Source: Haloarcula halophila
Lineage (GTDB): Archaea > Halobacteriota > Halobacteria > Halobacteriales > Haloarculaceae
Direction: 5' to 3'
Length of the DNA stretch: 64,000 bases
NCBI RefSeq assembly: GCF_029278565.1
Contig: NZ_CP119559.1
Coordinates: forward strand, 124,001-188,000
Positions 1 to 64,000 of this stretch are shown in pieces. The translations under genes and the position numbers were made by a program. The notes under the pieces are model-generated. The model ran no database searches. It had not been told where the DNA came from and worked only from the letters and a program-made list of their open reading frames with translations. Position 1 is the stretch's first letter, and each line of letters begins with the position of its first letter.

Positions 1-629
1 GCGACCGTCGGCCCGGCCGCGATGTCGGCGACCACGTTGTCGACGCCCTCCTCGAACGCGTCGGCCTCGAACAGCCGCGTGAAGATGCCGAGTTCACGGG
101 CCGTGTCGGCGTCCAGCAGTTCGCCCGTGAACACCAGCTCTTTGGCCTTGTTCGGCCCGACGAGACGGGGCAGGAAGTACGAGACGCCCGAGTCAATCGC
201 CAGGCCGACCCGCCGGAACCCGAAGCCGATCTTCGCGTCGGGACTGGCCAGTTGTACGTCACAGGCCAGTGCCAGCCCGGCACCGGCACCGTAGGCCGCT
301 CCGTCGATGGCCGCGACTACCGGCAAGCGACAGTCGTGGACGGCCTCGATGGCCCCGTTGATCGCCGAACGAATGAGTTCGATCCGTTCGGTCACCGGGT
401 GGTCGCCGGCGACACCCTCGATCATCGCTTCGATGTCGCCACCGGCACAGAACGCCTCGCCCGCTCCCTCGACGACGACACAGCGGGCGTCGCTGTCCTC
501 GATCTCCCCGAAGGCATCCGCCAGCGCGACTGCCGTGTCTTCGGCGAGTGCGTTGCGAACGTCCGGCCGGTTCAGCGTGACGGTGGCGACCCCGTCGTCG
601 ATCGAGCGGAGCACTGGGTCGGTCGACAT
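1..629 (-). CDS. Enoyl-CoA hydratase/isomerase family protein (3' end beyond window)
   Basis: Crotonase-fold enzyme acting on acyl-CoA double bonds, cytoplasmic. Read on the minus strand it starts MSTDPVLRSIDDGVATVTLNRP, then shows the oxyanion-hole segments FCAGGD and AAYGAGAGLALACD. The two glutamates of classical hydratases are not where expected: GAGLA replaces GGGCE, and the second position reads GLAIDSG. The aspartate in IDSG resembles PaaG-type isomerases, so a delta3-delta2 isomerase role is plausible but inferred. The ATG at 627-629 is the natural start. The C-terminus lies outside the window. It is divergent from the photolyase gene, with about 90 bp between them. Confidence 0.88.
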   Translation of the reverse strand, partial: MSTDPVLRSIDDGVATVTLNRPDVRNALAEDTAVALADAFGEIEDSDARCVVVEGAGEAFCAGGDIEAMIEGVAGDHPVTERIELIRSAINGAIEAVHDCRLPVVAAIDGAAYGAGAGLALACDVQLASPDAKIGFGFRRVGLAIDSGVSYFLPRLVGPNKAKELVFTGELLDADTARELGIFTRLFEADAFEEGVDNVVADIAAGPTV

Positions 630-719
630 ACTCCTGTGGAATCCCGGACCGGGCAAAACGTTGGTGTCCCCACAGTGGTTTGGTAGTACCTTTTGAAGGG
701 CCGGGGACCAGTGGTCTGT

Positions 720-2123
720 ATGCGCCTTCACTGGCATCGGCGTGATCTGCGGGCGGCCGACAACGCGGGGCTCGCTCGTGCGAACGCGGACGACCCCGTC
801 GTCCCCGTGTTCGTCTTCGACGAGGACGTGCTGGATCACGGAGCGCCGCCCCGCGTGGCGTTCATGCTCGACGCACTCGACAGCCTGCGACAGTGGTACC
901 GCGAGCGGGACAGCGACCTGGTCGTCGCTCGCGGTGACCCACGCGAGGTCCTGCCCGATCTGGCCCGGGAGTACGGTGCCGAGTCCGTCACCTGGGGGAA
1001 AGACTACACTGGCCTCGCGCGCGAGCGGGACGCGGCCGTCCGGCGCGCACTCGACGACGCCGGCGTCGAACGCGCGGCGGTCCAGAACGCCGTCCTCCAC
1101 GAACCGGGGGAGATCACGACCAACGACGGCGACCCCTACAGCGTGTTCACCTACTTCGGGCGCAAGTGGCACGACCGCGAGAAGGCCGATCCGTACGATC
1201 CGCCGACCCCGGACGCGTTGGCGCCCGTCGAGAGCGACCCGCTCCCCTCCCTCTCCGACCTGGGCTTCCAGGCCCCGGAGGCCGACATTCCACCGGCGGG
1301 GACCGAACACGCCCGGGACCTACTGACGACGTTTCTCGACGACGACGTCTACCGCTACGACGACCGCCGGGACTACCCCGCCGACGAGTGTACCTCCCGA
1401 CTCTCCGCACATCTGAAGTTCGGTACTATTGGTATCCGAGAGGTGTACGCGGAGACTCAGACTGCCAGACAAGCGGTCGAACCCGGTAGCGACCGCGAGG
1501 AGTCCGTCGAGGAGTTCCTCTCACAACTCGCCTGGCGGGAGTTCTACACACAGGTCCTGTTCGACCGCCCCGACGTGGTGACGGCCAACTACAAGGAGTA
1601 CGACCACCCCATCGAGTGGGACCACGACGAGGACCACCTCCAGGCCTGGAAGGACGGCGAGACGGGCTACCCCATCGTCGACGCCGGGATGCGTCAACTC
1701 CGCGAGGAGGCGTACATGCACAACCGCGTCCGGATGATCGTCGCCTCCTTCCTGACGAAGGACTTGCTCATCGACTGGCGACACGGCTACGACTGGTTCC
1801 GGCGGAAACTCGTCGACCACGACACCGCAAACGACAACGGCGGCTGGCAGTGGGCGGCCTCGACGGGGACCGACGCCCAGCCGTACTTCCGGATCTTCAA
1901 CCCGATGACACAGGGTGAACGGTACGACCCGGACGCCGAGTACATCACACGCTACGTCCCCGAACTCGCGGACGCCGGTCCGGAGATCATCCACGAGTGG
2001 CACGAGGCGTCGCTGACCCAGCGGCGCAACGCCGCCCCGGAGTATCCCGATCCGATCGTCGATCACAGCGAACGTCGGGAGGAGGCGATCACGATGTTCG
2101 AGCGAGCGAGAGGCGATGCCTGA
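720..2123 (+). CDS. phr2: Deoxyribodipyrimidine photolyase (class I CPD photolyase)
   Basis: Light-dependent repair of UV-induced pyrimidine dimers using FAD; 467 aa, normal for the family. The N-terminal antenna-binding Rossmann domain (about 1-130) begins MRLHWHRRDLRAADN. The C-terminal FAD domain (about 200-467) carries LAWREFYTQ, TGYPIVDAGMRQL, MHNRVRMIVASFLTKDLLIDW and the DHDTANDNGGWQWAAST stretch that lines the flavin and lesion pocket. The ATG at 720 is chosen because family members start right at this M-R-L-H-W-H motif; a longer in-frame ATG at 693 adds nine unrelated residues. The last codons (ERARGDA) and the stop lie inside a repeat unit that continues downstream. Confidence 0.95.
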   Translation: MRLHWHRRDLRAADNAGLARANADDPVVPVFVFDEDVLDHGAPPRVAFMLDALDSLRQWYRERDSDLVVARGDPREVLPDLAREYGAESVTWGKDYTGLARERDAAVRRALDDAGVERAAVQNAVLHEPGEITTNDGDPYSVFTYFGRKWHDREKADPYDPPTPDALAPVESDPLPSLSDLGFQAPEADIPPAGTEHARDLLTTFLDDDVYRYDDRRDYPADECTSRLSAHLKFGTIGIREVYAETQTARQAVEPGSDREESVEEFLSQLAWREFYTQVLFDRPDVVTANYKEYDHPIEWDHDEDHLQAWKDGETGYPIVDAGMRQLREEAYMHNRVRMIVASFLTKDLLIDWRHGYDWFRRKLVDHDTANDNGGWQWAASTGTDAQPYFRIFNPMTQGERYDPDAEYITRYVPELADAGPEIIHEWHEASLTQRRNAAPEYPDPIVDHSERREEAITMFERARGDA

Positions 2124-2193
2124 GCGCCAGCGAAGGCATCGAGGCGGAACGGCGAAGGTATGAGCCGTGAAGCAGGCGACGCGTAAGCGTCGG
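2106..2193. repeat. 88-bp structured repeat, unit 1 (contains photolyase stop codon)
   Basis: First of two near-identical 88-bp units, 125 bp apart, with 83 of 88 positions matching by eye. Each unit contains two potential hairpins. In unit 1 CGATGCCT (2114-2121) pairs perfectly with AGGCATCG (2134-2141), and CGACGC (2177-2182) pairs with GCGTCG (2187-2192) across a GTAA loop. The photolyase stop TGA (2121-2123) falls within the first hairpin. GAGCGA-rich repeats at gene 3' ends are common in haloarchaea; a terminator or mRNA-stabilising role is inference. Confidence 0.85.
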
Positions 2194-2230
2194 CTCTCGG
2201 CGGAGCGGTGAGGAACGAACCGCGGAGCGG

Positions 2231-2318
2231 GCGAGAGGCGATGCCTGAGCGCCAGTGAAGACATCGAGGCGGAACGGCGAAGGGATGCGCCGTGGAGCAG
2301 GCGACGCGTAAGCGTCGG
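2231..2318. repeat. 88-bp structured repeat, unit 2
   Basis: Direct repeat of 2106-2193 after a 37-bp spacer, with five substitutions. The GTAA-loop hairpin (CGACGC/GCGTCG) is unchanged. The larger hairpin has lost perfect pairing (AGGCATCG became AGACATCG). The unit is entirely non-coding, so it shows what unit 1 looks like without coding constraint. Confidence 0.85.
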
Positions 2319-2510
2319 CGAAGACCCTCTTGTTGACGAGGACACCCGGGTAATTCCCCGACGCCGACGGGACGCAATTGAGTGGCTCATCCGACATATC
2401 GGAATCCCGTCGGGATCAGGAGCACCTCCGGCGATGCCTGCCGGTATCTCGGTCGGCGGAACCGCCGGACGGCGGCGGGTGCATGTGGCGTGATATCGTG
2501 GCGCTCCTAA
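2319..2510. other. Non-coding stretch with nested inverted repeats
   Basis: I see no gene here. A 9-bp perfect inverted repeat, CCGACGGGA (2364-2372) and TCCCGTCGG (2405-2413), encloses an inner hairpin TCCGA-CATA-TCGGA just before the right arm. A short CGGCGG/CCGCCG repeat lies further downstream. It sits between the photolyase repeats and the sod promoter. It could be a transcription-end structure or a small RNA; nothing distinguishes these. Confidence 0.4.
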
Positions 2511-2520
2511 CGTTTAACAG
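2511..2520 (+). promoter_or_regulatory. TATA-like promoter element for sod
   Basis: TTTAA (2513-2517) lies about 27 nt upstream of position 2541, as expected for an archaeal TATA box. Transcription would begin near 2541 and give a leader of about 15 nt containing GGAGG (2543-2547), spaced 8 nt from the ATG at 2556. This decides the sod start against the ATG at 2541. Confidence 0.55.
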
Positions 2521-2555
2521 GGCGCCGGACCATTGAAGAGATGGAGGAATTTCCT

Positions 2556-3167
2556 ATGACTGAACATTCCGAACCCGAGCTTCCACCGCTCCCGTACGAC
2601 TACGACGCGCTGGAGCCACACATCTCCGAGCAGGTCCTCACCTGGCATCACGACACCCACCACCAGGGGTACGTAAACGGCCTGGAGGCCGCCGAGGAGA
2701 CACTCGCCGAGAACCGCGAGTCGGGGAACTTCGGTTCCTCGGCCGGCGCGCTGGGGAACGTGACCCACAACGGCAGTGGACACTACCTTCACACGCTGTT
2801 CTGGGACAACATGGACCCCAACGGCGGCGGCGAGCCGGAGGGTGACCTGCTGGCCCGCATCGAGGAGGACTTCGGCTCCTACGAGGGCTGGAAGGGCGAG
2901 TTCGAGGCAGCTGCCTCGGCCGCCGGTGGCTGGGCGCTGCTGGTCTACGACCCCGTTGCCAAGCAACTGCGCAACGTGGCCGTCGACAAGCACGACCAGG
3001 GCGCGCTCTGGGGTTCACACCCCATCCTGGCCCTCGACGTCTGGGAGCACTCGTACTACTACGACTACGGTCCGGCCCGCGGCGACTTCATTTCGGCGTT
3101 CTTCGAGGTCGTCGACTGGGACGAGGTCGCGGATCAGTATCAGACCGCAGTCGGGCACTTCGAGTAA
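2556..3167 (+). CDS. sod: Superoxide dismutase (Fe/Mn family)
   Basis: Converts superoxide to hydrogen peroxide and oxygen; 203 aa, cytosolic. Metal ligands by motif are His31 (HHDTHHQGY), His79 (GSGHYLHTLFW), Asp161 and His165 (ALDVWEHSYYYDY); gateway residues are His35 and Tyr39. The position usually held by Gln in Mn enzymes appears to be His146 (DKHDQGALW), a feature of archaeal SODs with relaxed metal choice. Haloarchaeal SODs are generally manganese enzymes. The start at 2556 is favoured by GGAGG 8 nt upstream and by the promoter position. Confidence 0.97.
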   Translation: MTEHSEPELPPLPYDYDALEPHISEQVLTWHHDTHHQGYVNGLEAAEETLAENRESGNFGSSAGALGNVTHNGSGHYLHTLFWDNMDPNGGGEPEGDLLARIEEDFGSYEGWKGEFEAAASAAGGWALLVYDPVAKQLRNVAVDKHDQGALWGSHPILALDVWEHSYYYDYGPARGDFISAFFEVVDWDEVADQYQTAVGHFE

Positions 3168-3260
3168 CGCTCCCCACCTGCATTTTTATCGCGCGAGTCC
3201 CCCAGTGGCGACCACGTCGACTCCGAGAGATTTACCCACTCGCTCGGCCAACCGAGGAGT

Positions 3261-3530
3261 ATGCCAGCCGACAAAGCCGAGTTCGACGAGATTCTCCCCT
3301 TCCAGTTACACGAACCCGACGACGTACTCGACCCGGAGAAGCTCTACACCATCCCGGAACTGGCTCGTCTGCTCCAGGGACTGCCGGCGGACGCCGAGTT
3401 GAGTGACTTCAACGAGTCGGTCTTCATCGACTGGGCAATCCCGTGGATGATCTACAACCAGGACGCGCTGGTCTTTGCCGAACCGGACGACGAGGACGTG
3501 GTCGGACTCTACGGGCTCGCGGACTCATGA
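3261..3530 (+). CDS. Conserved halobacterial small acidic protein (DUF5827-like)
   Basis: An 89-aa acidic protein with no signal peptide or membrane segment. The centre reads LYTIPELARLLQGLPADAELSDF and the end is rich in Asp/Glu. It resembles a short halobacteria-specific family that I tentatively recall as DUF5827; its function is unknown. It overlaps the next gene by 4 bp (ATGA), so the two are translationally coupled and probably act together. No catalytic motif is visible. Confidence 0.75.
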   Translation: MPADKAEFDEILPFQLHEPDDVLDPEKLYTIPELARLLQGLPADAELSDFNESVFIDWAIPWMIYNQDALVFAEPDDEDVVGLYGLADS

Positions 3531-4342
3531 AACTCCTCGTCGCCGGCGCGGACCGCGTCGACGCCGGGAAGACGACCTTCTCGGTCGGGCTCATCGAACA
3601 CACTGGCGCTCGCGGGTTCAAGCCCAGAGCGGGGAACAACTACTGGTTCGACCAGGACGACGTCGTCTACGCGACCGAACAGGGGCGGCTCTTCGGCAAG
3701 GACGCGAAGCGACTGGCCGCGGCCTCGCCCGGCGAGGTCGTCCCCGAGGAGATCAACCCCATCCACCGGCTGTGGCATCCCTCGCCGGGCGGTGGGACAG
3801 GTATCCTCGGCCGCGAGGACCAGCAGTTCGTCGTCGACAGGGTCGGAGCCGACGTGGACGGCGAGTTCGTCGTCAACGGCACCGTCGACCTCCCGGAAGC
3901 GTTGACCGATCGACTGGAGCTGACGGCGGCACCACGGGTCACCTCGATCCCTGATTTCAACGACCTCATGCAGGCGATGCACGCCGAGGCACTGGCCGAT
4001 GTCAATGAGGACATCGCAGCGGAAGACCGCGCCGTCGTCGAATCCTACGGCGACGTGGCGCGGCCGCTCCAGGGGTTCGAACCCGACGCCGTCGCCGTGG
4101 TCGAGCCCGGCCGAGCGCGGTTCTACGACGGCCGTCGGTACGCGAAAGCCTGCGAGATCGCCACCGGCAGCCCGGAGGAGGGCCAGCTCGAACAGCGCGT
4201 CGACAGCGTCGTCGACCTGATCGACGCTATCGGCGCGGTGCGGCTCCCCGCACTGGACGGCGAGACGCAGTCGGACCCGGCCGCCGTCGCCGACGCCTAC
4301 GACCACGCCTACGACGCGTTGCTGGCAACCGCCTTCGACTGA
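3527..4342 (+). CDS. P-loop NTPase (DTBS/CobQ-like)
   Basis: A 271-aa protein with an N-terminal Walker A loop, GADRVDAGKTT (G7 to T16), resembling the SIMIBI-class loops of dethiobiotin and cobyrinate synthetases. The rest is acidic and unassigned, with IPDFNDLMQAMHAEAL midway. The start is fixed by the 4-bp overlap with the upstream gene. A nucleotide-dependent enzyme or regulator is the safest reading; the substrate is unknown. It is convergent with the MBL gene at 4451. Confidence 0.75.
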   Translation: MKLLVAGADRVDAGKTTFSVGLIEHTGARGFKPRAGNNYWFDQDDVVYATEQGRLFGKDAKRLAAASPGEVVPEEINPIHRLWHPSPGGGTGILGREDQQFVVDRVGADVDGEFVVNGTVDLPEALTDRLELTAAPRVTSIPDFNDLMQAMHAEALADVNEDIAAEDRAVVESYGDVARPLQGFEPDAVAVVEPGRARFYDGRRYAKACEIATGSPEEGQLEQRVDSVVDLIDAIGAVRLPALDGETQSDPAAVADAYDHAYDALLATAFD

Positions 4343-4385
4343 GAGCGCCAGACAACCGACGAGGACAGCCACAGTGGAAACCGAT

Positions 4386-4422
4386 ACACACCCGATCGCA
4401 CGACGCAGTGTGCTCGGTGTGT
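4386..4422. terminator. Imperfect hairpin between convergent genes
   Basis: ACACA...TGTGT flanks CCGA...TCGG and an inner CGCAC/GTGTG, forming an imperfect stem of about 14 pairs around a short loop. It lies in the 108-bp gap between convergent stops, so it could serve as a two-way transcription end. No strong T tract follows on the plus strand. Confidence 0.35.
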
Positions 4423-4450
4423 AAGTCGCTCCGATCGGGACTACAGCGAC

Positions 4451-5032
4451 TCAAAAGCGCGCAGCTTGCACGGCCAGTTCGATATTCTCGTACGCCCTGT
4501 CGGTGACACTCGGACCGTGGCCGGTGTGCATCACACCTAACCCCTCGTCGACGGCATCGAGCACGCGATCGATACTCTCGACCAGCAGATCACGGTCCCC
4601 TTCTTCGAGGTCTGTCCGGCCGAAGCTCCCGTTGGCGAACACGAGATCGCCCGCGAAGAGAACGCTCGCGTCCTCGGAGTACAGACAGAGGTGGTCGTTC
4701 TTGTGGCCCGGCGTGTGCATCGCGCGGTAGCTATCGTCACCGAGTGTGACTGTCTCGCCGTCGGCGATGGCGTGATCGACGCCGTCCTGGTCCGTGTCGT
4801 ATCCCCAGACGTCGACGTCGAAGGCCGCCGTCACGTCGCCGAGGTTCCCGACGTGGTCGTAGTGGGTGTGGGTAAGGACGACGGCGTCGAGCCCGTCAGT
4901 GTGGTCTTCGACCGCCGAGACCACGTCGAACTCGTTGCCGACGTCGACCAGAACTGTCCGGTCGCCGACGACGAGAAACACGTTGCTCGTAAACGCCTGG
5001 GCTCCGGTCGCGAGGTTCCGGATCTGACTCAT
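4451..5032 (-). CDS. MBL-fold metallo-hydrolase
   Basis: A 193-aa single-domain metallo-beta-lactamase-fold hydrolase. The zinc motif THTHYDH gives His55, His57, Asp59 and His60. Further ligands are in MHTPGHKNDH and LFAGDLVF. Size and motif order resemble the glyoxalase II/general hydrolase branch, which hydrolyses thioesters or similar substrates; the actual substrate cannot be read. The start MSQIRNLATGAQAF has no competing upstream ATG. It is divergent from the HalX regulator at 5158. Confidence 0.9.
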   Translation of the reverse strand: MSQIRNLATGAQAFTSNVFLVVGDRTVLVDVGNEFDVVSAVEDHTDGLDAVVLTHTHYDHVGNLGDVTAAFDVDVWGYDTDQDGVDHAIADGETVTLGDDSYRAMHTPGHKNDHLCLYSEDASVLFAGDLVFANGSFGRTDLEEGDRDLLVESIDRVLDAVDEGLGVMHTGHGPSVTDRAYENIELAVQAARF

Positions 5033-5157
5033 ACCCGGCTGTTAGCGGGGGGACGGAATGTCGTTGTCGTTACTCGCCGCTCCTGTCCTGTCGCCCGTTC
5101 GACGGTGACCCACAGGGCTTTGTAGGTGGATACTTTAACGACACCAGTAGAAACGAA

Positions 5158-5742
5158 ATGTCAGATTCGGACCCCCCTGTGGTACTTATCGTCGAAGACG
5201 AACCGGATGTCGCGGAGACTTATAAGCTGTGGCTCCAGGAGGAGTACGAGGTCCGCATGGCACAGAACGGCGACGAAGGGCTCGAAATGCTGAACGAGTC
5301 TGTCGACGTGGTCCTGTTAGACCGGATGATGCCGGGGCTCTCCGGTGACGAAGTCCTCGAACAGATCCGCGAGGGTGACCTCAGCTGTCGTGTCGCCATG
5401 GTAACGGCCGTCGAACCCGACTTCGATATTCTGGAGATGGGGTTCGACGCGTATCTCTCGAAACCGATCCGAAGCGCACAGCTCCACGAGACGGTCGAAA
5501 ACCTGCTTGAACGGTCCGAGTACGACTCGCTGCTCCAGGAGTACTACTCGCTGGTCGAGAAACAGGCGACGCTCGAAGCGACGAAATCGAGCGCCGAACT
5601 CGCCGAGAGCGACGACTACGTGGAACTGACCGACGAGATCGCAGCGATGAAAGAGGATCTCTCCGGTGCGCTGGGTGGTATCGAAGACGACGACGATTTC
5701 ATCGCGACACTCCGTGGACTAGACCAGGGTGACGAGAACTAA
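5158..5742 (+). CDS. Response regulator with receiver and HalX domains
   Basis: A 194-aa two-component output protein. The receiver (about 8-118) has the acidic pocket VEDE, phospho-acceptor Asp55 (VVLLDRMMPG), Thr83 and Lys102 (LSKPI). The C-terminal part (about 120-190) is helical and resembles the haloarchaeal HalX domain (SEYDSLLQEYYSLVEKQATLE). HalX proteins have no classical DNA-binding domain. TTTAA at about 5133-5137 lies some 25 nt before the ATG, suggesting a leaderless mRNA. Its partner gene starts 10 bp downstream. Confidence 0.88.
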   Translation: MSDSDPPVVLIVEDEPDVAETYKLWLQEEYEVRMAQNGDEGLEMLNESVDVVLLDRMMPGLSGDEVLEQIREGDLSCRVAMVTAVEPDFDILEMGFDAYLSKPIRSAQLHETVENLLERSEYDSLLQEYYSLVEKQATLEATKSSAELAESDDYVELTDEIAAMKEDLSGALGGIEDDDDFIATLRGLDQGDEN

Positions 5743-5752
5743 GCTATTGACA

Positions 5753-6412
5753 ATGTACGATCTCTCATCCGTTCTCGATTTCGACGCGCTTCGCGATGTC
5801 CGACCGGGGTCCAATATCCTCCTCTCCGGACCTGCGATGAGTGGCAAAGAACGTCTGGCATACGATATTCTGGCTGATGGCGCACGGAACGGTGACGGTG
5901 CCGTGGTCGTCTCGACGAGCGACGGGGCGGCGACGATCGTCAGCGACTTCCGTGAACTCGTCCCCGAAGTCGAAGAGTCACAGCTCGGCGTCGTCGACTG
6001 CCGCGGCGAGGGCGGCAGTGACAACGGTTCGGTCGACGGTGCCTACGTCCACCAGGTGTCCTCGCCCGGGGACCTCACCGGCATCGGGATCGGCATCACG
6101 AAAGCCCTCGAAGGGCTGCACAACTCCGGTCGCGAACAGGGCCGCCTGGCGCTGGTCTCGCTGTCGACGATGCTGACCTACACCGACAAGAAGACCGTCT
6201 TCAAGTTCTGTCACGTCCTGTCCTCGCGACTCGACTCCGCGGGGTATATCGGCGTGTTCACCATCGATTCGGGCGCGCACGACGAGCAGACCCTTCAGGT
6301 CATCAAGCAGGCCTTCGACGGACTCATCGAGATCCGTGACGCGGAGGGGGGCGGCCGCGAAGGGCGGGTCCTCGGACTCGCCGGCGAACCGACGCCCTGG
6401 CAAGATATCTGA
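5753..6412 (+). CDS. RecA/KaiC-like ATPase-fold protein with atypical P-loop
   Basis: A 219-aa protein of the RAD55/KaiC-like group common beside haloarchaeal signalling genes. The P-loop reads GPAMSGKE (26-33): Glu occupies the position of the usual Ser/Thr after Lys, so Mg-ATP binding may be weakened. A second hydrophobic strand, RLALVSLSTMLTY, fits Walker B surroundings. The ATG at 5753 is chosen over the in-frame ATG at 5729, which would overlap the HalX gene. The 10-bp gap to the HalX gene implies an operon; a role in signalling is inference. Confidence 0.75.
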   Translation: MYDLSSVLDFDALRDVRPGSNILLSGPAMSGKERLAYDILADGARNGDGAVVVSTSDGAATIVSDFRELVPEVEESQLGVVDCRGEGGSDNGSVDGAYVHQVSSPGDLTGIGIGITKALEGLHNSGREQGRLALVSLSTMLTYTDKKTVFKFCHVLSSRLDSAGYIGVFTIDSGAHDEQTLQVIKQAFDGLIEIRDAEGGGREGRVLGLAGEPTPWQDI

Positions 6413-6703
6413 GTCTGACAGTCGTTTTCGCGGGACGATCGCCGACACCGCTTCCAACGATCCCGAGCATCTGCGCCGTCGGTGACTGCCGTGACCGGAG
6501 GCCGACGGTCACTGGCACGACGCCCGCGGCGAGCCCGCCGGAACCGCCCACAGCGACGACTGTCCAGTGTCTGATACCGTCGACGAACGGCTTGCGTCGC
6601 AGTCGCCGAAGCGGACTCGTCAGGGGAGGTGTTGCGGACTGCGGAAGCCGACTGCGGGTAGAGAGTGCAAGCATCTAACTATCCCCGCGAACAGCGTGCA
6701 GGC
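6413..6703. other. Intergenic gap without supported gene
   Basis: These 291 bp separate two plus-strand genes. A minus-strand open frame crosses the gap, but it overlaps the 3' end of the RecA-like gene, is Arg-rich and has no recognisable motif, so I do not call it. No clear TATA box or hairpin stands out. Confidence 0.4.
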
Positions 6704-7918
6704 ATGCGCGGCGACGGGACCAATCGATCGATGGGGCGGCGGGCCGTGCTGGCGACACTCGGGGTGGGACTGACAACCGGCTGTCTCCAGTTGCAGGACC
6801 CCGACGAGGGGACGGCCGACCCCCCGACCGAGCGCGTGACGGCCGGTTCGACTTCCGGCAACACGACCCGACAGACGGACACAGCCACCAGCGAGTCGTC
6901 GCCCTCGGCTCGGAGGACCCTCGAACCACAGGCGCCGGGGAACATCCGCTGGCGGTCCGAGATCGGGACCGCCGTCGCCGAACGACCTGTCGTCGCCGAC
7001 AGAACGGTGTACGTGAGTACGACGGACGATCGAGTCCTGGCACTGGATACCGATACCGGGGCCGAGCGCTGGACGTACGAGACGAGGATGGACTCCGAGA
7101 ACCTGCGCCACGCTGTCGCGGGCGATCGCCTGTTCGTGGCCGGTTCGTTCGCGACAGAAGCCGTCGGACGTGGAGACGGTCGACTCTCCTGGGGGACCGC
7201 AAGCGGCGCAAAGTACAAACCGCTGGTCCGGGACGGCGTCGCGTATCTCGGGTCCTCGACGGGTGCCCGTACACTCCGGGCCTTCGAGGTTGCTGCCGAC
7301 GAGTTGCTGTGGTCGTTCACGACCGACGGGTCCGTGCGGGGCCGTCCCGCACTCGTGGGCGGGACGCTCTTCGTTTCGGCCGGCGCACACGACGGTGAAG
7401 AGCCCGCACCGATGTACGCGCTCGACGCCGAAACCGGCGATCTACAGTGGGAGCGGACGTTCGACGGCACACTCTCCTCTAGTGTCGTCCCGTTCGAGGG
7501 GCTCCTCTACGTGACCGGGGAAAACGGGACGGTTGCGGCGGTCGATCCAGCCGACGGGAGTGTCGTCTGGCAGCGGACGATCGATGGCGTCAGCGGCGCG
7601 GCGGGCGCGCCGGACCCGCAGTTCGCACACGGGCGGTTGTACCTCCCCGATCGGTCGCTCAGAGCGCTAGACCCGAAGACCGGGGAGACCCTCTGGACGT
7701 ACACCGAGCGGAATTGGTTCAACCGCCTGGCGATCGTCGACGGGGCGGTGTACGCCACCCGCTACGACGGGGGGACCATCCACGTCTTCGATCCCGCGAC
7801 CGGCGACGAGCGGGCAACCTTCGAGACACCGCTTCAGGAGCCGACCGGACTTACAGTCGGTCCGGAGACGGTGGTCTGTGGTGACCGGGCGGGTGCGGTC
7901 GTCGCGGTCTGGCGGTGA
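6704..7918 (+). CDS. Tat-exported lipoprotein with PQQ-type beta-propeller repeats
   Basis: A 404-aa extracytoplasmic protein. The N-terminus MRGDGTNRSMGRRAVLATLG has the twin-arginine motif, followed by lipobox TTGC, so it should be folded in the cytosol, exported by Tat and lipid-anchored. After a Ser/Thr/Pro linker come repeats such as VYVSTTDDRVLALDTDTGAERW and LYVTGENGTVAAVDPADGSVVW, the PQQ/BamB-like blade pattern, enough for about seven or eight blades. Such propellers may bind PQQ in dehydrogenases or act as scaffolds; no dehydrogenase residues were recognised. It is convergent with the next gene (2 bp apart). Confidence 0.9.
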   Translation: MRGDGTNRSMGRRAVLATLGVGLTTGCLQLQDPDEGTADPPTERVTAGSTSGNTTRQTDTATSESSPSARRTLEPQAPGNIRWRSEIGTAVAERPVVADRTVYVSTTDDRVLALDTDTGAERWTYETRMDSENLRHAVAGDRLFVAGSFATEAVGRGDGRLSWGTASGAKYKPLVRDGVAYLGSSTGARTLRAFEVAADELLWSFTTDGSVRGRPALVGGTLFVSAGAHDGEEPAPMYALDAETGDLQWERTFDGTLSSSVVPFEGLLYVTGENGTVAAVDPADGSVVWQRTIDGVSGAAGAPDPQFAHGRLYLPDRSLRALDPKTGETLWTYTERNWFNRLAIVDGAVYATRYDGGTIHVFDPATGDERATFETPLQEPTGLTVGPETVVCGDRAGAVVAVWR

Positions 7919-7920
7919 CT

Positions 7921-8649
7921 TCACTCGGTACTGATCTCCGTGACGAACGCCGTGTGTTTCCCGGGCCAGACCCCCAGGACGAACCGCAGTTCGGTCCCCG
8001 GCGGATACTCACGCGAAAGCGTCGCCGTCATCGGCTCGCCAGGGGACTTGCTGGTCGCGATCTGGTTCTGGTTCGCGTTGCCACGGCCAGGCGGGAAGAG
8101 GACGAGTCGGACCTGACCGCGGTCGGGCTGGAAGTCCGGCGATTCCCAGGCTGCCCGAACACGCGTCCCGGCAGTCAGGCCGTCGACAGTCCGGCCGAGA
8201 CCGACGGCGCTTGGTCCACCATCGACGCGGAGACGGACGCTCCCGCCGTGTTCATCCGAGTAGCCACCCTCACCCTCGACCAGTTGATACTGTGGGAACT
8301 CGCCAGCGCCGGGCTCTTTCGTGTCCCCCGTCCGGTAGCGGGTGTCGACGACCCACTCGCCGAGTCCGTCGGTAAAGGACGCGGTGAACGGGACCGATAG
8401 CGGCGGCGTCTCGACGTTCGTCGGGAGCTCTTCCGGCTGTGTCGACGGTGACGCTGTCGTACTGCGGGCTGTCTCCGTGGGGTCACCGGTTGCCTCCGGC
8501 GTCGTCGTGGTTCGATCCGATGGGGGAACGTCGGTGGTCGTCGCCTGACCCGGCGCGCTCTCGTCAGCGTCGACCGCCGTCTGCCGAAGGCAGCCACCGA
8601 CACCACCCAAAACACCGACTGCTGTGAGACAGAACGCCCGCCGATCCAT
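7921..8649 (-). CDS. Tat-exported lipoprotein of unknown function
   Basis: A 242-aa surface protein. MDRRAFCLTAVGVLGGVGGCLRQ contains twin Arg and a lipobox ending in Cys. A Thr/Ser/Glu-rich linker follows to about residue 80, then a globular beta-rich domain with many Gly/Asp/Arg (VRLRVDGGPSAVGLGRTVDG). The linker resembles halophile stalks that hold a domain away from the membrane. No enzyme motif is seen; a ligand-binding jelly-roll-type fold is possible but unproven. Confidence 0.8.
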   Translation of the reverse strand: MDRRAFCLTAVGVLGGVGGCLRQTAVDADESAPGQATTTDVPPSDRTTTTPEATGDPTETARSTTASPSTQPEELPTNVETPPLSVPFTASFTDGLGEWVVDTRYRTGDTKEPGAGEFPQYQLVEGEGGYSDEHGGSVRLRVDGGPSAVGLGRTVDGLTAGTRVRAAWESPDFQPDRGQVRLVLFPPGRGNANQNQIATSKSPGEPMTATLSREYPPGTELRFVLGVWPGKHTAFVTEISTE

Positions 8650-8784
8650 ACCGGGTGGTGTGTCGACTGGTACTTACCAGTTTGTCTCACGGTCCGATTC
8701 GGCGGGGCCGCCAGCTACAGCGGGATCGGCGGGAACCGCGCAACTAGCGCTGTTCGGATCATCACTGTTTGTCGGAAAGGAAGA

Positions 8785-8859
8785 TGCTCCGTCAGGGATT
8801 TGAACCCTAGTCATCACCGTGAGAGGGTGATATGATTGGCCGGACTACACCAACGGAGC
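8785..8859 (-). tRNA. tRNA-Glu (anticodon CTC)
   Basis: The minus strand reads as a complete 75-nt cloverleaf. A 7-bp acceptor stem, GCTCCGT/ACGGAGC, has discriminator A. The anticodon stem TCACC/GGTGA encloses loop CTCTCAC, giving anticodon CTC. The T arm contains GGTTCAAATCC. CCA is not encoded, and there is no intron. Confidence 0.96.
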
Positions 8860-8926
8860 GTACACAAATCGGTAGCGAGGAAGGACGTTTAACCATTGCG
8901 CTTCGGAGGTGCTCTGTGTGGGGTTC

Positions 8927-10129
8927 TCACTCTTCCTCGAACGGTGAACCGGCGGCGTCAGGCTCTTCGCCGGCGATGCTGACGATGTTCTCACGACCCA
9001 CGCGGAGCTTACTGATCTCGTCGTCGGCCTCCATATCCGAGAGCAACATACTGACCTTCGATTTCGACCAGTCCGTCTCGTCGACGATGTCGACCTGTTT
9101 CATCCGGCCGCCGTTCTCCCTGAGGAGCCGGAGCACGCGGTCGTTGTCGCTCAGGAGTTCCTCGTCGGGGACGGCTGGCTCCTGTGGGTCCGGTTGATCG
9201 GTCCCCGTCGGTTCCGCGTCGGTCGGTGTCGTCCCGCTCCCGTCGGCACCGTCCGTCACGGTGGCTCCCCGGCCACCGAACCACCAGACTGCGGCGATTC
9301 CAACCGCGAGAACCGCGGCGGCGACGAGTACAAACAGCCAGTTCGACCCGCCCCCGCTTTGCTGTGGCGTCGTCCCCTCTGTTCCGCTGGGGCCGCCGGA
9401 GTCACCACCCCCAGACGATCCGGACACCGACCCGGTCGCCGTCGGTTCCCGAGTCGGCGTCTCGGTGTCGACGACGGATCTGGGACCCAGTTCGACGTAG
9501 GGCCGCTGATCGTTGAACGACCGCTCGCCCTCCCAGGTGACAGTCTCACTCCGGGCCAGTGAGTTCGGGTCGCTCCGCGAATCGGGCGTCGGCCGAGCGT
9601 CGGTAAAGGCGAGTTCCGGACCGCGCTGGACGACGAACGACTGGTCGGGTCCGATGTAGAATCCCCCCTCGAACACGTCGCTCATGACGGTCCGGCCGTC
9701 CCGCTGTTGGGTGAAGTTCCCCCACTGAAACGACATCCTGACTGCACCGGTTCGTCGCACCGGATCGATCGAGGCGGACCGCCGGAAGTCGCTGGGTGCC
9801 ATCGACCGCCCCGTCCGGTTGGTGGCGAACTGGGTCAGTAAGCCGGCCTGCTCGACGAAGTCGGCGTACAGAGCCGTCTCTGTCGACTCGAAGGTTCCAG
9901 CGAACTCCTCGAACTGCTGTCGCTCGGATTCGTTGCTCAGCGGCGTCCGGTGTTCGATCGTCCAGCGGGCGGAGCCGTTGGCATAGACCGTCACGCGAAA
10001 CGTCGTCTCCTCGAACCCCTCGGGCGTCTGTACCCGCTGGGGCTGTTGCTCACCCGAGACGATCGGAAGACCGGCCAGTACACTGACTGCCAGGAGAGCG
10101 ACCACGACCACCACGGCCCGGGCAGACAT
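8927..10129 (-). CDS. Membrane-anchored winged-helix regulator with exported sensor domain
   Basis: A 400-aa one-component regulator spanning the membrane. It has a signal peptide (1-26, MSARAVVVVVALLAVSVLAGLP), then an extracytoplasmic domain (about 27-225) with possible N-glycosylation sites NGS, NES, NRT and NFT. A Ser/Gly/Thr-rich linker and one transmembrane helix (about 263-283, NWLFVLVAAAVLAVGIAAVWWF) follow. The cytoplasmic end is a winged helix (about 325-390: DRVLRLLRENGGRMKQVDIV then WSKSKVSMLLSDME). The start at 10129 puts the signal peptide at the N-terminus; the longer frame adds only MVSTGRSSV. Confidence 0.85.
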   Translation of the reverse strand: MSARAVVVVVALLAVSVLAGLPIVSGEQQPQRVQTPEGFEETTFRVTVYANGSARWTIEHRTPLSNESERQQFEEFAGTFESTETALYADFVEQAGLLTQFATNRTGRSMAPSDFRRSASIDPVRRTGAVRMSFQWGNFTQQRDGRTVMSDVFEGGFYIGPDQSFVVQRGPELAFTDARPTPDSRSDPNSLARSETVTWEGERSFNDQRPYVELGPRSVVDTETPTREPTATGSVSGSSGGGDSGGPSGTEGTTPQQSGGGSNWLFVLVAAAVLAVGIAAVWWFGGRGATVTDGADGSGTTPTDAEPTGTDQPDPQEPAVPDEELLSDNDRVLRLLRENGGRMKQVDIVDETDWSKSKVSMLLSDMEADDEISKLRVGRENIVSIAGEEPDAAGSPFEEE

Positions 10130-10256
10130 CACACTAGAACGACCCGTGGACACCACAAAAACACTGTTGCTTCCACAATCGGTAATCGGTCAACTCCTGT
10201 CAGAGACCCCGTGTTCGTGGGCTATCGAACTGGAGAGTACCGAAGCGTACGAACGG

Positions 10257-10658
10257 TTAGTCGTCCTCGCAGCAGCCACCGGCTTTCTCTCCGAAGTCGA
10301 CGACCAACTCCTCGGAGATCATCTCGTTGAGTTCCTGCAGGCGCAGTTCGAGGTCGTTCTGTGCCTGGAGATACTCGCTCATCACCGGCATGTCGTGGAG
10401 TTCCTGCTGGGCCTGCTGGAGGTTCCGCAGGTCCTCCTGGGAGGCCTTGCCGGTCTGGCGGGCGAGCATATACTCCTCGCGGATCTGCTCGAACTCCTGG
10501 ATCGCCTCCTGGGCCTCCTCGTCGTTCTCGACGGCTTCCTTGGCCTCGGCGAGTCGCTGGTAGACGGGCAACTCGGTGATGGCGTCGCCGAACTCGGTCG
10601 CGAGTTCCTCGACGCGGTCACCGGTCGGATCAGCGGCGGTATCGGTCTCGATGCTCAT
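10257..10658 (-). CDS. YlbF family protein with C-terminal Cys-Cys
   Basis: A 133-aa, almost wholly helical, acidic protein matching the YlbF/YmcA family: YQRLAEAKEAVENDEEAQEAI, then QASQEDL-type and ELHDMPVMSEYLQAQNDLE blocks. In Bacillus the relatives form a complex that affects mRNA processing and carries Fe-S clusters. The C-terminus here ends GGCCEDD, a possible metal or cluster ligand pair. A GTG lies directly before the chosen ATG and could extend the protein by one residue. Its archaeal role is unknown. Confidence 0.85.
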   Translation of the reverse strand: MSIETDTAADPTGDRVEELATEFGDAITELPVYQRLAEAKEAVENDEEAQEAIQEFEQIREEYMLARQTGKASQEDLRNLQQAQQELHDMPVMSEYLQAQNDLELRLQELNEMISEELVVDFGEKAGGCCEDD

Positions 10659-10887
10659 CACCGACGTGTAACGACTGCGGCGGTATAGGCCTGCCGGAAC
10701 GTGAAACGAGTGCTGCGACGACGCGCCATCGCACTCGGCGTCTGTCTCGCTTGGATCAGTCTTCTGTCGGTAGGACTACCCCACTCGGGGCCTTGGTAGC
10801 ATCCACTCCGAAAGGGTGTCAGCCGTCCCCGCGAGCGACCGCAGAGAAACACTGAGGTTATCCCCCACGAGCCAGTACACAGTTCCA

Positions 10888-11934
10888 ATGAGCCAAGAGC
10901 GGACAGAGGGAGACCTCCGAAACACCGGTCTCTCACTCAGACACGACCGCGAGTGGGACTACGAACTCGACCGAATCGTCGACGCCGTCCACGAACGCGA
11001 CGCCGAGACCGTCGGTCTGCAGTTCCCCGAGGGACTGAAACGGCGTGGCCCGGCCGTCGCCGACGACCTCCGGCGGGAACTCCCCGACAACGTCCAGGTG
11101 ATGATCTCCGGCCAGCCCTGTTACGGTGCCTGCGACCTGGATACCTACATGATGCGCCGGACGGACGTCTTCGTCCACTTCGGCCACTCGCCGATGAAAG
11201 AGTCGGACAAGATCATCTACGTCCCCCTCTTCTCGAACGTCGACGTCTTCCCGATCATGGAACAGGCCCACGACGAGGAGTTGGCGCCGCCCGCGGAGGA
11301 AGACGCGGTCGGCCTCGTCACGACCGCCCAGCACATGAACAAGTTCGACGAGATGCGTTCGTGGCTCGAGGACCGCGGCTACGACGTCCAGACGCGCAAG
11401 GGTGACGACCGCCTGACCCACGAGGGGCAGGTGCTGGGCTGTAACTACGCCTCGGCCGATGTCGACGCCGACCAGATCCTCTACGTCGGCGGCGGGAAGT
11501 TCCACCCGCTCGGGCTGGCGATGGAACACCCCGACAAGAAAGTCGTCATCGCGGACCCGGTCAACAACGCGCTGACGGTCGCGGACACGGAGCAGTTCAT
11601 GAAACAGCGCTACGCCTCGGTCCACAAGGCGATGGACGCCGAGCGGTGGGGCGTCATCTTCTGTACGAAGATCGGTCAGGGACGGTGGGACCAGGCCCAG
11701 GAGATCGTCGAGAACAACGACGACGCCTACCTCATCACGATGGACGAGGTGACGCCCGACCGCCTGACCAACTTCGGGATGGACGCCTACGTCAACACCG
11801 GTTGCCCACGCATCACGACCGACGACGGCCCGCAGTTCAAGAAGCCGATGCTCACGCCCGGCGAGTACAGGATCGCGATCGGCGAGAAACCCCTGGACTC
11901 CCTGGAGTTCGACACCTTCCACGGCACCTGGTGA
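10888..11934 (+). CDS. dph2: Diphthamide biosynthesis radical enzyme Dph2
   Basis: Catalyses the first step of diphthamide synthesis on elongation factor 2, moving the 3-amino-3-carboxypropyl group of SAM onto a histidine by non-classical radical chemistry. The protein is 348 aa, usual for archaeal Dph2. Conserved cysteines that could hold the 4Fe-4S cluster are Cys78/Cys82 (GQPCYGACDLD), Cys185 (VLGCNYA) and Cys306 (NTGCPRIT). The ATG at 10888 is chosen; an upstream in-frame ATG at 10816 adds residues unlike the family. It is monocistronic by spacing. Confidence 0.95.
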   Translation: MSQERTEGDLRNTGLSLRHDREWDYELDRIVDAVHERDAETVGLQFPEGLKRRGPAVADDLRRELPDNVQVMISGQPCYGACDLDTYMMRRTDVFVHFGHSPMKESDKIIYVPLFSNVDVFPIMEQAHDEELAPPAEEDAVGLVTTAQHMNKFDEMRSWLEDRGYDVQTRKGDDRLTHEGQVLGCNYASADVDADQILYVGGGKFHPLGLAMEHPDKKVVIADPVNNALTVADTEQFMKQRYASVHKAMDAERWGVIFCTKIGQGRWDQAQEIVENNDDAYLITMDEVTPDRLTNFGMDAYVNTGCPRITTDDGPQFKKPMLTPGEYRIAIGEKPLDSLEFDTFHGTW

Positions 11935-11996
11935 GCAGTTCTCGCCGTTGAGAACTGGGGAGATACTGCTTTGTGTCCAGCAGCCCCCGGTTCTGT

Positions 11997-13826
11997 ATGG
12001 CTTCGACAGGGGACACTCCTCTCTACCGGGACATCTTCGAGGTGGCCCCGGACCCGATCATCGTTCACGACGCCGAGACCGGGGCGGTCGTCCGCTCGAA
12101 CCCGGCGGCCGCCGAGTTGCTCGGATTCGACCGGGAGGAACTCGTCGGCACCCACGTCGGCGCGTTCAGCCCGCCCGGATACACGACCGAAGACGCGAAC
12201 AGACTCATCCAAGAGGCAGTCTCGGACGGCTCGAAGACGGTCGAATGGGCGGTCCGGAACTCGGACGGGGCACAGCAGTGGATCGAGGTCACCCTGGAGC
12301 GGGCGGAGATCGACGACGAGAGCCGCGTCGTCGCGTTCTTCCACGATATAACTGACCAGAAAGAGCGGAACAGAGCCCGTCTGGAACGGAACGAACAGCT
12401 AACGACGCTCATCGACAACCTCCCTGTCGTCGTGTTCACGATCGACTCCGACGGCGTGTTCACCCACTCCGCCGGCAAGGGGTTGGCGAGTTTGGGGCTA
12501 GAGCCCGGCGAACTCGAAGGGGTTTCGGTGTTCGAGGCGTACGCCGACTACCCTGACGTCATCGAGGCAGTCGAGACGGCCCTGGACGGCGAGGAGGTCC
12601 GCGTCACCCAGGACGTCGGCGAGTTGGTGTTCGAGACGTGGTATCGGCCGCTGTTCGACGACAGTGAGCTCTCACAGATCGTCGGCGTTTCCCGGGATAT
12701 TACCGACCTCAAGCGCCACGAGGAGCGTGTCGAAGCGCTCAGCGATGCGACGAACGAACTGCTGTACAGCCGCTCGGAGGGGGCCGTCGCCGAGACCGTC
12801 ACCGGGATCGCGAAACGGATCATCGAGCGGCCGTTCGCGGCGATGTGGTCCTACGACGAGAGCGACGACACCCTCTATCCGATCGGTGCCACCGGACCAG
12901 CCACCGAGTTGGCCGACGTCGACGGCCCGTCGTCACCGGAGACGCCGTTGCAGACGCTCCTCTGTCTCCCACTCGACGACCACGGGATGCTGTGTATCGG
13001 TTCCTCGAAGCAGGAGCCGTTCGACAGCGACGAGCGGTTCCTGCTGGAGATCCTCGCGAGCACGGCGGCCGCCGCGCTGGACCGTGTCGAGCGGGAAACG
13101 AAGCTCAAAGCCAAACAGACCGAACTGGAGCGGTCGAACGAGGCGCTCCAGCAGTTCGCCTACATCGCCTCCCACGACCTGCAGGAGCCGCTCCGGATGG
13201 TGTCGAGCTACGTGGACCTGCTCGAAAGCGAGTACGGCGACGAACTCGACGGGGAGGCAGCGGAGTACATGGCCTTCGCCGTCGACGGCGCGAACCGCAT
13301 GCAGGAGATGGTCGACGCGTTGCTGCGGTACTCCCGCGTCGAGACACAGGCAGGGGAATTCGAGCGCACGGAGTCGGACGCTGTCGTCTCCGAGACACTG
13401 GACTCCCTCCGGATGCGGATCGACGAGGTCGATGCGACCGTCTCGACGGGATCGTTCTCGGCGGTCAGAGCAGACCCCAACCAGCTCGGTCAGGTGTTCC
13501 AGAACCTGCTGGAGAACGCACTCGACTACACCGACGAGGCGGGTGTCGACCCCCGCATCGAGATCGACGCGACGGAAGCCGATGGGGTGGTCGAGTTCCG
13601 TATCACCGACAACGGACCGGGCATTCCCGACGACAAGGTGGAGGATATCTTCGAGATATTCAAGCGCGGCGGGGCACACGACACGGACGGTACCGGAATC
13701 GGACTCGCCGTCTGCCAGCGGATCGTCCAGCGACACGACGGCCGGATCTGGGCCGAGCCGTCCGAAACGGGTGCGACGTTCAGATTCACGATCCCGGCTG
13801 CAACGGAGGTGGCGACGGATGAGTGA
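11997..13826 (+). CDS. Sensor histidine kinase PAS-PAS-GAF-HisKA-HATPase
   Basis: A 609-aa soluble kinase without membrane helices, so it senses a cytoplasmic signal. PAS 1 covers about 10-120 ([17 protein letters not shown] to HDITDQKER), PAS 2 about 130-245 (ending [15 protein letters not shown]), and a GAF-like segment about 255-360. HisKA has phospho-acceptor His393 ([10 protein letters not shown]). The ATPase domain has the N box ([14 protein letters not shown]), G1 (DNGPGIP) and G2 (GTGIGLAV). The chosen ATG begins at the first PAS; an ATG 24 nt upstream is possible. It overlaps the next gene by 8 bp. Confidence 0.93.
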
Positions 13827-14265
13827 GAACGAGGACGGCCGACCGGTCGAGATCCTGCTCGCCGAGGACAACCCCGGCGACGTCAGACTGACCGAGAAGG
13901 CACTGGAGAAGGGGAAGGTACTGAACAACCTCCACGTCGTCAACGACGGGGTCGAAGCGATGCACTACCTCAGACAGGAAGGGGAGTACGAGTCGGCACC
14001 CCGCCCCGACCTGCTCTTGCTGGATCTGAACATGCCCCGGATGGACGGACAGGAAGTGCTCGGCGAGATGAAGTCCGACGAGGACCTGCGCCGCATCCCG
14101 GTCGTCGTCCTGACCAGTTCCGGGGCCGAGGAGGACATCGTCGAATCGTACGACCTCCACGCCAACGCGTACCTGACGAAGCCGGTCGACTTCTCGGGCT
14201 TCGTCGACATCGTCGGGAGCATCGAGGAGTTCTGGCTTCGGGTCGTCAAGCAGCCGCCGAAGTGA
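13819..14265 (+). CDS. Single-domain response regulator (Rcp1/CheY type)
   Basis: A 148-aa stand-alone receiver. The acidic pair is in [10 protein letters not shown], the phospho-acceptor is Asp69 ([13 protein letters not shown]), and VVLTSS and LTKPVD supply the Ser/Thr and Lys. The LNMPRMDG form and long alpha4 region are typical of Rcp1-like receivers that pair with phytochrome/PAS kinases. It overlaps the kinase by 8 bp and abuts the following hybrid kinase, so phosphotransfer within this operon is likely. Confidence 0.93.
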
Positions 14266-14267
14266 CC

Positions 14268-15338
14268 ATGGCCGGGACGACACACCTCTCCGTGCTGCTC
14301 GTCGAGGACAACCCAGGCGACGCGAAACTCGTCGAACACCATTTCGATAGTTCCGACGCCACCTACTTCGTCGACGACGTCGAGCTTACCCACATCGAAT
14401 CGCTCGGTGCCGTCGCGGACGTCGAAACCGAAGGGTACGACGTGTTGTTGTTGGATTTGGGACTCCCCGAATCGACCGGGTTGGAGACGCTCGACCGGGC
14501 GACTGAGATGGTCTCTGACCTGCCCATTATCGTTCTGACCGGGATGCAGGACCGCAGGAAGTCGATGGACGCCATCGAGCGCGGCGCACAGGATTACCTC
14601 CCGAAATCCGAGCTCGACGGGGATCGACTCGTCCGGGCACTCCGATACGCAGTCGTCCGGAGTCGCCAGCAGCGCGCCCTCCGTCGTCGGCGCGACCAGA
14701 TGGAGTTTTTCAACAGCATTCTCCAGCACGACATGCTCAACGGGATGAACGTCATCCGGTCGCGCGCGGAGTTGCTGACGGAGACGCTCGACGGGGACGA
14801 CCAGGAGTACGCCGAGACAGTCGTCGACTGGAGCGACGACATCATCGACCTCACGGAGAAGGTTCGGTCGGTGCTGAAGACGCTCTCGGAGGACGGGATG
14901 ACCGAGATGGAGCGCCGTGACCTCGGCGAGGTGCTCGACGAGGCCGCGGATCGGGCGCGATCGATGAGTGACGAGTGTACCGTCGACAACCACGTGATGG
15001 GTATCCAGGTCGAGGCCGACGAACTGCTGGAAGACGTGTTCGGGAACCTGTTCACGAACGCGGTCGAACACGCCGGCGAGGACGTGACCATCGACGTGAC
15101 GGCGACGATCGAGGACGTCGTCGTGCGGGTGCGGATCGCCGACGACGGGTCCGGTATCCCCCCCGACCAGCGCCGTCGCGTCTTCGAGCGAGGCAAGAAA
15201 GGGAGCGGCTCTTCGGGGACCGGATTCGGCCTCTACTTCGTCGATTCGATGATCGAAAGCTACGGCGGGAACATCTGGATCGAGGAGAGCGACGCGGGTG
15301 GCGCAGCCTTCGTCGTGGACCTGCCCAGAGCCGAATAA
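14268..15338 (+). CDS. Receiver-histidine kinase hybrid
   Basis: A 356-aa protein with an N-terminal receiver (VLLVEDNPGDAKL, Asp63 in VLLLDLGLPEST) followed by a dimerisation helix bearing His154 (ILQHDMLNGMNV). The HATPase domain has N box GNLFTNAVEHAGED, G1 DDGSGIPP and G2 GTGFGLYF. The receiver-first order suggests its kinase activity is controlled by an upstream phospho-donor, plausibly the kinase and receiver encoded just before it. An alternative GTG at 14262 would give a 4-bp overlap with the previous stop. Confidence 0.92.
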   Translation: MAGTTHLSVLLVEDNPGDAKLVEHHFDSSDATYFVDDVELTHIESLGAVADVETEGYDVLLLDLGLPESTGLETLDRATEMVSDLPIIVLTGMQDRRKSMDAIERGAQDYLPKSELDGDRLVRALRYAVVRSRQQRALRRRRDQMEFFNSILQHDMLNGMNVIRSRAELLTETLDGDDQEYAETVVDWSDDIIDLTEKVRSVLKTLSEDGMTEMERRDLGEVLDEAADRARSMSDECTVDNHVMGIQVEADELLEDVFGNLFTNAVEHAGEDVTIDVTATIEDVVVRVRIADDGSGIPPDQRRRVFERGKKGSGSSGTGFGLYFVDSMIESYGGNIWIEESDAGGAAFVVDLPRAE

Positions 15339-15390
15339 CTGCTAAGCATCATCAAGAGGATTTTTACATGGATCGTCTGTAGTACGCGTG

Positions 15391-16017
15391 ATGCCGACGA
15401 AGAGCGCCCTCGCCCAGCAACTCGCCGTCGTGGCGGGGTTCGACGACCCCAGCGCCAGTCTGGAACAGTATCGGACGCCGCCGGACCTCGCCGCCCACCT
15501 CGTCCACACGGCGGACCTCCAGGGTGATCTCGACGGCCGGACCGTCGTCGATCTGGGCTGTGGGACGGGGATGCTCGCGCTCGGGGCGGCCCTGCGCGGC
15601 CCGGAGACGGTCGTCGGTCTCGACATCGACGCCGGGCCGCTGTCGATCGCGCGGGACAACGAGCGGAAGGTCGGATCGACGACTTCGGTGTCCTGGGTCC
15701 GGGCGGACGCGACCGTCCCGCCGCTGTGTCCGCCTGTCGAGGAGACTACCGTGGTGATGAACCCGCCGTTCGGTGCCCAGGCCGACAACGAACACGCCGA
15801 TCGCGCGTTCCTCGAAACCGCGGCGGCCCTCTCGTCGGTCTCCTATTCGATCCACAACGAGGGGAGCCAGTCGTTCGTCGAGGCCTTCGCCGAGGACAAC
15901 GGCGGCGCGGTGACACACGCCTTCCGGACCGAGTTCGAACTGCCGCGACAGTTCGAGTTCCACGAGGCCGACCGAAGCGAGATCACGGTCGAGGTGTACC
16001 GGATCGAGTGGGCGTGA
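15391..16017 (+). CDS. METTL5-like SAM-dependent RNA methyltransferase
   Basis: A 208-aa class I methyltransferase. The SAM-binding loop is VVDLGCGTGML (53-62), followed by the acidic strand VVGLDID. The catalytic NPPF (124-127, VVMNPPFGAQADNEHADRAF) is the N6-adenine methyltransferase signature, and the surrounding residues match the METTL5/COG2263 branch that modifies small-subunit rRNA in eukaryotes. The N-terminal LEQYRTPPDLAAHLV is also characteristic. Target RNA in this organism is inferred. A GTG directly precedes the chosen ATG. Confidence 0.9.
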   Translation: MPTKSALAQQLAVVAGFDDPSASLEQYRTPPDLAAHLVHTADLQGDLDGRTVVDLGCGTGMLALGAALRGPETVVGLDIDAGPLSIARDNERKVGSTTSVSWVRADATVPPLCPPVEETTVVMNPPFGAQADNEHADRAFLETAAALSSVSYSIHNEGSQSFVEAFAEDNGGAVTHAFRTEFELPRQFEFHEADRSEITVEVYRIEWA

Positions 16018-17685
16018 CTACTCACGGCGCTGGCCTGGGGGTGTCCGAACCGTGGCGATCCGAACGCGGGTGTCGTCGACCTCCGCGTACAGTCGACTGC
16101 GGTTGTGTCTGAAGGTTATCCCGCCGATGTCCCGTGCTGACGCGTTGGCGGGTATCGGTCCCGTCGCCAGCGTCTCGTTGTCACGTGTCACCGCCAGTTC
16201 GAAGCTCGCTCCAGCGGGCCGAACCGTCACGTTCCGGCCGGCGATCGTCGTATCGGCCGTCGACGGCGGCGATCGGTAGCTCGTCCGTGGGTCCTCGCCC
16301 CGGCGCCACAACTGGACGACGTACACTGACCGATTGCCGACGACGTTCCAGGTCGTTCGGTTGGCGAACACCGTCTCGCGCCAGCCGACGCCGCCGACGG
16401 CGACCGACGCGCGGCCGTCGGTCGCCAGTTGTCCCTTCGGTACCTCGGCGATCCATATCTCGCGGTCGGCACTGGCGACGACGATCCCGCTCTCGTTGAC
16501 CCGGGTCTGTTCGGTCTCGATCGGCGTCGGGATGTTGGCCGCGTACTGGTTCAGCACGTCCTCCTCGTAGGCGACGACGTAGTCACGGATCTCGATGCCG
16601 TCCTCCGGGACGTCACCGGAGTCGATCGTCGTGAGATTGCCCGGGACGGCACCGAGACTGAGCGTCGCCAGCACGACCAGGAGGACGACACCGGCCCAGC
16701 CGATCCAACCCGCCTCGAACCGCGGCAGCAGGATGAAGTGGTCGTCCGTGTCGACCGTCGCGGCCGCGATGACCGCCGCCAGAAGGAAGACCAGCGCCGT
16801 CCCGAGCCAGCGAAACAGGGTGAAGCGGGCGTTCCCCAGCGGGATGTACACCGCCCAGAGCCCCTGAAAGACGGCGAACACCAGCGTCACGCCGAAGACC
16901 CGTTTGGGATCAGGTCGCTGGTCGCGAAGCCACAACAGCGTGGCGGCGAGGACGATGCCGGCGAGGATACCGATGGCGTGGCCCTGGATCGCAACGTCGG
17001 ACCACCAGGGCGTGACAAAGCGAGTCCGGCCCCGAACGGTCGGTTCGGGGAACCGGAGCGCGGTCAGCACCAGGTCGACGACGCGGTTCGCGACCAGGGC
17101 ACCCAGAAACAGATAGGGGCGGACCAACAGCGCGAACCCGGCCATCGCGAAGACGACGCCGGAGAAGCCGACGACCGGCCCCAGCGAGAACAGCCCGGTG
17201 AAGACGCCGACGACGACCGACGCGACCGGGACGGCCAACACGCGGGCGTAGGGGTTCGTCCGCAGCGACGTGAACGTCTGTGTCCCGCGCTCCGTGGGGT
17301 AGTGGCTCCAGACGTACTCAACGACGGTCCCGTAGACCAACGTTCCGACGACGTTGCCGGTGACGTGACCCTGGCTGCCGTGGGTAAACGGTCCCGTCAG
17401 GATGCCCAGCGGATAGAAGTACGACCACGTCCGGAACGGCGTCACCAGGGGGCGGGCGTTGTCCCACGCACCCTGGAGGACGAAATACACCAGGAGGACG
17501 CCGCCGATCGTCAGCAGCGTCCCCCACGGAACTCCCAGTAACAGCCTGTTGCGAAGCGGGTCCGTGAGCCGCTCGCCCGAGAGCCGGCGGACCGCCACCA
17601 GGGAGAGCCCCACCACGACTACGACGACCAGCGCCCGGAGCGGGAGCCACCCCGGGACGGTCGGGACTGGCGACGACTGGAACAT
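16018..17685 (-). CDS. Rhomboid family intramembrane serine protease with large C-terminal domain
   Basis: A 555-aa membrane protein. The rhomboid core has HGSQGHVTGNVVGTLVYG (102-119), nucleophile Ser175 in GFSG (173-176), and catalytic-partner His236 (VAIQGHAIGILAG). After a last hydrophobic helix near 325-345 comes about 210 aa of soluble sequence with several NxS/T sites (VNES, FANRT, NNRSR-type), probably extracellular. Rhomboids cut transmembrane substrates; this tail may recruit or shield them. Family members without the tail are about half this size. It is convergent with the METTL5-like gene (adjacent stops). Confidence 0.88.
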   Translation of the reverse strand: MFQSSPVPTVPGWLPLRALVVVVVVGLSLVAVRRLSGERLTDPLRNRLLLGVPWGTLLTIGGVLLVYFVLQGAWDNARPLVTPFRTWSYFYPLGILTGPFTHGSQGHVTGNVVGTLVYGTVVEYVWSHYPTERGTQTFTSLRTNPYARVLAVPVASVVVGVFTGLFSLGPVVGFSGVVFAMAGFALLVRPYLFLGALVANRVVDLVLTALRFPEPTVRGRTRFVTPWWSDVAIQGHAIGILAGIVLAATLLWLRDQRPDPKRVFGVTLVFAVFQGLWAVYIPLGNARFTLFRWLGTALVFLLAAVIAAATVDTDDHFILLPRFEAGWIGWAGVVLLVVLATLSLGAVPGNLTTIDSGDVPEDGIEIRDYVVAYEEDVLNQYAANIPTPIETEQTRVNESGIVVASADREIWIAEVPKGQLATDGRASVAVGGVGWRETVFANRTTWNVVGNRSVYVVQLWRRGEDPRTSYRSPPSTADTTIAGRNVTVRPAGASFELAVTRDNETLATGPIPANASARDIGGITFRHNRSRLYAEVDDTRVRIATVRTPPGQRRE

Positions 17686-17751
17686 TCACCCTCACCTGTG
17701 GGTGGTAGTGGCTTATGCGTGACGGCAGAAATCAGGGTATGTCGGCGGCGT

Positions 17752-18171
17752 TCAGAGCAGTCCGAGAGCGACGCTGTAGGGCCAGGCAGTTCCGGCGGCA
17801 GCCAGCAGCGCGAACGCGCCGCCGGCCAGCGCGACGTTTTTCAGGAACTGCGTCATCTCGTCTTGCTGCTGGTCCTCGGGGACCGCCCAGAAGTTGTGCA
17901 TCGTCAGTGCCGAGCCGACGAGGAAGGTCGCCAGCGCACCGGCGGCGATCACGGGGTAGGCCCCGAGAACGACGAGGAGACCGCTCACGACGAGCAGTCC
18001 GCCGCTCCCGTAGACAGCGGCGGTGGGCGCGGGTAGCCCCTTCGCGTCTGCGTAGGGGATCATCTGCTCGTCGTTCAGGAAGTGATTCAGGCCCGTGAAC
18101 GCGAGGACGCCCCCGAACAGGAGCCGACCGAGCAGGAACAGTTCGGCCGCGCCGGCCGTCTCGAAGGCCAT
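17752..18171 (-). CDS. DoxX family membrane protein
   Basis: A 139-aa protein with four hydrophobic helices. The first carries LLFGGVLAFTGLNHFL and the second follows MIPYADAKGLPAP, both typical of DoxX/DoxD-like proteins. LTMHNFWAVPEDQQQDEM lies between helices 3 and 4. Members work with redox enzymes or in oxidative-stress responses in the membrane. It is divergent from the HxlR regulator 136 bp away, with a palindrome in the shared region, so regulation by that protein is plausible. Confidence 0.9.
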   Translation of the reverse strand: MAFETAGAAELFLLGRLLFGGVLAFTGLNHFLNDEQMIPYADAKGLPAPTAAVYGSGGLLVVSGLLVVLGAYPVIAAGALATFLVGSALTMHNFWAVPEDQQQDEMTQFLKNVALAGGAFALLAAAGTAWPYSVALGLL

Positions 18172-18249
18172 CAGGCGCTCACCTCCGGATTGGCGGTCGA
18201 TCGAAGGTCGGTACGACGGTGCTGCAGGTGTGGTTTCATTACGTTACTT

Positions 18250-18265
18250 GGTTCGCATCCGAACC
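18250..18265. promoter_or_regulatory. Inverted repeat next to hxlR TATA box (candidate operator)
   Basis: GGTTCG-CATC-CGAACC is an inverted repeat with 6-bp arms. It abuts TATATAT at 18266-18272, the likely TATA box for the plus-strand regulator. It lies between the divergent doxX and hxlR genes, where a dimeric winged-helix repressor would bind to block or steer transcription. HxlR binding is inference. Confidence 0.5.
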
Positions 18266-18307
18266 TATATATCGGTTCCCGGACATAGAGGTAATCAGGT
18301 ATCACCG

Positions 18308-18652
18308 ATGTCATCCCAACTACGCCACGAATCGGAGGCCGAGACCGGCCCCTGTGCGGTCATCGAATCGCTCGACCAGATCGGCTCCCGCTGGCGGCTG
18401 GTCGTCCTCCACGAACTCCAGGACGGCGAGCGCCGGTTCAACGAACTCAAGCGAGCGACCGACGCGAGTTCCCGGACGCTGTCGCGGGTCCTCGACGACC
18501 TCCAGGAGATGGAGTTCGTCGAGCGCCGACTCGAAGAGGACGCACCGGTAGCGACCTACTACCGGCTCACGGACAAGGGGCGGTCGCTCTGTCCCGTCTT
18601 CGAGGAGATCGAGGACTGGGCCGACGAGTGGCTTGCGCCTGGTATGGAGTGA
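18308..18652 (+). CDS. HxlR family winged-helix transcriptional regulator
   Basis: A 114-aa DNA-binding protein. It has the HxlR hallmark GPCAVIESLDQIGSRWRLVVLHEL with Cys16, the position used as a redox or electrophile sensor in several relatives. The recognition helix region is FNELKRATDASSRTLSRVLDDL and the wing is VERRLEEDAPVATYYRLTDKG. The ATG at 18308 is the start because the conserved domain begins right after it and the TATA box lies 36-42 nt upstream. It probably controls the divergent doxX and itself. Confidence 0.92.
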   Translation: MSSQLRHESEAETGPCAVIESLDQIGSRWRLVVLHELQDGERRFNELKRATDASSRTLSRVLDDLQEMEFVERRLEEDAPVATYYRLTDKGRSLCPVFEEIEDWADEWLAPGME

Positions 18653-18735
18653 GCCAGGTCCCGATCCACCGTGCTTGCCGGTAGTATGCGTCGACAGCAC
18701 AGGACTTTCCACCGAGTACGTACAACGAGCTACTG

Positions 18736-19062
18736 ATGGGAGTACGGCCACCAGCCGACGACACCGACGAACCCGACGTCATCGAGTTCGGCATCGCCGC
18801 CCTCGACGCTCGACTGACCGATATCGAGATCTCGTATCCGGCCACCGCCGAGGAGGTCCGTGACGCCGCCGGCCACGTCGAGGTCCCGTTCGACGCGGCC
18901 GGCCATACGGTCACCGTCGCGGAGGCTCTCGGGGAGACCAGCGTTCGACGGTTCGACAACGAGCACGAACTGCTGGACGCATTGCACCCGGTGTTCGAGC
19001 GCAAACGGGAGTCGACGCGCAACAGTATCATCTCGCAACTGCGCGCGCTCGTCCCGTTCTGA
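18736..19062 (+). CDS. Halobacterial small protein (DUF5789-like)
   Basis: A 108-aa acidic soluble protein. Its core, ISYPATAEEVRDAAGHVEVPF then TVTVAEALGETSVRRFDNEHELLDAL, follows the layout I associate with the DUF5789 family, in which a YP-x-T motif precedes a helical part. Its function is unknown. It stands alone between hxlR and aglJ, convergent with aglJ 17 bp away. No membrane or signal segment is seen. Confidence 0.7.
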   Translation: MGVRPPADDTDEPDVIEFGIAALDARLTDIEISYPATAEEVRDAAGHVEVPFDAAGHTVTVAEALGETSVRRFDNEHELLDALHPVFERKRESTRNSIISQLRALVPF

Positions 19063-19079
19063 TTTGCCGGCTGTTCCGA

Positions 19080-20087
19080 CTAGTCCTCGCCGTTGCCGGC
19101 GGCGACGGTCTCCGCCTCGTTCTGTCCGTCCGAGTCGGTGGTCGCTGCCTGCTGGGAGTCTTCCGAGAGTTTTCTGGCGATATCCTCCAGCCGTCGCGTC
19201 TGTTCGCGGTTGACCGTGACGATCATGTCCGAGAGGACACCGAACATCAGCAACTGCAGCCCTAACACGATCGCGATACCACCCACCATCGCGATCACCT
19301 CGTGGGAGATGCTGTTGGCGAACCAGTCGTAGGCGACGTACGCGCCCAGCACGATCCCGAGACCGATCGAACCGAAGCCGACACTACCGAAGTAAAACAG
19401 CGGGTTGTTCGTCTTGGCCATCCGGTAGAGCGTGAGGATGATCGTCGCGCCGTCCCGGAACGGGTTGAGGTTGGTCTCGGACTCGTCCGGACGGGGCTCG
19501 TAGGTGATCGGGACGACGGTGACACGGACGCTGTGTTTGACACACTCGACTGCCATCTCCGTCTCGATTCCGAACCCGTCCGAAGACAGCGAGAGCTGTT
19601 CGAACGATTCCCGAGTGAAGGCGCGATAGCCCGAGAGGATATCGACGTACTGGTGGCCGTGGATCACCGAGAACGCCCAGTTGATCACCCTGTTTCCGGT
19701 CTGGTTGAGGCGGCTCATCGCGCCCGGCTGCATGTCCGCAAAGCGGTTGCCGATGACGTGTTCCGCTCGCCCGTCGAAGAGCGGTTCGAGCATCCGGTCG
19801 GCCTCGTCCGGCCGGTAGGTCTCGTCACCGTCAGCCATCAACACGTACGTCGCATCGATATGACGCCGGACTGCCTCCCGGACGGCCTGTCCTTTCCCGC
19901 TCCCGGCCTGTTCGACGACGCGCGCCCCGGCGGATTCTGCGATATCTGTGGTATCGTCGGACGACCCGCCGTCGATAACGAGGACGTTCTCGAACCCCTC
20001 CTCGCGGAATCCACTGACGACTGCCCCGATCGTCGCGGCCTCGTTGTAGGTCGGCAACAGCACACAGACGTCGTCGCGGTCAGCCAT
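19080..20087 (-). CDS. aglJ: Dolichol-phosphate hexosyltransferase AglJ
   Basis: GT2-family enzyme of 335 aa. In Haloferax AglJ loads the first hexose onto dolichol phosphate for S-layer N-glycosylation. The catalytic domain starts VCVLLPTYNEAATIGAVV, with VLVIDGGSSDDT and the nucleotide-metal motif ADGDETYRPDEAD (DGD at 86-88). SGYRAFTRESFE marks the acceptor region. Two C-terminal membrane helices (about 230-300) tether it to the cytoplasmic face. The ATG at 20087 fits the family start; a longer frame to 20291 encodes unrelated residues. A TATTTATT element lies about 30 nt upstream. Confidence 0.88.
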   Translation of the reverse strand: MADRDDVCVLLPTYNEAATIGAVVSGFREEGFENVLVIDGGSSDDTTDIAESAGARVVEQAGSGKGQAVREAVRRHIDATYVLMADGDETYRPDEADRMLEPLFDGRAEHVIGNRFADMQPGAMSRLNQTGNRVINWAFSVIHGHQYVDILSGYRAFTRESFEQLSLSSDGFGIETEMAVECVKHSVRVTVVPITYEPRPDESETNLNPFRDGATIILTLYRMAKTNNPLFYFGSVGFGSIGLGIVLGAYVAYDWFANSISHEVIAMVGGIAIVLGLQLLMFGVLSDMIVTVNREQTRRLEDIARKLSEDSQQAATTDSDGQNEAETVAAGNGED

Positions 20088-20391
20088 TACGCGACCCTCA
20101 TCTACGGAGCGTGAAATAAATACGGGTATCTGTAGCTCCGACGGAGTTCCGACGACGACGCGGTATCGAACGACTCCGGCACTCCCTCGCCACGACCGGA
20201 CGATGCAGTAGCAGTTCCCCTGTGGCTCACTTCGGGACAACTGGTCGAAGAGTGAGACTGCTGGCTGTACGTTCGGACCGATAGTCGCCACCCGAGGGTG
20301 GCGATACCTTCAGCGTGGTACAGCCACCGGTACGAGTGGCCTCGTATCGGATCGAAAGCGTGAGGGGACGGCGACGTGATACGACTCTGTA
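20088..20391. other. Divergent intergenic region with perfect hairpin
   Basis: No gene is visible. The region holds the aglJ promoter (AT-rich box near 20111-20123, minus strand) and an 8-bp perfect stem, TCGCCACC (20285-20292) with GGTGGCGA (20297-20304), closed by CGAG. The hairpin lies about 90 bp before the plus-strand glycosyltransferase and could be a leader structure or an operator. Confidence 0.45.
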
Positions 20392-21492
20392 ATGGGATCG
20401 GTACGCGTCTGTTTTGTGGTCAATGCGGTCGATCAGACCGTCGCTGAGGTGGATATCGCGGTCGCACTCCAACGGTACACGGACGTCGATGTCACGGTCA
20501 TTGCGTGGTTCACCGCCGAGGGATTCTACGGTGACGAACTCGTCGACGTAATCGATCTGGATGCACCGGACACGCGGACGGGAATCGACTATCGGACGCT
20601 CTCTGCGGCCAACGAAGTCGTCCGCGACTCCGATATCGTCCAGACCACTCACAACCACTCCGGTGCCTACGCCAAACTCCTCGCCCGATATCACGGTGTC
20701 CCGTCGGTCTCACGTGAAGGGAACACGCGAGACGGCTTTCCGATGTTGGGACTCGTCGCCAACGGGTTGACAAACCCGCTTGCGGCCCGTGTCGTCTGTA
20801 ACTCGCGAGCCGTCCATGACTCTTTCCGGGGGTGGGAGAACCGAATCCTCGACAGTGACAAGATCGAGTACATCCCCAACGGTGTCGACATCGACGCAAT
20901 TGACTCGAGCGAGGAGATGGAGTGGTGCCTCGACGACGCGGTCAATATCGGAGCGGACTCCTTGCTCGTCGGGACGGTGGGATCGCTCACAGAACAGAAG
21001 AACCAGGCGACACTGATCCGCGGTGTCTCACGGGCACGGGATCGTGGTGCGGAGATGGAGCTTGTCATCGTCGGGGACGGGCCACTCCGGGAGACACTGT
21101 CAAAAACCGCCCGCAGTGAAGGGATCGCTGACTCGGTCCACTTCCCCGGCCGTCTGGACAGAGAGCGGGTGTATCACGTGCTTCACGAGTTAGACGTGTA
21201 CGCGATGCCCTCGCTGTGGGAGGGGTTCAGCATGGCCGCTATCGAGGCAGCCGCCAGTGGAACGGCCTGTGTGTTTTCGGATATCGGGCCGTTCGTCGAG
21301 GCCTACGAGGACGTCGCGATGTTCCACGATCCGACTGATGTCGACTCCCTCGCCGACGTTCTGTGTCAGTTATCGGGTGACGCTGATCGAAGAGCGCGAC
21401 TGGGAGCGGCTGGCCGCTCTCTCGTCGAACGGAACTACACGCTCGAAGCTGTCGCTCGACAGTATCGAGACCTGTACGAAGCGATCAGGTGA
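20392..21492 (+). CDS. Glycosyltransferase family 4
   Basis: A 366-aa GT-B-fold sugar transferase. The N-terminal domain begins VRVCFVVNAVDQTVAEVDIA and contains SVSREGNTRDGFP. The C-terminal donor-binding domain has VGTVGSLTEQKNQATLIRG, VIVGDGPLRETL and the EX7E motif PSLWEGFSMAAIEAAASG. No membrane helix is seen, so it works at the inner leaflet on a lipid-linked glycan. It lies within the agl locus, divergent from aglJ. Codon use here is less GC-biased than in neighbouring housekeeping genes. The sugar is unknown. Confidence 0.88.
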   Translation: MGSVRVCFVVNAVDQTVAEVDIAVALQRYTDVDVTVIAWFTAEGFYGDELVDVIDLDAPDTRTGIDYRTLSAANEVVRDSDIVQTTHNHSGAYAKLLARYHGVPSVSREGNTRDGFPMLGLVANGLTNPLAARVVCNSRAVHDSFRGWENRILDSDKIEYIPNGVDIDAIDSSEEMEWCLDDAVNIGADSLLVGTVGSLTEQKNQATLIRGVSRARDRGAEMELVIVGDGPLRETLSKTARSEGIADSVHFPGRLDRERVYHVLHELDVYAMPSLWEGFSMAAIEAAASGTACVFSDIGPFVEAYEDVAMFHDPTDVDSLADVLCQLSGDADRRARLGAAGRSLVERNYTLEAVARQYRDLYEAIR

Positions 21493-21596
21493 GTTCAGTA
21501 CCGATTCATACCGCGGGCGATCCCCTCTTGGCGAGTTTTCCTCGTACGGAACAACGGTACCGTGTGTATCCGGCCGTGTTAGCCGTCGCGAGGAGC

Positions 21597-22712
21597 TTAC
21601 AGCCCGTCGATTATTTTGCGAAGCGTCTCGGTCTGTGTTTCGGCGGAAAACTTCTGTACCCGGTTCTGTTGGGCGACTGGACTGTGCTCAGCCAGCGCAC
21701 GCTCTATCGCGTCGATCCATGCCGTAGTCGACTCGATATCGGTAACGACTGCTCCAGTCTCTCCGACGACCTCGGGTAACCCACCGCGATCGCTCACGAC
21801 ACACGGGATACCGCTCACCATTGCCTCTGCCGGGACACGCCCGAACGGCTCCTCCCACCGGGAGGGCACGACAACAAGCTTCGCGCCGGCGTACGCTGTC
21901 CGCATATCCTCACACCACTGGGTGTGCGAGACGTTCTCCATCTTCCTCGACTTGGAGGCGATTTCCGAGGATGCGATCGGGCCGACGAGACGAAACCGCT
22001 CATCCGGGAGTTGGCTCGCGATATCGAGAAAGATATCCGCACCCTTGTACTCCGCCCGTGGATTCACCATCAGGATAGCGCCGTCAGGATCGTACTCGAC
22101 GCGATACTCGTCCAGTTCGATGGGCGGATAGACGACTTCGGTATCAACCCCGAACAGCTCCGATATCTGCCCGGCGGTATGTGAACTGTTCGCGATCGTC
22201 ACTGTCGCCGTACGCGCCGCGCGCCGGTACTCGCGAAAGTTCTGCCACAGAAACGGGAACTGGATCCGGCCACCCAGATCTGTCCGTAACAGATTGGAGA
22301 GGACACCGCGTGTGGCGTCGTACTTCTCGTAGCCCGTCAGTGCCATACTCCTCACGAAGAATAGCGACGGAATATCCATCTCCGCTGCGACAGCCACCGA
22401 GGCCGGAGCCAACTGGTTCTGTGTCCACAGGAGGTCAGTCTCAGGATCGAGTGCTGAGTGAAAGTAACGACGCCACTGGAACCGCGTACAGACTTGATCG
22501 GTCCAGGTCAATTTCGGGACCGTCGTCAGTGGCTTCTCGTTGATCGTGTAGTCGTATGCTGTCTCCGGTAGGTCGTCAACGGGCGGTGTCTGGTACACGT
22601 CGACCGTGATATCACGATGATCGCTGATACCGGCTAACAGTGTCAGGAGGGATTCACGTGCCCCGCCTGACTGTGCTGTAGCGAACTTCTCGTAGGCGAC
22701 CGCTATTCTCAT
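21597..22712 (-). CDS. Glycosyltransferase family 4
   Basis: A 371-aa GT-B enzyme. The N-terminus MRIAVAYEKFATAQSGGARESLL has the Gly-rich acceptor loop. The donor domain has AILMVNPRAEYKGADIFLDIA, RLVGPIASSEI and the EX7E-like VPSRWEEPFGRVPAEAMVSGIP. It is convergent with the preceding transferase and divergent from the next, so it forms its own transcription unit within the glycosylation locus. Neither donor nor acceptor can be assigned from sequence. Confidence 0.87.
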   Translation of the reverse strand: MRIAVAYEKFATAQSGGARESLLTLLAGISDHRDITVDVYQTPPVDDLPETAYDYTINEKPLTTVPKLTWTDQVCTRFQWRRYFHSALDPETDLLWTQNQLAPASVAVAAEMDIPSLFFVRSMALTGYEKYDATRGVLSNLLRTDLGGRIQFPFLWQNFREYRRAARTATVTIANSSHTAGQISELFGVDTEVVYPPIELDEYRVEYDPDGAILMVNPRAEYKGADIFLDIASQLPDERFRLVGPIASSEIASKSRKMENVSHTQWCEDMRTAYAGAKLVVVPSRWEEPFGRVPAEAMVSGIPCVVSDRGGLPEVVGETGAVVTDIESTTAWIDAIERALAEHSPVAQQNRVQKFSAETQTETLRKIIDGL

Positions 22713-23168
22713 GGTGGATTACGATAGGTGGTTCCGACTATTCTAACAGCGCTCGAAGGACCGACCGGGGCGGTTTCCACACCGGTTGTACGGCGGCAGT
22801 GCGATCAGGGAGATTTTACGTTTCAATGGGACTGTAGCTGCGTACCGGAGGAACATTTGCGGTCCAGATAAACATATGGATCTATATCGGCCGTTGAAAC
22901 ACACTCTACTCCCGACCACACGACAACAGCGCGGTCGGTTTCACAGTGATTATTGTCGATTGACTCCGGATCGCGCCGACACCGGGGCGGCGCGTACCGG
23001 TACATCGCTACAAGAATCACTACCAATCGTTTCAACAGCCACTTGCTGAGTGCTCGGCAGGAGCGATCCCCCGCCTACCGCGACAGTAGCCGGTCAGCCC
23101 TTCGCTGTGGAGGACAGAGTCGCTGTCCATATCCGAACCTTTTTGCTATCATCGAGATTTCGGACCGT
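22713..23168. other. 456-bp divergent promoter region, no gene seen
   Basis: It separates two divergent glycosyltransferases. Open frames here are short, lack family motifs and have mixed codon use. The right end (ACCTTTTTGC at about 23136-23146) precedes the plus-strand gene by about 25 nt and may be its promoter. I find no inverted repeats or insertion-sequence remnants. Confidence 0.4.
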
Positions 23169-24224
23169 ATGAAGATCGGCTATTTTTGCTACCGACTCTC
23201 GGGGACGGGTCCACGTACCCGCGCGGCGGATATAATCAACGGAGTAGCCAACCGATCTGAGTGTGACGTAGTCGTCCTCACCAACGAACCTGCTGTCGTC
23301 ACCGCTGATGCCGAAGTAACGGAGATCGACATCCGGAACCCCATCGACACGTTCCTGAAAGCGAGAGGAGCGTTCAGTGATGTCGACATCGTACACGTTC
23401 CGATCAATATCTATCAGGTGCTGTTCGTCCGACTGGCGTATCTCGGTCCGCTGGTTGCCGGCGTCGGCCCGGGGATCCAAAACTCGCTCTTTCATCGCGT
23501 TCTGGGTCGGTTCCTCGGTATCAGTGTCAAGATACAAAAACAAGAAGACGAGCGACAGTGGGAACAACTAGGGTACACTACGGCGAGTGTCACAGCTACG
23601 ATTGACCGATCCCAGTTTTATCAATACGAGCCCGAACGTATCGACCAACTCCGATCTGAACGGGGTATTGACAGTGAACAGACCGTGGTCCTCTATGTCG
23701 GTGAGCTGACCGAGGGTCAGGGTGCCGCGGTCATCGACGAGATGGCTCGGATGACACGGGACGACGACAGTATTCAGTATATTGTCGCTGGCGCCGGACC
23801 ACTCGAAGAGCGGTTTCGTGACCGCTCGGACCTGATCTTCGAGGGATTCGTCGACAACAAATCGATGCCTCGTCTCTACAATATCGCTGACGTCACTGCC
23901 GCGACTCGGAAATACGATGTCACGTCGAATGTCGGTCTGGAATCGATCGCGTGTGGAACCCCAGTAATAACGACTGCATCCGGAAAAATTGAGAAAATTT
24001 TTAAGAACCGTGGGACGTACGTCTGGGCAGATCGGGACCCGCAAGCCGTTCTGGAAACCGTCGACGAACTGATGTCTGATCCGGAGTACTACCAATCGCA
24101 AGTGAACCGTGGCTTTCAGACGATGGAGGAGATGGATCTTACCTTGGACAGTGCCATCGAGACACATCTCGACGTTTACAGACGGCTCGGAGCCCGGGAT
24201 CGCTCGACGGGGCAGCCCCGCTAA
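23169..24224 (+). CDS. Glycosyltransferase family 4
   Basis: A 351-aa protein. It begins MKIGYFCYRLSGTGPRTRAADII, then has a donor domain with VVLYVGELTEGQGAAVIDEMARM, YIVAGAGPLEERF, and LIFEGFVDNKSMPRLYNIADV. The EX7E region is shortened to DVTSNVGLESIACGTPVIT. The gene is notably AT-rich in places (poly-A/T stretch around 23983-24005), unlike the flanking chromosome, which suggests a different origin. It probably adds one sugar of the locus-specific glycan. Confidence 0.86.
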   Translation: MKIGYFCYRLSGTGPRTRAADIINGVANRSECDVVVLTNEPAVVTADAEVTEIDIRNPIDTFLKARGAFSDVDIVHVPINIYQVLFVRLAYLGPLVAGVGPGIQNSLFHRVLGRFLGISVKIQKQEDERQWEQLGYTTASVTATIDRSQFYQYEPERIDQLRSERGIDSEQTVVLYVGELTEGQGAAVIDEMARMTRDDDSIQYIVAGAGPLEERFRDRSDLIFEGFVDNKSMPRLYNIADVTAATRKYDVTSNVGLESIACGTPVITTASGKIEKIFKNRGTYVWADRDPQAVLETVDELMSDPEYYQSQVNRGFQTMEEMDLTLDSAIETHLDVYRRLGARDRSTGQPR

Positions 24225-24335
24225 ATCAGAATCTAACTCAAACAATGTCACCCGGTAGCGGACACTCGATACGTCTCACTGGATTCGTTCGTAACGTACT
24301 GCGGGTTCTCGAGAGCACACTGCCCTGATCTATCC

Positions 24336-25754
24336 ATGCGTCGAGACCGGAGTGCGGTACTACATTTCGCTTCGCAGGTCGTCAGATCGATAGCCGGGTT
24401 CGGAACGACGTTGTTCGCCGCCCAGTACTTCGGTGCGAGCGGTCTCGGCATCTATTCGGAACTACTGGCGGTTCTCTTTTGGGTCAAACTCCCCGGAAAC
24501 AGTATCCGGACTGCCGTCTCGAAACGGATGTCGGAATCGGAGGCTGTAACCGGTCACTTCGCTGCCGGCGCCCTCACGATATTGGGATACGGCACCGCTG
24601 TCGGACTGGTGATCTACCTCTTCGAAACGCGAATAAACGAGTATTTCGGGGTAGAAGTCGCGGCTCTCGCCTTCTTGTTACTGGCGACAAACATGTTCCT
24701 CGATATAACCCGGGGCGGAATCGAAGGGGCGAAACGGGTTGCGCTCTCGGGGTGGCTCAACACGCTCGAAAGTATCATCCGGTTGCTCGCTCAGATCGGT
24801 TTCGCTCTCGGCGGTGCGATGCTACTCAGCCTCGTCTACGGGCATGTTCTCTCGATGGCCGCGATTGCGATGGTCGGGTTGTATCTCCTGCGCGAGCGAC
24901 TCACGATACCGTCCCTATCGGAGTTCGGCGACCTTCGCCGGTTCACGCAGTATTCCTGGTTGAGCAACGTGGAGGGTGTGGCGATCAACTGGTTAGATTT
25001 ACTGGTACTCGGCTATTTTGTCACCGATGATTTCATCGGCATCTACACGGCCGTCTGGACGCTGACTGGTTTCCTCGCGCTGGCGGGGAAGTCGATATCG
25101 TCCACTCTCTTTCCCGAGCTGAGTCAGCTCGGGAGCGACGGGCGGATCTCGAAGGCGCGCGAACTGATCTCGGATAGTTTGCTGTTTACCGGGATCTTCC
25201 TCATCCCCGGGCTGTTCGGGGGTGCAGTGATCGGTGACCAGCTCCTCCGTGTGTACGGGGCAGAGTTTTCACGTGGTGCACTCATCCTGTTAGTCCTGAT
25301 CTTGGCACGGACCATGCACACGTTCGGACGGCAGGCAATCAACGCGCTCAACGGTCTCGATTATCCACAGCGTACGTTCAGGATCAATGCGCTGTTCATC
25401 TCGGCGAACCTCGTGCTCAATATCTCGCTCGTATTCGTCTTCGATCAGTACGGGCTCGGCTGGTACGGAGCAGCGATCGCAACACTGCTTTCGAGTTGTA
25501 TTTACTTTGCCGCGGGATGGGTCGCTCTCTCGGCTGAAATCGGGGATATCCCGTTCCCCGTAACCGGCATCGGGAAACAGATCGTTTCGAGTGTCGTCAT
25601 GACGGCGGTCGTCTACACTCTCACACTGTTCGTTCCGGACACGCTGTTGAGTGCTGTTGGCCTGGTATTTGTTGGAGCGGCCGTCTATGGCTCCCTCTTG
25701 CTCGCGATTTCATCGCCGATCCGGGAGAAACTGTTGCGGGTCGCCGATCTCTAA
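24336..25754 (+). CDS. Oligosaccharide flippase (MATE/Wzx-like)
   Basis: A 472-aa integral membrane protein with about 12-14 hydrophobic helices and the polysaccharide-transporter pattern: an N-terminal FASQVVRSIAGFGTTLFAAQYFGASGLGIY and a C-terminal domain with LGWYGAAIATLLSSCIYFAAG. Wzx/AglR-type proteins move the lipid-linked glycan across the membrane to AglB. Its place among glycosyltransferases supports that. Its stop overlaps the convergent gene's stop within CTAA. Confidence 0.88.
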   Translation: MRRDRSAVLHFASQVVRSIAGFGTTLFAAQYFGASGLGIYSELLAVLFWVKLPGNSIRTAVSKRMSESEAVTGHFAAGALTILGYGTAVGLVIYLFETRINEYFGVEVAALAFLLLATNMFLDITRGGIEGAKRVALSGWLNTLESIIRLLAQIGFALGGAMLLSLVYGHVLSMAAIAMVGLYLLRERLTIPSLSEFGDLRRFTQYSWLSNVEGVAINWLDLLVLGYFVTDDFIGIYTAVWTLTGFLALAGKSISSTLFPELSQLGSDGRISKARELISDSLLFTGIFLIPGLFGGAVIGDQLLRVYGAEFSRGALILLVLILARTMHTFGRQAINALNGLDYPQRTFRINALFISANLVLNISLVFVFDQYGLGWYGAAIATLLSSCIYFAAGWVALSAEIGDIPFPVTGIGKQIVSSVVMTAVVYTLTLFVPDTLLSAVGLVFVGAAVYGSLLLAISSPIREKLLRVADL

Positions 25755-26890
25755 TCGAGTTCTTGTAAAATCGACCGATAGCGATCACACGCGGACTCGA
25801 AGCTGTACGTCGACTCGATCAGCTCCCGCCCTCGCGCACTGACTGCTCTCAGATCGTTTCGGTCGAGGATCGCTTCGATGGTGGTCCGCAGTTGTCCCGG
25901 TTCGCGGGACTCGACGAGAAACCCCGTCTCGCCGTCCCGAACCACGTCGGGGACGCCCGAGACCGGCGACGCCAGCACCGGCGTCCCGCAGGCCAGCGCC
26001 TCCAGGATCGTCGTCGGCAACCCCTCGGTCGGCTGTGATGGTAACACGAGCACGGAGAGGTCGTTCAATTGTTCGGGGACGTCGTCGTGGTCGACCCAGC
26101 CGGTGAGTTCGACGCGACCGGCCGCGATCTCGTCGGCGAGTTCGGCTTCGAGCCACTCCCGGAGGTCGCCGTCACCGATGAACCGGAACGTGATATCCTC
26201 GGGGAGGTCCCGGGCGACCGCGGCGAGTTCGCGGATACCCTTCTCCTCGTCGAGCCGACCGAGGAATCCAACGACGCGATCGCGCTCGTCGTAGGGCGTC
26301 TCGATGTCGAACTCGTCGGTCCTGACGTAACGAGCGCCGGTCGGGTAGACGTCGGGCGCTTCCGGGTGGAGGTCGAGCTCTCTGGCCATCTCGGGCGTGT
26401 AGGTGACGACGCCGTCCGCGAGCGCGAAGCCGGTCCGCTCTAACAGCCGGACGAGGCCAGCGAGCGTCCGCGCGACCGGGGACGGCAGTCGCTGTTCCCA
26501 GGTCAACCGGAGGGTCAGGGGGACGTCTCCACGGGGTTCGACGAGTACGGTCTTCCCCAGGAGCCGCGCTGCCAGGATCGGGAGGACGTACGACGTTGCG
26601 CCGTAGAACAACACGACCTCTTCGTCGCGGTCGGCCAGGACGCGACACATCCGGAGTTGGTTCAGGAGAAAGCGACCGGCAGCGACGGCGACCGAGTCAC
26701 CCGCTCCCTTCCGTGTGAGTTCGACGACTTCGCGTGTGTCCCGGATCTCCGAGTCCGCTGGGAGATCGGCGGTCACCAGGGCGACACCAGTGATCGCGGC
26801 GAGAATATCGAGCAGACTCCGCGTGGCGTTCTCTCCGGCTGCAGCCAGTGGATGCGTGACCACACAGACGTCCGGGAGTTCTTCGGCCAT
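25751..26890 (-). CDS. Glycosyltransferase family 4
   Basis: A 379-aa GT-B enzyme. The N-terminal part carries VCVVTHPLAAAGENATRSLL and VVLFYGATSYVLPILAARLLGK. The donor domain has VVGFLGRLDEEKGIRELAAVA, FRFIGDGDLREWLEAEL and EX7E in LPSQPTEGLPTTILEALACG. It starts 3 bp after the AglG-like gene, so the pair forms a minus-strand operon. Its high GC matches the aglG-aglB side of the locus rather than the AT-richer middle. Confidence 0.88.
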   Translation of the reverse strand: MAEELPDVCVVTHPLAAAGENATRSLLDILAAITGVALVTADLPADSEIRDTREVVELTRKGAGDSVAVAAGRFLLNQLRMCRVLADRDEEVVLFYGATSYVLPILAARLLGKTVLVEPRGDVPLTLRLTWEQRLPSPVARTLAGLVRLLERTGFALADGVVTYTPEMARELDLHPEAPDVYPTGARYVRTDEFDIETPYDERDRVVGFLGRLDEEKGIRELAAVARDLPEDITFRFIGDGDLREWLEAELADEIAAGRVELTGWVDHDDVPEQLNDLSVLVLPSQPTEGLPTTILEALACGTPVLASPVSGVPDVVRDGETGFLVESREPGQLRTTIEAILDRNDLRAVSARGRELIESTYSFESACDRYRSILQELD

Positions 26891-26893
26891 CGG

Positions 26894-27829
26894 TCACCTC
26901 CACACCGTCGTCCCGTAGAGGTAGCCGGCCCCGACCGCACCGGTCAGGACGAACAGGAAGAGCAGTTGGAGGACGCCCGCGACCGACGGCGACCGAACGA
27001 TACCGTCGAGGCGGTTCGGCACGGAGTCGAACAGCAGCGAGGAGAGGAACTCCGACTCGTCGCCCGTCGATTCGGGGACCAACACCTCCATCCCACGCTT
27101 GGAGTAGCCCTGCCAGAACGCCCGGTCGATCAGCCACCCGGGGTCGGTCCGGTAGTCGAATATCTTGTGGGCGATGACCGCGTCGGGGTTGTAGTAGACA
27201 CCGTAGCCGGACGCCGCTTTCAGTCGGGCACAGAACTCCGTCTCCTCGCCCTGGAGGTTCTTGTCCCCTCTCCGGCCGCCGATCTCCTTCTCGAAACCAC
27301 CCAGCTCCTCGAAGATATCCATCCGGAAGGAGATGTTCGACCCGAACGTGTTGCGGACTTCGCCGGGCTCGTCCGGGTCGCCGTCGGGGCCAAAGCCCAG
27401 GTGTGTAACCCCGATCAGCCAGTAGAACTCCGCCGGGAGGAACGCGGGCTTTCCGGCGACCCATCTAGGTACTTGTTTGCCCCCGACGGCTGGGACGTCC
27501 TCGCGCTGGTAGACGTCGACCAGTTCGGCGACCCACTCCCGGTCGGCGATTGCGTCGTCGTCGAGGAAGGCGACGACATCCCCGGTCGCCACCGCGGCGC
27601 CGTTGTTGCGGCTGACCGCCAGCCCGACGTTCTCGTCGTTGCAGTGGACCCGGACATCCGTTCGGTCGCCGAAGTCGTCTTCGAACCGGTCGGCGATGGC
27701 CTCGTCGCCGTCGGAGACCAACACGAGTTCGACGTCGTCGTGGGACTGGTCGAGCACGCTCCGGGCGGCCTCGTAACAGTCAGTGTACCGGTCCATCGCG
27801 TGCGTACAGACGACGACCGAGACACGCAT
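26894..27829 (-). CDS. AglG-like glucuronosyltransferase (GT2)
   Basis: A 311-aa GT2 transferase with a C-terminal membrane helix (LLFLFVLTGAVGAGYLYG). The GT-A motifs are VSVVVCTHAMDRY, DENVGLAVSRNNGAAVATG and VVAFLDDDAIADREWV. NTFGSNISFRMDIFEELGGF and GEETEFCARL match AglG/AglI/AglE-like haloarchaeal enzymes that add hexuronic acids to dolichol-linked glycan. The start at 27829 puts the catalytic strand at residue 2; upstream residues look non-coding. It is divergent from aglB, sharing about 94 bp with an AT-rich box on each strand. Confidence 0.85.
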   Translation of the reverse strand: MRVSVVVCTHAMDRYTDCYEAARSVLDQSHDDVELVLVSDGDEAIADRFEDDFGDRTDVRVHCNDENVGLAVSRNNGAAVATGDVVAFLDDDAIADREWVAELVDVYQREDVPAVGGKQVPRWVAGKPAFLPAEFYWLIGVTHLGFGPDGDPDEPGEVRNTFGSNISFRMDIFEELGGFEKEIGGRRGDKNLQGEETEFCARLKAASGYGVYYNPDAVIAHKIFDYRTDPGWLIDRAFWQGYSKRGMEVLVPESTGDESEFLSSLLFDSVPNRLDGIVRSPSVAGVLQLLFLFVLTGAVGAGYLYGTTVWR

Positions 27830-27923
27830 GCTCGCAGGTGTGCCACGGGTCGTTTTAGGCGTTTCCATCCCTCCTCGGCGAAGGTCAAAAGGCTTATGCG
27901 CGACATGCCAGTCTTTCCGTCCA

Positions 27924-30824
27924 ATGAGTCAATGGCGGGGCCAATTCGAGGATAACCCCGAACTCGAGGCTGCCCTGGACAAGGTCGAGCGGTGGTACCA
28001 CGTCCCTGTCCTCTTGGCGTTGCTCGGGTTCATGCTGTGGAATCGTGTGCGTAGCTGGCAGAACTTCATCGTCGACGGTGAAGTGCTGTTCTCGGGGAAC
28101 GACCCCTGGTACCACTACCGGACGACGGTGTATACGGTCCGGAACTGGCCGGGTACGATGCCGTTCGATCCGTGGACCCAGTTCCCGATCGGCTCCTCGC
28201 CGGGCCAGTTCGGGACGCTGTTCGATCAGGTCGCCGCGACACTCGCGCTGATCGTCGGACTCGGATCACCCAGCGAGAGTACGATCGCGATGGTCGCGCT
28301 GTTCTTCCCGGCAGTCCTCGGTACGCTGGCCGCGATCCCGATGTACGTGATGGGGCGGCGCCTGGCCGGTCGACTAGGCGGCGTGACCGCTGTCCTGGTC
28401 CTGGCACTTTCGGCCGGTGCCTTCCTCGGCCGCAGTCTCGTCGGCACCTTCGACCACCACGTCGCCGAGGCGTTCCTCCAGACGACCGCCGTCCTCGGTA
28501 TGATGGTCGCGATCAGTGCTGCGAACCGTGACAAGCCAGTGTTCGAGCAGTTCGTCGACCGTGACATCGACGCCCTCCGATCGACGGTGCTGTGGTCCGT
28601 GCTGAGCGGGTTCGCCGTCGCGACGTATCTCTGGACGTGGCCGCCGGGTGTCCTCCTGATCGGTATTCTCGGGACGTTCTTCCTCCTGCGTCTCATCATC
28701 GAGTTCGTCCGTGGGCAGAGCCCGGAACACACCGCGATCGTCGGGACGATCGCACTGGCAACGACGGGGGTACTCACGCTCGTGAGCTTAGATACGCTGA
28801 CTGTCAGCGCGACGCGACACTCGCTGCTCCAGCCCGGCCTGGCCTTCGCGGTCGCCGGTGGCTGTGCGTTCATGGCGTGGCTCGCCCGGTACTTCGATCG
28901 GGAGTCCCTGGATACGACTCTCTACCCGGTGACCGTCTTCGGTATCATCGGTGTCCTGGCCGCGGTGGCCGCCGTGGTGACCCCGGACCTGTTCAGCTTC
29001 TTCGTCGACAACGTCCTGCGCGTCATCGGGTTCTCGGTCAGCCCGACCGCCGGCACCGTCGGGGAAGCACAGCCGTACAACCCCAACGATCTCTACCCGC
29101 AGTATGGGCTCACCGTCTTTATCGCCGCGATCGGCGTCGTCGCGATCGTCGCCGAGCAGTTCCTCGCCAGTGACCCCGACGGTGAGGAACTGCTGGTGGC
29201 GATCTGGGGCGTCTTCCTGTTGGCCGCGACGTTTACCCAGGGCCGGTTCGCCTACTACCTGATATTCCCGGTCGGTGCGATCACCGGGCTGCTCGTCGGT
29301 CGGCTGGTCAGCTGGGTTGATCTCTCCGGTGACGGCGATATCGCCCCGTACGAAGTGTTGACAGTCATCTCGCTGCTCGTTGTCGTCGTCGCTCCGTTGC
29401 TCGTCGTCGCCCCGACGCCGATGGACTACGGGAGTTCCGCTGGCCCGGGACAGGGTATCGAGAACTGGGACGACAGCCTCCAGTGGATGGAGGGAAACAC
29501 TCCCGCCGTCGGCGCCTACGACACCGGCGATGAACAGTCGCTCGACTACTACGGCACCTACAAGAACCGCGAGGACTTCGACTACCAGACCGGTGATTAC
29601 GGTGTCCTCTCCTGGTGGGACTACGGGCACTGGATCACGACCCGCGCAGAGCGGATCCCGAACGCCAATCCGTTCCAGCAAGGGACCGACGTGGCTGCGA
29701 ACTTCCTGTTGGCCCAAAACGAGAGTGAGGCCGACGAGGTCCTCGAAACGTACGACGAGGACGACGCCCGGACGGAGTACGTGGCCGTCGACTGGAAGAT
29801 GACGCAGGTCAAGGCCGGCACCGGCTACGGCGGGAAGTTCTTCGCACCGCCACAGTTCGACGACGACTCGAACCAGTCGGACTACTACCGTCCCATCGTC
29901 GCCGGGAACGGGAACTTCTTCTTCCACTACCGGACCCAGGACTACTACAACAGCACTGTCGTCCGGCTCTACGAGTACCACGGGAGCGCGGTCAACGCTC
30001 AGCCGATCGTCGTCGACTGGGAGCGTTCGACGGCGAACGGGCAGTCCCGCCGTGTGCCAGCCGAGACGCCGATCCGGACGTTCTCCAATATGAGTGCCGC
30101 GGAGAACTACGTCCAGCAAGACGGCACCGCACAGGTGGGCGGTGTCGGGACGGTCCCGAGCCAGCGGGTCCCGGCACTGAAACACTACCGCTATGTCGGC
30201 TCCAGCGACCGGACGGCCTACGAGTCCTCCGAACACAACCGTGCGATCCTCACGGAGGCACAGGGGCTCCGCTTGCCCGTGCAGCCGGCCAGCGACACCT
30301 GTGGCGCCAACCAGACCTCGGCTCCGATCGGCGGGTCGAACTACTGTACGCCCGACCAGATCGCCAACCTGATGCACCAGAACTCGCCGACGTGGACGAA
30401 GATCTTCGAGCGCGTCCCCGGTGGGACCATCGAAGGGACCGGACCGGCCAACACGGTCGTCCAGGTCAGCGTCCCGATGCGCAACACCCAGACCGACGAG
30501 ACGTTCACCTACCGGCAAACAGTCCAGACTGACGAGAACGGGAACTTCGAGACGACGGTTCCGTACTCGACGACCGGCTACGACGAGTACGGCCCCGCCG
30601 ACGGCCACACGAACGTCAGCGTCCGTGCGGAGGGTCCCTACCAGTTCCGCGCCGTCACGTTGCAGAACCGGACTGTCGTCCGGTCAACCGGGACGACGCA
30701 CGTGACCGAGGGGCAGGTCATCGGCGAGAACGAGACGGCCTCGACGGTCGAACTCACCAGGCAACAGCCCCAGGACGCCAGTACCGGCTCGCTCTCCCCC
30801 GGTGCTGTCCCAGCAGAAAACTGA
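27924..30824 (+). CDS. aglB: Oligosaccharyltransferase AglB
   Basis: A 966-aa STT3-family enzyme that transfers lipid-linked glycan to Asn in NxS/T sequons on the outer face of the membrane. About 13 hydrophobic helices fill the first 520 residues, with acidic loop motifs SGNDPWYHYR and GTFDHHVAEAF. The catalytic signature WWDYG is at 564-568 (VLSWWDYGHWITTRAERI). The large soluble C-terminal domain ends in beta-rich sequence. The ATG at 27924 has TTAT about 30 nt upstream. It anchors the identification of this region as the N-glycosylation locus. Confidence 0.96.
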   Translation: MSQWRGQFEDNPELEAALDKVERWYHVPVLLALLGFMLWNRVRSWQNFIVDGEVLFSGNDPWYHYRTTVYTVRNWPGTMPFDPWTQFPIGSSPGQFGTLFDQVAATLALIVGLGSPSESTIAMVALFFPAVLGTLAAIPMYVMGRRLAGRLGGVTAVLVLALSAGAFLGRSLVGTFDHHVAEAFLQTTAVLGMMVAISAANRDKPVFEQFVDRDIDALRSTVLWSVLSGFAVATYLWTWPPGVLLIGILGTFFLLRLIIEFVRGQSPEHTAIVGTIALATTGVLTLVSLDTLTVSATRHSLLQPGLAFAVAGGCAFMAWLARYFDRESLDTTLYPVTVFGIIGVLAAVAAVVTPDLFSFFVDNVLRVIGFSVSPTAGTVGEAQPYNPNDLYPQYGLTVFIAAIGVVAIVAEQFLASDPDGEELLVAIWGVFLLAATFTQGRFAYYLIFPVGAITGLLVGRLVSWVDLSGDGDIAPYEVLTVISLLVVVVAPLLVVAPTPMDYGSSAGPGQGIENWDDSLQWMEGNTPAVGAYDTGDEQSLDYYGTYKNREDFDYQTGDYGVLSWWDYGHWITTRAERIPNANPFQQGTDVAANFLLAQNESEADEVLETYDEDDARTEYVAVDWKMTQVKAGTGYGGKFFAPPQFDDDSNQSDYYRPIVAGNGNFFFHYRTQDYYNSTVVRLYEYHGSAVNAQPIVVDWERSTANGQSRRVPAETPIRTFSNMSAAENYVQQDGTAQVGGVGTVPSQRVPALKHYRYVGSSDRTAYESSEHNRAILTEAQGLRLPVQPASDTCGANQTSAPIGGSNYCTPDQIANLMHQNSPTWTKIFERVPGGTIEGTGPANTVVQVSVPMRNTQTDETFTYRQTVQTDENGNFETTVPYSTTGYDEYGPADGHTNVSVRAEGPYQFRAVTLQNRTVVRSTGTTHVTEGQVIGENETASTVELTRQQPQDASTGSLSPGAVPAEN

Positions 30825-30899
30825 ACGCTCGCCGATACCCCGATTTCTCTTCTACGTCTTATTGCACTCTGTCGGGCGAAGACGTGTCCCGGAAGCGAC

Positions 30900-31079
30900 T
30901 CAGCTCGTCAGCGGGTTGAAATTCCCGTTGATGTCCCACTCGTGGAGACAGTGGGGGTTTCCGGCCTGTTTCTCACCGTCTTCGGTGGTGATTGCCCAGT
31001 TGACCAGTTCGTCGTCCCAGACGTCGTGTCGTCCACATCGTTCACACGTCCGCTCGCGGGGCGGTTCGATCTCTGCCAT
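30900..31079 (-). CDS. HEWD-type small zinc-ribbon protein
   Basis: A 59-aa cytoplasmic protein. It has a CxxC knuckle (RTCERCGRHDVW), then NPHCLHEWDINGNFNPL. The Cys/His pattern suggests one zinc site. The HEWD string defines a small halobacterial family I recognise by name; its function is unknown. The ATG at 31079 is chosen because the region upstream in frame overlaps the next gene and has no family similarity. It lies 46 bp downstream of the 31126-31581 gene on the same strand. Confidence 0.8.
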   Translation of the reverse strand: MAEIEPPRERTCERCGRHDVWDDELVNWAITTEDGEKQAGNPHCLHEWDINGNFNPLTS

Positions 31080-31125
31080 AGTCGATGACAGTACGGCGGT
31101 GATTATCAGCGTGCCGGTCACGAAC

Positions 31126-31581
31126 TCAGAACTCCGGCAGGTCGTCGTCGACGACTTCATCGGCTTCCCAGTCGAGGTAGTCCTCGGCGAGGACGTCACA
31201 GACGGTCTGTCCCAGTTCGGTCAGCGCGGCGTTGATCCCCGAGACCGTCTCCCAGGAGCCGAGTTCCGGATGGAGCTCCCGTTCGCGCCAGTTCTCCGGG
31301 AGCCCGGGCGCGTGGTAGCCGACGCGGCCGGCAAAGGAATCCCAGAAGAAGTCGAACTCGGCGATCAGTTCGAGGTCGCGGACGATAGTCCACGCCTCGG
31401 CGTCGAGAACCGTGTCGGCGGCCCACTCGTCGAAGGCCTGCGCCCAGGCACCGTCCTCCAGGGCAGTCGCCAGTTCCTCTCGGCGGTAGTCGTCGCCATC
31501 GACCGATACGTCGTCGTACTCGTCGGTCCCGGCCGCCGGGCTGAGCGCCGGAGGCTCCGGTGTCGGTACGTCGAGTGTCAT
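31126..31581 (-). CDS. Conserved halobacterial protein of unknown function
   Basis: A 151-aa strongly acidic protein. It has many Trp and aromatic residues (AWAQAFDEWAADTVLDAEAW, FDFFWDSFAGRVGYHAPGLPENW) and ends VDDDLPEF. It has no signal peptide, metal motif or membrane helix. The ATG at 31581 begins MTLDVPTPEPPAL; a longer frame exists but reads into the divergent lipoprotein region. I do not recognise the family with certainty. Confidence 0.75.
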   Translation of the reverse strand: MTLDVPTPEPPALSPAAGTDEYDDVSVDGDDYRREELATALEDGAWAQAFDEWAADTVLDAEAWTIVRDLELIAEFDFFWDSFAGRVGYHAPGLPENWRERELHPELGSWETVSGINAALTELGQTVCDVLAEDYLDWEADEVVDDDLPEF

Positions 31582-31674
31582 ACCCGGACTTCGGGGCCGA
31601 CTGGGATAAATCACCGCGCCGATCGCAACGGACAGAGGGAAACGGTTTACGACCCGGGCCGACAACCCGCAGTC

Positions 31675-32256
31675 ATGGTCCCCTGGTCCCGACGCACCCT
31701 CCTCAGAGCGACGGCAGGAGTGGGCAGTGTCGCTCTCGCCGGCTGTAGCGGATTCGGTCAGTCGACAGAGACAGACGAGCCGCCACCGCCCGGCGATCCC
31801 GTCCGGAACTACGAGCAGCGGGTCGTCCACGTCCCCGGAGAGCAGCCGCTCTTTCGCTTGCCGGACGCCGACCGGTCCGATCAGCAGGTGTTGCTCACTG
31901 CTCCGAGCGATCGCGACGACATCCGGTTTACTGACCGGGGGGAACGGCTTTCGGCGTTCGTCGATGCCACGTCGTTCGACGACAGTTCGGTTGCACTGTT
32001 CCAGCGAACCTTTCCGGAGTGTCGCCGACTCGGCGTCCAGACTGTCCGACGCCGCCCGGACGAACTCAGGGCGGAACTCTGTATCCCCCGACGACCGGCC
32101 GATGTCGCGTGTCGGACGGACCGCAGGCGTAGCGGCGCGGTGGCGCTCAGAGTCCGGACGACCGACGTATCGGACGACGAACTGGCCGCCACTGTCGGAT
32201 CACAGTGTCGGCCGCAACTCGGGCCGCTCCGGACGACGACGGGTGACACCACGTGA
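31675..32256 (+). CDS. Tat-exported lipoprotein of unknown function
   Basis: A 193-aa surface protein. MVPWSRRTLLRATAGVGSV supplies the twin-Arg motif and LAGC the lipobox. The mature part has four Cys residues (FPECRRL, AELCIP, ADVACRT, SQCRP), compatible with two disulfides outside the cell. No known domain was recognised. It overlaps the next lipoprotein gene by 4 bp (GTGA), so the two are co-translated and probably form a surface complex. Confidence 0.8.
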   Translation: MVPWSRRTLLRATAGVGSVALAGCSGFGQSTETDEPPPPGDPVRNYEQRVVHVPGEQPLFRLPDADRSDQQVLLTAPSDRDDIRFTDRGERLSAFVDATSFDDSSVALFQRTFPECRRLGVQTVRRRPDELRAELCIPRRPADVACRTDRRRSGAVALRVRTTDVSDDELAATVGSQCRPQLGPLRTTTGDTT

Positions 32257-33566
32257 CCGAAGAGCGGTCCCGCCGAGCTGTCCTCGCCGGTGTCGGTGGC
32301 TCTCTGGTCGCCCTGACCGGCTGTTCTGCGCTGTCGGGTGGCGACGGTAGCCGGTCGTACGACCGGGACAGACTCGGACAGGTTCTGGACGACACGTCGC
32401 TTCCGGATCGGGCCGAGTTCCCGTTCACCGTCCCGCAGGCCCAGTTACAGGCCCACCGTGACCGGATTCGGACACAGATCGACGCTGTCCCGACCCAGCC
32501 GTCGGTGCCTAACGAGGCAATCGCCCGGGAGATCCGCGAACGTCGGGAGGCGCTGTCCGAACGGCTCAAATCGATAGAAGAGGAGAAACCGGCATACCGT
32601 CGGCTCGCCACTCTCCGAGAGATCCGCGGTCAGGCTGGCGAACTCAGGGGACTGTCGCTGGCGGCGATCGACGCGATCGAACGCCGGCAGATCACTGCAC
32701 AGCGGGACGACCTTCGGGACCGGCTGGCGGCGTTCCGAGCAGCCTGGGAGTATCGGGGTGACGGTCCCGTCGACGCCGTCGCCGCGAACGCCGAACTGGA
32801 GGGGCTCCTCGATCGGGCGGTCCACGAACTGGAGCCCTGGCCGCTGTTCCCCGATTCGGCCGTGGCTGCCCCGGAACGTGTCGGGTACATTGCGGGGAAA
32901 CTAGAGAGATCGGCGGCGGTGATAGACGACGCCGAACAGTTCCGGAACCGGCTGGCGGACCGATCGACGGGCCGGTACCGGCCAGCGCTGATGGCGACCG
33001 CGACCTGGCTCCGCCGTCGGACTCGCGACCAGGCAGCACGGTTCGAGTCCGTTCTGGCCGCCGATACGCTCCCGGTCGACCGGGACGCGGTGGACTCGCC
33101 CGCAGACCACCTGCACAACCTCGCGGCAGAAACCGCACGCAACTACACGAACGGCGAACTCCTCGACCGGATCGGCGAGGGCGGTTACGCGGATGCAGTC
33201 AGATACGCCGCACAGCGACGCACTGCCCTGCGGGTGCTCTCGACGGTCTCGCGCCAGATCGGTGAGGGCGGGGGTGACGCCGCTCCGTCGGTTCCGAGCG
33301 ATCCGTCTGTCGGCGAGATTGCGAACGCCCGTGAGCGGGCGATCCACGCCTACCGGAAGGCGACCGACTCCGGTGTGGCTCCGGTCGCGACACTGACGAT
33401 TACGCCGGCATACACGGAACTCAGTCAGGCAGACCTGGACGTGGAGAACGGGACCGACCGCGGATACGTGCTCTTCGCGCAGTACTGGTACGTCGAGCAG
33501 TACGCGCGAGCGACGGCCGAGACGACCCGGGAACTGACACACCTCCTTCGATCGGCTGCGGAGTAG
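32253..33566 (+). CDS. Tat-exported lipoprotein, helical, unknown function
   Basis: A 437-aa protein starting at GTG within the preceding stop. MTEERSRRAVLAGVGGSLVALTGC contains the twin-Arg motif and lipobox Cys. The mature protein is mostly long amphipathic helices rich in Arg/Glu/Ala (REIRERREALSERLKSIEEEK, RRQITAQRDDLRDRLAAFR), suggesting helical bundles or coiled coils. No enzymatic motif is seen. It appears to be the structural partner of the smaller lipoprotein at 31675. Confidence 0.82.
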   Translation: MTEERSRRAVLAGVGGSLVALTGCSALSGGDGSRSYDRDRLGQVLDDTSLPDRAEFPFTVPQAQLQAHRDRIRTQIDAVPTQPSVPNEAIAREIRERREALSERLKSIEEEKPAYRRLATLREIRGQAGELRGLSLAAIDAIERRQITAQRDDLRDRLAAFRAAWEYRGDGPVDAVAANAELEGLLDRAVHELEPWPLFPDSAVAAPERVGYIAGKLERSAAVIDDAEQFRNRLADRSTGRYRPALMATATWLRRRTRDQAARFESVLAADTLPVDRDAVDSPADHLHNLAAETARNYTNGELLDRIGEGGYADAVRYAAQRRTALRVLSTVSRQIGEGGGDAAPSVPSDPSVGEIANARERAIHAYRKATDSGVAPVATLTITPAYTELSQADLDVENGTDRGYVLFAQYWYVEQYARATAETTRELTHLLRSAAE

Positions 33567-34313
33567 TCAGCGCTCGTCGAGGACGACCGGGACACCCCGT
33601 TTCGCGACGTCCTGGGCGAACGCGCCGGAGTCGGCTGCCAGATTGGCGAAGGTGTTGTAGTGAATCGGCAAGACGAGGTCGGGGTCCAGTTCCTCGGCGA
33701 GGTCGGCCGCGGCGTGGCGGTCCATCGTGTAGTTCTGTGCGATCGACGGGACGAACAGCGAGACGTCCAGTTCGGCGTGTCCGTCCAGCACGTCCGAGTC
33801 GCCCGGCCAGAACACTCGGGTGCCGTCGACCGACAGCAGGAAGCCACAGCCGATTCCCTTCGGATGGTAGGGGGTCCCGTCGGCGTCGGTGTTGGGGCCG
33901 TCCTCGTAGTTGTACGCCGGCATCGTCCAGATCGGTACGTCGTCGACGAGGAGGTCGGCCTCCATCGAGACGGTGCGGACGTCGTAGGGTAGCTCTGACA
34001 GACGGTCGAGGTCGCGGTCCGAGCGGTGGACGTCGATCCCCTCGAAGGCGACGACCGTCGCGTCCTCGCTTGCGACGCGCCGGATTCCGTCGGGATCGTA
34101 GTGGTGGACGTGGGTGACACAGACGATGTCGCCGTCTTCGGGCCGGTACTCCCGGGCGGGCGGGTGACCAGCCCCCGGGGTGTCGGGCTCCCACTCGCCG
34201 GTCAGAACGCCGTACCGTCCCGGATCGAGGTAGACGACCGTGTCGCTTCCTTCCAGACGCAGTGTCGCGTAGCCGAGCCACTCGGCGGTGATCCCGTCGT
34301 GTCGGATGGTCAT
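33567..34313 (-). CDS. MBL-fold metallo-hydrolase (UlaG-like)
   Basis: A 248-aa metallo-beta-lactamase-fold protein. It begins with ITAEWLGYATLRLEG, typical of UlaG/COG2220 enzymes. The metal motif is THVHHYDPDG (His68, His70, His71, Asp73), a shifted version of HxHxDH. Later ligands are in VFWPGDSDVLDG and LVLPIHYNTFANL. The substrate is unknown; relatives hydrolyse cyclic phosphates, lactones or RNA. The ATG at 34313 is preferred; an in-frame ATG at 34340 is possible. Confidence 0.85.
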   Translation of the reverse strand: MTIRHDGITAEWLGYATLRLEGSDTVVYLDPGRYGVLTGEWEPDTPGAGHPPAREYRPEDGDIVCVTHVHHYDPDGIRRVASEDATVVAFEGIDVHRSDRDLDRLSELPYDVRTVSMEADLLVDDVPIWTMPAYNYEDGPNTDADGTPYHPKGIGCGFLLSVDGTRVFWPGDSDVLDGHAELDVSLFVPSIAQNYTMDRHAAADLAEELDPDLVLPIHYNTFANLAADSGAFAQDVAKRGVPVVLDER

Positions 34314-34359
34314 GCCAGCCGGTACTCCCACCACCGGCATACGCGTATCGGTCCCTGAC

Positions 34360-36024
34360 TCACTGTGACTGTGCGAGCCGCTCGACACGCTCCAGGGAGT
34401 CGGTATCGCTGGGTCCGGCGTCGTCACGAACTGCCAGGAACCGCGGGAACCTGAGGGCGTAGCCCGATTCATACGCCGACGACGTCTGGATCTCCTCGTA
34501 GCCGACTTCGAAGACGACCTCCGGGGACAGGGTCACGGATTGGCCGTCCTCGGCGGTGACGAGCGGTTCGAGCCGTTCGGTCAGCGATTCCAGTTCGGCG
34601 TCGGTGATCCCCGTCGCGACGTTCCCCACGGTCGCGTACCCGTCACCGCCATCGGTCCGGACCGACAGTTCGAACGTCCCGAGGACGTTCGCCCGCCGGC
34701 CTTCCCCCCATTCGGCACCGGTGACCACACAGTCGAGCGTCTCCACGTCGGGCTTTCGCTTGCGCCAGCGCTTCCCGCGCTTTCCAGGTGTGTACGTCGA
34801 CTCCGGGTCCTTGAGCATGATCCCCTCGTGGCCGGCATCCAGCGCGGCCTGCTCGATCTCGGCGATCCGGTCGGGCTCGTCGCTGGTCCAGCACGCCGAG
34901 ACGATATCACTGTCGTCCGGGAAGAGTCCGTCGAGCCGTTCGCGTCGCCGCTGTAGAGGGACGTCGAGCAGGTCCGTCCCGGCGACGTGCAGACAGTCGA
35001 ACGCGTGGAACCTGACAGCGATCGCTTCGCGGGCCTGTGCCACGTCGTGTTTCCGCCGGAACCGCCGGAGGACTGCCTGGAACGGGAGCGGGTCGCCGTC
35101 GTCGTCGACCGCTACGACCTCGCCGTCGAGGATCACGGGCCGGTCGATGGTGGTCTCGATCGTCTCGACGACCTCCGGCAACGGGTCGGTCACGTCCTCC
35201 ATGTTCCGGGAGAACAGCCGGACGGTCTCCCCGTCGTAGTGGACCTGAACCCGCGCTCCGTCGTACTTCCACTCGACGGCTGCCCGATCCCAGTCCGCCA
35301 GCGCGTCGGTCACGGTCCCGGCCTGTGCCAGCATCGCCTTGACCGGCCGGCCGATTTCGAGCGTGATCCCGGCGAGTCCAGACTCGCCGTGCTCGCGGGC
35401 GACCGTCGCCACGCTGCCACAGTCGTTCGAGACCTGGAGGGCGCGTTCGACCGCCTCGACCGGCACGTCGAACGCCGCCGCCGTCGCGTCCCTGACGGCC
35501 CCCTCGCCGACGCCGATCCGCATCTCTTCGAGGACGAGCCGTGCCAGATATCGGGCTTCCTCGGGGCAAGAGCGGTTGAACAGCCCGAACAGCGTGTCGA
35601 CCTTCGTCGCCTGGCTCCCGTCGCCCTCGGCCGCCGCGAGTTCGGAGAGGCGATCGTTGACCTCCGCGACGGTCATTCCGTCGGTCCCGCTGTCGGTGAA
35701 CGATCCCAGTCCCTGCTGGCCGCCGAACTCGTAGCTGGCGGCGACGGCACCGATCTCGCCCCGATCGGCCAACCGCTGTTCGACGTCGTCGGCGTCGACG
35801 TTGTGACCGGCCGCCCGTGCGATGGCCTCGTAACAGAGCCGCGGGCCGATATCCAGCGTTCGGGAGTCGTAGGCCGGGAAGACACGACCCTGGACGAACC
35901 GCGCTACCGTCGCGAGGTCGTCACCCGCGATCGTAAAGAGGTCGACGACGGCGGCGACGATCTCTGTCTCGGCGGACTCGGCCTCGATGGCGGCGGCGTG
36001 GTCGGCGAACGTGGCGAACTCCAT
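34360..36024 (-). CDS. lig: ATP-dependent DNA ligase
   Basis: Seals nicks during replication and repair; 554 aa, usual for archaeal/eukaryal type I ligases. Three domains in order: N-terminal DNA-binding (about 1-220), adenylation (about 225-420) with the catalytic lysine Lys253 in EWKYDGARVQVH and motif V-like EGIMLKDPESTY, and the OB-fold domain (about 425-554) with RKRKPDVETLDCVVTGAEWGEG and LSPEVVFEVGYEEIQ. The ATG at 36024 (MEFATFADH) is the family start. It lies 38 bp downstream of the pilus platform gene. Confidence 0.95.
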   Translation of the reverse strand: MEFATFADHAAAIEAESAETEIVAAVVDLFTIAGDDLATVARFVQGRVFPAYDSRTLDIGPRLCYEAIARAAGHNVDADDVEQRLADRGEIGAVAASYEFGGQQGLGSFTDSGTDGMTVAEVNDRLSELAAAEGDGSQATKVDTLFGLFNRSCPEEARYLARLVLEEMRIGVGEGAVRDATAAAFDVPVEAVERALQVSNDCGSVATVAREHGESGLAGITLEIGRPVKAMLAQAGTVTDALADWDRAAVEWKYDGARVQVHYDGETVRLFSRNMEDVTDPLPEVVETIETTIDRPVILDGEVVAVDDDGDPLPFQAVLRRFRRKHDVAQAREAIAVRFHAFDCLHVAGTDLLDVPLQRRRERLDGLFPDDSDIVSACWTSDEPDRIAEIEQAALDAGHEGIMLKDPESTYTPGKRGKRWRKRKPDVETLDCVVTGAEWGEGRRANVLGTFELSVRTDGGDGYATVGNVATGITDAELESLTERLEPLVTAEDGQSVTLSPEVVFEVGYEEIQTSSAYESGYALRFPRFLAVRDDAGPSDTDSLERVERLAQSQ

Positions 36025-36062
36025 CGGTGCTCCCTACCGGACGAGCCGCCCTAAACCCAGCG

Positions 36063-38507
36063 TCACGACCCCAACTGTATCGTCACTGTGACGAACTCGT
36101 CCTGTCCGGACGCCGGATACGGCGCGTCCGTCTCCCCCGGTGGCCCCTCGAACTGGTAACCCAACTGCTCGTTACCGTCGGTGTCACGATGGGGAACGAG
36201 GACGATATCCCTGTTCGCATCCGGTGTCCGTGACAGTTGGATCGTGACGTCCTCGTGCGTTCCTGGTTCGAGATACCGGGAGGTCCCGATCACCTCGCCG
36301 TCGGCCTCCAGGGCGTGGACGACGACGAACCCGCCCGAAGACAGCGACACCGAGTCGACGGTCAGCTCGCCGCCGGTCGCGGTCGGCTGGTCGACGGTCA
36401 GGGACGCGACCGGCGAGGACAACAGGAGGAAGGCGACGTACGCGATGCCCAGTAGGATCGCGGCGTGTTTCGCCCCGTCTTTCAGGGTTCCCTCACCGAG
36501 TTGGCCGCCGATGAAGCCGGTCAGGACCGCCTGGATGATCGCGGTGTGGAAGAACACGAGGGTGTAGGCCGCCTTGTCGACCCGGCCGAAGCGAGCGAAC
36601 TGGTCGGCGTTGACCCCGAGACGGCTCGAATCCGGCGTGGCGATGTTCGAGGGAAGCGCCGGGACGAGCACCTCCTGAACGGAGACGATGATGACCAGGA
36701 AGACGAGAAAGGAGATGTAGATGACGACGAGGTAGGTGAACATCTGCTGTCGGCGCCGCTTCCGGAGGCGGGTGTCGGCACGGGCCTGTTTGGACGCGAT
36801 CCGGAGCACCGGACCCAGTTGGCCCGAGGAGTGCATCGCGTTCGTCAACAGCGTCACAACCCGGGTGATCGCCGTCGTCCGTATCCGTCGACCGAACCGG
36901 ACCAGGGCGTCGTCGACGTTGGCACCCATCTTGATGTCGGCCCAGATGCGGTCGACCTCCGGCGTGAGGACGCCGATATCGCTCCCGCGGAGCCGTCGCA
37001 GGCTCTCGACGATCGTCATCCCGGCCTCGTTGAGGCTCGCCAGCCGTTCCAATAACTCCGGCGTCGCGTCCTCGATCCGCTGGATACGCCGCGTGTAACT
37101 GTACCGAACGAGAGCGAACGACCCGAACACGAGCAGTAGTGACTGGATGACGAGATCGTCCAACAGTCTGACGTTCACGGCCGAGGTCTGGAACGCGGCG
37201 GGGACGCGGACGGCGAACAGCACGATCGCGACGGGGACGGCGATATACAGGACACGGCCGGGGTTCCACAGCAGCGACTCCAGCGGGGAGCGGAACGTCT
37301 GCTTGATCGACTTGAACTTGTCGTAGGTCCGGAGCCGTGCCAGGTTGTCCCCGACCGATCCGGTCACGCCACCGTCGGCGAGTTTCGACGGGTATGGTGT
37401 CTTCGAGGGTTTTCCGAACGTCGAGGTATCGTACTGATCGAGGACGCTGCTGGAGCCGGTGCCGCCGATCCCCAGCGCGTCGAGCTTCTGGGCGAGATAC
37501 ACCATGAACCCGGCGTTGGCGAGCGGAATGATCAGGTACGCGAGCAACTGGAGAATCCAGAGGGTGTCGGTCGTCGTCAGTCCGAACACCAGCAAGATCG
37601 TGATCAGAAAGAGGACCCCCGCGACGAAGAGGGTGACGTACGCCTCCGCGATCGTCGCGAGTCGCTCCAGCAGTTCCGACTGGCGCTCGGCGGCCTCCTC
37701 GTGGTGACGCTGGTGTTGCTCGTGGAGAAACGACGACAGCGACTGGCCGCTCTGGAGGACGCTGGAGAGGTTCTCGGAGAACGTCTTGAACGTCTCGCTG
37801 GGCGTCCGATGGGAGACGTGACGGAGCGCCGTGATCATGTCCCGCCCGAACAGATCCATCTGGCGGACGGCGACGCCGATCTCCCGGGCCGCCTCGCCGT
37901 AGATCGCCTCGTTGCGAGCCAGCACGCCCATGACTTCCGGGAACGACATCCCTCCGCGGGACAGCGCGTACATGAACGCGATCGTCCGTGCCATCCCTTC
38001 GTCGATGCTGCGCGCGCGGACCTCCCCGTCGCTCTTTGGCAGCTCCCAGCGCATCGTGTAGGTCACGGCCGCGGCCGCGATCCCCGAGAAGACCCCACCG
38101 GCGACGAGCACGACGAGAGTCTGCTGGGGCTGTAAGACGAGTTCGAACCCTCTGATCCCCAGCGCGTTGACCATCGTCCGTGGCAGCCCCATCATGAGAT
38201 CGACGATCGTCGGGAGCGCGAGCAACAGGCCGCCGAAGAGATACGCGCCCGCCAGCGCCCCACCGATCGCGCTCAGTCCGGTAAACAGCAGCGTCCGGGC
38301 GGCGTAGCTGCGGTACGACTGGCCGATGTAGGCCGCTTCGAGTTGCCGCTTGCGCTCTTCGGACTCGGAGACGTACCGACCGAACACCCGCCTGGCGTAC
38401 CTGGTCATCCTGCGATCGACGGACTCGTTGGTGACGCTGAGGACGACGAGCCCGGCGATAAACAGGAGGCCGGCAAGCGGTGCCAGTCCGAGGGGATTCA
38501 GTGCCAT
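36063..38507 (-). CDS. Type IV pilus platform protein (T2SF/TadC-like) with added C-terminal domain
   Basis: An 814-aa membrane protein with two T2SF units. The first is around residues 150-330 (SRGGMSFPEVMGVLARNEAIYG, LQSGQSLSSFLHEQ) and the second around 460-620 (LLERLASLNEAGMTIVESLRRL, SSGQLGPVLRIASKQARADTR). They form the inner-membrane platform on which the ATPase drives pilin assembly. After the last helix (LLGIAYVAFLLLSSPVASL) a domain of about 117 aa (698-814) follows, with SGGFVVVHALEADGEVIGTS and HEDVTIQLSRTPD, resembling the DUF7282 domain of haloarchaeal surface proteins. The ATPase gene ends 1 bp upstream. Confidence 0.9.
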   Translation of the reverse strand: MALNPLGLAPLAGLLFIAGLVVLSVTNESVDRRMTRYARRVFGRYVSESEERKRQLEAAYIGQSYRSYAARTLLFTGLSAIGGALAGAYLFGGLLLALPTIVDLMMGLPRTMVNALGIRGFELVLQPQQTLVVLVAGGVFSGIAAAAVTYTMRWELPKSDGEVRARSIDEGMARTIAFMYALSRGGMSFPEVMGVLARNEAIYGEAAREIGVAVRQMDLFGRDMITALRHVSHRTPSETFKTFSENLSSVLQSGQSLSSFLHEQHQRHHEEAAERQSELLERLATIAEAYVTLFVAGVLFLITILLVFGLTTTDTLWILQLLAYLIIPLANAGFMVYLAQKLDALGIGGTGSSSVLDQYDTSTFGKPSKTPYPSKLADGGVTGSVGDNLARLRTYDKFKSIKQTFRSPLESLLWNPGRVLYIAVPVAIVLFAVRVPAAFQTSAVNVRLLDDLVIQSLLLVFGSFALVRYSYTRRIQRIEDATPELLERLASLNEAGMTIVESLRRLRGSDIGVLTPEVDRIWADIKMGANVDDALVRFGRRIRTTAITRVVTLLTNAMHSSGQLGPVLRIASKQARADTRLRKRRRQQMFTYLVVIYISFLVFLVIIVSVQEVLVPALPSNIATPDSSRLGVNADQFARFGRVDKAAYTLVFFHTAIIQAVLTGFIGGQLGEGTLKDGAKHAAILLGIAYVAFLLLSSPVASLTVDQPTATGGELTVDSVSLSSGGFVVVHALEADGEVIGTSRYLEPGTHEDVTIQLSRTPDANRDIVLVPHRDTDGNEQLGYQFEGPPGETDAPYPASGQDEFVTVTIQLGS

Positions 38508-38508
38508 A

Positions 38509-40131
38509 TCAGACCGATACCGCGGCGTCGATCCGTTCCATCACCGCTTCGGAATCGGCGTAGTACTTGTTGACCATCGCAGTGAACCGACGGTAGTCAC
38601 GGATGCCCTCGTCTTGGAGGTACTTGAGGAACTGCTGTCGGTTGTTCAGTTCCCGGAAGAGCTGAGACTGGCTCCAGCCCCGTTCCTCACGGATCTCGTC
38701 CAGGAGTTCGCTGTTGTTCTCGCGGAACCGGTCTTCCGTCGCCTGCCAGTTGTAGGTGTTCGAGTAGTCCAGCTCCCCGGTCCGCTGGTCGATCCCCTCG
38801 ATCTCGGCCAGGGTCTTGGCCCGCCGGACGCGCTCGTCGCCCGAGCGGGTCAGTACTTGGACACAGAGGATGTCGAGGCTTTGGACCATCGGCCGCGGGA
38901 CGTTGATCGGTTCGTTCTCCAGGCGATTGATCACCGTCTGGACCGAGTCGGCGTGCATCGTCGAGAACGTCGTGTGGCCGGTGTTCATCGCCTGGAACAG
39001 CGTAATCGCCTCCTCCCCACGGACCTCGCCGACGATGATGTATTCGGGGCGGTGTCGCAGCGCCGACCGCAGCAGGTCGTACATCGTGATGTCCGAATCG
39101 TCCAACCGCTCGCGGGTCACCGAGGAGAGCCAGTTGTCGTGGTACAGCGACAGCTCGCGGGTGTCCTCGATGGTCAGTACCTTCGAGCGGGGTGGGATGA
39201 ACATCGAGACCGCGTTCATCGAGGTGGTCTTGCCCGCGGCGGTCCCGCCGGCGAAGATGAGCGAGCGGTTGGACTCGATCGCCAGCCAGAGGTACGACAG
39301 CATCTCCAGGGAGAAGGTCCCGTACTCCAGCAGATCGATCGGGGTAAAGGGCTCGTCGGCGTACTTCCGGATCGTGAACGCCGACCCGCGTGGCGTGACT
39401 TCCTCGCCCAGCGCCAGTTCGATACGCGAACCGTCGGGCAGGGTCGTCGAGACGACGGGGTCCGCGACGGAGACGTGTCGACCGGACCGCTGTGCCAGTT
39501 GGATGACGAAGTTGTTCAGCTCCTCCTCCTCGAATACGATGTTGGTCTCGATGTCCGTGTACTCGTCGTGGTAGGCGAAAATCGGGAGGTTCGATCCGTC
39601 ACAGGAGATGTCCTCGATGTTCGGATCGTGCATCAGCGGATCGATGTGACCGTACCCCTGGAACGAGCGATAGAGGTAGTAAAACAGCCGGTAGTACGTC
39701 TCGGGTTCGACGACGACGCCGTACTCTTCGAGACGGGCTCGCAGCTCCTCGTGGAGCGCGACTTCCGGGTCGTCGTCGACGACGTCGCGGTAGATAAGCG
39801 GGCCACGGATGTCCTCGAAGAGACGGTCCAGCAGGTCCGCTTCGACCTCGTCGAGTTCCGGCTCGACCACGTGATACCGGTGTTCGTCGCGTTCGATATC
39901 GCGGTTAATCGAGACGAACGCGAACGGGGTGTTGAGCCAGTACCGATCGATCTCCTCGTATCCCTCCAGGCCGTTGAAATCGACCAGTGGGCCGTGTCGG
40001 CTCGGATCGTAGTTGGATTCGGGAACGGCGCCCCCACCCAGCAGTGTCGCCGTCTGGGAGAGCCAGTCACGGATCTGACCGAGTGGGTTCCGGACATCGT
40101 CACCTGCGTCGGGTGTCTCGGGGTTAGACAT
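38509..40131 (-). CDS. Type II/IV secretion system ATPase (pilus assembly)
   Basis: A 540-aa motor ATPase for type IV pilus or related filament assembly. Walker A is GGTAAGKTT (in SLIFAGGTAAGKTTSMNAV), followed by the Asp box LTIEDTRELSLYHDNW, Walker B region YIIVGEVRGEEAI and His box GHTTFSTMHADS. The N-terminal domain holds HGPLVDFNGLEGYEEIDRYW. The ATG at 40131 begins MSNPETPDAGDD; the frame continues upstream without family similarity. It is directly followed by the platform gene with a 1-bp gap, the usual PilB-PilC order. Confidence 0.94.
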   Translation of the reverse strand: MSNPETPDAGDDVRNPLGQIRDWLSQTATLLGGGAVPESNYDPSRHGPLVDFNGLEGYEEIDRYWLNTPFAFVSINRDIERDEHRYHVVEPELDEVEADLLDRLFEDIRGPLIYRDVVDDDPEVALHEELRARLEEYGVVVEPETYYRLFYYLYRSFQGYGHIDPLMHDPNIEDISCDGSNLPIFAYHDEYTDIETNIVFEEEELNNFVIQLAQRSGRHVSVADPVVSTTLPDGSRIELALGEEVTPRGSAFTIRKYADEPFTPIDLLEYGTFSLEMLSYLWLAIESNRSLIFAGGTAAGKTTSMNAVSMFIPPRSKVLTIEDTRELSLYHDNWLSSVTRERLDDSDITMYDLLRSALRHRPEYIIVGEVRGEEAITLFQAMNTGHTTFSTMHADSVQTVINRLENEPINVPRPMVQSLDILCVQVLTRSGDERVRRAKTLAEIEGIDQRTGELDYSNTYNWQATEDRFRENNSELLDEIREERGWSQSQLFRELNNRQQFLKYLQDEGIRDYRRFTAMVNKYYADSEAVMERIDAAVSV

Positions 40132-40228
40132 GGAGATAGGGCTGGCGCGTGCTGCCGTCGCTTGTCTATCGTTGCGTAGCCACCTACTTAAATCGCTCCG
40201 CCGGTAACGATCGCTGAGAACGGCGGCG

Positions 40229-40729
40229 TCAGGTTCGGTCGACAGTCGCCAACAGGTAGGCGAACACCAGTGCGAGTATCGATCCGACGGGGACGGTAAA
40301 CCCGGCGAAGTAGCGGACGAAGAGCGCACTGGCGGCCAAAGAGAGGACGCCAACCAGTCCCAGCAGGGCGGCGAACAGCCTGACAGGATCGACCGGCAAC
40401 ACTGCCGCGACCCGCTCTTCCTCGTAGTAGTAGTAGAGACTGAGCCAGAACGGCACCAGGTAGACGAGAAACGCCGCAGTCCCGAGTTGGCCAGCCAGGA
40501 CCAGTTCCGTCGACTGCTGGAACGAGCCGATCTCCCACATCCAGAGAAACGGGCGCTCGCCCGGGACGGTCCCACCGAAGATGTACTGGACGCGGAAGGG
40601 GAGAAACCGGAAAGCGGCGACGGTCAACCCCGAAACGGAGAACGTCGAGACCGACCAGGGGGCGAGACCGACCAACCACGTCGACAGCACCGCGAGTTCG
40701 CCAGCGTACTCTGATTTGACCCACACCAT
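40229..40729 (-). CDS. Halobacterial membrane protein (TIGR04206-like)
   Basis: A 166-aa protein with about four to five hydrophobic helices: SVSTFSVSGLTVAAFRFLPF, LVLAGQLGTAAFLVYLVPFWL, LFAALLGLVGVLSLAASALFV and FTVPVGSILALVFAYLLAT. The N-terminus MVWVKSEYAGELAVLSTWL matches my memory of the TIGR04206 family; its function is unknown. It lies 97 bp upstream of the pilus ATPase on the same strand, so a link to the pilus is possible but not shown. Confidence 0.75.
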   Translation of the reverse strand: MVWVKSEYAGELAVLSTWLVGLAPWSVSTFSVSGLTVAAFRFLPFRVQYIFGGTVPGERPFLWMWEIGSFQQSTELVLAGQLGTAAFLVYLVPFWLSLYYYYEEERVAAVLPVDPVRLFAALLGLVGVLSLAASALFVRYFAGFTVPVGSILALVFAYLLATVDRT

Positions 40730-40862
40730 CTGTCTGTCTCCAGAGGCGATGGGCGTCGAAGAAAAGCTACCGGTCCGGCCCGGGGGACGCTGTCCGGGGA
40801 CGGATTCGACTTCCGGCGCCGTTACGTTCATTGCGCCACACGCCAAAGGGTAGCATACTCAA

Positions 40863-41285
40863 ATGAGGCGTGACTACTTCACCGTCGACATCGAGAGCGA
40901 GTCCCCCGACGGTACGCCGACCGTTCGAATCGACTACGACGGCCCCGACGGCGAACTCCGGGAGCGCCTCACGACTGGAGCGGACGTTCTGGACGCGAGT
41001 GAGATCGACGTGACGTTCCGCCGGCAGCCGGACGCCTCGACCGGTGTCCTCTCGCTGACGAACCGACTGACCGGCGAGTACGTCCTCGAAGCGAACGCCA
41101 CCACCGAGCTCGTCGACTCCCTGATCGAGGCGGCCGAAGACCGCGAGGACGGCCACTACGAGGTCAGACTGACCGACAGCACCGGGAAGTCCCGGGTCTA
41201 CGAGAAACGGACGCTGCTCGTCTACGATCACGACGGGAGCCTCCTCCGCCAGCGGAGCTTGATCCCCGGCGGCGTCGAACTCTAG
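40863..41285 (+). CDS. Conserved halobacterial protein (DUF5793-like)
   Basis: A 140-aa acidic soluble protein, mostly beta-strand in appearance: DYFTVDIESESPDGTPTVRID, TTGADVLDASEIDVTFRR, GVLSLTNRLTGEYVLEAN. It resembles a halobacterial family I recall as DUF5793; its role is unknown. It is convergent with the sirtuin gene, and the two stop codons share the palindrome CTAG at 41282-41285. Confidence 0.75.
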   Translation: MRRDYFTVDIESESPDGTPTVRIDYDGPDGELRERLTTGADVLDASEIDVTFRRQPDASTGVLSLTNRLTGEYVLEANATTELVDSLIEAAEDREDGHYEVRLTDSTGKSRVYEKRTLLVYDHDGSLLRQRSLIPGGVEL

Positions 41286-42064
41286 AGCCGGTCGACGACC
41301 GACGGGAGTACCGCCGTCACGTCTCCCCTGACGACCAGATCGGCCAGTGCGTCACGTTCCGTCTCTTCGAGGTTGAGGACGACGAAGCTCCCGCCCCCGT
41401 CGACGACCAGTTTCGGGAGGAGCGACACCGGCCTGACGGCGAGTGAGGTACCCGCCGCGAGCAGCAGATCACACTCCTGTGCGAGCCGTTGTGCCGTCGC
41501 GATGGTCTCTTCGGGCAGGGACTCACCGAAGAGGACGACATCGGGCTTGTAGACGCCACCACACCCACATCGCGGTGGACAGTCGCCGTCCCCCACTCGT
41601 TCGAAGACCGGCGACGCGTCCGCACGGTCGCCGCAGTCGTCACAGACGACCCGGCGGTTGGTGCCGTGCAGTTCGACGACGCGCTCGCTGCCGGCGGCGT
41701 CGTGGAGTCCGTCGGTGTTCTGCGTGAGGACGGCGTCGAGGGCGCCCATCGATTCCAGGTCGACGAGTGCACGGTGGGCGGCGTTTGGCTCCGGGTCGTG
41801 GTCGCCGTAGACCGCCGTCCGGAGCGAGAGGCGGTCTTGCCAGAACCCCTCCGGATCGGCGTCGAACCGCCGTCTGTGGAAGTCCATCGGATCGAACCGG
41901 TCCCAGAGCCCGTCCTCGCCCCGGAAGGAGGGGATCCCCGATGCGGTCGAGACGCCGGCTCCGGTCAGCGCCACTGTCGAGGACGCGGCCCCGATGTACT
42001 CCGCGAGTGTGTCCACGTCCCCCTCGTCGACAGTCGGGGTCGGCTCCGTTCGGTCGGTCGTCAT
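41282..42064 (-). CDS. Sirtuin (NAD-dependent protein deacylase)
   Basis: A 260-aa Sir2-family enzyme removing acyl groups from lysines with NAD consumption. The NAD site is VALTGAGVSTASGIPSFRG (GAG at 35-37) and LTQNTDGLHDAAG. The catalytic base is His133 (ELHGT). The zinc site is Cys141, Cys144 and Cys162, with Cys166 or Cys168 (CDDC, DCPPRCGC). VLFGESLP and the C-terminal AAGTSLAVRPVSLLP complete the Rossmann fold. Targets in haloarchaea are not evident from context. Confidence 0.94.
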   Translation of the reverse strand: MTTDRTEPTPTVDEGDVDTLAEYIGAASSTVALTGAGVSTASGIPSFRGEDGLWDRFDPMDFHRRRFDADPEGFWQDRLSLRTAVYGDHDPEPNAAHRALVDLESMGALDAVLTQNTDGLHDAAGSERVVELHGTNRRVVCDDCGDRADASPVFERVGDGDCPPRCGCGGVYKPDVVLFGESLPEETIATAQRLAQECDLLLAAGTSLAVRPVSLLPKLVVDGGGSFVVLNLEETERDALADLVVRGDVTAVLPSVVDRL

Positions 42065-42157
42065 GGGTGCAACAAGACAGCCGAGCGTAGTGGCTGTTGT
42101 GACTCAGTTGTCACGGAGTGGCCCCACACATATATTTCGATAGCCCGTATAGCGTGT

Positions 42158-42451
42158 ATGGATTCGATGCCGGACGAGATCGTCGACCGGGCGATCGTCG
42201 AGCACCGCCGTCCGCCCGGCCGACTCGACGCCGACAGAATGTGGATCGCAGAGGACCCGACTACCGACTGCTCCGGTGTCGGGACTGTCGAACGCGAGGC
42301 AGTGGGAAACCTCGTCGCCGCCGTCGTCGAATACGAGCGCGGCGAGGGCGATCGCGACCCACTGCTGAAACTGCCCGGGAAGACCGTCTCGCGTCCCTCG
42401 CCGTACACGGACACGTCGTCGATGTTCGACCGTCTCCAGTCGCTGTTTTGA
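42158..42451 (+). CDS. Small halobacterial protein of unknown function
   Basis: A 97-aa protein. MDSMPDEIVDRAIVEHRRPPGR is followed by DADRMWIAEDPTTDCSGVGTVE and a helical AVGNLVAAVVEYE. The TATA-like ATATATTT (about 42129-42136) sits 25 nt before the ATG at 42158, fitting a leaderless transcript, which is why this start is chosen. No membrane helix or known motif is seen. It is divergent from the sirtuin gene. Confidence 0.65.
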   Translation: MDSMPDEIVDRAIVEHRRPPGRLDADRMWIAEDPTTDCSGVGTVEREAVGNLVAAVVEYERGEGDRDPLLKLPGKTVSRPSPYTDTSSMFDRLQSLF

Positions 42452-42638
42452 ACCGAACACTGACCGCCGTGGGACGTCTCCCTCAGGTGGCCGCCGTTTT
42501 CGAGGCTAGCGGGCCGCTACAGTCCGGACAGACACGGGTGCTCGGTGATGTCACTCGCGATCCGGATCCGTCACATTCGGACTCCTCTGTGGATTTCGAC
42601 GGTGGTGATTTATGTGGGTCCAGTCCTCAGCGGAAGCT

Positions 42639-42920
42639 ATGTGTTACGACCGACTCGTCGACGACGACGTGGTCGAGACGCCGCTCCCCGAGCTGTTACA
42701 GTCGGAACTGGTCTGTGCGCTCCGGAACGGAGCGCTCGCCGGGGTGATGGTCTTGGCAGTCCTACTGTTCGAGGGCGCACCGCCCTGGCTCGTCGCCGCC
42801 AGCACGGTGGGTGCCGTTGCCCTCGGTGCGGTGTTGCACGAGAGCGTCTTCGCCGCCGGGACCCTCGTCCAGCGAATCCGTGCCCGTGCCGGTGGGGCAG
42901 ACGCGTCGAGGTCTCCGTGA
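42639..42920 (+). CDS. Small two-helix membrane protein
   Basis: A 93-aa protein. An acidic start, MCYDRLVDDDVVETPLPELLQ, precedes two hydrophobic helices (GALAGVMVLAVLLFEGA, WLVAASTVGAVALGAVLHE) and a basic tail (QRIRARAGG). An upstream ATG at 42612 is possible, but it overlaps TTTATG, which reads as a TATA box placing a leaderless start near 42639. Its function is unknown. It ends 1 bp before the convergent GT87 gene's stop. Confidence 0.6.
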   Translation: MCYDRLVDDDVVETPLPELLQSELVCALRNGALAGVMVLAVLLFEGAPPWLVAASTVGAVALGAVLHESVFAAGTLVQRIRARAGGADASRSP

Positions 42921-42921
42921 G

Positions 42922-44181
42922 TCAATCGTCGGACGAGGCGAGGTCAGCGTCTTCGGCACTGTCGGGGACCCACCCAGGCAGTGTCGCGTCCCGTGTGATC
43001 TGGAGCGTCGCCGTGCCGACGAGAAGCAGGTTCCCCCACAGGCCCGGTTGGAGGACGAAGTACGGTTCGAGGACCTGTACCGGCGGAACCACCGACGGCA
43101 GGTAGTTGGCGAGGACGTTCAACCCGTATGCGTGCAGGTGAATACAGAGCAGCCCTAGCACCGGCAGCGTCGGGTATCCGTCCGTCTCCAGTTCCTCGGC
43201 CAGCAACAGGACCACAGCCGGGAGCAGGGCGACGAAGTAGTAGGTGTAGGGTAACGGTGTCAGCAGCGTGAACGCGCTCACCCCGAGCGCGAACAGGGCC
43301 CGGTCCGATCCCCAGTCGGTCAGCCCGGCGACCGCGATGATCGCGAGACTACCCACGACCCGCAGCGCCTGTGCGCCCGGGAGCCAGTGGATCGGGCGGT
43401 AGTACGGGGGCAGCCACAGGGTCGGGGGCCGGGTCCCGCCGCCCTGGCTGACGCCCCAGGCGAGCACGTCGAGGTAGGTCCGGTGGGTCTCGACGCCGAA
43501 GATCAGGACCGACGCCCCCACGAAGACGACGCCCGTCACGACGGCCCCGAGGAACCGCGTCCGACTGCGGATCAGGTGAGCGCCGACCGGTGCGTACGCG
43601 AACTTCACGAGGCCGACCACCGCCGTCGCGGCACCGCTGACGCCCTGGCCCAGACGGCCGTCCGAACGGACCATCACCGCGGCTGACAGGGTGAGCAGAC
43701 CGGCCATGAACGGTGCCATCTGGCCGAGTTTCAACGAGATGAGCAGCGGCTGGAACCCGACGATCAGCGGAAGCACGAGACTCGACTCCCACCACCGGAG
43801 CCGGTAGCCCAGTGCCGTGACGAGCGCCTGCACGGAGAGCCAGAGGAAGGCGACACTGAGAACGTTCCAGGCGGTCGCGGCTTCGGGTCCCAACTCCGTG
43901 AACGGGGCGAACAGTAACACGACCAGCGGGGGATAGAGGTACGAGCCGTGGTATCCCCCGTCGTCGTTCTTGACGTAGAGGGTGTCACCGGCCGCCCAGC
44001 GCTCGACGGCACCGCTGAACGCCCCGAAATCCCAGTAGACGAACTGCGGTGCGACCTCCGTCGAGCGGAGCCACCAGTCGACCAGTGGATACGCCAACAG
44101 CGAGAGAGCGGTGACGGCGACGACGGCGACGAACACCGGTCGTTGCCGCCGGAGAGACCAGAGTCGGGCGACAGTGGACAT
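42922..44181 (-). CDS. GT87-type membrane glycosyltransferase (DUF2029)
   Basis: A 419-aa integral membrane protein with about ten hydrophobic helices. The luminal motif YWDFGAFSGAVERWAAGDTLY contains the conserved acidic residue, and GSYLYPPLVVLLFAPF is the family's second hallmark. GT87 members use polyprenyl-phosphate sugars (best known from mycobacterial mannosyltransferases). It is not adjacent to the agl locus, so its acceptor is unknown. It is divergent from sucC. Confidence 0.85.
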   Translation of the reverse strand: MSTVARLWSLRRQRPVFVAVVAVTALSLLAYPLVDWWLRSTEVAPQFVYWDFGAFSGAVERWAAGDTLYVKNDDGGYHGSYLYPPLVVLLFAPFTELGPEAATAWNVLSVAFLWLSVQALVTALGYRLRWWESSLVLPLIVGFQPLLISLKLGQMAPFMAGLLTLSAAVMVRSDGRLGQGVSGAATAVVGLVKFAYAPVGAHLIRSRTRFLGAVVTGVVFVGASVLIFGVETHRTYLDVLAWGVSQGGGTRPPTLWLPPYYRPIHWLPGAQALRVVGSLAIIAVAGLTDWGSDRALFALGVSAFTLLTPLPYTYYFVALLPAVVLLLAEELETDGYPTLPVLGLLCIHLHAYGLNVLANYLPSVVPPVQVLEPYFVLQPGLWGNLLLVGTATLQITRDATLPGWVPDSAEDADLASSDD

Positions 44182-44270
44182 CCGTTAGCTAATCGACTCC
44201 TCACTGTCGGGATGTAAATGTCTTCTGACAGCCAGTTCGGCCGAAACCAGCAGTGGCCGTCGGAGAAAGA

Positions 44271-44280
44271 CGGATTTAAA
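44271..44280 (+). promoter_or_regulatory. TATA-like promoter element for sucCD
   Basis: TTTAAA (44275-44280) centred about 30 nt upstream of the sucC ATG at 44308 is in the position of a TATA box for a nearly leaderless mRNA. This supports 44308 rather than an in-frame ATG at 44218, which lies upstream of the promoter. Confidence 0.6.
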
Positions 44281-44307
44281 CCGCCACCGCTCGCGCTTCC
44301 GTACGAC

Positions 44308-45456
44308 ATGCGCTTGCACGAATACCAGGCGAAGCAGGTCTTCGCCGACGCGGGGGTTCCCACACCCGCATCTCAGCTGGCCAAGACAGTGGACGAGGCC
44401 GTCAACGCGGCCGAGGAGATCGGCTACCCGGTCGCGATCAAGGCACAGGTACACGTCGGCGGCCGCGGGAAGGCCGGCGGCATCAAACTCGTCGAGAACA
44501 AAGAGGAGGCCCGCGAGGCCGCCGAGGCCATCATCGGGATGGACCTCAAGGGGTATCACGTCTCGACGGTGCTCGTCGAGGAGGCCGTCGACTTCGTCAA
44601 CGAACTGTACGTCGGCGTGACGATGGACCGTAACAAGGGACGCCCCGTCGCGATGGTTTCGACCAAGGGCGGCGTCAACATCGAGGAGGTCGCCGAGGAA
44701 GACCCCGACGCCATCGCCCGCGAACACATCGATCCCGCGTTCGGGATGCATCCCTTCCAGGCCCGGAAGGTCGTCTACGAGGCCGGCGTCGACCGCGACG
44801 TGGCCAACGACGTTGCGAGCGTCCTGACCACGCTGTACCAGCTCTGGGACGACCGCGACGGCAGCGACGTGGAGGTCAACCCGCTGATGATCACGGCCGA
44901 CGACGAGGTCATCGCGGCCGACGCCGTCATGAACATCGACGGCGACGCTCTCTTCCGCCAGCCCGAAATCGCGGAGATGGGCGAGGAAGCCAGCGAGGGC
45001 GACGCACTCGAACAGAAGGCCGACGAGTACGGCTTCGACTACGTCCGCCTGTCGGGCAACGTCGGCATCATCGGCAACGGCGCCGGCCTCGTGATGACGA
45101 CGCTGGATCTGGTCGACTACTACGGCGGCGAACCCGCAAACTTCCTGGACGTCGGTGGCGGCGCGAAGGCCCAGCGGATCGCCAACGCGCTCGATATGGT
45201 CTTCTCCGACGAGAACGTCGACTCGGTCGTGTTCAACATCTTCGGCGGGATCACCCGCGGTGACGAGGTCGCCAACGGGATCAACCAGGCCCTCGAACAG
45301 TTCGACGAGATCCCCAAGCCCGTGACCGTCCGGCTTGCCGGGACGAACGCCGAGGAAGGGATGGAGATCCTCAACGAGGATCTGGTCACCGTCGAGCATA
45401 CGCTGGAGGACGCCGTCCAGCGTGCAGTCGAGTACGCAAAGGAGGTGGAAGCATGA
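44308..45456 (+). CDS. sucC: Succinyl-CoA synthetase beta subunit
   Basis: Beta subunit of the TCA-cycle enzyme that makes ATP or GTP from succinyl-CoA; 382 aa. The ATP-grasp domain begins [20 protein letters not shown] and has [18 protein letters not shown]. The C-terminal ligase domain has [18 protein letters not shown] and [15 protein letters not shown], which holds the power-helix region facing the alpha subunit. It overlaps sucD by 4 bp (ATGA), so the subunits are translationally coupled. Confidence 0.97.
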
Positions 45457-46325
45457 GTGTTCTCGTCGACGAAGAGACACGTGTCGTCGTGCAGGGTATC
45501 ACCGGTGGCGAAGGGAAGTTCCACACCGAGCAGATGCTGGAGTACGGCACCAACGTGGTCGCCGGTGCCGTCCCCGGTCGCGGCGGTCAGGAGGTCGCCG
45601 GGGTCCCGGTCTACGACACGGTCCAGCAGGCCGCTCGCGAGGAGGACGCGAACGCCTCGGTCGTGTTCGTGCCGCCGGCGTTCGCCGCCGACGCCTGTTT
45701 CGAGGCGCTAGATGCCGACGGGCTCGACCTCGTGGTCGCGATCACCGAGGGAGTTCCGACCCAGGACATGAGCAGAGTCTACCGCAAACTCCAGGAGACC
45801 GACACCCACCTCGTCGGGCCGAACTGTCCGGGCGTCATCACGCCCGGCGTCGCGAAACTCGGCATCCTGCCGGGCAACATCTTCTCGTCGGGCAACGTCG
45901 GACTCGTCTCCCGCTCGGGGACGCTGACCTACCAGGTCGTCGACAACCTCACCAAACGCGGGATCGGGCAGACGACCGCGGTCGGCATCGGCGGCGACCC
46001 GATCATCGGGACCGACTTCGTCGACGCGCTGGAACTGTTCGAGGCCGACCCCGACACCCACGCCGTCGCGATGTGCGGCGAGATCGGCGGCGAGGACGAG
46101 GAGGAGGCCGCCCGCTTCATCGGGGAACACATGGACACGCCGGTCGTCGGCTTCATCGCCGGTCGGACGGCACCGCCGGGCAAGCGGATGGGCCACGCCG
46201 GCGCTATCGTCTCCGGGTCCGGAACCGGGACCGCCGAGTCCAAGATCAACGCGCTGGAGAACAACGGCGTTCCGGTCGGGGACACGCCGGAGGAAGTGGC
46301 TGATCACGTCGAGGACCTGCTGTAG
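45453..46325 (+). CDS. sucD: Succinyl-CoA synthetase alpha subunit
   Basis: A 290-aa alpha subunit carrying the CoA-binding domain ([41 protein letters not shown]) and the phosphohistidine loop with His248 ([21 protein letters not shown]). [10 protein letters not shown] and [14 protein letters not shown] are standard. The length is normal, so the gene is intact. Its last 72 bp (46254-46325) recur exactly downstream in an interrupted form. Confidence 0.97.
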
Positions 46326-46357
46326 CGGTCTCCTCTCGACACAGGAGCGGATATCCA

Positions 46358-46486
46358 CTGGAGAACAACGGCGTCTCGCCGAGCGAAGTGAGGCGAGGCT
46401 CGATAGGCGAGCGCAGCGAGTCTATCGGCGTTCCGGTCGGGGACACGCCGGAGGAAGTGGCTGATCACGTCGAGGACCTGCTGTAG
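46358..46486 (+). pseudogene. Duplicated sucD 3' tail, interrupted
   Basis: A second copy of the final 72 bp of sucD, including the stop codon. Segment 46358-46374 equals 46254-46270; after a 51-bp insertion the rest resumes and runs to the stop at 46484-46486 with no mismatch. The spacer between copies is 32 bp (46326-46357). It has no start codon or domain of its own, so it is not expected to make protein. Exact identity indicates a recent duplication or ongoing gene conversion. Confidence 0.93.
46375..46425. repeat. 51-bp GAGCGA-type element inserted with 6-bp target duplication
   Basis: It interrupts the duplicated sucD tail. CGGCGT occurs at 46369-46374 and again at 46426-46431, as expected for a target duplication. 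The insert contains CTCGCC/GGCGAG arms (46375-46380 and 46395-46400 region) and a second half, CGATAG...CTAT, rich in GCGAGCGCAGCGAG. This composition is like the 88-bp repeats near 2.1 kb and other haloarchaeal palindromic elements. It carries no gene and would need factors supplied elsewhere if it was mobile. Confidence 0.75.
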
Positions 46487-46542
46487 TTTACACGCTGAAA
46501 CTGCCGACGGTTTCTTATCCCCCGTTTTCGTAGGTCGCGAAT

Positions 46543-47514
46543 ATGGCCGATACGGTGGCGTGTCTGGTGGTCGACGACGAGGGTGGGACCGTGTGGTCGG
46601 CGTTGCGCGACGCCGACGGCGTCGCTTCCGAGAGGATCGACGGCGACGCACTCACGGAGCGGTTGGGCGGTGGCGACACGGATATCGTGGTGATCCGGGA
46701 CGACCCGCCGGACCGTGACGGCGTCGATCTGTTTCTCGCGGCCCGGCGGAAGGCCTCGGTCCCCGTCCTGCTGGTGGGAACCGATCCCGCCCCCGATCGG
46801 ATCGAGACGGCGATCGCCGCCGGCGTCACCGACTACGTCTGCTGGACGGACGCCCCCTCGTTGGTCGCCCGCGTTCGCGGCTACGCGACCAGGCCGCTGC
46901 TGGACCCGTTCGCACAGGCCGCGGAGTACGCCGAGTTCGGGAGCGGGCTCTCACACGACGCGAAGAACCCGCTGAACGTCGTTACCGGACGACTGGAACT
47001 GCTCGATGTCGACGCGACACACGAGGACGCGATCGACCGCTCGCTGAGTCGGGTCGGGACGCTGCTGGACGAACTCTCGACGGTCGGGAAACTCGCCCGG
47101 CCGGTGGTCGACCCCGAACGGCTCTCCATCGAAACGGTCGCGACCGACGTCTGGGGGAAGATGAACGTCCCGGACGCGACGCTTTCGGTCACGGCGACCG
47201 GCGACGTATCGGCCGAGGTCGGCCGACTCCGTGAACTGTTCGAGCGCCTCTTCGACAACGCTGTCACACACGGCGGGGACGACGTCACCGTCGAGGTCGG
47301 CGAGACGGACGACGGGTTCTACGTCGCCGACGACGGTGGGGGAATCGACGACGCCGACAGACAGCGGGTGTTCGAGGCCGGCTACGGGACCGCCCGCGAC
47401 GGCGAGGGATACGGTCTCTACGTCGTCAAGCGAATCGCCGACGCCCTCGGGTGGCGCGTCGACGTGACGGAGAGCGAGGCCGGCGGGGCACGGATCGACG
47501 TTCGGACGACGTGA
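46543..47514 (+). CDS. Histidine kinase with receiver-like N-terminal domain
   Basis: A 323-aa protein. The N-terminal part (1-115) has a receiver-like fold (ACLVVDDEGG, VVIRDDPPDRDG, VPVLLVGTD, GVTDYV), but the usual LLD-x-x-MP phospho-site is altered and the Lys motif is missing. HisKA follows with His138 (GLSHDAKNPLNVV). HATPase_c has the N box LFERLFDNAVTHGGDD, G1 DDGGGIDD and G2 DGEGYGLYVV. A TTCTTATC box about 27 nt before the ATG suggests a leaderless start. No partner regulator is adjacent. Confidence 0.88.
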   Translation: MADTVACLVVDDEGGTVWSALRDADGVASERIDGDALTERLGGGDTDIVVIRDDPPDRDGVDLFLAARRKASVPVLLVGTDPAPDRIETAIAAGVTDYVCWTDAPSLVARVRGYATRPLLDPFAQAAEYAEFGSGLSHDAKNPLNVVTGRLELLDVDATHEDAIDRSLSRVGTLLDELSTVGKLARPVVDPERLSIETVATDVWGKMNVPDATLSVTATGDVSAEVGRLRELFERLFDNAVTHGGDDVTVEVGETDDGFYVADDGGGIDDADRQRVFEAGYGTARDGEGYGLYVVKRIADALGWRVDVTESEAGGARIDVRTT

Positions 47515-47594
47515 CCGTGGCAGTCGGCGTCCCGAACCCGGTGCCGGAAGGTGCGTGATGGCAACCGCTTCCGGCGAAAACCGGACGCTACAAC

Positions 47595-47613
47595 CGTCAG
47601 GAAACGCCTGACG
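47595..47613. promoter_or_regulatory. 7-bp perfect inverted repeat upstream of zinc-finger gene
   Basis: CGTCAGG-AAACG-CCTGACG lies between the kinase gene and the zinc-finger gene, just upstream of the TTATTA box (about 47631-47636) that precedes the ATG at 47660 by 26 nt. It could be an operator for the downstream gene or a 3' hairpin for the kinase transcript. Confidence 0.4.
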
Positions 47614-47659
47614 TGAACATTCCGGTGTAGTTATTACAGAGGCATCGGTAGTTCGGACT

Positions 47660-47893
47660 ATGCCTCATACATGCCGGAACTGCAAGCGGACCTTCGGAAC
47701 AGAACTCGAACTCGAACTCCACCTCGACGTCTGCTCGGACGGACAACTGTTCTGTGACGACTGTGGCGAGCGGTTCTCGGAACGGGCCGCCACGGAGGAC
47801 GGCTGGCACTATCGCTGTCCGAACGAGGACTGTGACGGCAGCGGGATCGGCGAGGACATCCACAACGTCTCCGACGCGCGGATCACCAACTGA
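47660..47893 (+). CDS. Small double zinc-finger protein
   Basis: A 77-aa protein. The first finger is C2HC: Cys5, Cys8, His21 and Cys25 (CRNCKRTF then LHLDVC). The second comprises Cys32, Cys35 and, after His50, Cys53 and Cys58 (FCDDCGERF, HYRCPNEDC). The first resembles C2H2-type fingers that haloarchaea encode as tiny stand-alone proteins, some of which affect biofilm or stress behaviour. DNA, RNA or protein binding cannot be told apart here. Confidence 0.82.
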   Translation: MPHTCRNCKRTFGTELELELHLDVCSDGQLFCDDCGERFSERAATEDGWHYRCPNEDCDGSGIGEDIHNVSDARITN

Positions 47894-47929
47894 TCGGAGC
47901 CCCGGAGGACCTCCGATAGCCCGTCTCCA

Positions 47930-48367
47930 CTACTCCGTCTGTCGTTCTCTCTCCTCGACTAACTCGCCGATACGAGCGCACGCTCGCGCACACACCGGGA
48001 CGTAGCCAGCGGCGAGTGGCGGGATCTCGAAGGCGACGACGGTTCCGCTTGGCCCCGGTTCGACCCGGTGTCCGGTCGCGTTGAGCCGCGCGACGGTCCA
48101 GGTCCAGCGGTAGCTCTCGCAACTGGTCACCTCGAAGGGGAACCAGGCCGCGTCCGCGACACGGACCCGTCCGGTCGTCCCGGCGTCGATGTACTGGTCG
48201 TCACACTCGACGTCGGAGACGGACGGCCCCCACGCGTGCCACTGCTCGGTGTCGGTGAGGACGTCCCACACCGTGTCGGCTGGTGCATCCACGTCCCGCC
48301 GGACGACGATCCGGCGGCCGTCCGGAGTCTGTTCGATCGCTGCCCTCGCGCCGTAGGGAGCCCACAT
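47930..48367 (-). CDS. SRPBCC/polyketide-cyclase-like lipid-binding protein
   Basis: A 145-aa START-fold protein. IVVRRDVDAPADTVWDVLTDTEQWHAWGPSV is the characteristic entry strand-helix, and the end has PLAAGYVPVCARACARIGELV. SRPBCC proteins bind hydrophobic ligands in a deep cavity. It is divergent from the ABC exporter operon with only 60 bp between starts, so a shared promoter region is likely and a functional link possible. Confidence 0.85.
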   Translation of the reverse strand: MWAPYGARAAIEQTPDGRRIVVRRDVDAPADTVWDVLTDTEQWHAWGPSVSDVECDDQYIDAGTTGRVRVADAAWFPFEVTSCESYRWTWTVARLNATGHRVEPGPSGTVVAFEIPPLAAGYVPVCARACARIGELVEERERQTE

Positions 48368-48427
48368 TATCAGACAAGATAGGGCGGAGCCAAGGTATAG
48401 GTTGGTCCGGTCACAACCCCCGAGCGA

Positions 48428-49345
48428 ATGATCGACGCCCGGGACCTTCGGAAGGAGTACGGTGATTTCGTCGCTGTCGAGGGCAGCACGTTCTCGGTCG
48501 ACCGAGGCGAGGTCTTCGGCATCATCGGCCCCAACGGTGCCGGCAAGACGACCACGCTGAAGATGCTCGCCGGGTTGCTCGATCCGACCGGCGGCGAGGC
48601 GGAGATCGCCGGCCTGGACACCGAGACGACCGAGATGCGCCAGCGTCTGGGGTTTCTCCCCGAGGAGTCCCCGCTGTACGAGGAGATGACGCCGGTCTCG
48701 TATCTGCGATTCTTCGCCGACCTCTACGACGTGCCCGGCGAGGTCGCCGACGAGCGGATGCACGAGACGCTGGACGAACTCCAGTTGGAACACCGCGACC
48801 GGAAACTCGGCGACATGTCCAAAGGGATGAAACGGAAGGTCGCCATCGCCCGCTCGCTGATCAACGATCCCGACGTCCTCATCTACGACGAGCCCGCTTC
48901 CGGGCTGGACCCACTGACGACGAACTACGTCATCGAGTTCACCGAACAACTGGCCGCCGAGGGCAAGACCATCGTCTTCTCGGCGCACAACCTCTTTCAC
49001 GTCGAGTCGATCTGTGATCGCGTCGCGATCATGAACGAGGGGGAGATCGTCGCTCGCGGCGATCTGGAGGCGCTCCAGCGCGAGTATGGCGAGACGCGGT
49101 ACCACGTCTACACGACCGTCGAGGTCCCCGACGCGGCCCGACGGAACGGCCACTTCGTCCGGGAGGTCGGCAGTATGGACGCCGTCGAGGAGACGCGCTC
49201 GCTGGCCCAGGACCGGGGCGGCGAGGTCGTCGACATCCGGACCGAGGAGTCGAGCTTGGAGGAGGTGTTCCTCAACGTCGCCGAGTCCGGGACCAGCGGC
49301 ACCCGCTACGTCGGTGAAGACGGGGAATCGGGGGACGGGGCGTAG
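48428..49345 (+). CDS. ABC transporter ATP-binding protein
   Basis: A 305-aa ATPase of the ABC-2 exporter type. Walker A is GPNGAGKT (34-41), the signature is reduced to MSKGMKRKVAIARSL, and Walker B is VLIYDEPASGLDP. The C-terminal 80 residues form an extra helical tail (AARRNGHFVREVGSMDAVEE) seen in NatA/CcmA-like exporters. The stop is directly followed by the ATG of the permease, so the three genes 48428-52310 form one operon. The substrate is unknown. Confidence 0.93.
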   Translation: MIDARDLRKEYGDFVAVEGSTFSVDRGEVFGIIGPNGAGKTTTLKMLAGLLDPTGGEAEIAGLDTETTEMRQRLGFLPEESPLYEEMTPVSYLRFFADLYDVPGEVADERMHETLDELQLEHRDRKLGDMSKGMKRKVAIARSLINDPDVLIYDEPASGLDPLTTNYVIEFTEQLAAEGKTIVFSAHNLFHVESICDRVAIMNEGEIVARGDLEALQREYGETRYHVYTTVEVPDAARRNGHFVREVGSMDAVEETRSLAQDRGGEVVDIRTEESSLEEVFLNVAESGTSGTRYVGEDGESGDGA

Positions 49346-51229
49346 ATGCAGCCACGGAAGCTCCTCCGGATCGCCAAGTGGGAAGTGACGAAAAACGCCG
49401 GCGGCGTCGACAAGCGGACCATCGTGGTGATGGCGCTCGCGATCCTGGCGATGGGCGTCGTCGCCGCGACGGCCGTCGGCGGCGGCGGAGCGGCCGCGCT
49501 CGACCAGGGGATCTATCGCGTGGGCGTCGAACAGTCCAGCCCCTATTACGCCGTCGCGGCCAGCGATTCGACGTTCCAGGTCCAACAGCCCGTCTCCGGG
49601 GTGGCAGCCGGACCCCGTCAGGAACTGACCTTCGAGGGGACGACCCTCCAGCACGCCCCCAGGACGCCCAAACAGCGGGCAGCGCTCGCCGAGTTCGGCG
49701 GGAGTACCGAGCGGTACAACGACGAGTTGCTGGGCCGGGACGACAACCGGACGGCGGCGTTCCCGGTGACGGTGACGCTTCGCTACGCGGAACAGGACGG
49801 CCCGAGCCTGGTTGACCCTCGAACCGGTGGCGACGGGACGACTGACGGTGGGAGCGGGGACGGCAGTACCGACGGCGGGAGCGGAACCGACGGTGGTGAC
49901 GGTGCGAGCGACGGCGCTGCTGGTGGGGGCGACGGCGGTGACGGAGCCGCAAGCGGTGGCGGCGGCGCGAACCTGGGGAGTCTGGGTGCACGGCTCTCGG
50001 GCGACGTGGACGGCGGGACCCCCGGCGACATCTCGCCACCGTTCCCCTTCGAGTCGCTCGTGCTCGCCTTCCTCTATATCGTCCCGATGAACTTCGTCAT
50101 CCAGGCCTACGGCTCCTCGATGCTCTCCGAGCGGCTGAACCGGCGGGGAGAACTCCTGCTGGTCACTCCCGCCTCCCGGGCGGACATCATCGGCGGCAAG
50201 ACGCTGCCGTACCTGCTGGGGGCCGTCGGCGTCGCGGCGGTCATCACCGGCGCGCTTCGGCTGACCGGTATCGCCCCCAGCGGGAGTCCGATCGCGGTGC
50301 TGGCGGTGGCGCCCGTCGCGCTGTTGTTCCTCTCGGCGACGTTCTGTGGCGCGATGTTCGCCCGCTCGTTCAAGGAACTCACCTTCGTCACCGTCACGAT
50401 CACCGTCACGCTGACCTCCTACGCGTTCGTGCCGGCGATCTTCACGGACGTGACACCGATCGCGCTCATCTCGCCGCTGACGCTCGTGGTGATGGATCTG
50501 ACCGGCCAGTCGATCGAACTCGCGGAGTTCGCGTTCTCGACGGCGCCGCCGTTGTTGACCGCGCTGCTGTTGTTCGGACTCGGTGCCGGGCTCTATCGTG
50601 AGGAGGACATGTTCACCCAGCGGTCGATCCCGCTGAAGGTGCTCGATACGCTGTCGGGGCGGATCAACTCCCGCTGGAGCGCGTTCAAGATCACCGTCAT
50701 CCTCCTGCCGCTGATCATCGTCGCGGAACTGGTCGCCATCGCGTTCCTGTTCGTGCTGGACTCGGTCTCGTTGAACGTCTTCGGGACGAACCAGACGCTG
50801 GGGATCGTCCTGATCCTCGTGGTCGTCGCCGTCGTCGAGGAGCTAGCGAAGAGCCTCCACGTCTACGCCGGCTACACGAACGCCAAGTACGAGGCGACGC
50901 TCCGGTCGGCGCTGGGACTGGGCGTCCTCTCGGGGCTGGGCTTTTTCGTCGCGGAGAAGGGCCTGCTCATCGCCCGGCTGGCGAACCTCGATACGCTGCC
51001 GATCGGTGAGGCCGCGCTCCAGGGGGCCTCGGTGCCGGCCGGCACCCCGCTCTGGATCGCCGGAGTCCTGCTGTTGCTCCCGCTGGCGTTACACACCGTC
51101 ACGGCGAGCATCTCGTCGGTCGGTGCGACGCGGGGCTTGCGGGGGTATCTGCTCGGTATCGGCCTAGCGATCCTCGTCCACTTCGCCTACAACTTCACTG
51201 TCGTCACGGCGGTGAGCGGCTATGTCTGA
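49346..51229 (+). CDS. ABC-2 permease fused to PrsW-like membrane protease
   Basis: A 627-aa membrane protein. One N-terminal helix (about 25-45) is followed by an exported region with a Gly/Ser/Asp-rich linker (about 160-215). A permease part (about 233-415) includes FLYIVPMNFVIQAYGSSMLSE. The last part (about 445-627) has the PrsW/CPBP-clan motifs EELAK (Glu498, Glu499, Lys502), FFVAE (Glu537), His583 and HFAYN (His612, Asn616). PrsW proteases cut membrane anti-sigma factors in Bacillus; archaeal targets are unknown. It overlaps the next gene by 8 bp. Confidence 0.82.
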   Translation: MQPRKLLRIAKWEVTKNAGGVDKRTIVVMALAILAMGVVAATAVGGGGAAALDQGIYRVGVEQSSPYYAVAASDSTFQVQQPVSGVAAGPRQELTFEGTTLQHAPRTPKQRAALAEFGGSTERYNDELLGRDDNRTAAFPVTVTLRYAEQDGPSLVDPRTGGDGTTDGGSGDGSTDGGSGTDGGDGASDGAAGGGDGGDGAASGGGGANLGSLGARLSGDVDGGTPGDISPPFPFESLVLAFLYIVPMNFVIQAYGSSMLSERLNRRGELLLVTPASRADIIGGKTLPYLLGAVGVAAVITGALRLTGIAPSGSPIAVLAVAPVALLFLSATFCGAMFARSFKELTFVTVTITVTLTSYAFVPAIFTDVTPIALISPLTLVVMDLTGQSIELAEFAFSTAPPLLTALLLFGLGAGLYREEDMFTQRSIPLKVLDTLSGRINSRWSAFKITVILLPLIIVAELVAIAFLFVLDSVSLNVFGTNQTLGIVLILVVVAVVEELAKSLHVYAGYTNAKYEATLRSALGLGVLSGLGFFVAEKGLLIARLANLDTLPIGEAALQGASVPAGTPLWIAGVLLLLPLALHTVTASISSVGATRGLRGYLLGIGLAILVHFAYNFTVVTAVSGYV

Positions 51230-52310
51230 GGACCGCTCGCTGCTCTCCGACGCTCGGCTCCGGATCGCCAGACGGGACGTGGCCTCGCTCTCCCGGGAGA
51301 AGACGATCGTGCTGGCGTTGCTGATCCAGTTGTTCGTCGCCGGCTTCTCGTCGTTCCTGGTCGTCGGGCTGACCTCGCTGTACGACCCCGGCTCGGTCGC
51401 GACGAGCGAGGTCGAGGTCGCGATCACCGGCGACGCTCGGGCCGAACTCGTCGAGGCGTCCCGGGAACATCCCGAGACAGACGTGGTCGCCTTTGCCGAC
51501 GCAGAGCAGGCCCAACGGCAGTTCGACCGCGGTGAGGTGGACGCGCTGTTACGGGCCGACTATCAGGAGCGCGAGGAGAGCGACGGCCGGGCGATCGGAG
51601 TGACGGCGACGATCCCCGAGGGGAGTATCCGTTCGACACTGATCGTCGTCCAGATCAGGCAGTTGCTGGGGACGCTGGAACGACAGGAACGGCTCGACCG
51701 ATCGTTCTACCTCGACGAGCCGCCGGTCCCGCAACCGCCGGAGATCGGCGCCAGCCCGTACTTCGGGTTCACCTACACGGTGTTGATCCCGCTGTTGCTG
51801 TTCCTGCCGCCGTTCATCAGCGGCTCGGTCGCGGTGGACACGATCACCGAGGAGATCGAGCGCGGGACCCTGGAACTGCTCCGTGTCGCGCCCGTCTCGC
51901 TGCTGGACATCGTCGAGGGGAAGGCCCTGGGGATGACGGTCATCGCGCCGGCCCAGGCGCTGCTGTGGATCGGGTTGCTGTCGGCAAACGGGATCGCGGT
52001 CAGCAACGTCGTCCCGATCGTCCTGTTCGTGACGGCCATCTCCGTCATCGTCGTCGCGATCGGGTTGGTCCTCGGTGTCACGATGGGGCGGCGACGGCCT
52101 GCACAACTGCTGTACTCGGTGCTGACGCTGGTGATCTTCGGCGGGGCGGTCGTCCTGCCGGAACATCCGGCGACGACGATGGCGAAACTCGCCGTCGACA
52201 GTCCGACGACGCTGACCTACGCCCACGTGGGACTGATGGCCGCAGTGGCGGTCGGCGGATACCTGGTCGTCCGGCGATACGTCCGAACCGTCGAACCGGA
52301 GACGCTGTAG
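51222..52310 (+). CDS. ABC-2 type permease
   Basis: A 362-aa membrane subunit. The first helix is ETIV-type IVLALLIQLFVAGFSSFLVVG (about 25-45). An exported domain follows (about 60-180) with VAFADAEQAQRQFDRGEVDALL, typical of NatB/YhaP-like permeases. Five further helices come after FTYTVLIPLLLFLPPFISGS, with the EEIERGTLELLRVAPVSLLDIVEGK loop contacting the ATPase. It overlaps the permease-protease gene, completing the exporter. Confidence 0.9.
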   Translation: MSEDRSLLSDARLRIARRDVASLSREKTIVLALLIQLFVAGFSSFLVVGLTSLYDPGSVATSEVEVAITGDARAELVEASREHPETDVVAFADAEQAQRQFDRGEVDALLRADYQEREESDGRAIGVTATIPEGSIRSTLIVVQIRQLLGTLERQERLDRSFYLDEPPVPQPPEIGASPYFGFTYTVLIPLLLFLPPFISGSVAVDTITEEIERGTLELLRVAPVSLLDIVEGKALGMTVIAPAQALLWIGLLSANGIAVSNVVPIVLFVTAISVIVVAIGLVLGVTMGRRRPAQLLYSVLTLVIFGGAVVLPEHPATTMAKLAVDSPTTLTYAHVGLMAAVAVGGYLVVRRYVRTVEPETL

Positions 52311-52340
52311 CTTTTTGTCCTCGCCGGCCCGCGTGTCGGT

Positions 52341-53318
52341 ATGGAGTACACGACACTCGGTTCGACGGGGATGGAGGTCAGCCGCATCTGCTTGGGCTGT
52401 ATGAGCTTCGGGACCCCCGACTGGCGCGAGTGGGTCCTCGACGAGGAGGAGAGCCGCGAGGTCATCGAACGCGCGATCGATCTGGGGATCAACTTCTTCG
52501 ACACCGCGAACATGTACTCGCTGGGCGAGTCCGAGCGCGTGCTGGGGACCGTCCTCGACGACTACGACCGCGACGCCCAGGTCGTCGCCACGAAGGGGTA
52601 TTTCCAGATGGACGAGGACGACCCCAACTCCGGGGGGCTCTCCCGGAAGGCCCTCGAACAGGAACTGGACAACTCCCTGGCTCGGTTGGGGATGGACACC
52701 GTCGACCTCTATCAGATCCACCGCTGGGACTACGACACGCCGATCGAGCAGACGATGCGGACCCTCGACGATGCGGTCCGGCGGGGGAAGGCCCGCTACG
52801 TCGGCGGCTCCTCGATGTGGGCTCACCAGTTCGCCCACTCACAGCGGGTCAGCGAGCGGGCGGGACTGGAGCGGTTCGAGACGATGCAAAACCACTACAA
52901 CCTCCTCTATCGGGAGGAGGAACGCGAGATGCTCCCGCTCTGTGATCGGGAAGGGATCGGCGTGATCCCCTGGAGTCCGCTGGCACGCGGCTACCTGACC
53001 CGGCCCCACGAGGAGTTCGAGGCGACCACGCGCGGGGAGACCGACGACTACGCCCGGGAACACCCCTACTTCGAGGGCGGCGGCCGCGAGGTCAACGAGC
53101 GCGTCGAGGAACTGGCCGACGAGTACGACGCCTCGATGGCCCAGATCGCACTGGCGTGGGTGCTGGAACAGGACGCCGTCGACGCCCCGATCGTCGGGAC
53201 TTCCAGCGTGGAACACCTGGAAGAAGCCGTCGAAGCCCTGGAGATCGACCTCTCGGACGGCGACGTCGAGTGGCTGGAAGCGCCCTACGAACCGGTCCGC
53301 GTCTCGGGCCACGAGTGA
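52341..53318 (+). CDS. Aldo/keto reductase
   Basis: A 325-aa NADPH-dependent TIM-barrel oxidoreductase. The catalytic tetrad is Asp54, Tyr59 (FFDTANMYSLGESE), Lys85 (VVATKGYF) and His127 (LYQIHRWD). The nucleotide site is VIPWSPLARGYL and the C-terminal IVGTSSVEHLEEAVEAL. It is closest in appearance to the YajO/Gpr-type group. It lies 30 bp after the ABC operon and may be co-transcribed, though nothing ties it to transport. Confidence 0.93.
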   Translation: MEYTTLGSTGMEVSRICLGCMSFGTPDWREWVLDEEESREVIERAIDLGINFFDTANMYSLGESERVLGTVLDDYDRDAQVVATKGYFQMDEDDPNSGGLSRKALEQELDNSLARLGMDTVDLYQIHRWDYDTPIEQTMRTLDDAVRRGKARYVGGSSMWAHQFAHSQRVSERAGLERFETMQNHYNLLYREEEREMLPLCDREGIGVIPWSPLARGYLTRPHEEFEATTRGETDDYAREHPYFEGGGREVNERVEELADEYDASMAQIALAWVLEQDAVDAPIVGTSSVEHLEEAVEALEIDLSDGDVEWLEAPYEPVRVSGHE

Positions 53319-53345
53319 GGCTGTCGGCCGAACGCAGCGTTCGCT

Positions 53346-53364
53346 CCATCGCTCGAAACGATGG
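53346..53364 (+). terminator. Hairpin after aldo/keto reductase gene
   Basis: CCATCG-CTCGAAA-CGATGG forms a 6-bp stem 28 bp after the reductase stop, followed by ATTTGC. A smaller GAACG-CAG-CGTTC repeat lies directly upstream (53330-53342). Together they look like a transcription end. Confidence 0.4.
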
Positions 53365-53445
53365 ATTTGCTCGATCTCCAAAACATTCTAGAGGCTACAT
53401 TTATTACGCTCGGTCGCCGAGGTCCTTGTACGGTGTCTGGTACCA

Positions 53446-53724
53446 ATGCACAACCCCGAATCGAACGGGACCGACGGTCGTCGCTCGGAACCGTGCTGTC
53501 AGTCCGCCAGTAGCTTCGAGCACTGGCTGACGGGACTGGTCGGCCTCGCCGTGACGGCTCTCGTCGCCCTCGTCGCGTACTCCTCGGTCGTCTCGATGGC
53601 CGAGCCGCTCCAGTATCTCTCCTCGACGGCAGTTCTCTTCCTCTTTATCTCGCTCTGGATCGCCGTCTGGGCCGTCCTGGAGGTCCTCTGGGAGTGGCGT
53701 GCGGGGCGGCTGTTCGCCGGCTGA
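53446..53724 (+). CDS. Small two-helix membrane protein
   Basis: A 92-aa protein. A polar N-terminus with a CC pair (EPCCQSAS) is followed by two hydrophobic helices (LTGLVGLAVTALVALVAYSSV, AVLFLFISLWIAVWAVLEVL) and a short basic end. TTTATTA at about 53399-53405 may be the TATA element. No family was recognised. It is convergent with the small zinc-knuckle gene. Confidence 0.65.
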   Translation: MHNPESNGTDGRRSEPCCQSASSFEHWLTGLVGLAVTALVALVAYSSVVSMAEPLQYLSSTAVLFLFISLWIAVWAVLEVLWEWRAGRLFAG

Positions 53725-53730
53725 CTGTCG

Positions 53731-53961
53731 TTACGGAACCCGTCCGCCGGCACCACTCTGTTCGTCCTCCCGTGGATGCTGGAACAGCCGAACCAGCGGC
53801 GTCCCGTCGTCGGTGCTGACCGGTTCGACACAGACCCGGTCGAACCGGCTGTCGTCGCCGAGTTCGACCAGCAACCCCTCGTCGTGGAGCGATGCCGACG
53901 AGAACGCGCTCCCACAGACCGGACAGACGACGGGCTCGTCCGGTTCCGTGTCTTCGCTCAC
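53731..53961 (-). CDS. Small CxxC protein
   Basis: A 76-aa acidic protein with a single clear zinc knuckle (VVCPVCGSAF) near the N-terminus and ending LFQHPREDEQSGAGG. It overlaps the macro-domain gene by 4 bp and is downstream of it on the same strand, so the two are co-translated. Its function is unknown. Confidence 0.7.
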   Translation of the reverse strand: MSEDTEPDEPVVCPVCGSAFSSASLHDEGLLVELGDDSRFDRVCVEPVSTDDGTPLVRLFQHPREDEQSGAGGRVP

Positions 53962-54458
53962 CCGCGGACCTCCGTTGCGACCCGCTGTATCGTCTCGTAA
54001 TCGTCGTCCGAGTACGCGATCAGGCGCACGTCGGTCAGCGACGCCGGTTCGAACCCGTCGACGACATCACAGATGATGCGGACGCCGTCCTCGAAGTCAA
54101 AGCCGGCGATCCCACAGCCGATCGCCGGGAGGACGAGCGACTCACACGAGAGCGCGTCCGCTTCCGCGAGCGCGTTCCGCGTGGCGTCCCGGATACTCCG
54201 GGCTGTCGACTGGCCGCCTGGTGGCATCGCGGCGGCGTGAACGACGTAGTCGGCGTCGAGGTCGTAGGCGTCGGTCGTCGCGACGCCGCCGAGGTCCACC
54301 GGTCCCTTTGCGACGGCCTCGTCGGGCAGACCTGACCCCGCGGCCCGCTTGAGCGCGCCAGCGACGCCCGATCCCATCCGCAAGCTCGTGTTCGCAGCGT
54401 TGACCAGTGCGTCGGCCGACTGCTGGGCGATGTCTCCCTGGATGACCTCGAACTCCAT
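53958..54458 (-). CDS. Macro-domain ADP-ribose hydrolase
   Basis: A 166-aa single macro domain. It contains the substrate loop VNAANTSLRMGSGVAGAL (equivalent to the NAAN...GGGV motif) and VLPAIGCGIAGFDFEDGV (phosphate loop). Such proteins remove ADP-ribose from proteins or hydrolyse O-acetyl-ADP-ribose, the by-product of sirtuins. A sirtuin is encoded 12 kb away, but no linkage is implied by context. MEFEVIQGDIA is the usual N-terminus. Confidence 0.92.
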   Translation of the reverse strand: MEFEVIQGDIAQQSADALVNAANTSLRMGSGVAGALKRAAGSGLPDEAVAKGPVDLGGVATTDAYDLDADYVVHAAAMPPGGQSTARSIRDATRNALAEADALSCESLVLPAIGCGIAGFDFEDGVRIICDVVDGFEPASLTDVRLIAYSDDDYETIQRVATEVRG

Positions 54459-54555
54459 ACGCGAGCGGTCGGCGTGAGCGCAAAAAGAACTACTGGCGAT
54501 CCCTGTGACTCACTCTCACGAAACCCGCAACCCCCTCCAGTCCCTACCGTCGAGT

Positions 54556-55236
54556 ATGGACCTGTTGCGCATGGACTGGCGCGACGTTGGGTTCCTGCAC
54601 TGGGCGGTCGACCCCGAGACGGTCGCCGAGACGCTCCACGACCGGCTGTCGGTCGACACCTACGACGGTGACGCCTACCTCGGTGTCGTCCCCTTCCGGA
54701 TGGCCGACATCAGGCCCCGCGGGAGCCCGATCGGCCGATCCTTCGGCGAGTTGAACCTCCGGACATACGTCGAGGCCGACGGCGTCCCCGGCGTCTACTT
54801 CTACAACCTCGACGCCGACGACGCGCTGGGGGTCGGTGTCGCCCGCCGACTGTTCCAGTTGCCGTACTACCGCGCCCGGATGCGCGTCGACCGGCGGGAC
54901 GGGGCGGTCCGGTTCCGGAGCCGCCGGACCCACGACGGCGTCCCCGCCGCCAGGTTCGACGCCAGTTACGAACCCGACGGTGTCGCGACGACGCCGGAAC
55001 CGGGCTCGCTGCCGGCGTTCCTCGTCGAGCGGTACCGCTTCTACGTCGACAGCGACGGGGGACAGCTCTACTACGCCGACATCGACCACGAACCTTGGGA
55101 CCTTCGACCCGGCGCGGCGACGGTCCGGCGGAACGACCTGTTCGAGGCAAACGGGTTCGCCACTCCCGACGGTGAACCGCTCGTCCACGTCAGCGACGGA
55201 CTCCCGGTCACCGCCGGACGACTCCACCGGCTCTGA
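54556..55236 (+). CDS. DUF2071 (YqjF-like) protein
   Basis: A 226-aa protein of the DUF2071/COG3361 family. MDWRDVGFLHWAVDPETV and PPRL-like segments open it, then YLGVVPFRMADIRPRG, FGELNLRTYVEADGVPGVYFYNLD and a C-terminal HEPWDLRPGAATVRRNDLFEANGF. The fold is related to acetoacetate decarboxylase-like barrels; its activity is unproven. The chosen ATG at 54556 begins MDLLRMDW; ATGs 15 nt and 51 nt away are possible. A diverged relative follows 39 bp downstream. Confidence 0.88.
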   Translation: MDLLRMDWRDVGFLHWAVDPETVAETLHDRLSVDTYDGDAYLGVVPFRMADIRPRGSPIGRSFGELNLRTYVEADGVPGVYFYNLDADDALGVGVARRLFQLPYYRARMRVDRRDGAVRFRSRRTHDGVPAARFDASYEPDGVATTPEPGSLPAFLVERYRFYVDSDGGQLYYADIDHEPWDLRPGAATVRRNDLFEANGFATPDGEPLVHVSDGLPVTAGRLHRL

Positions 55237-55275
55237 GGCCGGCAGACTGATGGCCCGACGCCGCTCACTCTCACT

Positions 55276-55962
55276 GTGCTCTCGCTCACTCCGCTGGAGG
55301 CGACGATCGGGCCGGTCTCGTTCTGTCACTGGCCCGTCGACAGGTCGGGGGTCGCCGGGGCGGTCCCCGGGTGGGCGACCGTCGAGACGGCCGACGACAC
55401 CGCCTGGCTGACGGCAGTCGGATACACCGTCGAGTCGATCCGGGCGTTGGGCCGGTCTATCGGCGGCCCCACGGATGTCGTCACCGTCCAGGTACCGGTC
55501 CGTGGCCCCGCCGACCAGCGCGGGGCGTATCCGCTCGCGGTCTTTCTGCCGCGGGGACGGCTCTCGGAGGCGCTCTCGCTGTTTTCCTTCCCGGTGGAAC
55601 CCGCTTCCGTCGAGCACTCTATCAACCGCGGTTGCCTGCGACGGACCGTCACCGTCGCGGACCGACAGCGACTCGCCGTCGAGCACGACGCCGATCTCGA
55701 CGTAGCTTCGGCCGCGCCGCCGGACTCGCTGGCGGGCTTTCTCGCGGACCGCGAGCGGTATTTCCTCGACGGCCCCCCGGGCAGGGTGTTGGTCTGTAGC
55801 GTCGGCCAGCCGACCTGGCGACTCCAGAGCGTGGCCGGAACCTGTCGGGAACAGCTGTTCTCGTGGCTGAGTCTCCCCGCAGCGACTGGTGAGCCGCTCG
55901 TCCACGCCAGCCCGGGCGGGACGATCGCACTCGCTCCGCCGGTCCCGACCGGACTGGACTGA
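55276..55962 (+). CDS. Diverged DUF2071-like paralogue
   Basis: A 228-aa protein starting at GTG. It keeps the layout of its neighbour: FCHWPVD near the start, the block GPPGRVLVCSVGQPTWRLQSV aligned with GQLYYADIDHEPWDLRPG, and GEPLVHASPGG near the end aligned with GEPLVHVSDG. The middle has lost the FGELNLRTYV block. It is probably a tandem duplicate under relaxed or changed selection. This relation was judged by eye and needs a profile comparison. Confidence 0.7.
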   Translation: MLSLTPLEATIGPVSFCHWPVDRSGVAGAVPGWATVETADDTAWLTAVGYTVESIRALGRSIGGPTDVVTVQVPVRGPADQRGAYPLAVFLPRGRLSEALSLFSFPVEPASVEHSINRGCLRRTVTVADRQRLAVEHDADLDVASAAPPDSLAGFLADRERYFLDGPPGRVLVCSVGQPTWRLQSVAGTCREQLFSWLSLPAATGEPLVHASPGGTIALAPPVPTGLD

Positions 55963-56003
55963 CCGTGGGGTACAGTTAGTATCCCGCGGGGAGGTTATCG
56001 TCC

Positions 56004-56633
56004 ATGGTCGGAACGGAACGGGCCAGTCTCTGGGCGGGTCTCGTCTCGGTGGTGGTGACGAACGCCGCGATCCTGTCGGCGACGCTGGCATCACCGGGGT
56101 TTCGCTGGACCGACAACGCCCTCTCGAACCTCGGACAGCCCGGTCACGCCGTCGCGACGCCGCTGACGACGCTGTTGTTCGACGGCGGCCTCGTCGTCGG
56201 CGGCGTGGTCGGGATCGGCTTCGCCTACGCGCTCTGGACCGCCAGCGGGACCGTCGGGCGGGCCGCCGTCCCGGTGTTCGTCGCGGCGATGGTCTCGATG
56301 GCCGGGATCGGCGTGTTCCCGCAGTCACAGCCGCTGCACGGCCCCGTCGCGATCGGGTTCTACGTCCTCTCGATGGGAGCGATGGCACTCTCCGGGATCG
56401 GTGCGCTCGTCACCGGTGGCCCCCGATACGCCGCGGTTACGCTCGCCCTGACCGCGCTCCACGTCGGCGTCTGGTACGGCTGGAGCACCGGCGGTCCAGT
56501 GTTCCGTGACGGGCTCGCGATCCCGGAAGCGGCCGGCGCGGCCGTGGTCACCGTGTGGGTCGTCCTCGTCGCGGTCACGCACCGTCGGCCACTGTGGACC
56601 CTCGCCGGCGGACCGGACGACAGTGAACGCTAA
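56004..56633 (+). CDS. DUF998 membrane protein
   Basis: A 209-aa protein with six hydrophobic helices. PGFRWTDNALSNLGQPGHAVA after helix 1 and GIGVFPQSQPLHGPVAIGFYVLS mid-protein are the DUF998 hallmarks (asparagine/serine loop and FP...H loop). Its function is unknown. It lies just ahead of the second ABC exporter (27 bp) and may belong to that transcript. Confidence 0.88.
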   Translation: MVGTERASLWAGLVSVVVTNAAILSATLASPGFRWTDNALSNLGQPGHAVATPLTTLLFDGGLVVGGVVGIGFAYALWTASGTVGRAAVPVFVAAMVSMAGIGVFPQSQPLHGPVAIGFYVLSMGAMALSGIGALVTGGPRYAAVTLALTALHVGVWYGWSTGGPVFRDGLAIPEAAGAAVVTVWVVLVAVTHRRPLWTLAGGPDDSER

Positions 56634-56660
56634 GTCCGTGGCGTGGCATCTGGGAACATC

Positions 56661-57383
56661 ATGGTTGCCATCGAGACGACGGGCCTCGCCCGGCGGTTCG
56701 GCGACGTGACGGCACTGGCCGACCTCACGCTGACCGTCGACGACGGCGCGCTGTTCGGCCTGCTCGGTCCGAACGGCTCCGGGAAGACGACGACGATCGA
56801 ACTGTTGACCGGCCAGCGCGAACCCAGTGACGGGAGCGCGCGAGTCGTCGGGGAAGACCCCGCCACGGACCCGCTCGCGGTCCGGCGGGCCATCGGCATC
56901 CTCCCCGAGCGCGAGGACCCGCCGAGTTTTCTCACGCCCAGAGAGTACCTCACGTTCGTCGGCGAGGTCCGGGCGGTCGAGGATATCGAGTCCCGCATCG
57001 GCGAGTGGGCCGAGCGGCTGGAGTTCGAGGGCGTCTTGGAGGCGCTCGCGACGGGGCTCTCGGAGGGCGAGCGCCAGCGGGTGATGCTCGCGGCGGCGTT
57101 CCTCCACGAGCCGGAGTTGGTCTTCATCGACGAGCCGCTGGTCAACCTCGACCCGATCATGCAGGAACAGGTCAAACAGCAGCTGGCGGCCTACTGCGAG
57201 GCAGGCAACACGGTCTTTCTCTCGACGCACTACGTCGACGTGGCGGCCGAACTCTGTAGCCACGTCGGGATTCTCGACGGCGGCCGTCTCGTCGCGGAGT
57301 GCGATCCCCGCGGGATGTCCGAGGACGAACTGCTGGAGTACTTCATCGCGGAGGTGGGTGCCCGGCCGGAGGCGACCGCATGA
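56661..57383 (+). CDS. ABC transporter ATP-binding protein
   Basis: A 240-aa ATPase. Walker A is GPNGSGKT (36-43), signature LSEGERQRVMLAAAFL, Walker B LVFIDEPLVNLDP. It is shorter than the ATPase at 48428 and lacks its C-terminal tail. The ATG at 56661 is preferred over an in-frame GTG at 56643. It overlaps the permease gene by 4 bp (ATGA). Confidence 0.93.
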   Translation: MVAIETTGLARRFGDVTALADLTLTVDDGALFGLLGPNGSGKTTTIELLTGQREPSDGSARVVGEDPATDPLAVRRAIGILPEREDPPSFLTPREYLTFVGEVRAVEDIESRIGEWAERLEFEGVLEALATGLSEGERQRVMLAAAFLHEPELVFIDEPLVNLDPIMQEQVKQQLAAYCEAGNTVFLSTHYVDVAAELCSHVGILDGGRLVAECDPRGMSEDELLEYFIAEVGARPEATA

Positions 57384-58780
57384 CCGCCGCCGTCTTCCGC
57401 TGGATGGTCCTGGAGGAGTGGCGGCTCCACAGCGACCTCTTCGGCGGCGCCCGGTTCGGCGCGTTCCCGCTGGCGATCGCGGCCCTGACCGGGCTGGCGA
57501 CCTGGCTGCTGGGCGTGACAGGTACCGGGTCGGCTACGGTCGCCGGCGGTCTCGTCGCCCTGGTCGCCTTCTTCGGGCTCCAGGTCGGGACCATCGGGCT
57601 CGTCGGCCGTGACGCGCTCCGTGACGTACTCGGTGACGTGACGCTGCTGGTCTTCTCGGCCCGGACGCTGCCGCTGTCTTTCCGGCGTTTGCTCGCGACG
57701 TTTCTGGTGAAAGACGTCTGTTACTACGCCGCGCTCGTGTTGACGCCGGTCGTCGCGGGCTACGGCGTCGTCGCGGTCCTCACGGGCGGTTCAGTCGCCA
57801 GCGTGGCGCTCCTGTGGGTCGCCGTCGTCGCGGCATTCGCCTTCGGCGCGTCGCTTTCGATCACGCTCATCGCGGTCGCCAGCCGGGCCAAAGCGGCACT
57901 GCTGGCTCTACTGGCTGTCGGGACTGTCGCAGTCCTGGTCGGGAACGTCGATCCGGTGGCGTACACGCCCTACGCGCTCTACGCGGCACCCAGCCCCGCG
58001 ACAGCCGTCCAGGGGCTCGCTCCGACGGCGGTGCTGGCAGTCGCCGGCGTCTGGCTGTTCGATCCGACTACCGACGCCGACGGCGGTGGGGGGAGTCGCT
58101 GGCTCGACGGGCTGTTCACGACCGTCTCCGATCCGCTCGCGCGGCGGTCGCTCCTCGCCGTCAGCCGTTCCTCGGGGTCGGTCTCGAAGGTCGCGTTCTC
58201 GATGGGTGTCCTGTTCCTGGTGACGGCGCTGTTGCTGGAGCAGGTGACACAGGCGACGGGAATCCGCCCCCATTCGGGGATCGCCTTCGGGACGTTGCTG
58301 GGGCTCGGGACGTTCACGACGTATAGCTGGGTGACGCAGTTCGACGATCCCCGCGAGTACCTGCGGTTCCCGGTGACGTACGGGCGGGTTTTCCGGTCGC
58401 TTCGGCTGGCCTACCTCGCGCTCTCGCTGGCCGCCGGTGTGGCGTATCTCGCACTCGCAGCGCTGTGGTTCCCGGCCCCGCGGCTCGCGGTCGGCGTCCT
58501 CGTCCTCCCGGGTGTCGCAGTGTACATCTTCGGGGTGACGGCCTTCGTCACCGGGCTCTCGCCGAACGAACTGCTGTTCGATACGCCGCTGTTCCTGGCG
58601 TTCGGCGCAGCGCTGGGCGCACTCGCGGTCCCGTTGCTCGTCGCTGCGCTGGCAGTCACTGCCGCGCCGACGCTGCTGACTGTCGGTTCGGTGGCGCTCG
58701 CAACCGTCGCGGGCGTGATCGGCGCGTGGCTCACTCGCCGTGCTGGTCCCCGTTGGGACCGCCGACTCCGTTCGTCCTGA
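57380..58780 (+). CDS. ABC-2 type exporter permease
   Basis: A 466-aa membrane protein with about 12 hydrophobic helices and no large exported domain, unlike the permeases at 49-52 kb. The N-terminal EEWRLHSDLFGG helix likely contacts the ATPase, and DPREYLRFPVTYGRVFRSLRLAYLALS is a later coupling-type loop. Transport substrate is unknown. Translationally coupled to its ATPase. Its stop lies 60 bp before the next kinase gene. Confidence 0.85.
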   Translation: MTAAVFRWMVLEEWRLHSDLFGGARFGAFPLAIAALTGLATWLLGVTGTGSATVAGGLVALVAFFGLQVGTIGLVGRDALRDVLGDVTLLVFSARTLPLSFRRLLATFLVKDVCYYAALVLTPVVAGYGVVAVLTGGSVASVALLWVAVVAAFAFGASLSITLIAVASRAKAALLALLAVGTVAVLVGNVDPVAYTPYALYAAPSPATAVQGLAPTAVLAVAGVWLFDPTTDADGGGGSRWLDGLFTTVSDPLARRSLLAVSRSSGSVSKVAFSMGVLFLVTALLLEQVTQATGIRPHSGIAFGTLLGLGTFTTYSWVTQFDDPREYLRFPVTYGRVFRSLRLAYLALSLAAGVAYLALAALWFPAPRLAVGVLVLPGVAVYIFGVTAFVTGLSPNELLFDTPLFLAFGAALGALAVPLLVAALAVTAAPTLLTVGSVALATVAGVIGAWLTRRAGPRWDRRLRSS

Positions 58781-58840
58781 GTCCAGGTCAGGTGGCTATA
58801 AGTACGGATGTACCGATTACCCGGTACGATAGCTAGAGGA

Positions 58841-60223
58841 ATGACAGGCAGCTACCAGATACGGGCACTCGTTGTCGACGACAGCGACTTCTTCGCCGAG
58901 ATGACCGCCGACACACTGTCGGAAAAGCACGGGATCGACGCGACGGCGGTGAACAACCCCGAGAGTGCGCTGGAACGGATTCGAGCGGAGTCGTTCGACT
59001 GTGTCGTCAGTGACTACGAGATGCCCGAGATGGACGGTCTGGAGCTGTTGCGCTCGATCCGGCAGTTCGAACCGACGCTCCCCTTTATTCTCCTGACGGG
59101 TCGGGGAGACGAGGAGACGGCGAGCGAAGCGATCGCTGCCGGCGTCGCCGATTATCTCCTGAAACTCGAAGTCGTCGAAGACAAGCAGTACGGCCGCCTC
59201 GCCAACCGCATCGAGAACGTCGTCTCACAGAACCGGACACGCAAGAAGTTCGAGTCGCTCGTCGAGAACTCCCCGGACGGGATCGCCCAGTTGGACACTG
59301 ACGGGCGGTTACTGTCTGTCAACCCGGCGATGGCGGATCAACTCCGTGGGGAACGGACCGAACTGACCGACCGACAACTGACAGCTGTCATGGACACCGA
59401 AACCGCGACTGCCCGTATCGAAGCGACACGTGAGGCCGTCGAAACCGGTGACCCCGTTCACACCGAAGATACTGTCGCCGGCCGATACTACAGCAACCAG
59501 TTCGTCCCCGTCGACGGCCACCGGGGAACCGACTGGGTCCAACTCGTCTCCCGGGATATCACCGAACGGATCGAGCGCGAGCAGGAACTCCAGCGCCAGA
59601 ACGAACGTCTCGACCAGTTCGCCAGCGTCGTCAGCCACGACCTCCGGAACCCGCTCAACGTCGCAAACAGCGCGCTGGACCTGCTGTCGGAACCGGACGA
59701 CGAGACCGAAGCCGAGTACCACGCGAAGATCGACCGGTCCCTGGATCGGATGGCCGCGATCATCGACGACGTGCTCGCACTGGCCCGGAACGGCCAGACC
59801 GTCGACGAGCCCTCGGTCGTCTCGCTGTCGACGATCGCGACCGACGCCTGGGACTACGTCGAGACTGTCGAATCTGAGCTGATCGTCACCGACGACTTCA
59901 CGTTCCGGGCCGACCCCGGCCGTCTCCGGGACATGCTCGCGAACGCCTTCCGTAACGCCGTCGAGCACAACGACAGTCCTGTCACTGTCGAAGTCGGGAC
60001 GCTGACCGACGGAACCGGCTTCTACGTCGCCGACGACGGTGACGGGATCGAGGACGGGGTCGACGACATCTTCCAGATGGGCAACTCCGCCAGCGAGGCG
60101 GGGACCGGCATGGGTCTGGCGATCGTCAGCGAGATCGCGACCGCCCACGGGTGGACGGTCGAGGCGACCGAGGGCGACACCGGCGGCGCGCGGTTCGAGG
60201 TGACCGGCGTCGATCCCGTGTGA
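58841..60223 (+). CDS. Receiver-PAS-histidine kinase hybrid
   Basis: A 460-aa soluble signalling protein. The receiver (1-125) has VVDDSDFF and Asp58 (CVVSDYEMPEMDG); a PAS domain (about 140-250) runs from FESLVENSPDGIAQLD to LVSRDITERIERE. HisKA has His266 (VVSHDLRNPLNVA) and HATPase_c has N box ANAFRNAVEHND and G motifs DDGDGIEDG and GTGMGLAI. The ATG at 58841 follows GAGGA at a proper distance; an ATG 33 nt upstream is less likely. Confidence 0.92.
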   Translation: MTGSYQIRALVVDDSDFFAEMTADTLSEKHGIDATAVNNPESALERIRAESFDCVVSDYEMPEMDGLELLRSIRQFEPTLPFILLTGRGDEETASEAIAAGVADYLLKLEVVEDKQYGRLANRIENVVSQNRTRKKFESLVENSPDGIAQLDTDGRLLSVNPAMADQLRGERTELTDRQLTAVMDTETATARIEATREAVETGDPVHTEDTVAGRYYSNQFVPVDGHRGTDWVQLVSRDITERIEREQELQRQNERLDQFASVVSHDLRNPLNVANSALDLLSEPDDETEAEYHAKIDRSLDRMAAIIDDVLALARNGQTVDEPSVVSLSTIATDAWDYVETVESELIVTDDFTFRADPGRLRDMLANAFRNAVEHNDSPVTVEVGTLTDGTGFYVADDGDGIEDGVDDIFQMGNSASEAGTGMGLAIVSEIATAHGWTVEATEGDTGGARFEVTGVDPV

Positions 60224-60259
60224 GACGGACTTTTGCCTCCCTGGCCCCAACCACCGCTG

Positions 60260-61057
60260 ATGGCACTCCGGGGCGTCGTACTCGATCTCGATGGGACGGT
60301 GTATCACGGCGACAACGTGTTGCCTGGCGTGGACGACTTCGTAGAGACTGTCCGTGGGCGTGACTGCTCGCTCTGTTTCTTCTCGAACAACCCGATCCAC
60401 GACGGGGACGACTACGTCCAGCGGCTCCAGGGGCTTGGCGTCGACGCACGGCCAGGTGAGGCCTGCTCGTCGGGCGTCGTCACGAGCGAATATCTCCACG
60501 CGGAACACGCCGGCGACGAGGTGTTCGTCATCGGGAGCGACGCGGTCCGCGAACAGGTCCGTGACACTGCCGCCATCCTGACTGACGAGCCAGCGCCCGC
60601 GGACGTGTTGCTCGCGTCCTGGACCGACGCCTTCCACTACCGGGATCTGGCGACCGCACTTCGGGTCGTCGGGAACGACACGACGTTCCTGGGGACCGAC
60701 CCCGACCGGACGTTCCCCGACGAGAACGGCGAACCGGTCCCCGGATCGGGCGCGATCATCCGCGCCGTCGCGGGCGTCCTCGATCGGGACCCCGACCGCA
60801 TCCTCGGGAAACCCTCGGAGGTGGCAGTCAGGGCGGCACTGGAGCGACTCGGCTGCACGGCCTCGGAATGTCTCGTCGTCGGCGACCGCCTCGACACGGA
60901 CATTCGAATGGGCGAACGAAGCGGGATGACCACCGCGCTCGTGACCACCGGGGTGTCCGACCGGGAAGCAGTCGAACACAGCGACGTCCAACCCGATTAC
61001 GTCGTCGACTCGTTGGCAGCGGTCGTCCCGATCGTCGAAGAACTGACCGCGAACTGA
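60260..61057 (+). CDS. HAD-superfamily IIA phosphatase (NagD-like)
   Basis: A 265-aa haloacid-dehalogenase-fold hydrolase. Motif I is VVLDLDGTVYHG (Asp9, Asp11), motif II FFSNNP, motif III around ILGKPS, motif IV VVGDRLDTDI. The cap position and length fit the NagD/AraL subfamily that dephosphorylates sugar phosphates or small nucleotides. The ATG at 60260 gives the compact family start. Confidence 0.92.
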   Translation: MALRGVVLDLDGTVYHGDNVLPGVDDFVETVRGRDCSLCFFSNNPIHDGDDYVQRLQGLGVDARPGEACSSGVVTSEYLHAEHAGDEVFVIGSDAVREQVRDTAAILTDEPAPADVLLASWTDAFHYRDLATALRVVGNDTTFLGTDPDRTFPDENGEPVPGSGAIIRAVAGVLDRDPDRILGKPSEVAVRAALERLGCTASECLVVGDRLDTDIRMGERSGMTTALVTTGVSDREAVEHSDVQPDYVVDSLAAVVPIVEELTAN

Positions 61058-61130
61058 CTCGCCCGTCGCTCCAATCGCTTGAGCTACACGTTTATGATGG
61101 AGCCCCGCGTAGCGTTGGGTGGTGACACCA

Positions 61131-61724
61131 ATGGGCAAGAACATCCTGATGATCGTCGGCGACTTCGGCGAGGACTACGAGATCATGGTGCCGTTCCAGA
61201 CACTCCAGACAGTCGGCCACGAGGTGGACGCGGTCTGTCCGGAGAAAGAAGCCGGCGACACGATCAAGACGGCGATCCACGACTTCCGGGGCGACCAGAC
61301 GTATCTGGAAGAGCGGGGCCACAACTTCGAACTGAACGCTACGATGGCCGAGATCGACCCCGAAACGTACGATGCCCTGGTCGTCCCTGGCGGGCGCGCT
61401 CCGGAGTATCTCCGGACCTACGACTCGGTCATCGAGACCGTCCAGCACTTTTTCGAGGCCGACAAACCCGTCGCGGCGCTGTGTCACGGCCCACAGATTC
61501 TCGCTGCCGCGGGCGTCCTGGACGGCTACGAGATGACCGCCTATCCCGCCGTTCGTGCGGAGTGTGAGGCTGCGGGCTGTTCGTGGGTCGACGAGGTAAC
61601 GACCGACGGAAACCTCGTCACCGGCCAGGCCTGGCCCGACCACCCGGAGTGGGTCGCGCAGTTCATGGACCTGCTGGGTGACGAAGTGAGCCACGGCGAC
61701 GCGGCCATCGCGGCCGACGACTGA
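61131..61724 (+). CDS. DJ-1/PfpI family protein
   Basis: A 197-aa protein with the nucleophile-elbow Cys118-His119 ([11 protein letters not shown]) and an N-terminal acidic residue (FGEDYE) that usually supports the Cys. Relatives are stress-induced deglycase, chaperone or peptidase-like proteins; activity cannot be assigned. ATG at 61131 is chosen; an upstream in-frame GTG at 61119 is possible. A strong hairpin starts at its stop codon. Confidence 0.92.
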
Positions 61725-61743
61725 CGCCGGCCACACCGGCGTC
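61723..61743 (+). terminator. Hairpin overlapping DJ-1/PfpI stop codon
   Basis: GACGCCGG-CCACA-CCGGCGTC forms an 8-bp perfect stem whose first two bases belong to the TGA stop (61722-61724). It is followed by GGTTGCT rather than a long T tract. A transcription-end or 3'-stabilising role is the simplest reading. Confidence 0.5.
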
Positions 61744-61856
61744 GGTTGCTGGAGGGGTGTGAGACGGTCACAGCTCCGGAATAAACTTACAACAACGTGA
61801 GAGTGGTCAAAAAACGAACGGTTTATGGGACCAGTCTCGTTAGTGGGAGACGAATC

Positions 61857-62105
61857 ATGGTCGACAAAGCGGACCTTCGCGAGCAGTTCACCGAGGCGTT
61901 CCAGGACGCAGAGTACCCCATCTCCAGCCCGATGGATCTCGTGCCGGCGCTGCCGGCCGGGCCGTCGACGAAGTTCGAGTCCGGGGAGTTCTCGATGACT
62001 GCGATGGAACTCAACACGAAACTCGACGGCGAGTTCCCCTACGACAGCGTCAACGACTTCGTCGACGACGTGATGGCGTCGCTCGAAGACCAGGACCTCA
62101 TCTGA
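61857..62105 (+). CDS. MTH865-like small protein
   Basis: An 82-aa protein. MVDKADLREQFTEAFQDAEYPI, PMDLVPALPAGPSTKFE, FSMTAMELNTKL and FPYDSVNDFVDDVM match the MTH865 family, a small helical fold of unknown function. A TTTATGG element about 30 nt upstream supports this start over the longer frame. It is convergent with the membrane hydrolase, whose stop lies 8 bp inside this gene's end. Confidence 0.88.
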   Translation: MVDKADLREQFTEAFQDAEYPISSPMDLVPALPAGPSTKFESGEFSMTAMELNTKLDGEFPYDSVNDFVDDVMASLEDQDLI

Positions 62106-62586
62106 TCGGCGTCACCGCTGCGACCGCCGTCACTGCCAGGACACCCAGTCCGAGCAGGAGGTAGTTCGCCAGCGTGTTGTCCGCTCGCGCGAGGTCGAGC
62201 GTGTAGGTCCGGGCCGATAGTGGCCACAAAGGCGCGATACCGGCCGGCGTGATGATATCCGCCAGTAGATGTGCGAGGACACTGGTCGTTCCGACGAGCG
62301 CGCCGAACGCTCCCAGGAGTATCGCGGATCGCGCGTCGGTGGACGCACCGACGGCCCAGCCGAGGCCACCCAACACTCCGCCGACGACGCCGGCAAACAG
62401 GAACGTATGGGTGATCCCGCGGTGACTCACGAGCGGGAGCCGCTGATCGTAGTCGGGCACGGGCGCGAGTCCCAGTGAGAGCGCGCCGCCCAGGACCGCC
62501 AGGTTCGGGAGGTCGGCGACGAGCAACCCCAGTCCCAGTGGCGCGTACACGAGCAGGGCCGTCCCATAGTGGCCGAGCCGGTACAT
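62098..62586 (-). CDS. YdjM-like membrane-bound metal-dependent hydrolase
   Basis: A 162-aa membrane protein with about four to five helices. SHRGITHTFLF and LAHLLADIITPAGIAPLWP are the His/Asp motifs of the YdjM/LexA-binding inner-membrane hydrolase family. PDYDQRLPLVSHRG precedes the first motif. The ATG at 62586 is chosen, but a GTG at 62607 would add seven residues. Substrate is unknown; relatives have been linked to membrane or lipid stress. Confidence 0.87.
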   Translation of the reverse strand: MYRLGHYGTALLVYAPLGLGLLVADLPNLAVLGGALSLGLAPVPDYDQRLPLVSHRGITHTFLFAGVVGGVLGGLGWAVGASTDARSAILLGAFGALVGTTSVLAHLLADIITPAGIAPLWPLSARTYTLDLARADNTLANYLLLGLGVLAVTAVAAVTPIR

Positions 62587-62660
62587 AGCTGCCAGGAGAG
62601 GGTCCACCCGTTTGAACCTGCTGCCCGGTCGTTTATCAGCCGTCCACTCCTATGCCACGC

Positions 62661-62810
62661 ATGGCTGTTATGTCGGTTGTACGGACACTGGTGGGGACGT
62701 TCGGACCGTTTCTGATCCCGGCGACGCTGTTTGTCTTCGGTGCGATCGGCTACCTCGTCCTCTGGGTCATCACCCGTTCACGGCGGGAAACCTACGTGGC
62801 CGACGAATGA
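62661..62810 (+). CDS. Small single-helix membrane protein
   Basis: A 49-aa protein. MAVMSVVRTLVGTFGPFLIPATL is followed by VFGAIGYLVLWVITRSRRE, so one long or two short hydrophobic segments with a basic cytoplasmic end. TTTATC near 62632-62637 would place a leaderless start at or near 62661; an in-frame ATG at 62652 is the alternative. Its function is unknown. Confidence 0.55.
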   Translation: MAVMSVVRTLVGTFGPFLIPATLFVFGAIGYLVLWVITRSRRETYVADE

Positions 62811-62853
62811 TTCGACCGTAAGCAAATGTTGTTTCACACCAGCACACTTTTAC

Positions 62854-62869
62854 ATTAGACTAGTCTAAT
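62854..62869. promoter_or_regulatory. 16-bp perfect palindrome at the DtxR gene promoter
   Basis: ATTAGACTAGTCTAAT reads the same on both strands. It lies 8 bp before the ATG at 62878 and overlaps or directly follows the AT-rich TTTTACATT promoter element. A metal-loaded DtxR dimer bound here would block transcription start, which fits autorepression. Binding has not been shown. Confidence 0.7.
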
Positions 62870-62877
62870 CCTCTCGT

Positions 62878-63573
62878 ATGTTGAGTGCGAAGATGGAGGA
62901 CTATCTCAAGGCGATCTATCGGCTCGAACGGGAGGGCGAGGCGCCGGTCGCCACTTCGACGATCGCCGAGACGGTGGGCGTCACCCCGCCGACAGCGACG
63001 AGTATGATCGAGAAACTGACCGATCAGGAGTTTCTCGAACGCGAGAAGTACAAAGGTGTCACCCTGACGCCGGAGGGCGAGACCATCGCGCTGGAAGTCA
63101 TCCGCCACCACCGGTTGCTGGAGACGTTTCTCACGGAGGAACTGGGCTACGACTGGGCGACGGTCCACGAGGAAGCCGAGATCCTGGAACACCACATCAG
63201 CGAGGAGTTCGAACAGCGCCTGGCCGAGGCACTGGACGACCCCGACGTCGACCCCCACGGCGATCCGATCCCCAACGACGCCCTGGAGCCGATCGAGGAC
63301 GTACCGGTGTCGGTCCTCTCGGACTACGACGAAGGGGTCCAGGTGGAGGTCGCTCGCGTCCGGGACCGAGAGCCCGACGAACTCACGTATCTCGACGGAG
63401 TGGGGATCACTCCCGGGACGGTGCTCAGTATCACCGAGGTAGCGCCGATCGGGATGGTCACCGTCTCGCTCGACTCGGGGGACTCGGTCTCGCTGCCGGA
63501 GGGTGTCGCGGACGCGATCCAGGTCCATCCGCCGGAGAGCGACCGCGCCGAGAACGGAGTGACCAAAGCGTGA
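62878..63573 (+). CDS. DtxR/MntR family metal-dependent repressor
   Basis: A 231-aa regulator. The winged helix (1-70) has MEDYLKAIYRLEREGEAPVATS, GVTPPTATSMIEKL and KYKGVTLTPEGE. The metal-binding and dimerisation domain has HHRLLETFLTEELGYDW, HEEAEILEHHISEEFE and DPHGDPIP, supplying His/Glu/Asp ligands. The C-terminal FeoA/SH3-like domain (about 150-225) includes ITPGTVLSITEVAPIG. It is translationally coupled (GTGA) to a GDT1-type transporter, pointing to Mn or a related divalent metal. Confidence 0.93.
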   Translation: MLSAKMEDYLKAIYRLEREGEAPVATSTIAETVGVTPPTATSMIEKLTDQEFLEREKYKGVTLTPEGETIALEVIRHHRLLETFLTEELGYDWATVHEEAEILEHHISEEFEQRLAEALDDPDVDPHGDPIPNDALEPIEDVPVSVLSDYDEGVQVEVARVRDREPDELTYLDGVGITPGTVLSITEVAPIGMVTVSLDSGDSVSLPEGVADAIQVHPPESDRAENGVTKA

Positions 63574-64000
63574 GCGAGGTCACCTGGTTCACCGTCGTGC
63601 TCATCGCGGCCGGGTCGCAACTCGCTGTGTTACCCGGGGAAAAAGTCCAGTTCATCATCGCTGGCCTCTCGACGCGGTTTAGCCCCTATCTGGTCGTCGC
63701 CGCAGCAGGGACGGCCTTCGCCGGCTGGACGGCCATCGAGATCTGGCTGGGGAGTACGGTCCTGCAGCTCCTGCCCGCTATCGTGCTGGACGCGCTGACG
63801 GCAGTCCTGTTTCTCGTATTCGCATACCTGCTGGTCCGGACGGCGCCCGGGAAAGACGCCCCCCAGCGGTCGCCCTCCAACGCCATCACGACCGACGGCG
63901 GCGAACTGGACGTTCGCGTCCCGGTTCTGGACTGGAAAGTTCCCAACGCGCTCGGGGGCTTTCTCCCGATCTTCGCCATGATGGCCTTCGGCGAGTTCGG
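63570..64000 (+). CDS. TMEM165/GDT1 (UPF0016) family transporter, 3' end beyond window
   Basis: The first 143 codons, starting at GTG within the DtxR stop. Helix 1 carries LIAAGSQLAVLPGEKVQFII, where LPGEKVQ replaces the family's usual ELGDK(S/T)Q. Near the window end, MMAFGEFG begins a second copy of the motif. Hydrophobic helices flank a soluble loop (DGGELDVRVPVLDWKVPNAL). GDT1 proteins move Mn or Ca out of the cytosol or into compartments; control by the coupled DtxR regulator makes Mn export the likely role. Confidence 0.83.
   Translation, partial: MSEVTWFTVVLIAAGSQLAVLPGEKVQFIIAGLSTRFSPYLVVAAAGTAFAGWTAIEIWLGSTVLQLLPAIVLDALTAVLFLVFAYLLVRTAPGKDAPQRSPSNAITTDGGELDVRVPVLDWKVPNALGGFLPIFAMMAFGEF

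Follow-up and report, generated by a model that had tools for sequence, protein, structure and literature searches.

ABC exporters and intramembrane proteases are functionally linked in Firmicutes, where EcsAB or PptAB and RasP or Eep act on the same peptides or depend on each other (PMC7157817, PMC2996298). Staphylococcus aureus requires both Eep and EcsAB to produce and export linear peptides derived from lipoprotein signal sequences (PMC7157817), and in Bacillus subtilis loss of Ecs inhibits intramembrane proteolysis by RasP, a membrane 'cleaning function' having been proposed (PMC2996298). During the PrsW-dependent export of polymorphic toxins, the PrsW domain is proposed to process the polypeptide to which it is fused and to pass it through the membrane (PMC3482391). 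Closer in architecture is the NCBIfam family NF041647 (ABC_perm_CPBP), which, judged by its name and length (about 636 aa), combines an ABC-2 permease with a PrsW/CPBP-clan protease; such an architecture is therefore already represented among known families.

We describe here a haloarchaeal gene in which a PrsW-type protease forms the tail of an ABC-2 permease. In the Firmicute systems, by contrast, protease and exporter are separate proteins, the protease is of the S2P class, the permease belongs to another family and the parts are not homologous to those of the fusion. The PrsW domain of polymorphic toxins is fused to toxin domains, whereas the present one is fused to a transporter and has no toxin domain, and NF041647 is bacterial with a protease half of the CPBP type. 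The DrrAB/NatAB-type ABC-2 exporters share the ATPase-permease organisation, but the present module has two unlike permeases, one of them carrying the protease. Searches of the open-access literature turned up no account of an ABC-PrsW fusion, nor of one accompanied by a second permease of its own.

The fusion gene lies at positions 49346..51229, on the plus strand, of a 64,000-nucleotide window from Haloarcula halophila, which is the whole stretch of DNA analysed; it runs from ATG to TGA and encodes 627 aa. It is flanked on the same strand by an ABC ATPase gene (48428..49345, 305 aa, PF00005 E 1.3e-30) and by a gene for a second ABC-2 permease (51222..52310, 362 aa, PF12698 E 1.4e-20). The zero or negative spacing claimed by the sequence-only reading is exact: the ATPase ORF ends at 49345, leaving no spacing, and the second permease starts 8 bases within the 3' end of the fusion gene. 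The divergent SRPBCC gene that it placed at the shared gap is also there (Polyketide_cyc2, 47930..48367, minus strand, PF10604 E 5.9e-12), its start at 48367 lying 60 bases from that of the ATPase gene. By eye, the ATPase has an intact Walker A (GPNGAGKTT), Walker B (LIYDEP) and H-loop (SAH); its best NCBIfam subfamily match is TIGR01188 DrrA (240.9 bits, under the cut-off of 312). In the NCBIfam scan, the second permease matched the SagH and DrrB models weakly. Against NF041647, whose cut-off is 435, the second permease scored 29 bits and the fusion protein 12.5 bits, and no member of that family was found in 296 genomes of the phylum, even at E 1e-40. Elsewhere in the window, the ORF at 46543-47514 gives by eye the impression of a histidine-kinase core with a receiver-like N-terminus in front of it, and a 166-aa ORF on the minus strand (53958-54458) resembles, also by eye, a macro domain protein (GDI..QSADALVNAAN).

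The N-terminal half of the protein (residues 1-429, 49346..50632, plus strand) has six predicted membrane helices, TM1 at residues 23-44 and TM2-TM6 within 235-416, separated by an external segment (45-234). A Gly/Asp-rich stretch at about 160-210, between TM1 and TM2, is placed outside by the positive-inside rule, as expected for the exported linker that had been claimed in this part. PF12698 matched residues 236-412 (E 2.5e-6) with 27.3 bits, the gathering score of 31.6 being unreached. In a model of the full-length protein (mean pLDDT 74) the helices were good and the linker was disordered and the least confident part. The top PDB fold matches of this model were ABC exporters, such as 8k1n and NosFY, none of them at E<=0.001, and beyond ABC exporters only unspecific matches were obtained. 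The predicted helix layout and the fold matches thus agree with an ABC-2 permease identity of the N-terminal half.

The C-terminal half (residues 430-627, 50633..51226, plus strand) contains five predicted helices (444-474, 483-511, 519-545, 569-594 and 597-626). The sequence-only reading had noticed here four motifs in PrsW-like spacing, and their positions proved correct: EELAK (residues 498-502, 50837..50851, with E498, E499 and K502), FFVAE (533-537, 50942..50956, with F533 and E537), the single H583 (51092..51094) and HFAYN (612-616, 51179..51193, with H612 and N616), all on the plus strand. They follow the order and spacing of EExxK, FxxxE, H and HxxYN in the PrsW family (PF13367, MEROPS M82), and the first two read EExxK and FxxxE rather than the EExxxR and FxxxH of CPBP. 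When residues 430-627 were scanned alone, PF13367 scored 28.5 bits (gathering 23.5, E 1.3e-6), and CPBP (PF02517), the other family that the sequence-only reading had pointed to, had no match listed up to E 10 in the scan of protein parts. PF13367 also exceeded its cut-off at this C-terminal stretch in a whole-genome scan (26.3 bits), which in addition detected two stand-alone PrsW genes elsewhere in the genome. A profile-profile comparison (hhalign) of the fused domain with 13 stand-alone haloarchaeal PrsW domains gave E 1.3e-9, the four motifs all lining up, and the permease half, used as a control against the same stand-alone domains, gave no match. When single relatives were scanned with PF13367, 28 of 66 reached E 0.01 unaided. 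It could still be argued that the motifs are chance matches in the hydrophobic extension of an ordinary permease, since the PrsW half went undetected when the full-length protein was compared with Pfam and NCBIfam by hmmscan, and a sequence search of the PDB with the domain profile found nothing; the PF13367 score over cut-off, the profile-profile match and the phylum-wide invariance described below refute this explanation in practice. Sequence comparison thus confirms that the C-terminal half belongs to the PrsW family. Because the two permease fusions use different protease families, the PrsW- and CPBP-type fusions would appear to be independent events.

These results also bear on annotation. 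In a plasmid collection, a single haloarchaeal megaplasmid bore the fusion, and this Haladaptatus homologue is annotated solely as 'ABC transporter permease subunit' (one annotated record), probably because full-length scans miss PrsW. Fusions of this kind may be under-annotated generally, PF13367 surfacing only when the C-terminal part is scanned.

We then considered whether the predicted active site looks used. Eight residues (E498, E499, K502, F533, E537, H583, H612 and N616) were invariant in 45 full-length haloarchaeal homologues. The same eight were kept, save for one N616D and one F533Y, in about 155 homologues, a set made up of the haloarchaeal sequences, 20 non-haloarchaeal ones and further named loci. 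When 66 protease domains, free of redundancy and the most distant of them about 25% identical to that of the window, were aligned, only six columns were strictly invariant, E498, E499, K502, E537, H583 and H612, with N616 at 90% or more. These six columns coincide exactly with the predicted catalytic residues and fall in the PrsW motifs, which had been named beforehand, and they provide the strongest sequence evidence that the putative site is in use. Modelled alone, the domain reached a pLDDT of 89.6 and a pTM of 0.86, and each of the four motifs falls close to the midpoint of a predicted membrane helix of its own. The first PDB match of this model, and three of the first six, were APH-1 chains of gamma-secretase; since their E-values were non-significant (0.76 and above), the match is only suggestive. 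The modelling proposed by the sequence-only reading thus gave a partial answer, in the quality of the domain model and the mid-helix position of the motifs, and the best fold match fell short of significance; the four motifs may meet in one site within the membrane. A distant relationship of APH-1 to PrsW and CPBP is recognised (PMC6588880). The fold match lends something to the view that the PrsW domain is a pseudoprotease, serving as a membrane scaffold or as a substrate-binding part and cutting nothing. APH-1 is a member of the superfamily that keeps conserved polar residues without being the protease, and this counts against reading the domain as active. We nevertheless regard a non-cutting domain as improbable: the predicted catalytic residues have stayed strictly invariant although most of the domain retains only about 25-30% identity, which would be unusual for a scaffold.

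The fusion was present in 158 of the 296 sampled genomes of the phylum, in 154 of the 256 good ones; of the 47 good genomes among the nearest relatives, 42 had it. Among the matches listed, the frames were open over more than 520 aa, with no internal stops and no split form. Carriers comprise haloarchaea, MCR-positive methanogens and one MCR-negative family (f21): of the 20 non-haloarchaeal carriers examined, seven are f21 genomes without MCR, and the 13 outside f21 possess MCR, which marks them as methanogens (or as other archaea bearing MCR). About 40% of the good genomes lack the module, which must therefore be dispensable in those lineages. In a tree of the protease domains, rooted by midpoint only, all fused copies were set apart from the stand-alone PrsW proteins of the sampled genomes with 99/100 support, and the fused clade split into a haloarchaeal group and a group of the other copies. 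Because the fused domains form one clade, this topology fits a single old fusion followed by mainly vertical descent.

The neighbourhood survey that the sequence-only reading had suggested for haloarchaea found the three-gene module conserved there and beyond. The second permease gene directly followed the fusion gene in all 20 non-haloarchaeal loci and in nearly all haloarchaeal ones, and in nearly every locus the ATPase gene, the second permease gene or both adjoined it. In haloarchaea the ATPase gene is upstream and co-directional with the fusion gene; in 17 of the 20 non-haloarchaeal loci (L141-L160, from methanogens and family f21) it is divergent but still adjacent, so gene order changed and the module stayed together. 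With PF13367 on the C-terminal half and this conserved neighbourhood, the core claim of an ABC-2 permease and a PrsW-like protease in one polypeptide of a three-gene exporter holds. The functions that the sequence-only reading had suggested, trimming of an exported substrate or a response to transport state, are conjectural. In 20 genomes without the fusion, the close orthologue of the second permease was also missing, except for a 219-aa remnant in one genome (G331, L181:5350-6006), in which the C-terminal ~157 residues of the second permease follow directly on the first 41 of the ATPase. From its sequence, this ORF, which sits beside a divergent SRPBCC-like ORF, is best read as the scar of a deletion that removed the fusion gene, that is, a natural knock-out. 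The joint absence and this scar indicate that the module was apparently gained and lost as a unit. Separately, for a second copy in Halorussus salinisoli (L092:4971-6932), neither the ATPase nor the second permease was detected within 5 kb.

No fourth co-conserved gene emerged among the matches listed when neighbours were clustered, a noisy analysis crowded by antisense ORFs, and no substrate gene linked to the module was found. SRPBCC was rejected as a core partner: its association stands for the window, where it is the divergent neighbour, and fails as a general one, since roughly 40 of 97 haloarchaeal loci have it upstream and the 20 non-haloarchaeal loci all lack it there, so that it is limited to some lineages. 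A downstream aldo-keto reductase gene is likewise a lineage-limited neighbour.

Starting from the fusion, the protease family assignment, the invariance of the active-site residues and the conservation of the module, which the data directly support, we infer catalysis, heteromeric assembly, the direction of export and a peptide substrate, and propose a three-gene machine that cuts membrane-embedded peptides and exports the fragments; we give this reading a probability of about 0.48. The ATPase and the two unlike ABC-2 permeases would form a heteromeric exporter, one permease of which ends in the intramembrane protease (PrsW-type, CPBP clan). Within the bilayer, the protease would cut protein membrane anchors or short peptides embedded in the membrane, remnants of signal peptides or of anchors being candidate substrates, and the adjoining exporter would then remove the fragments, so that the membrane is cleared or peptides are released outside. 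One complex would in this way do the work that RasP/Eep and EcsAB/PptAB share as separate proteins in Firmicutes. Against this role count the lack of any linked substrate gene and the dispensability of the module in the lineages without it. We favour this cut-and-export role because Eep/RasP and EcsAB are functionally coupled in Firmicutes; the precedent is a functional analogy only, as the S2P zinc protease and EcsB are non-homologous to the parts of the fusion. Remnants left by archaeosortase A on PGF-CTERM proteins were also considered as substrates through co-occurrence and were dropped: all 256 good genomes of the phylum have ArtA (TIGR04125), and its co-occurrence is therefore uninformative.

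Two other roles would keep the protease active. In one, the exporter would be a sensor of membrane stress or of some compound, and cycling of its ATPase would switch the PrsW domain to cut a membrane-bound regulator. Cleavage of RsiW by PrsW in B. subtilis offers a model, and ABC transporters such as BceAB can act as sensors. PrsW is moreover a site-1 protease in regulated intramembrane proteolysis (PMC9263693). The module, however, has no regulator or anti-sigma-like membrane protein conserved beside it, either in haloarchaea or in the other lineages, which makes transport-gated signalling rather unlikely. To our knowledge Archaea also lack sigma factors, a further point against it. In the other role, the module would be a processing exporter for a dedicated substrate, be it a secreted peptide, a bacteriocin-like product or a lipid-modified protein; the protease would cut off a leader or provide self-protection, as has been proposed for CPBP proteins in bacteriocin clusters. 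The DrrA-like ATPase and the weak SagH and DrrB matches of the second permease would suit such an exporter. The locus holds no conserved precursor or modification gene, and phylum-wide spread with mainly vertical descent is unlike a bacteriocin cluster; we consider a dedicated substrate unlikely.

Altogether, we return to cut-and-export as the preferred reading: the module is old and largely unannotated, and it probably cuts and removes membrane peptides. A bolder form, in which an ancient archaeal complex mechanically couples intramembrane proteolysis to ATP-driven peptide extrusion in one protein, for membrane clean-up or peptide signalling across the phylum, is possible but doubtful. At least two species of Haloferax (L090, L118), a genus for which genetic tools exist, have the module. 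The type of membrane protease that the fusion adds is labelled as nothing but a permease in the single record with annotation. Little is understood of what becomes of the hydrophobic fragments that intramembrane proteases leave behind, and a physical explanation has been missing for the link of EcsAB with RasP or Eep; such coupling becomes directly testable in a natural, conserved fusion of protease and exporter.
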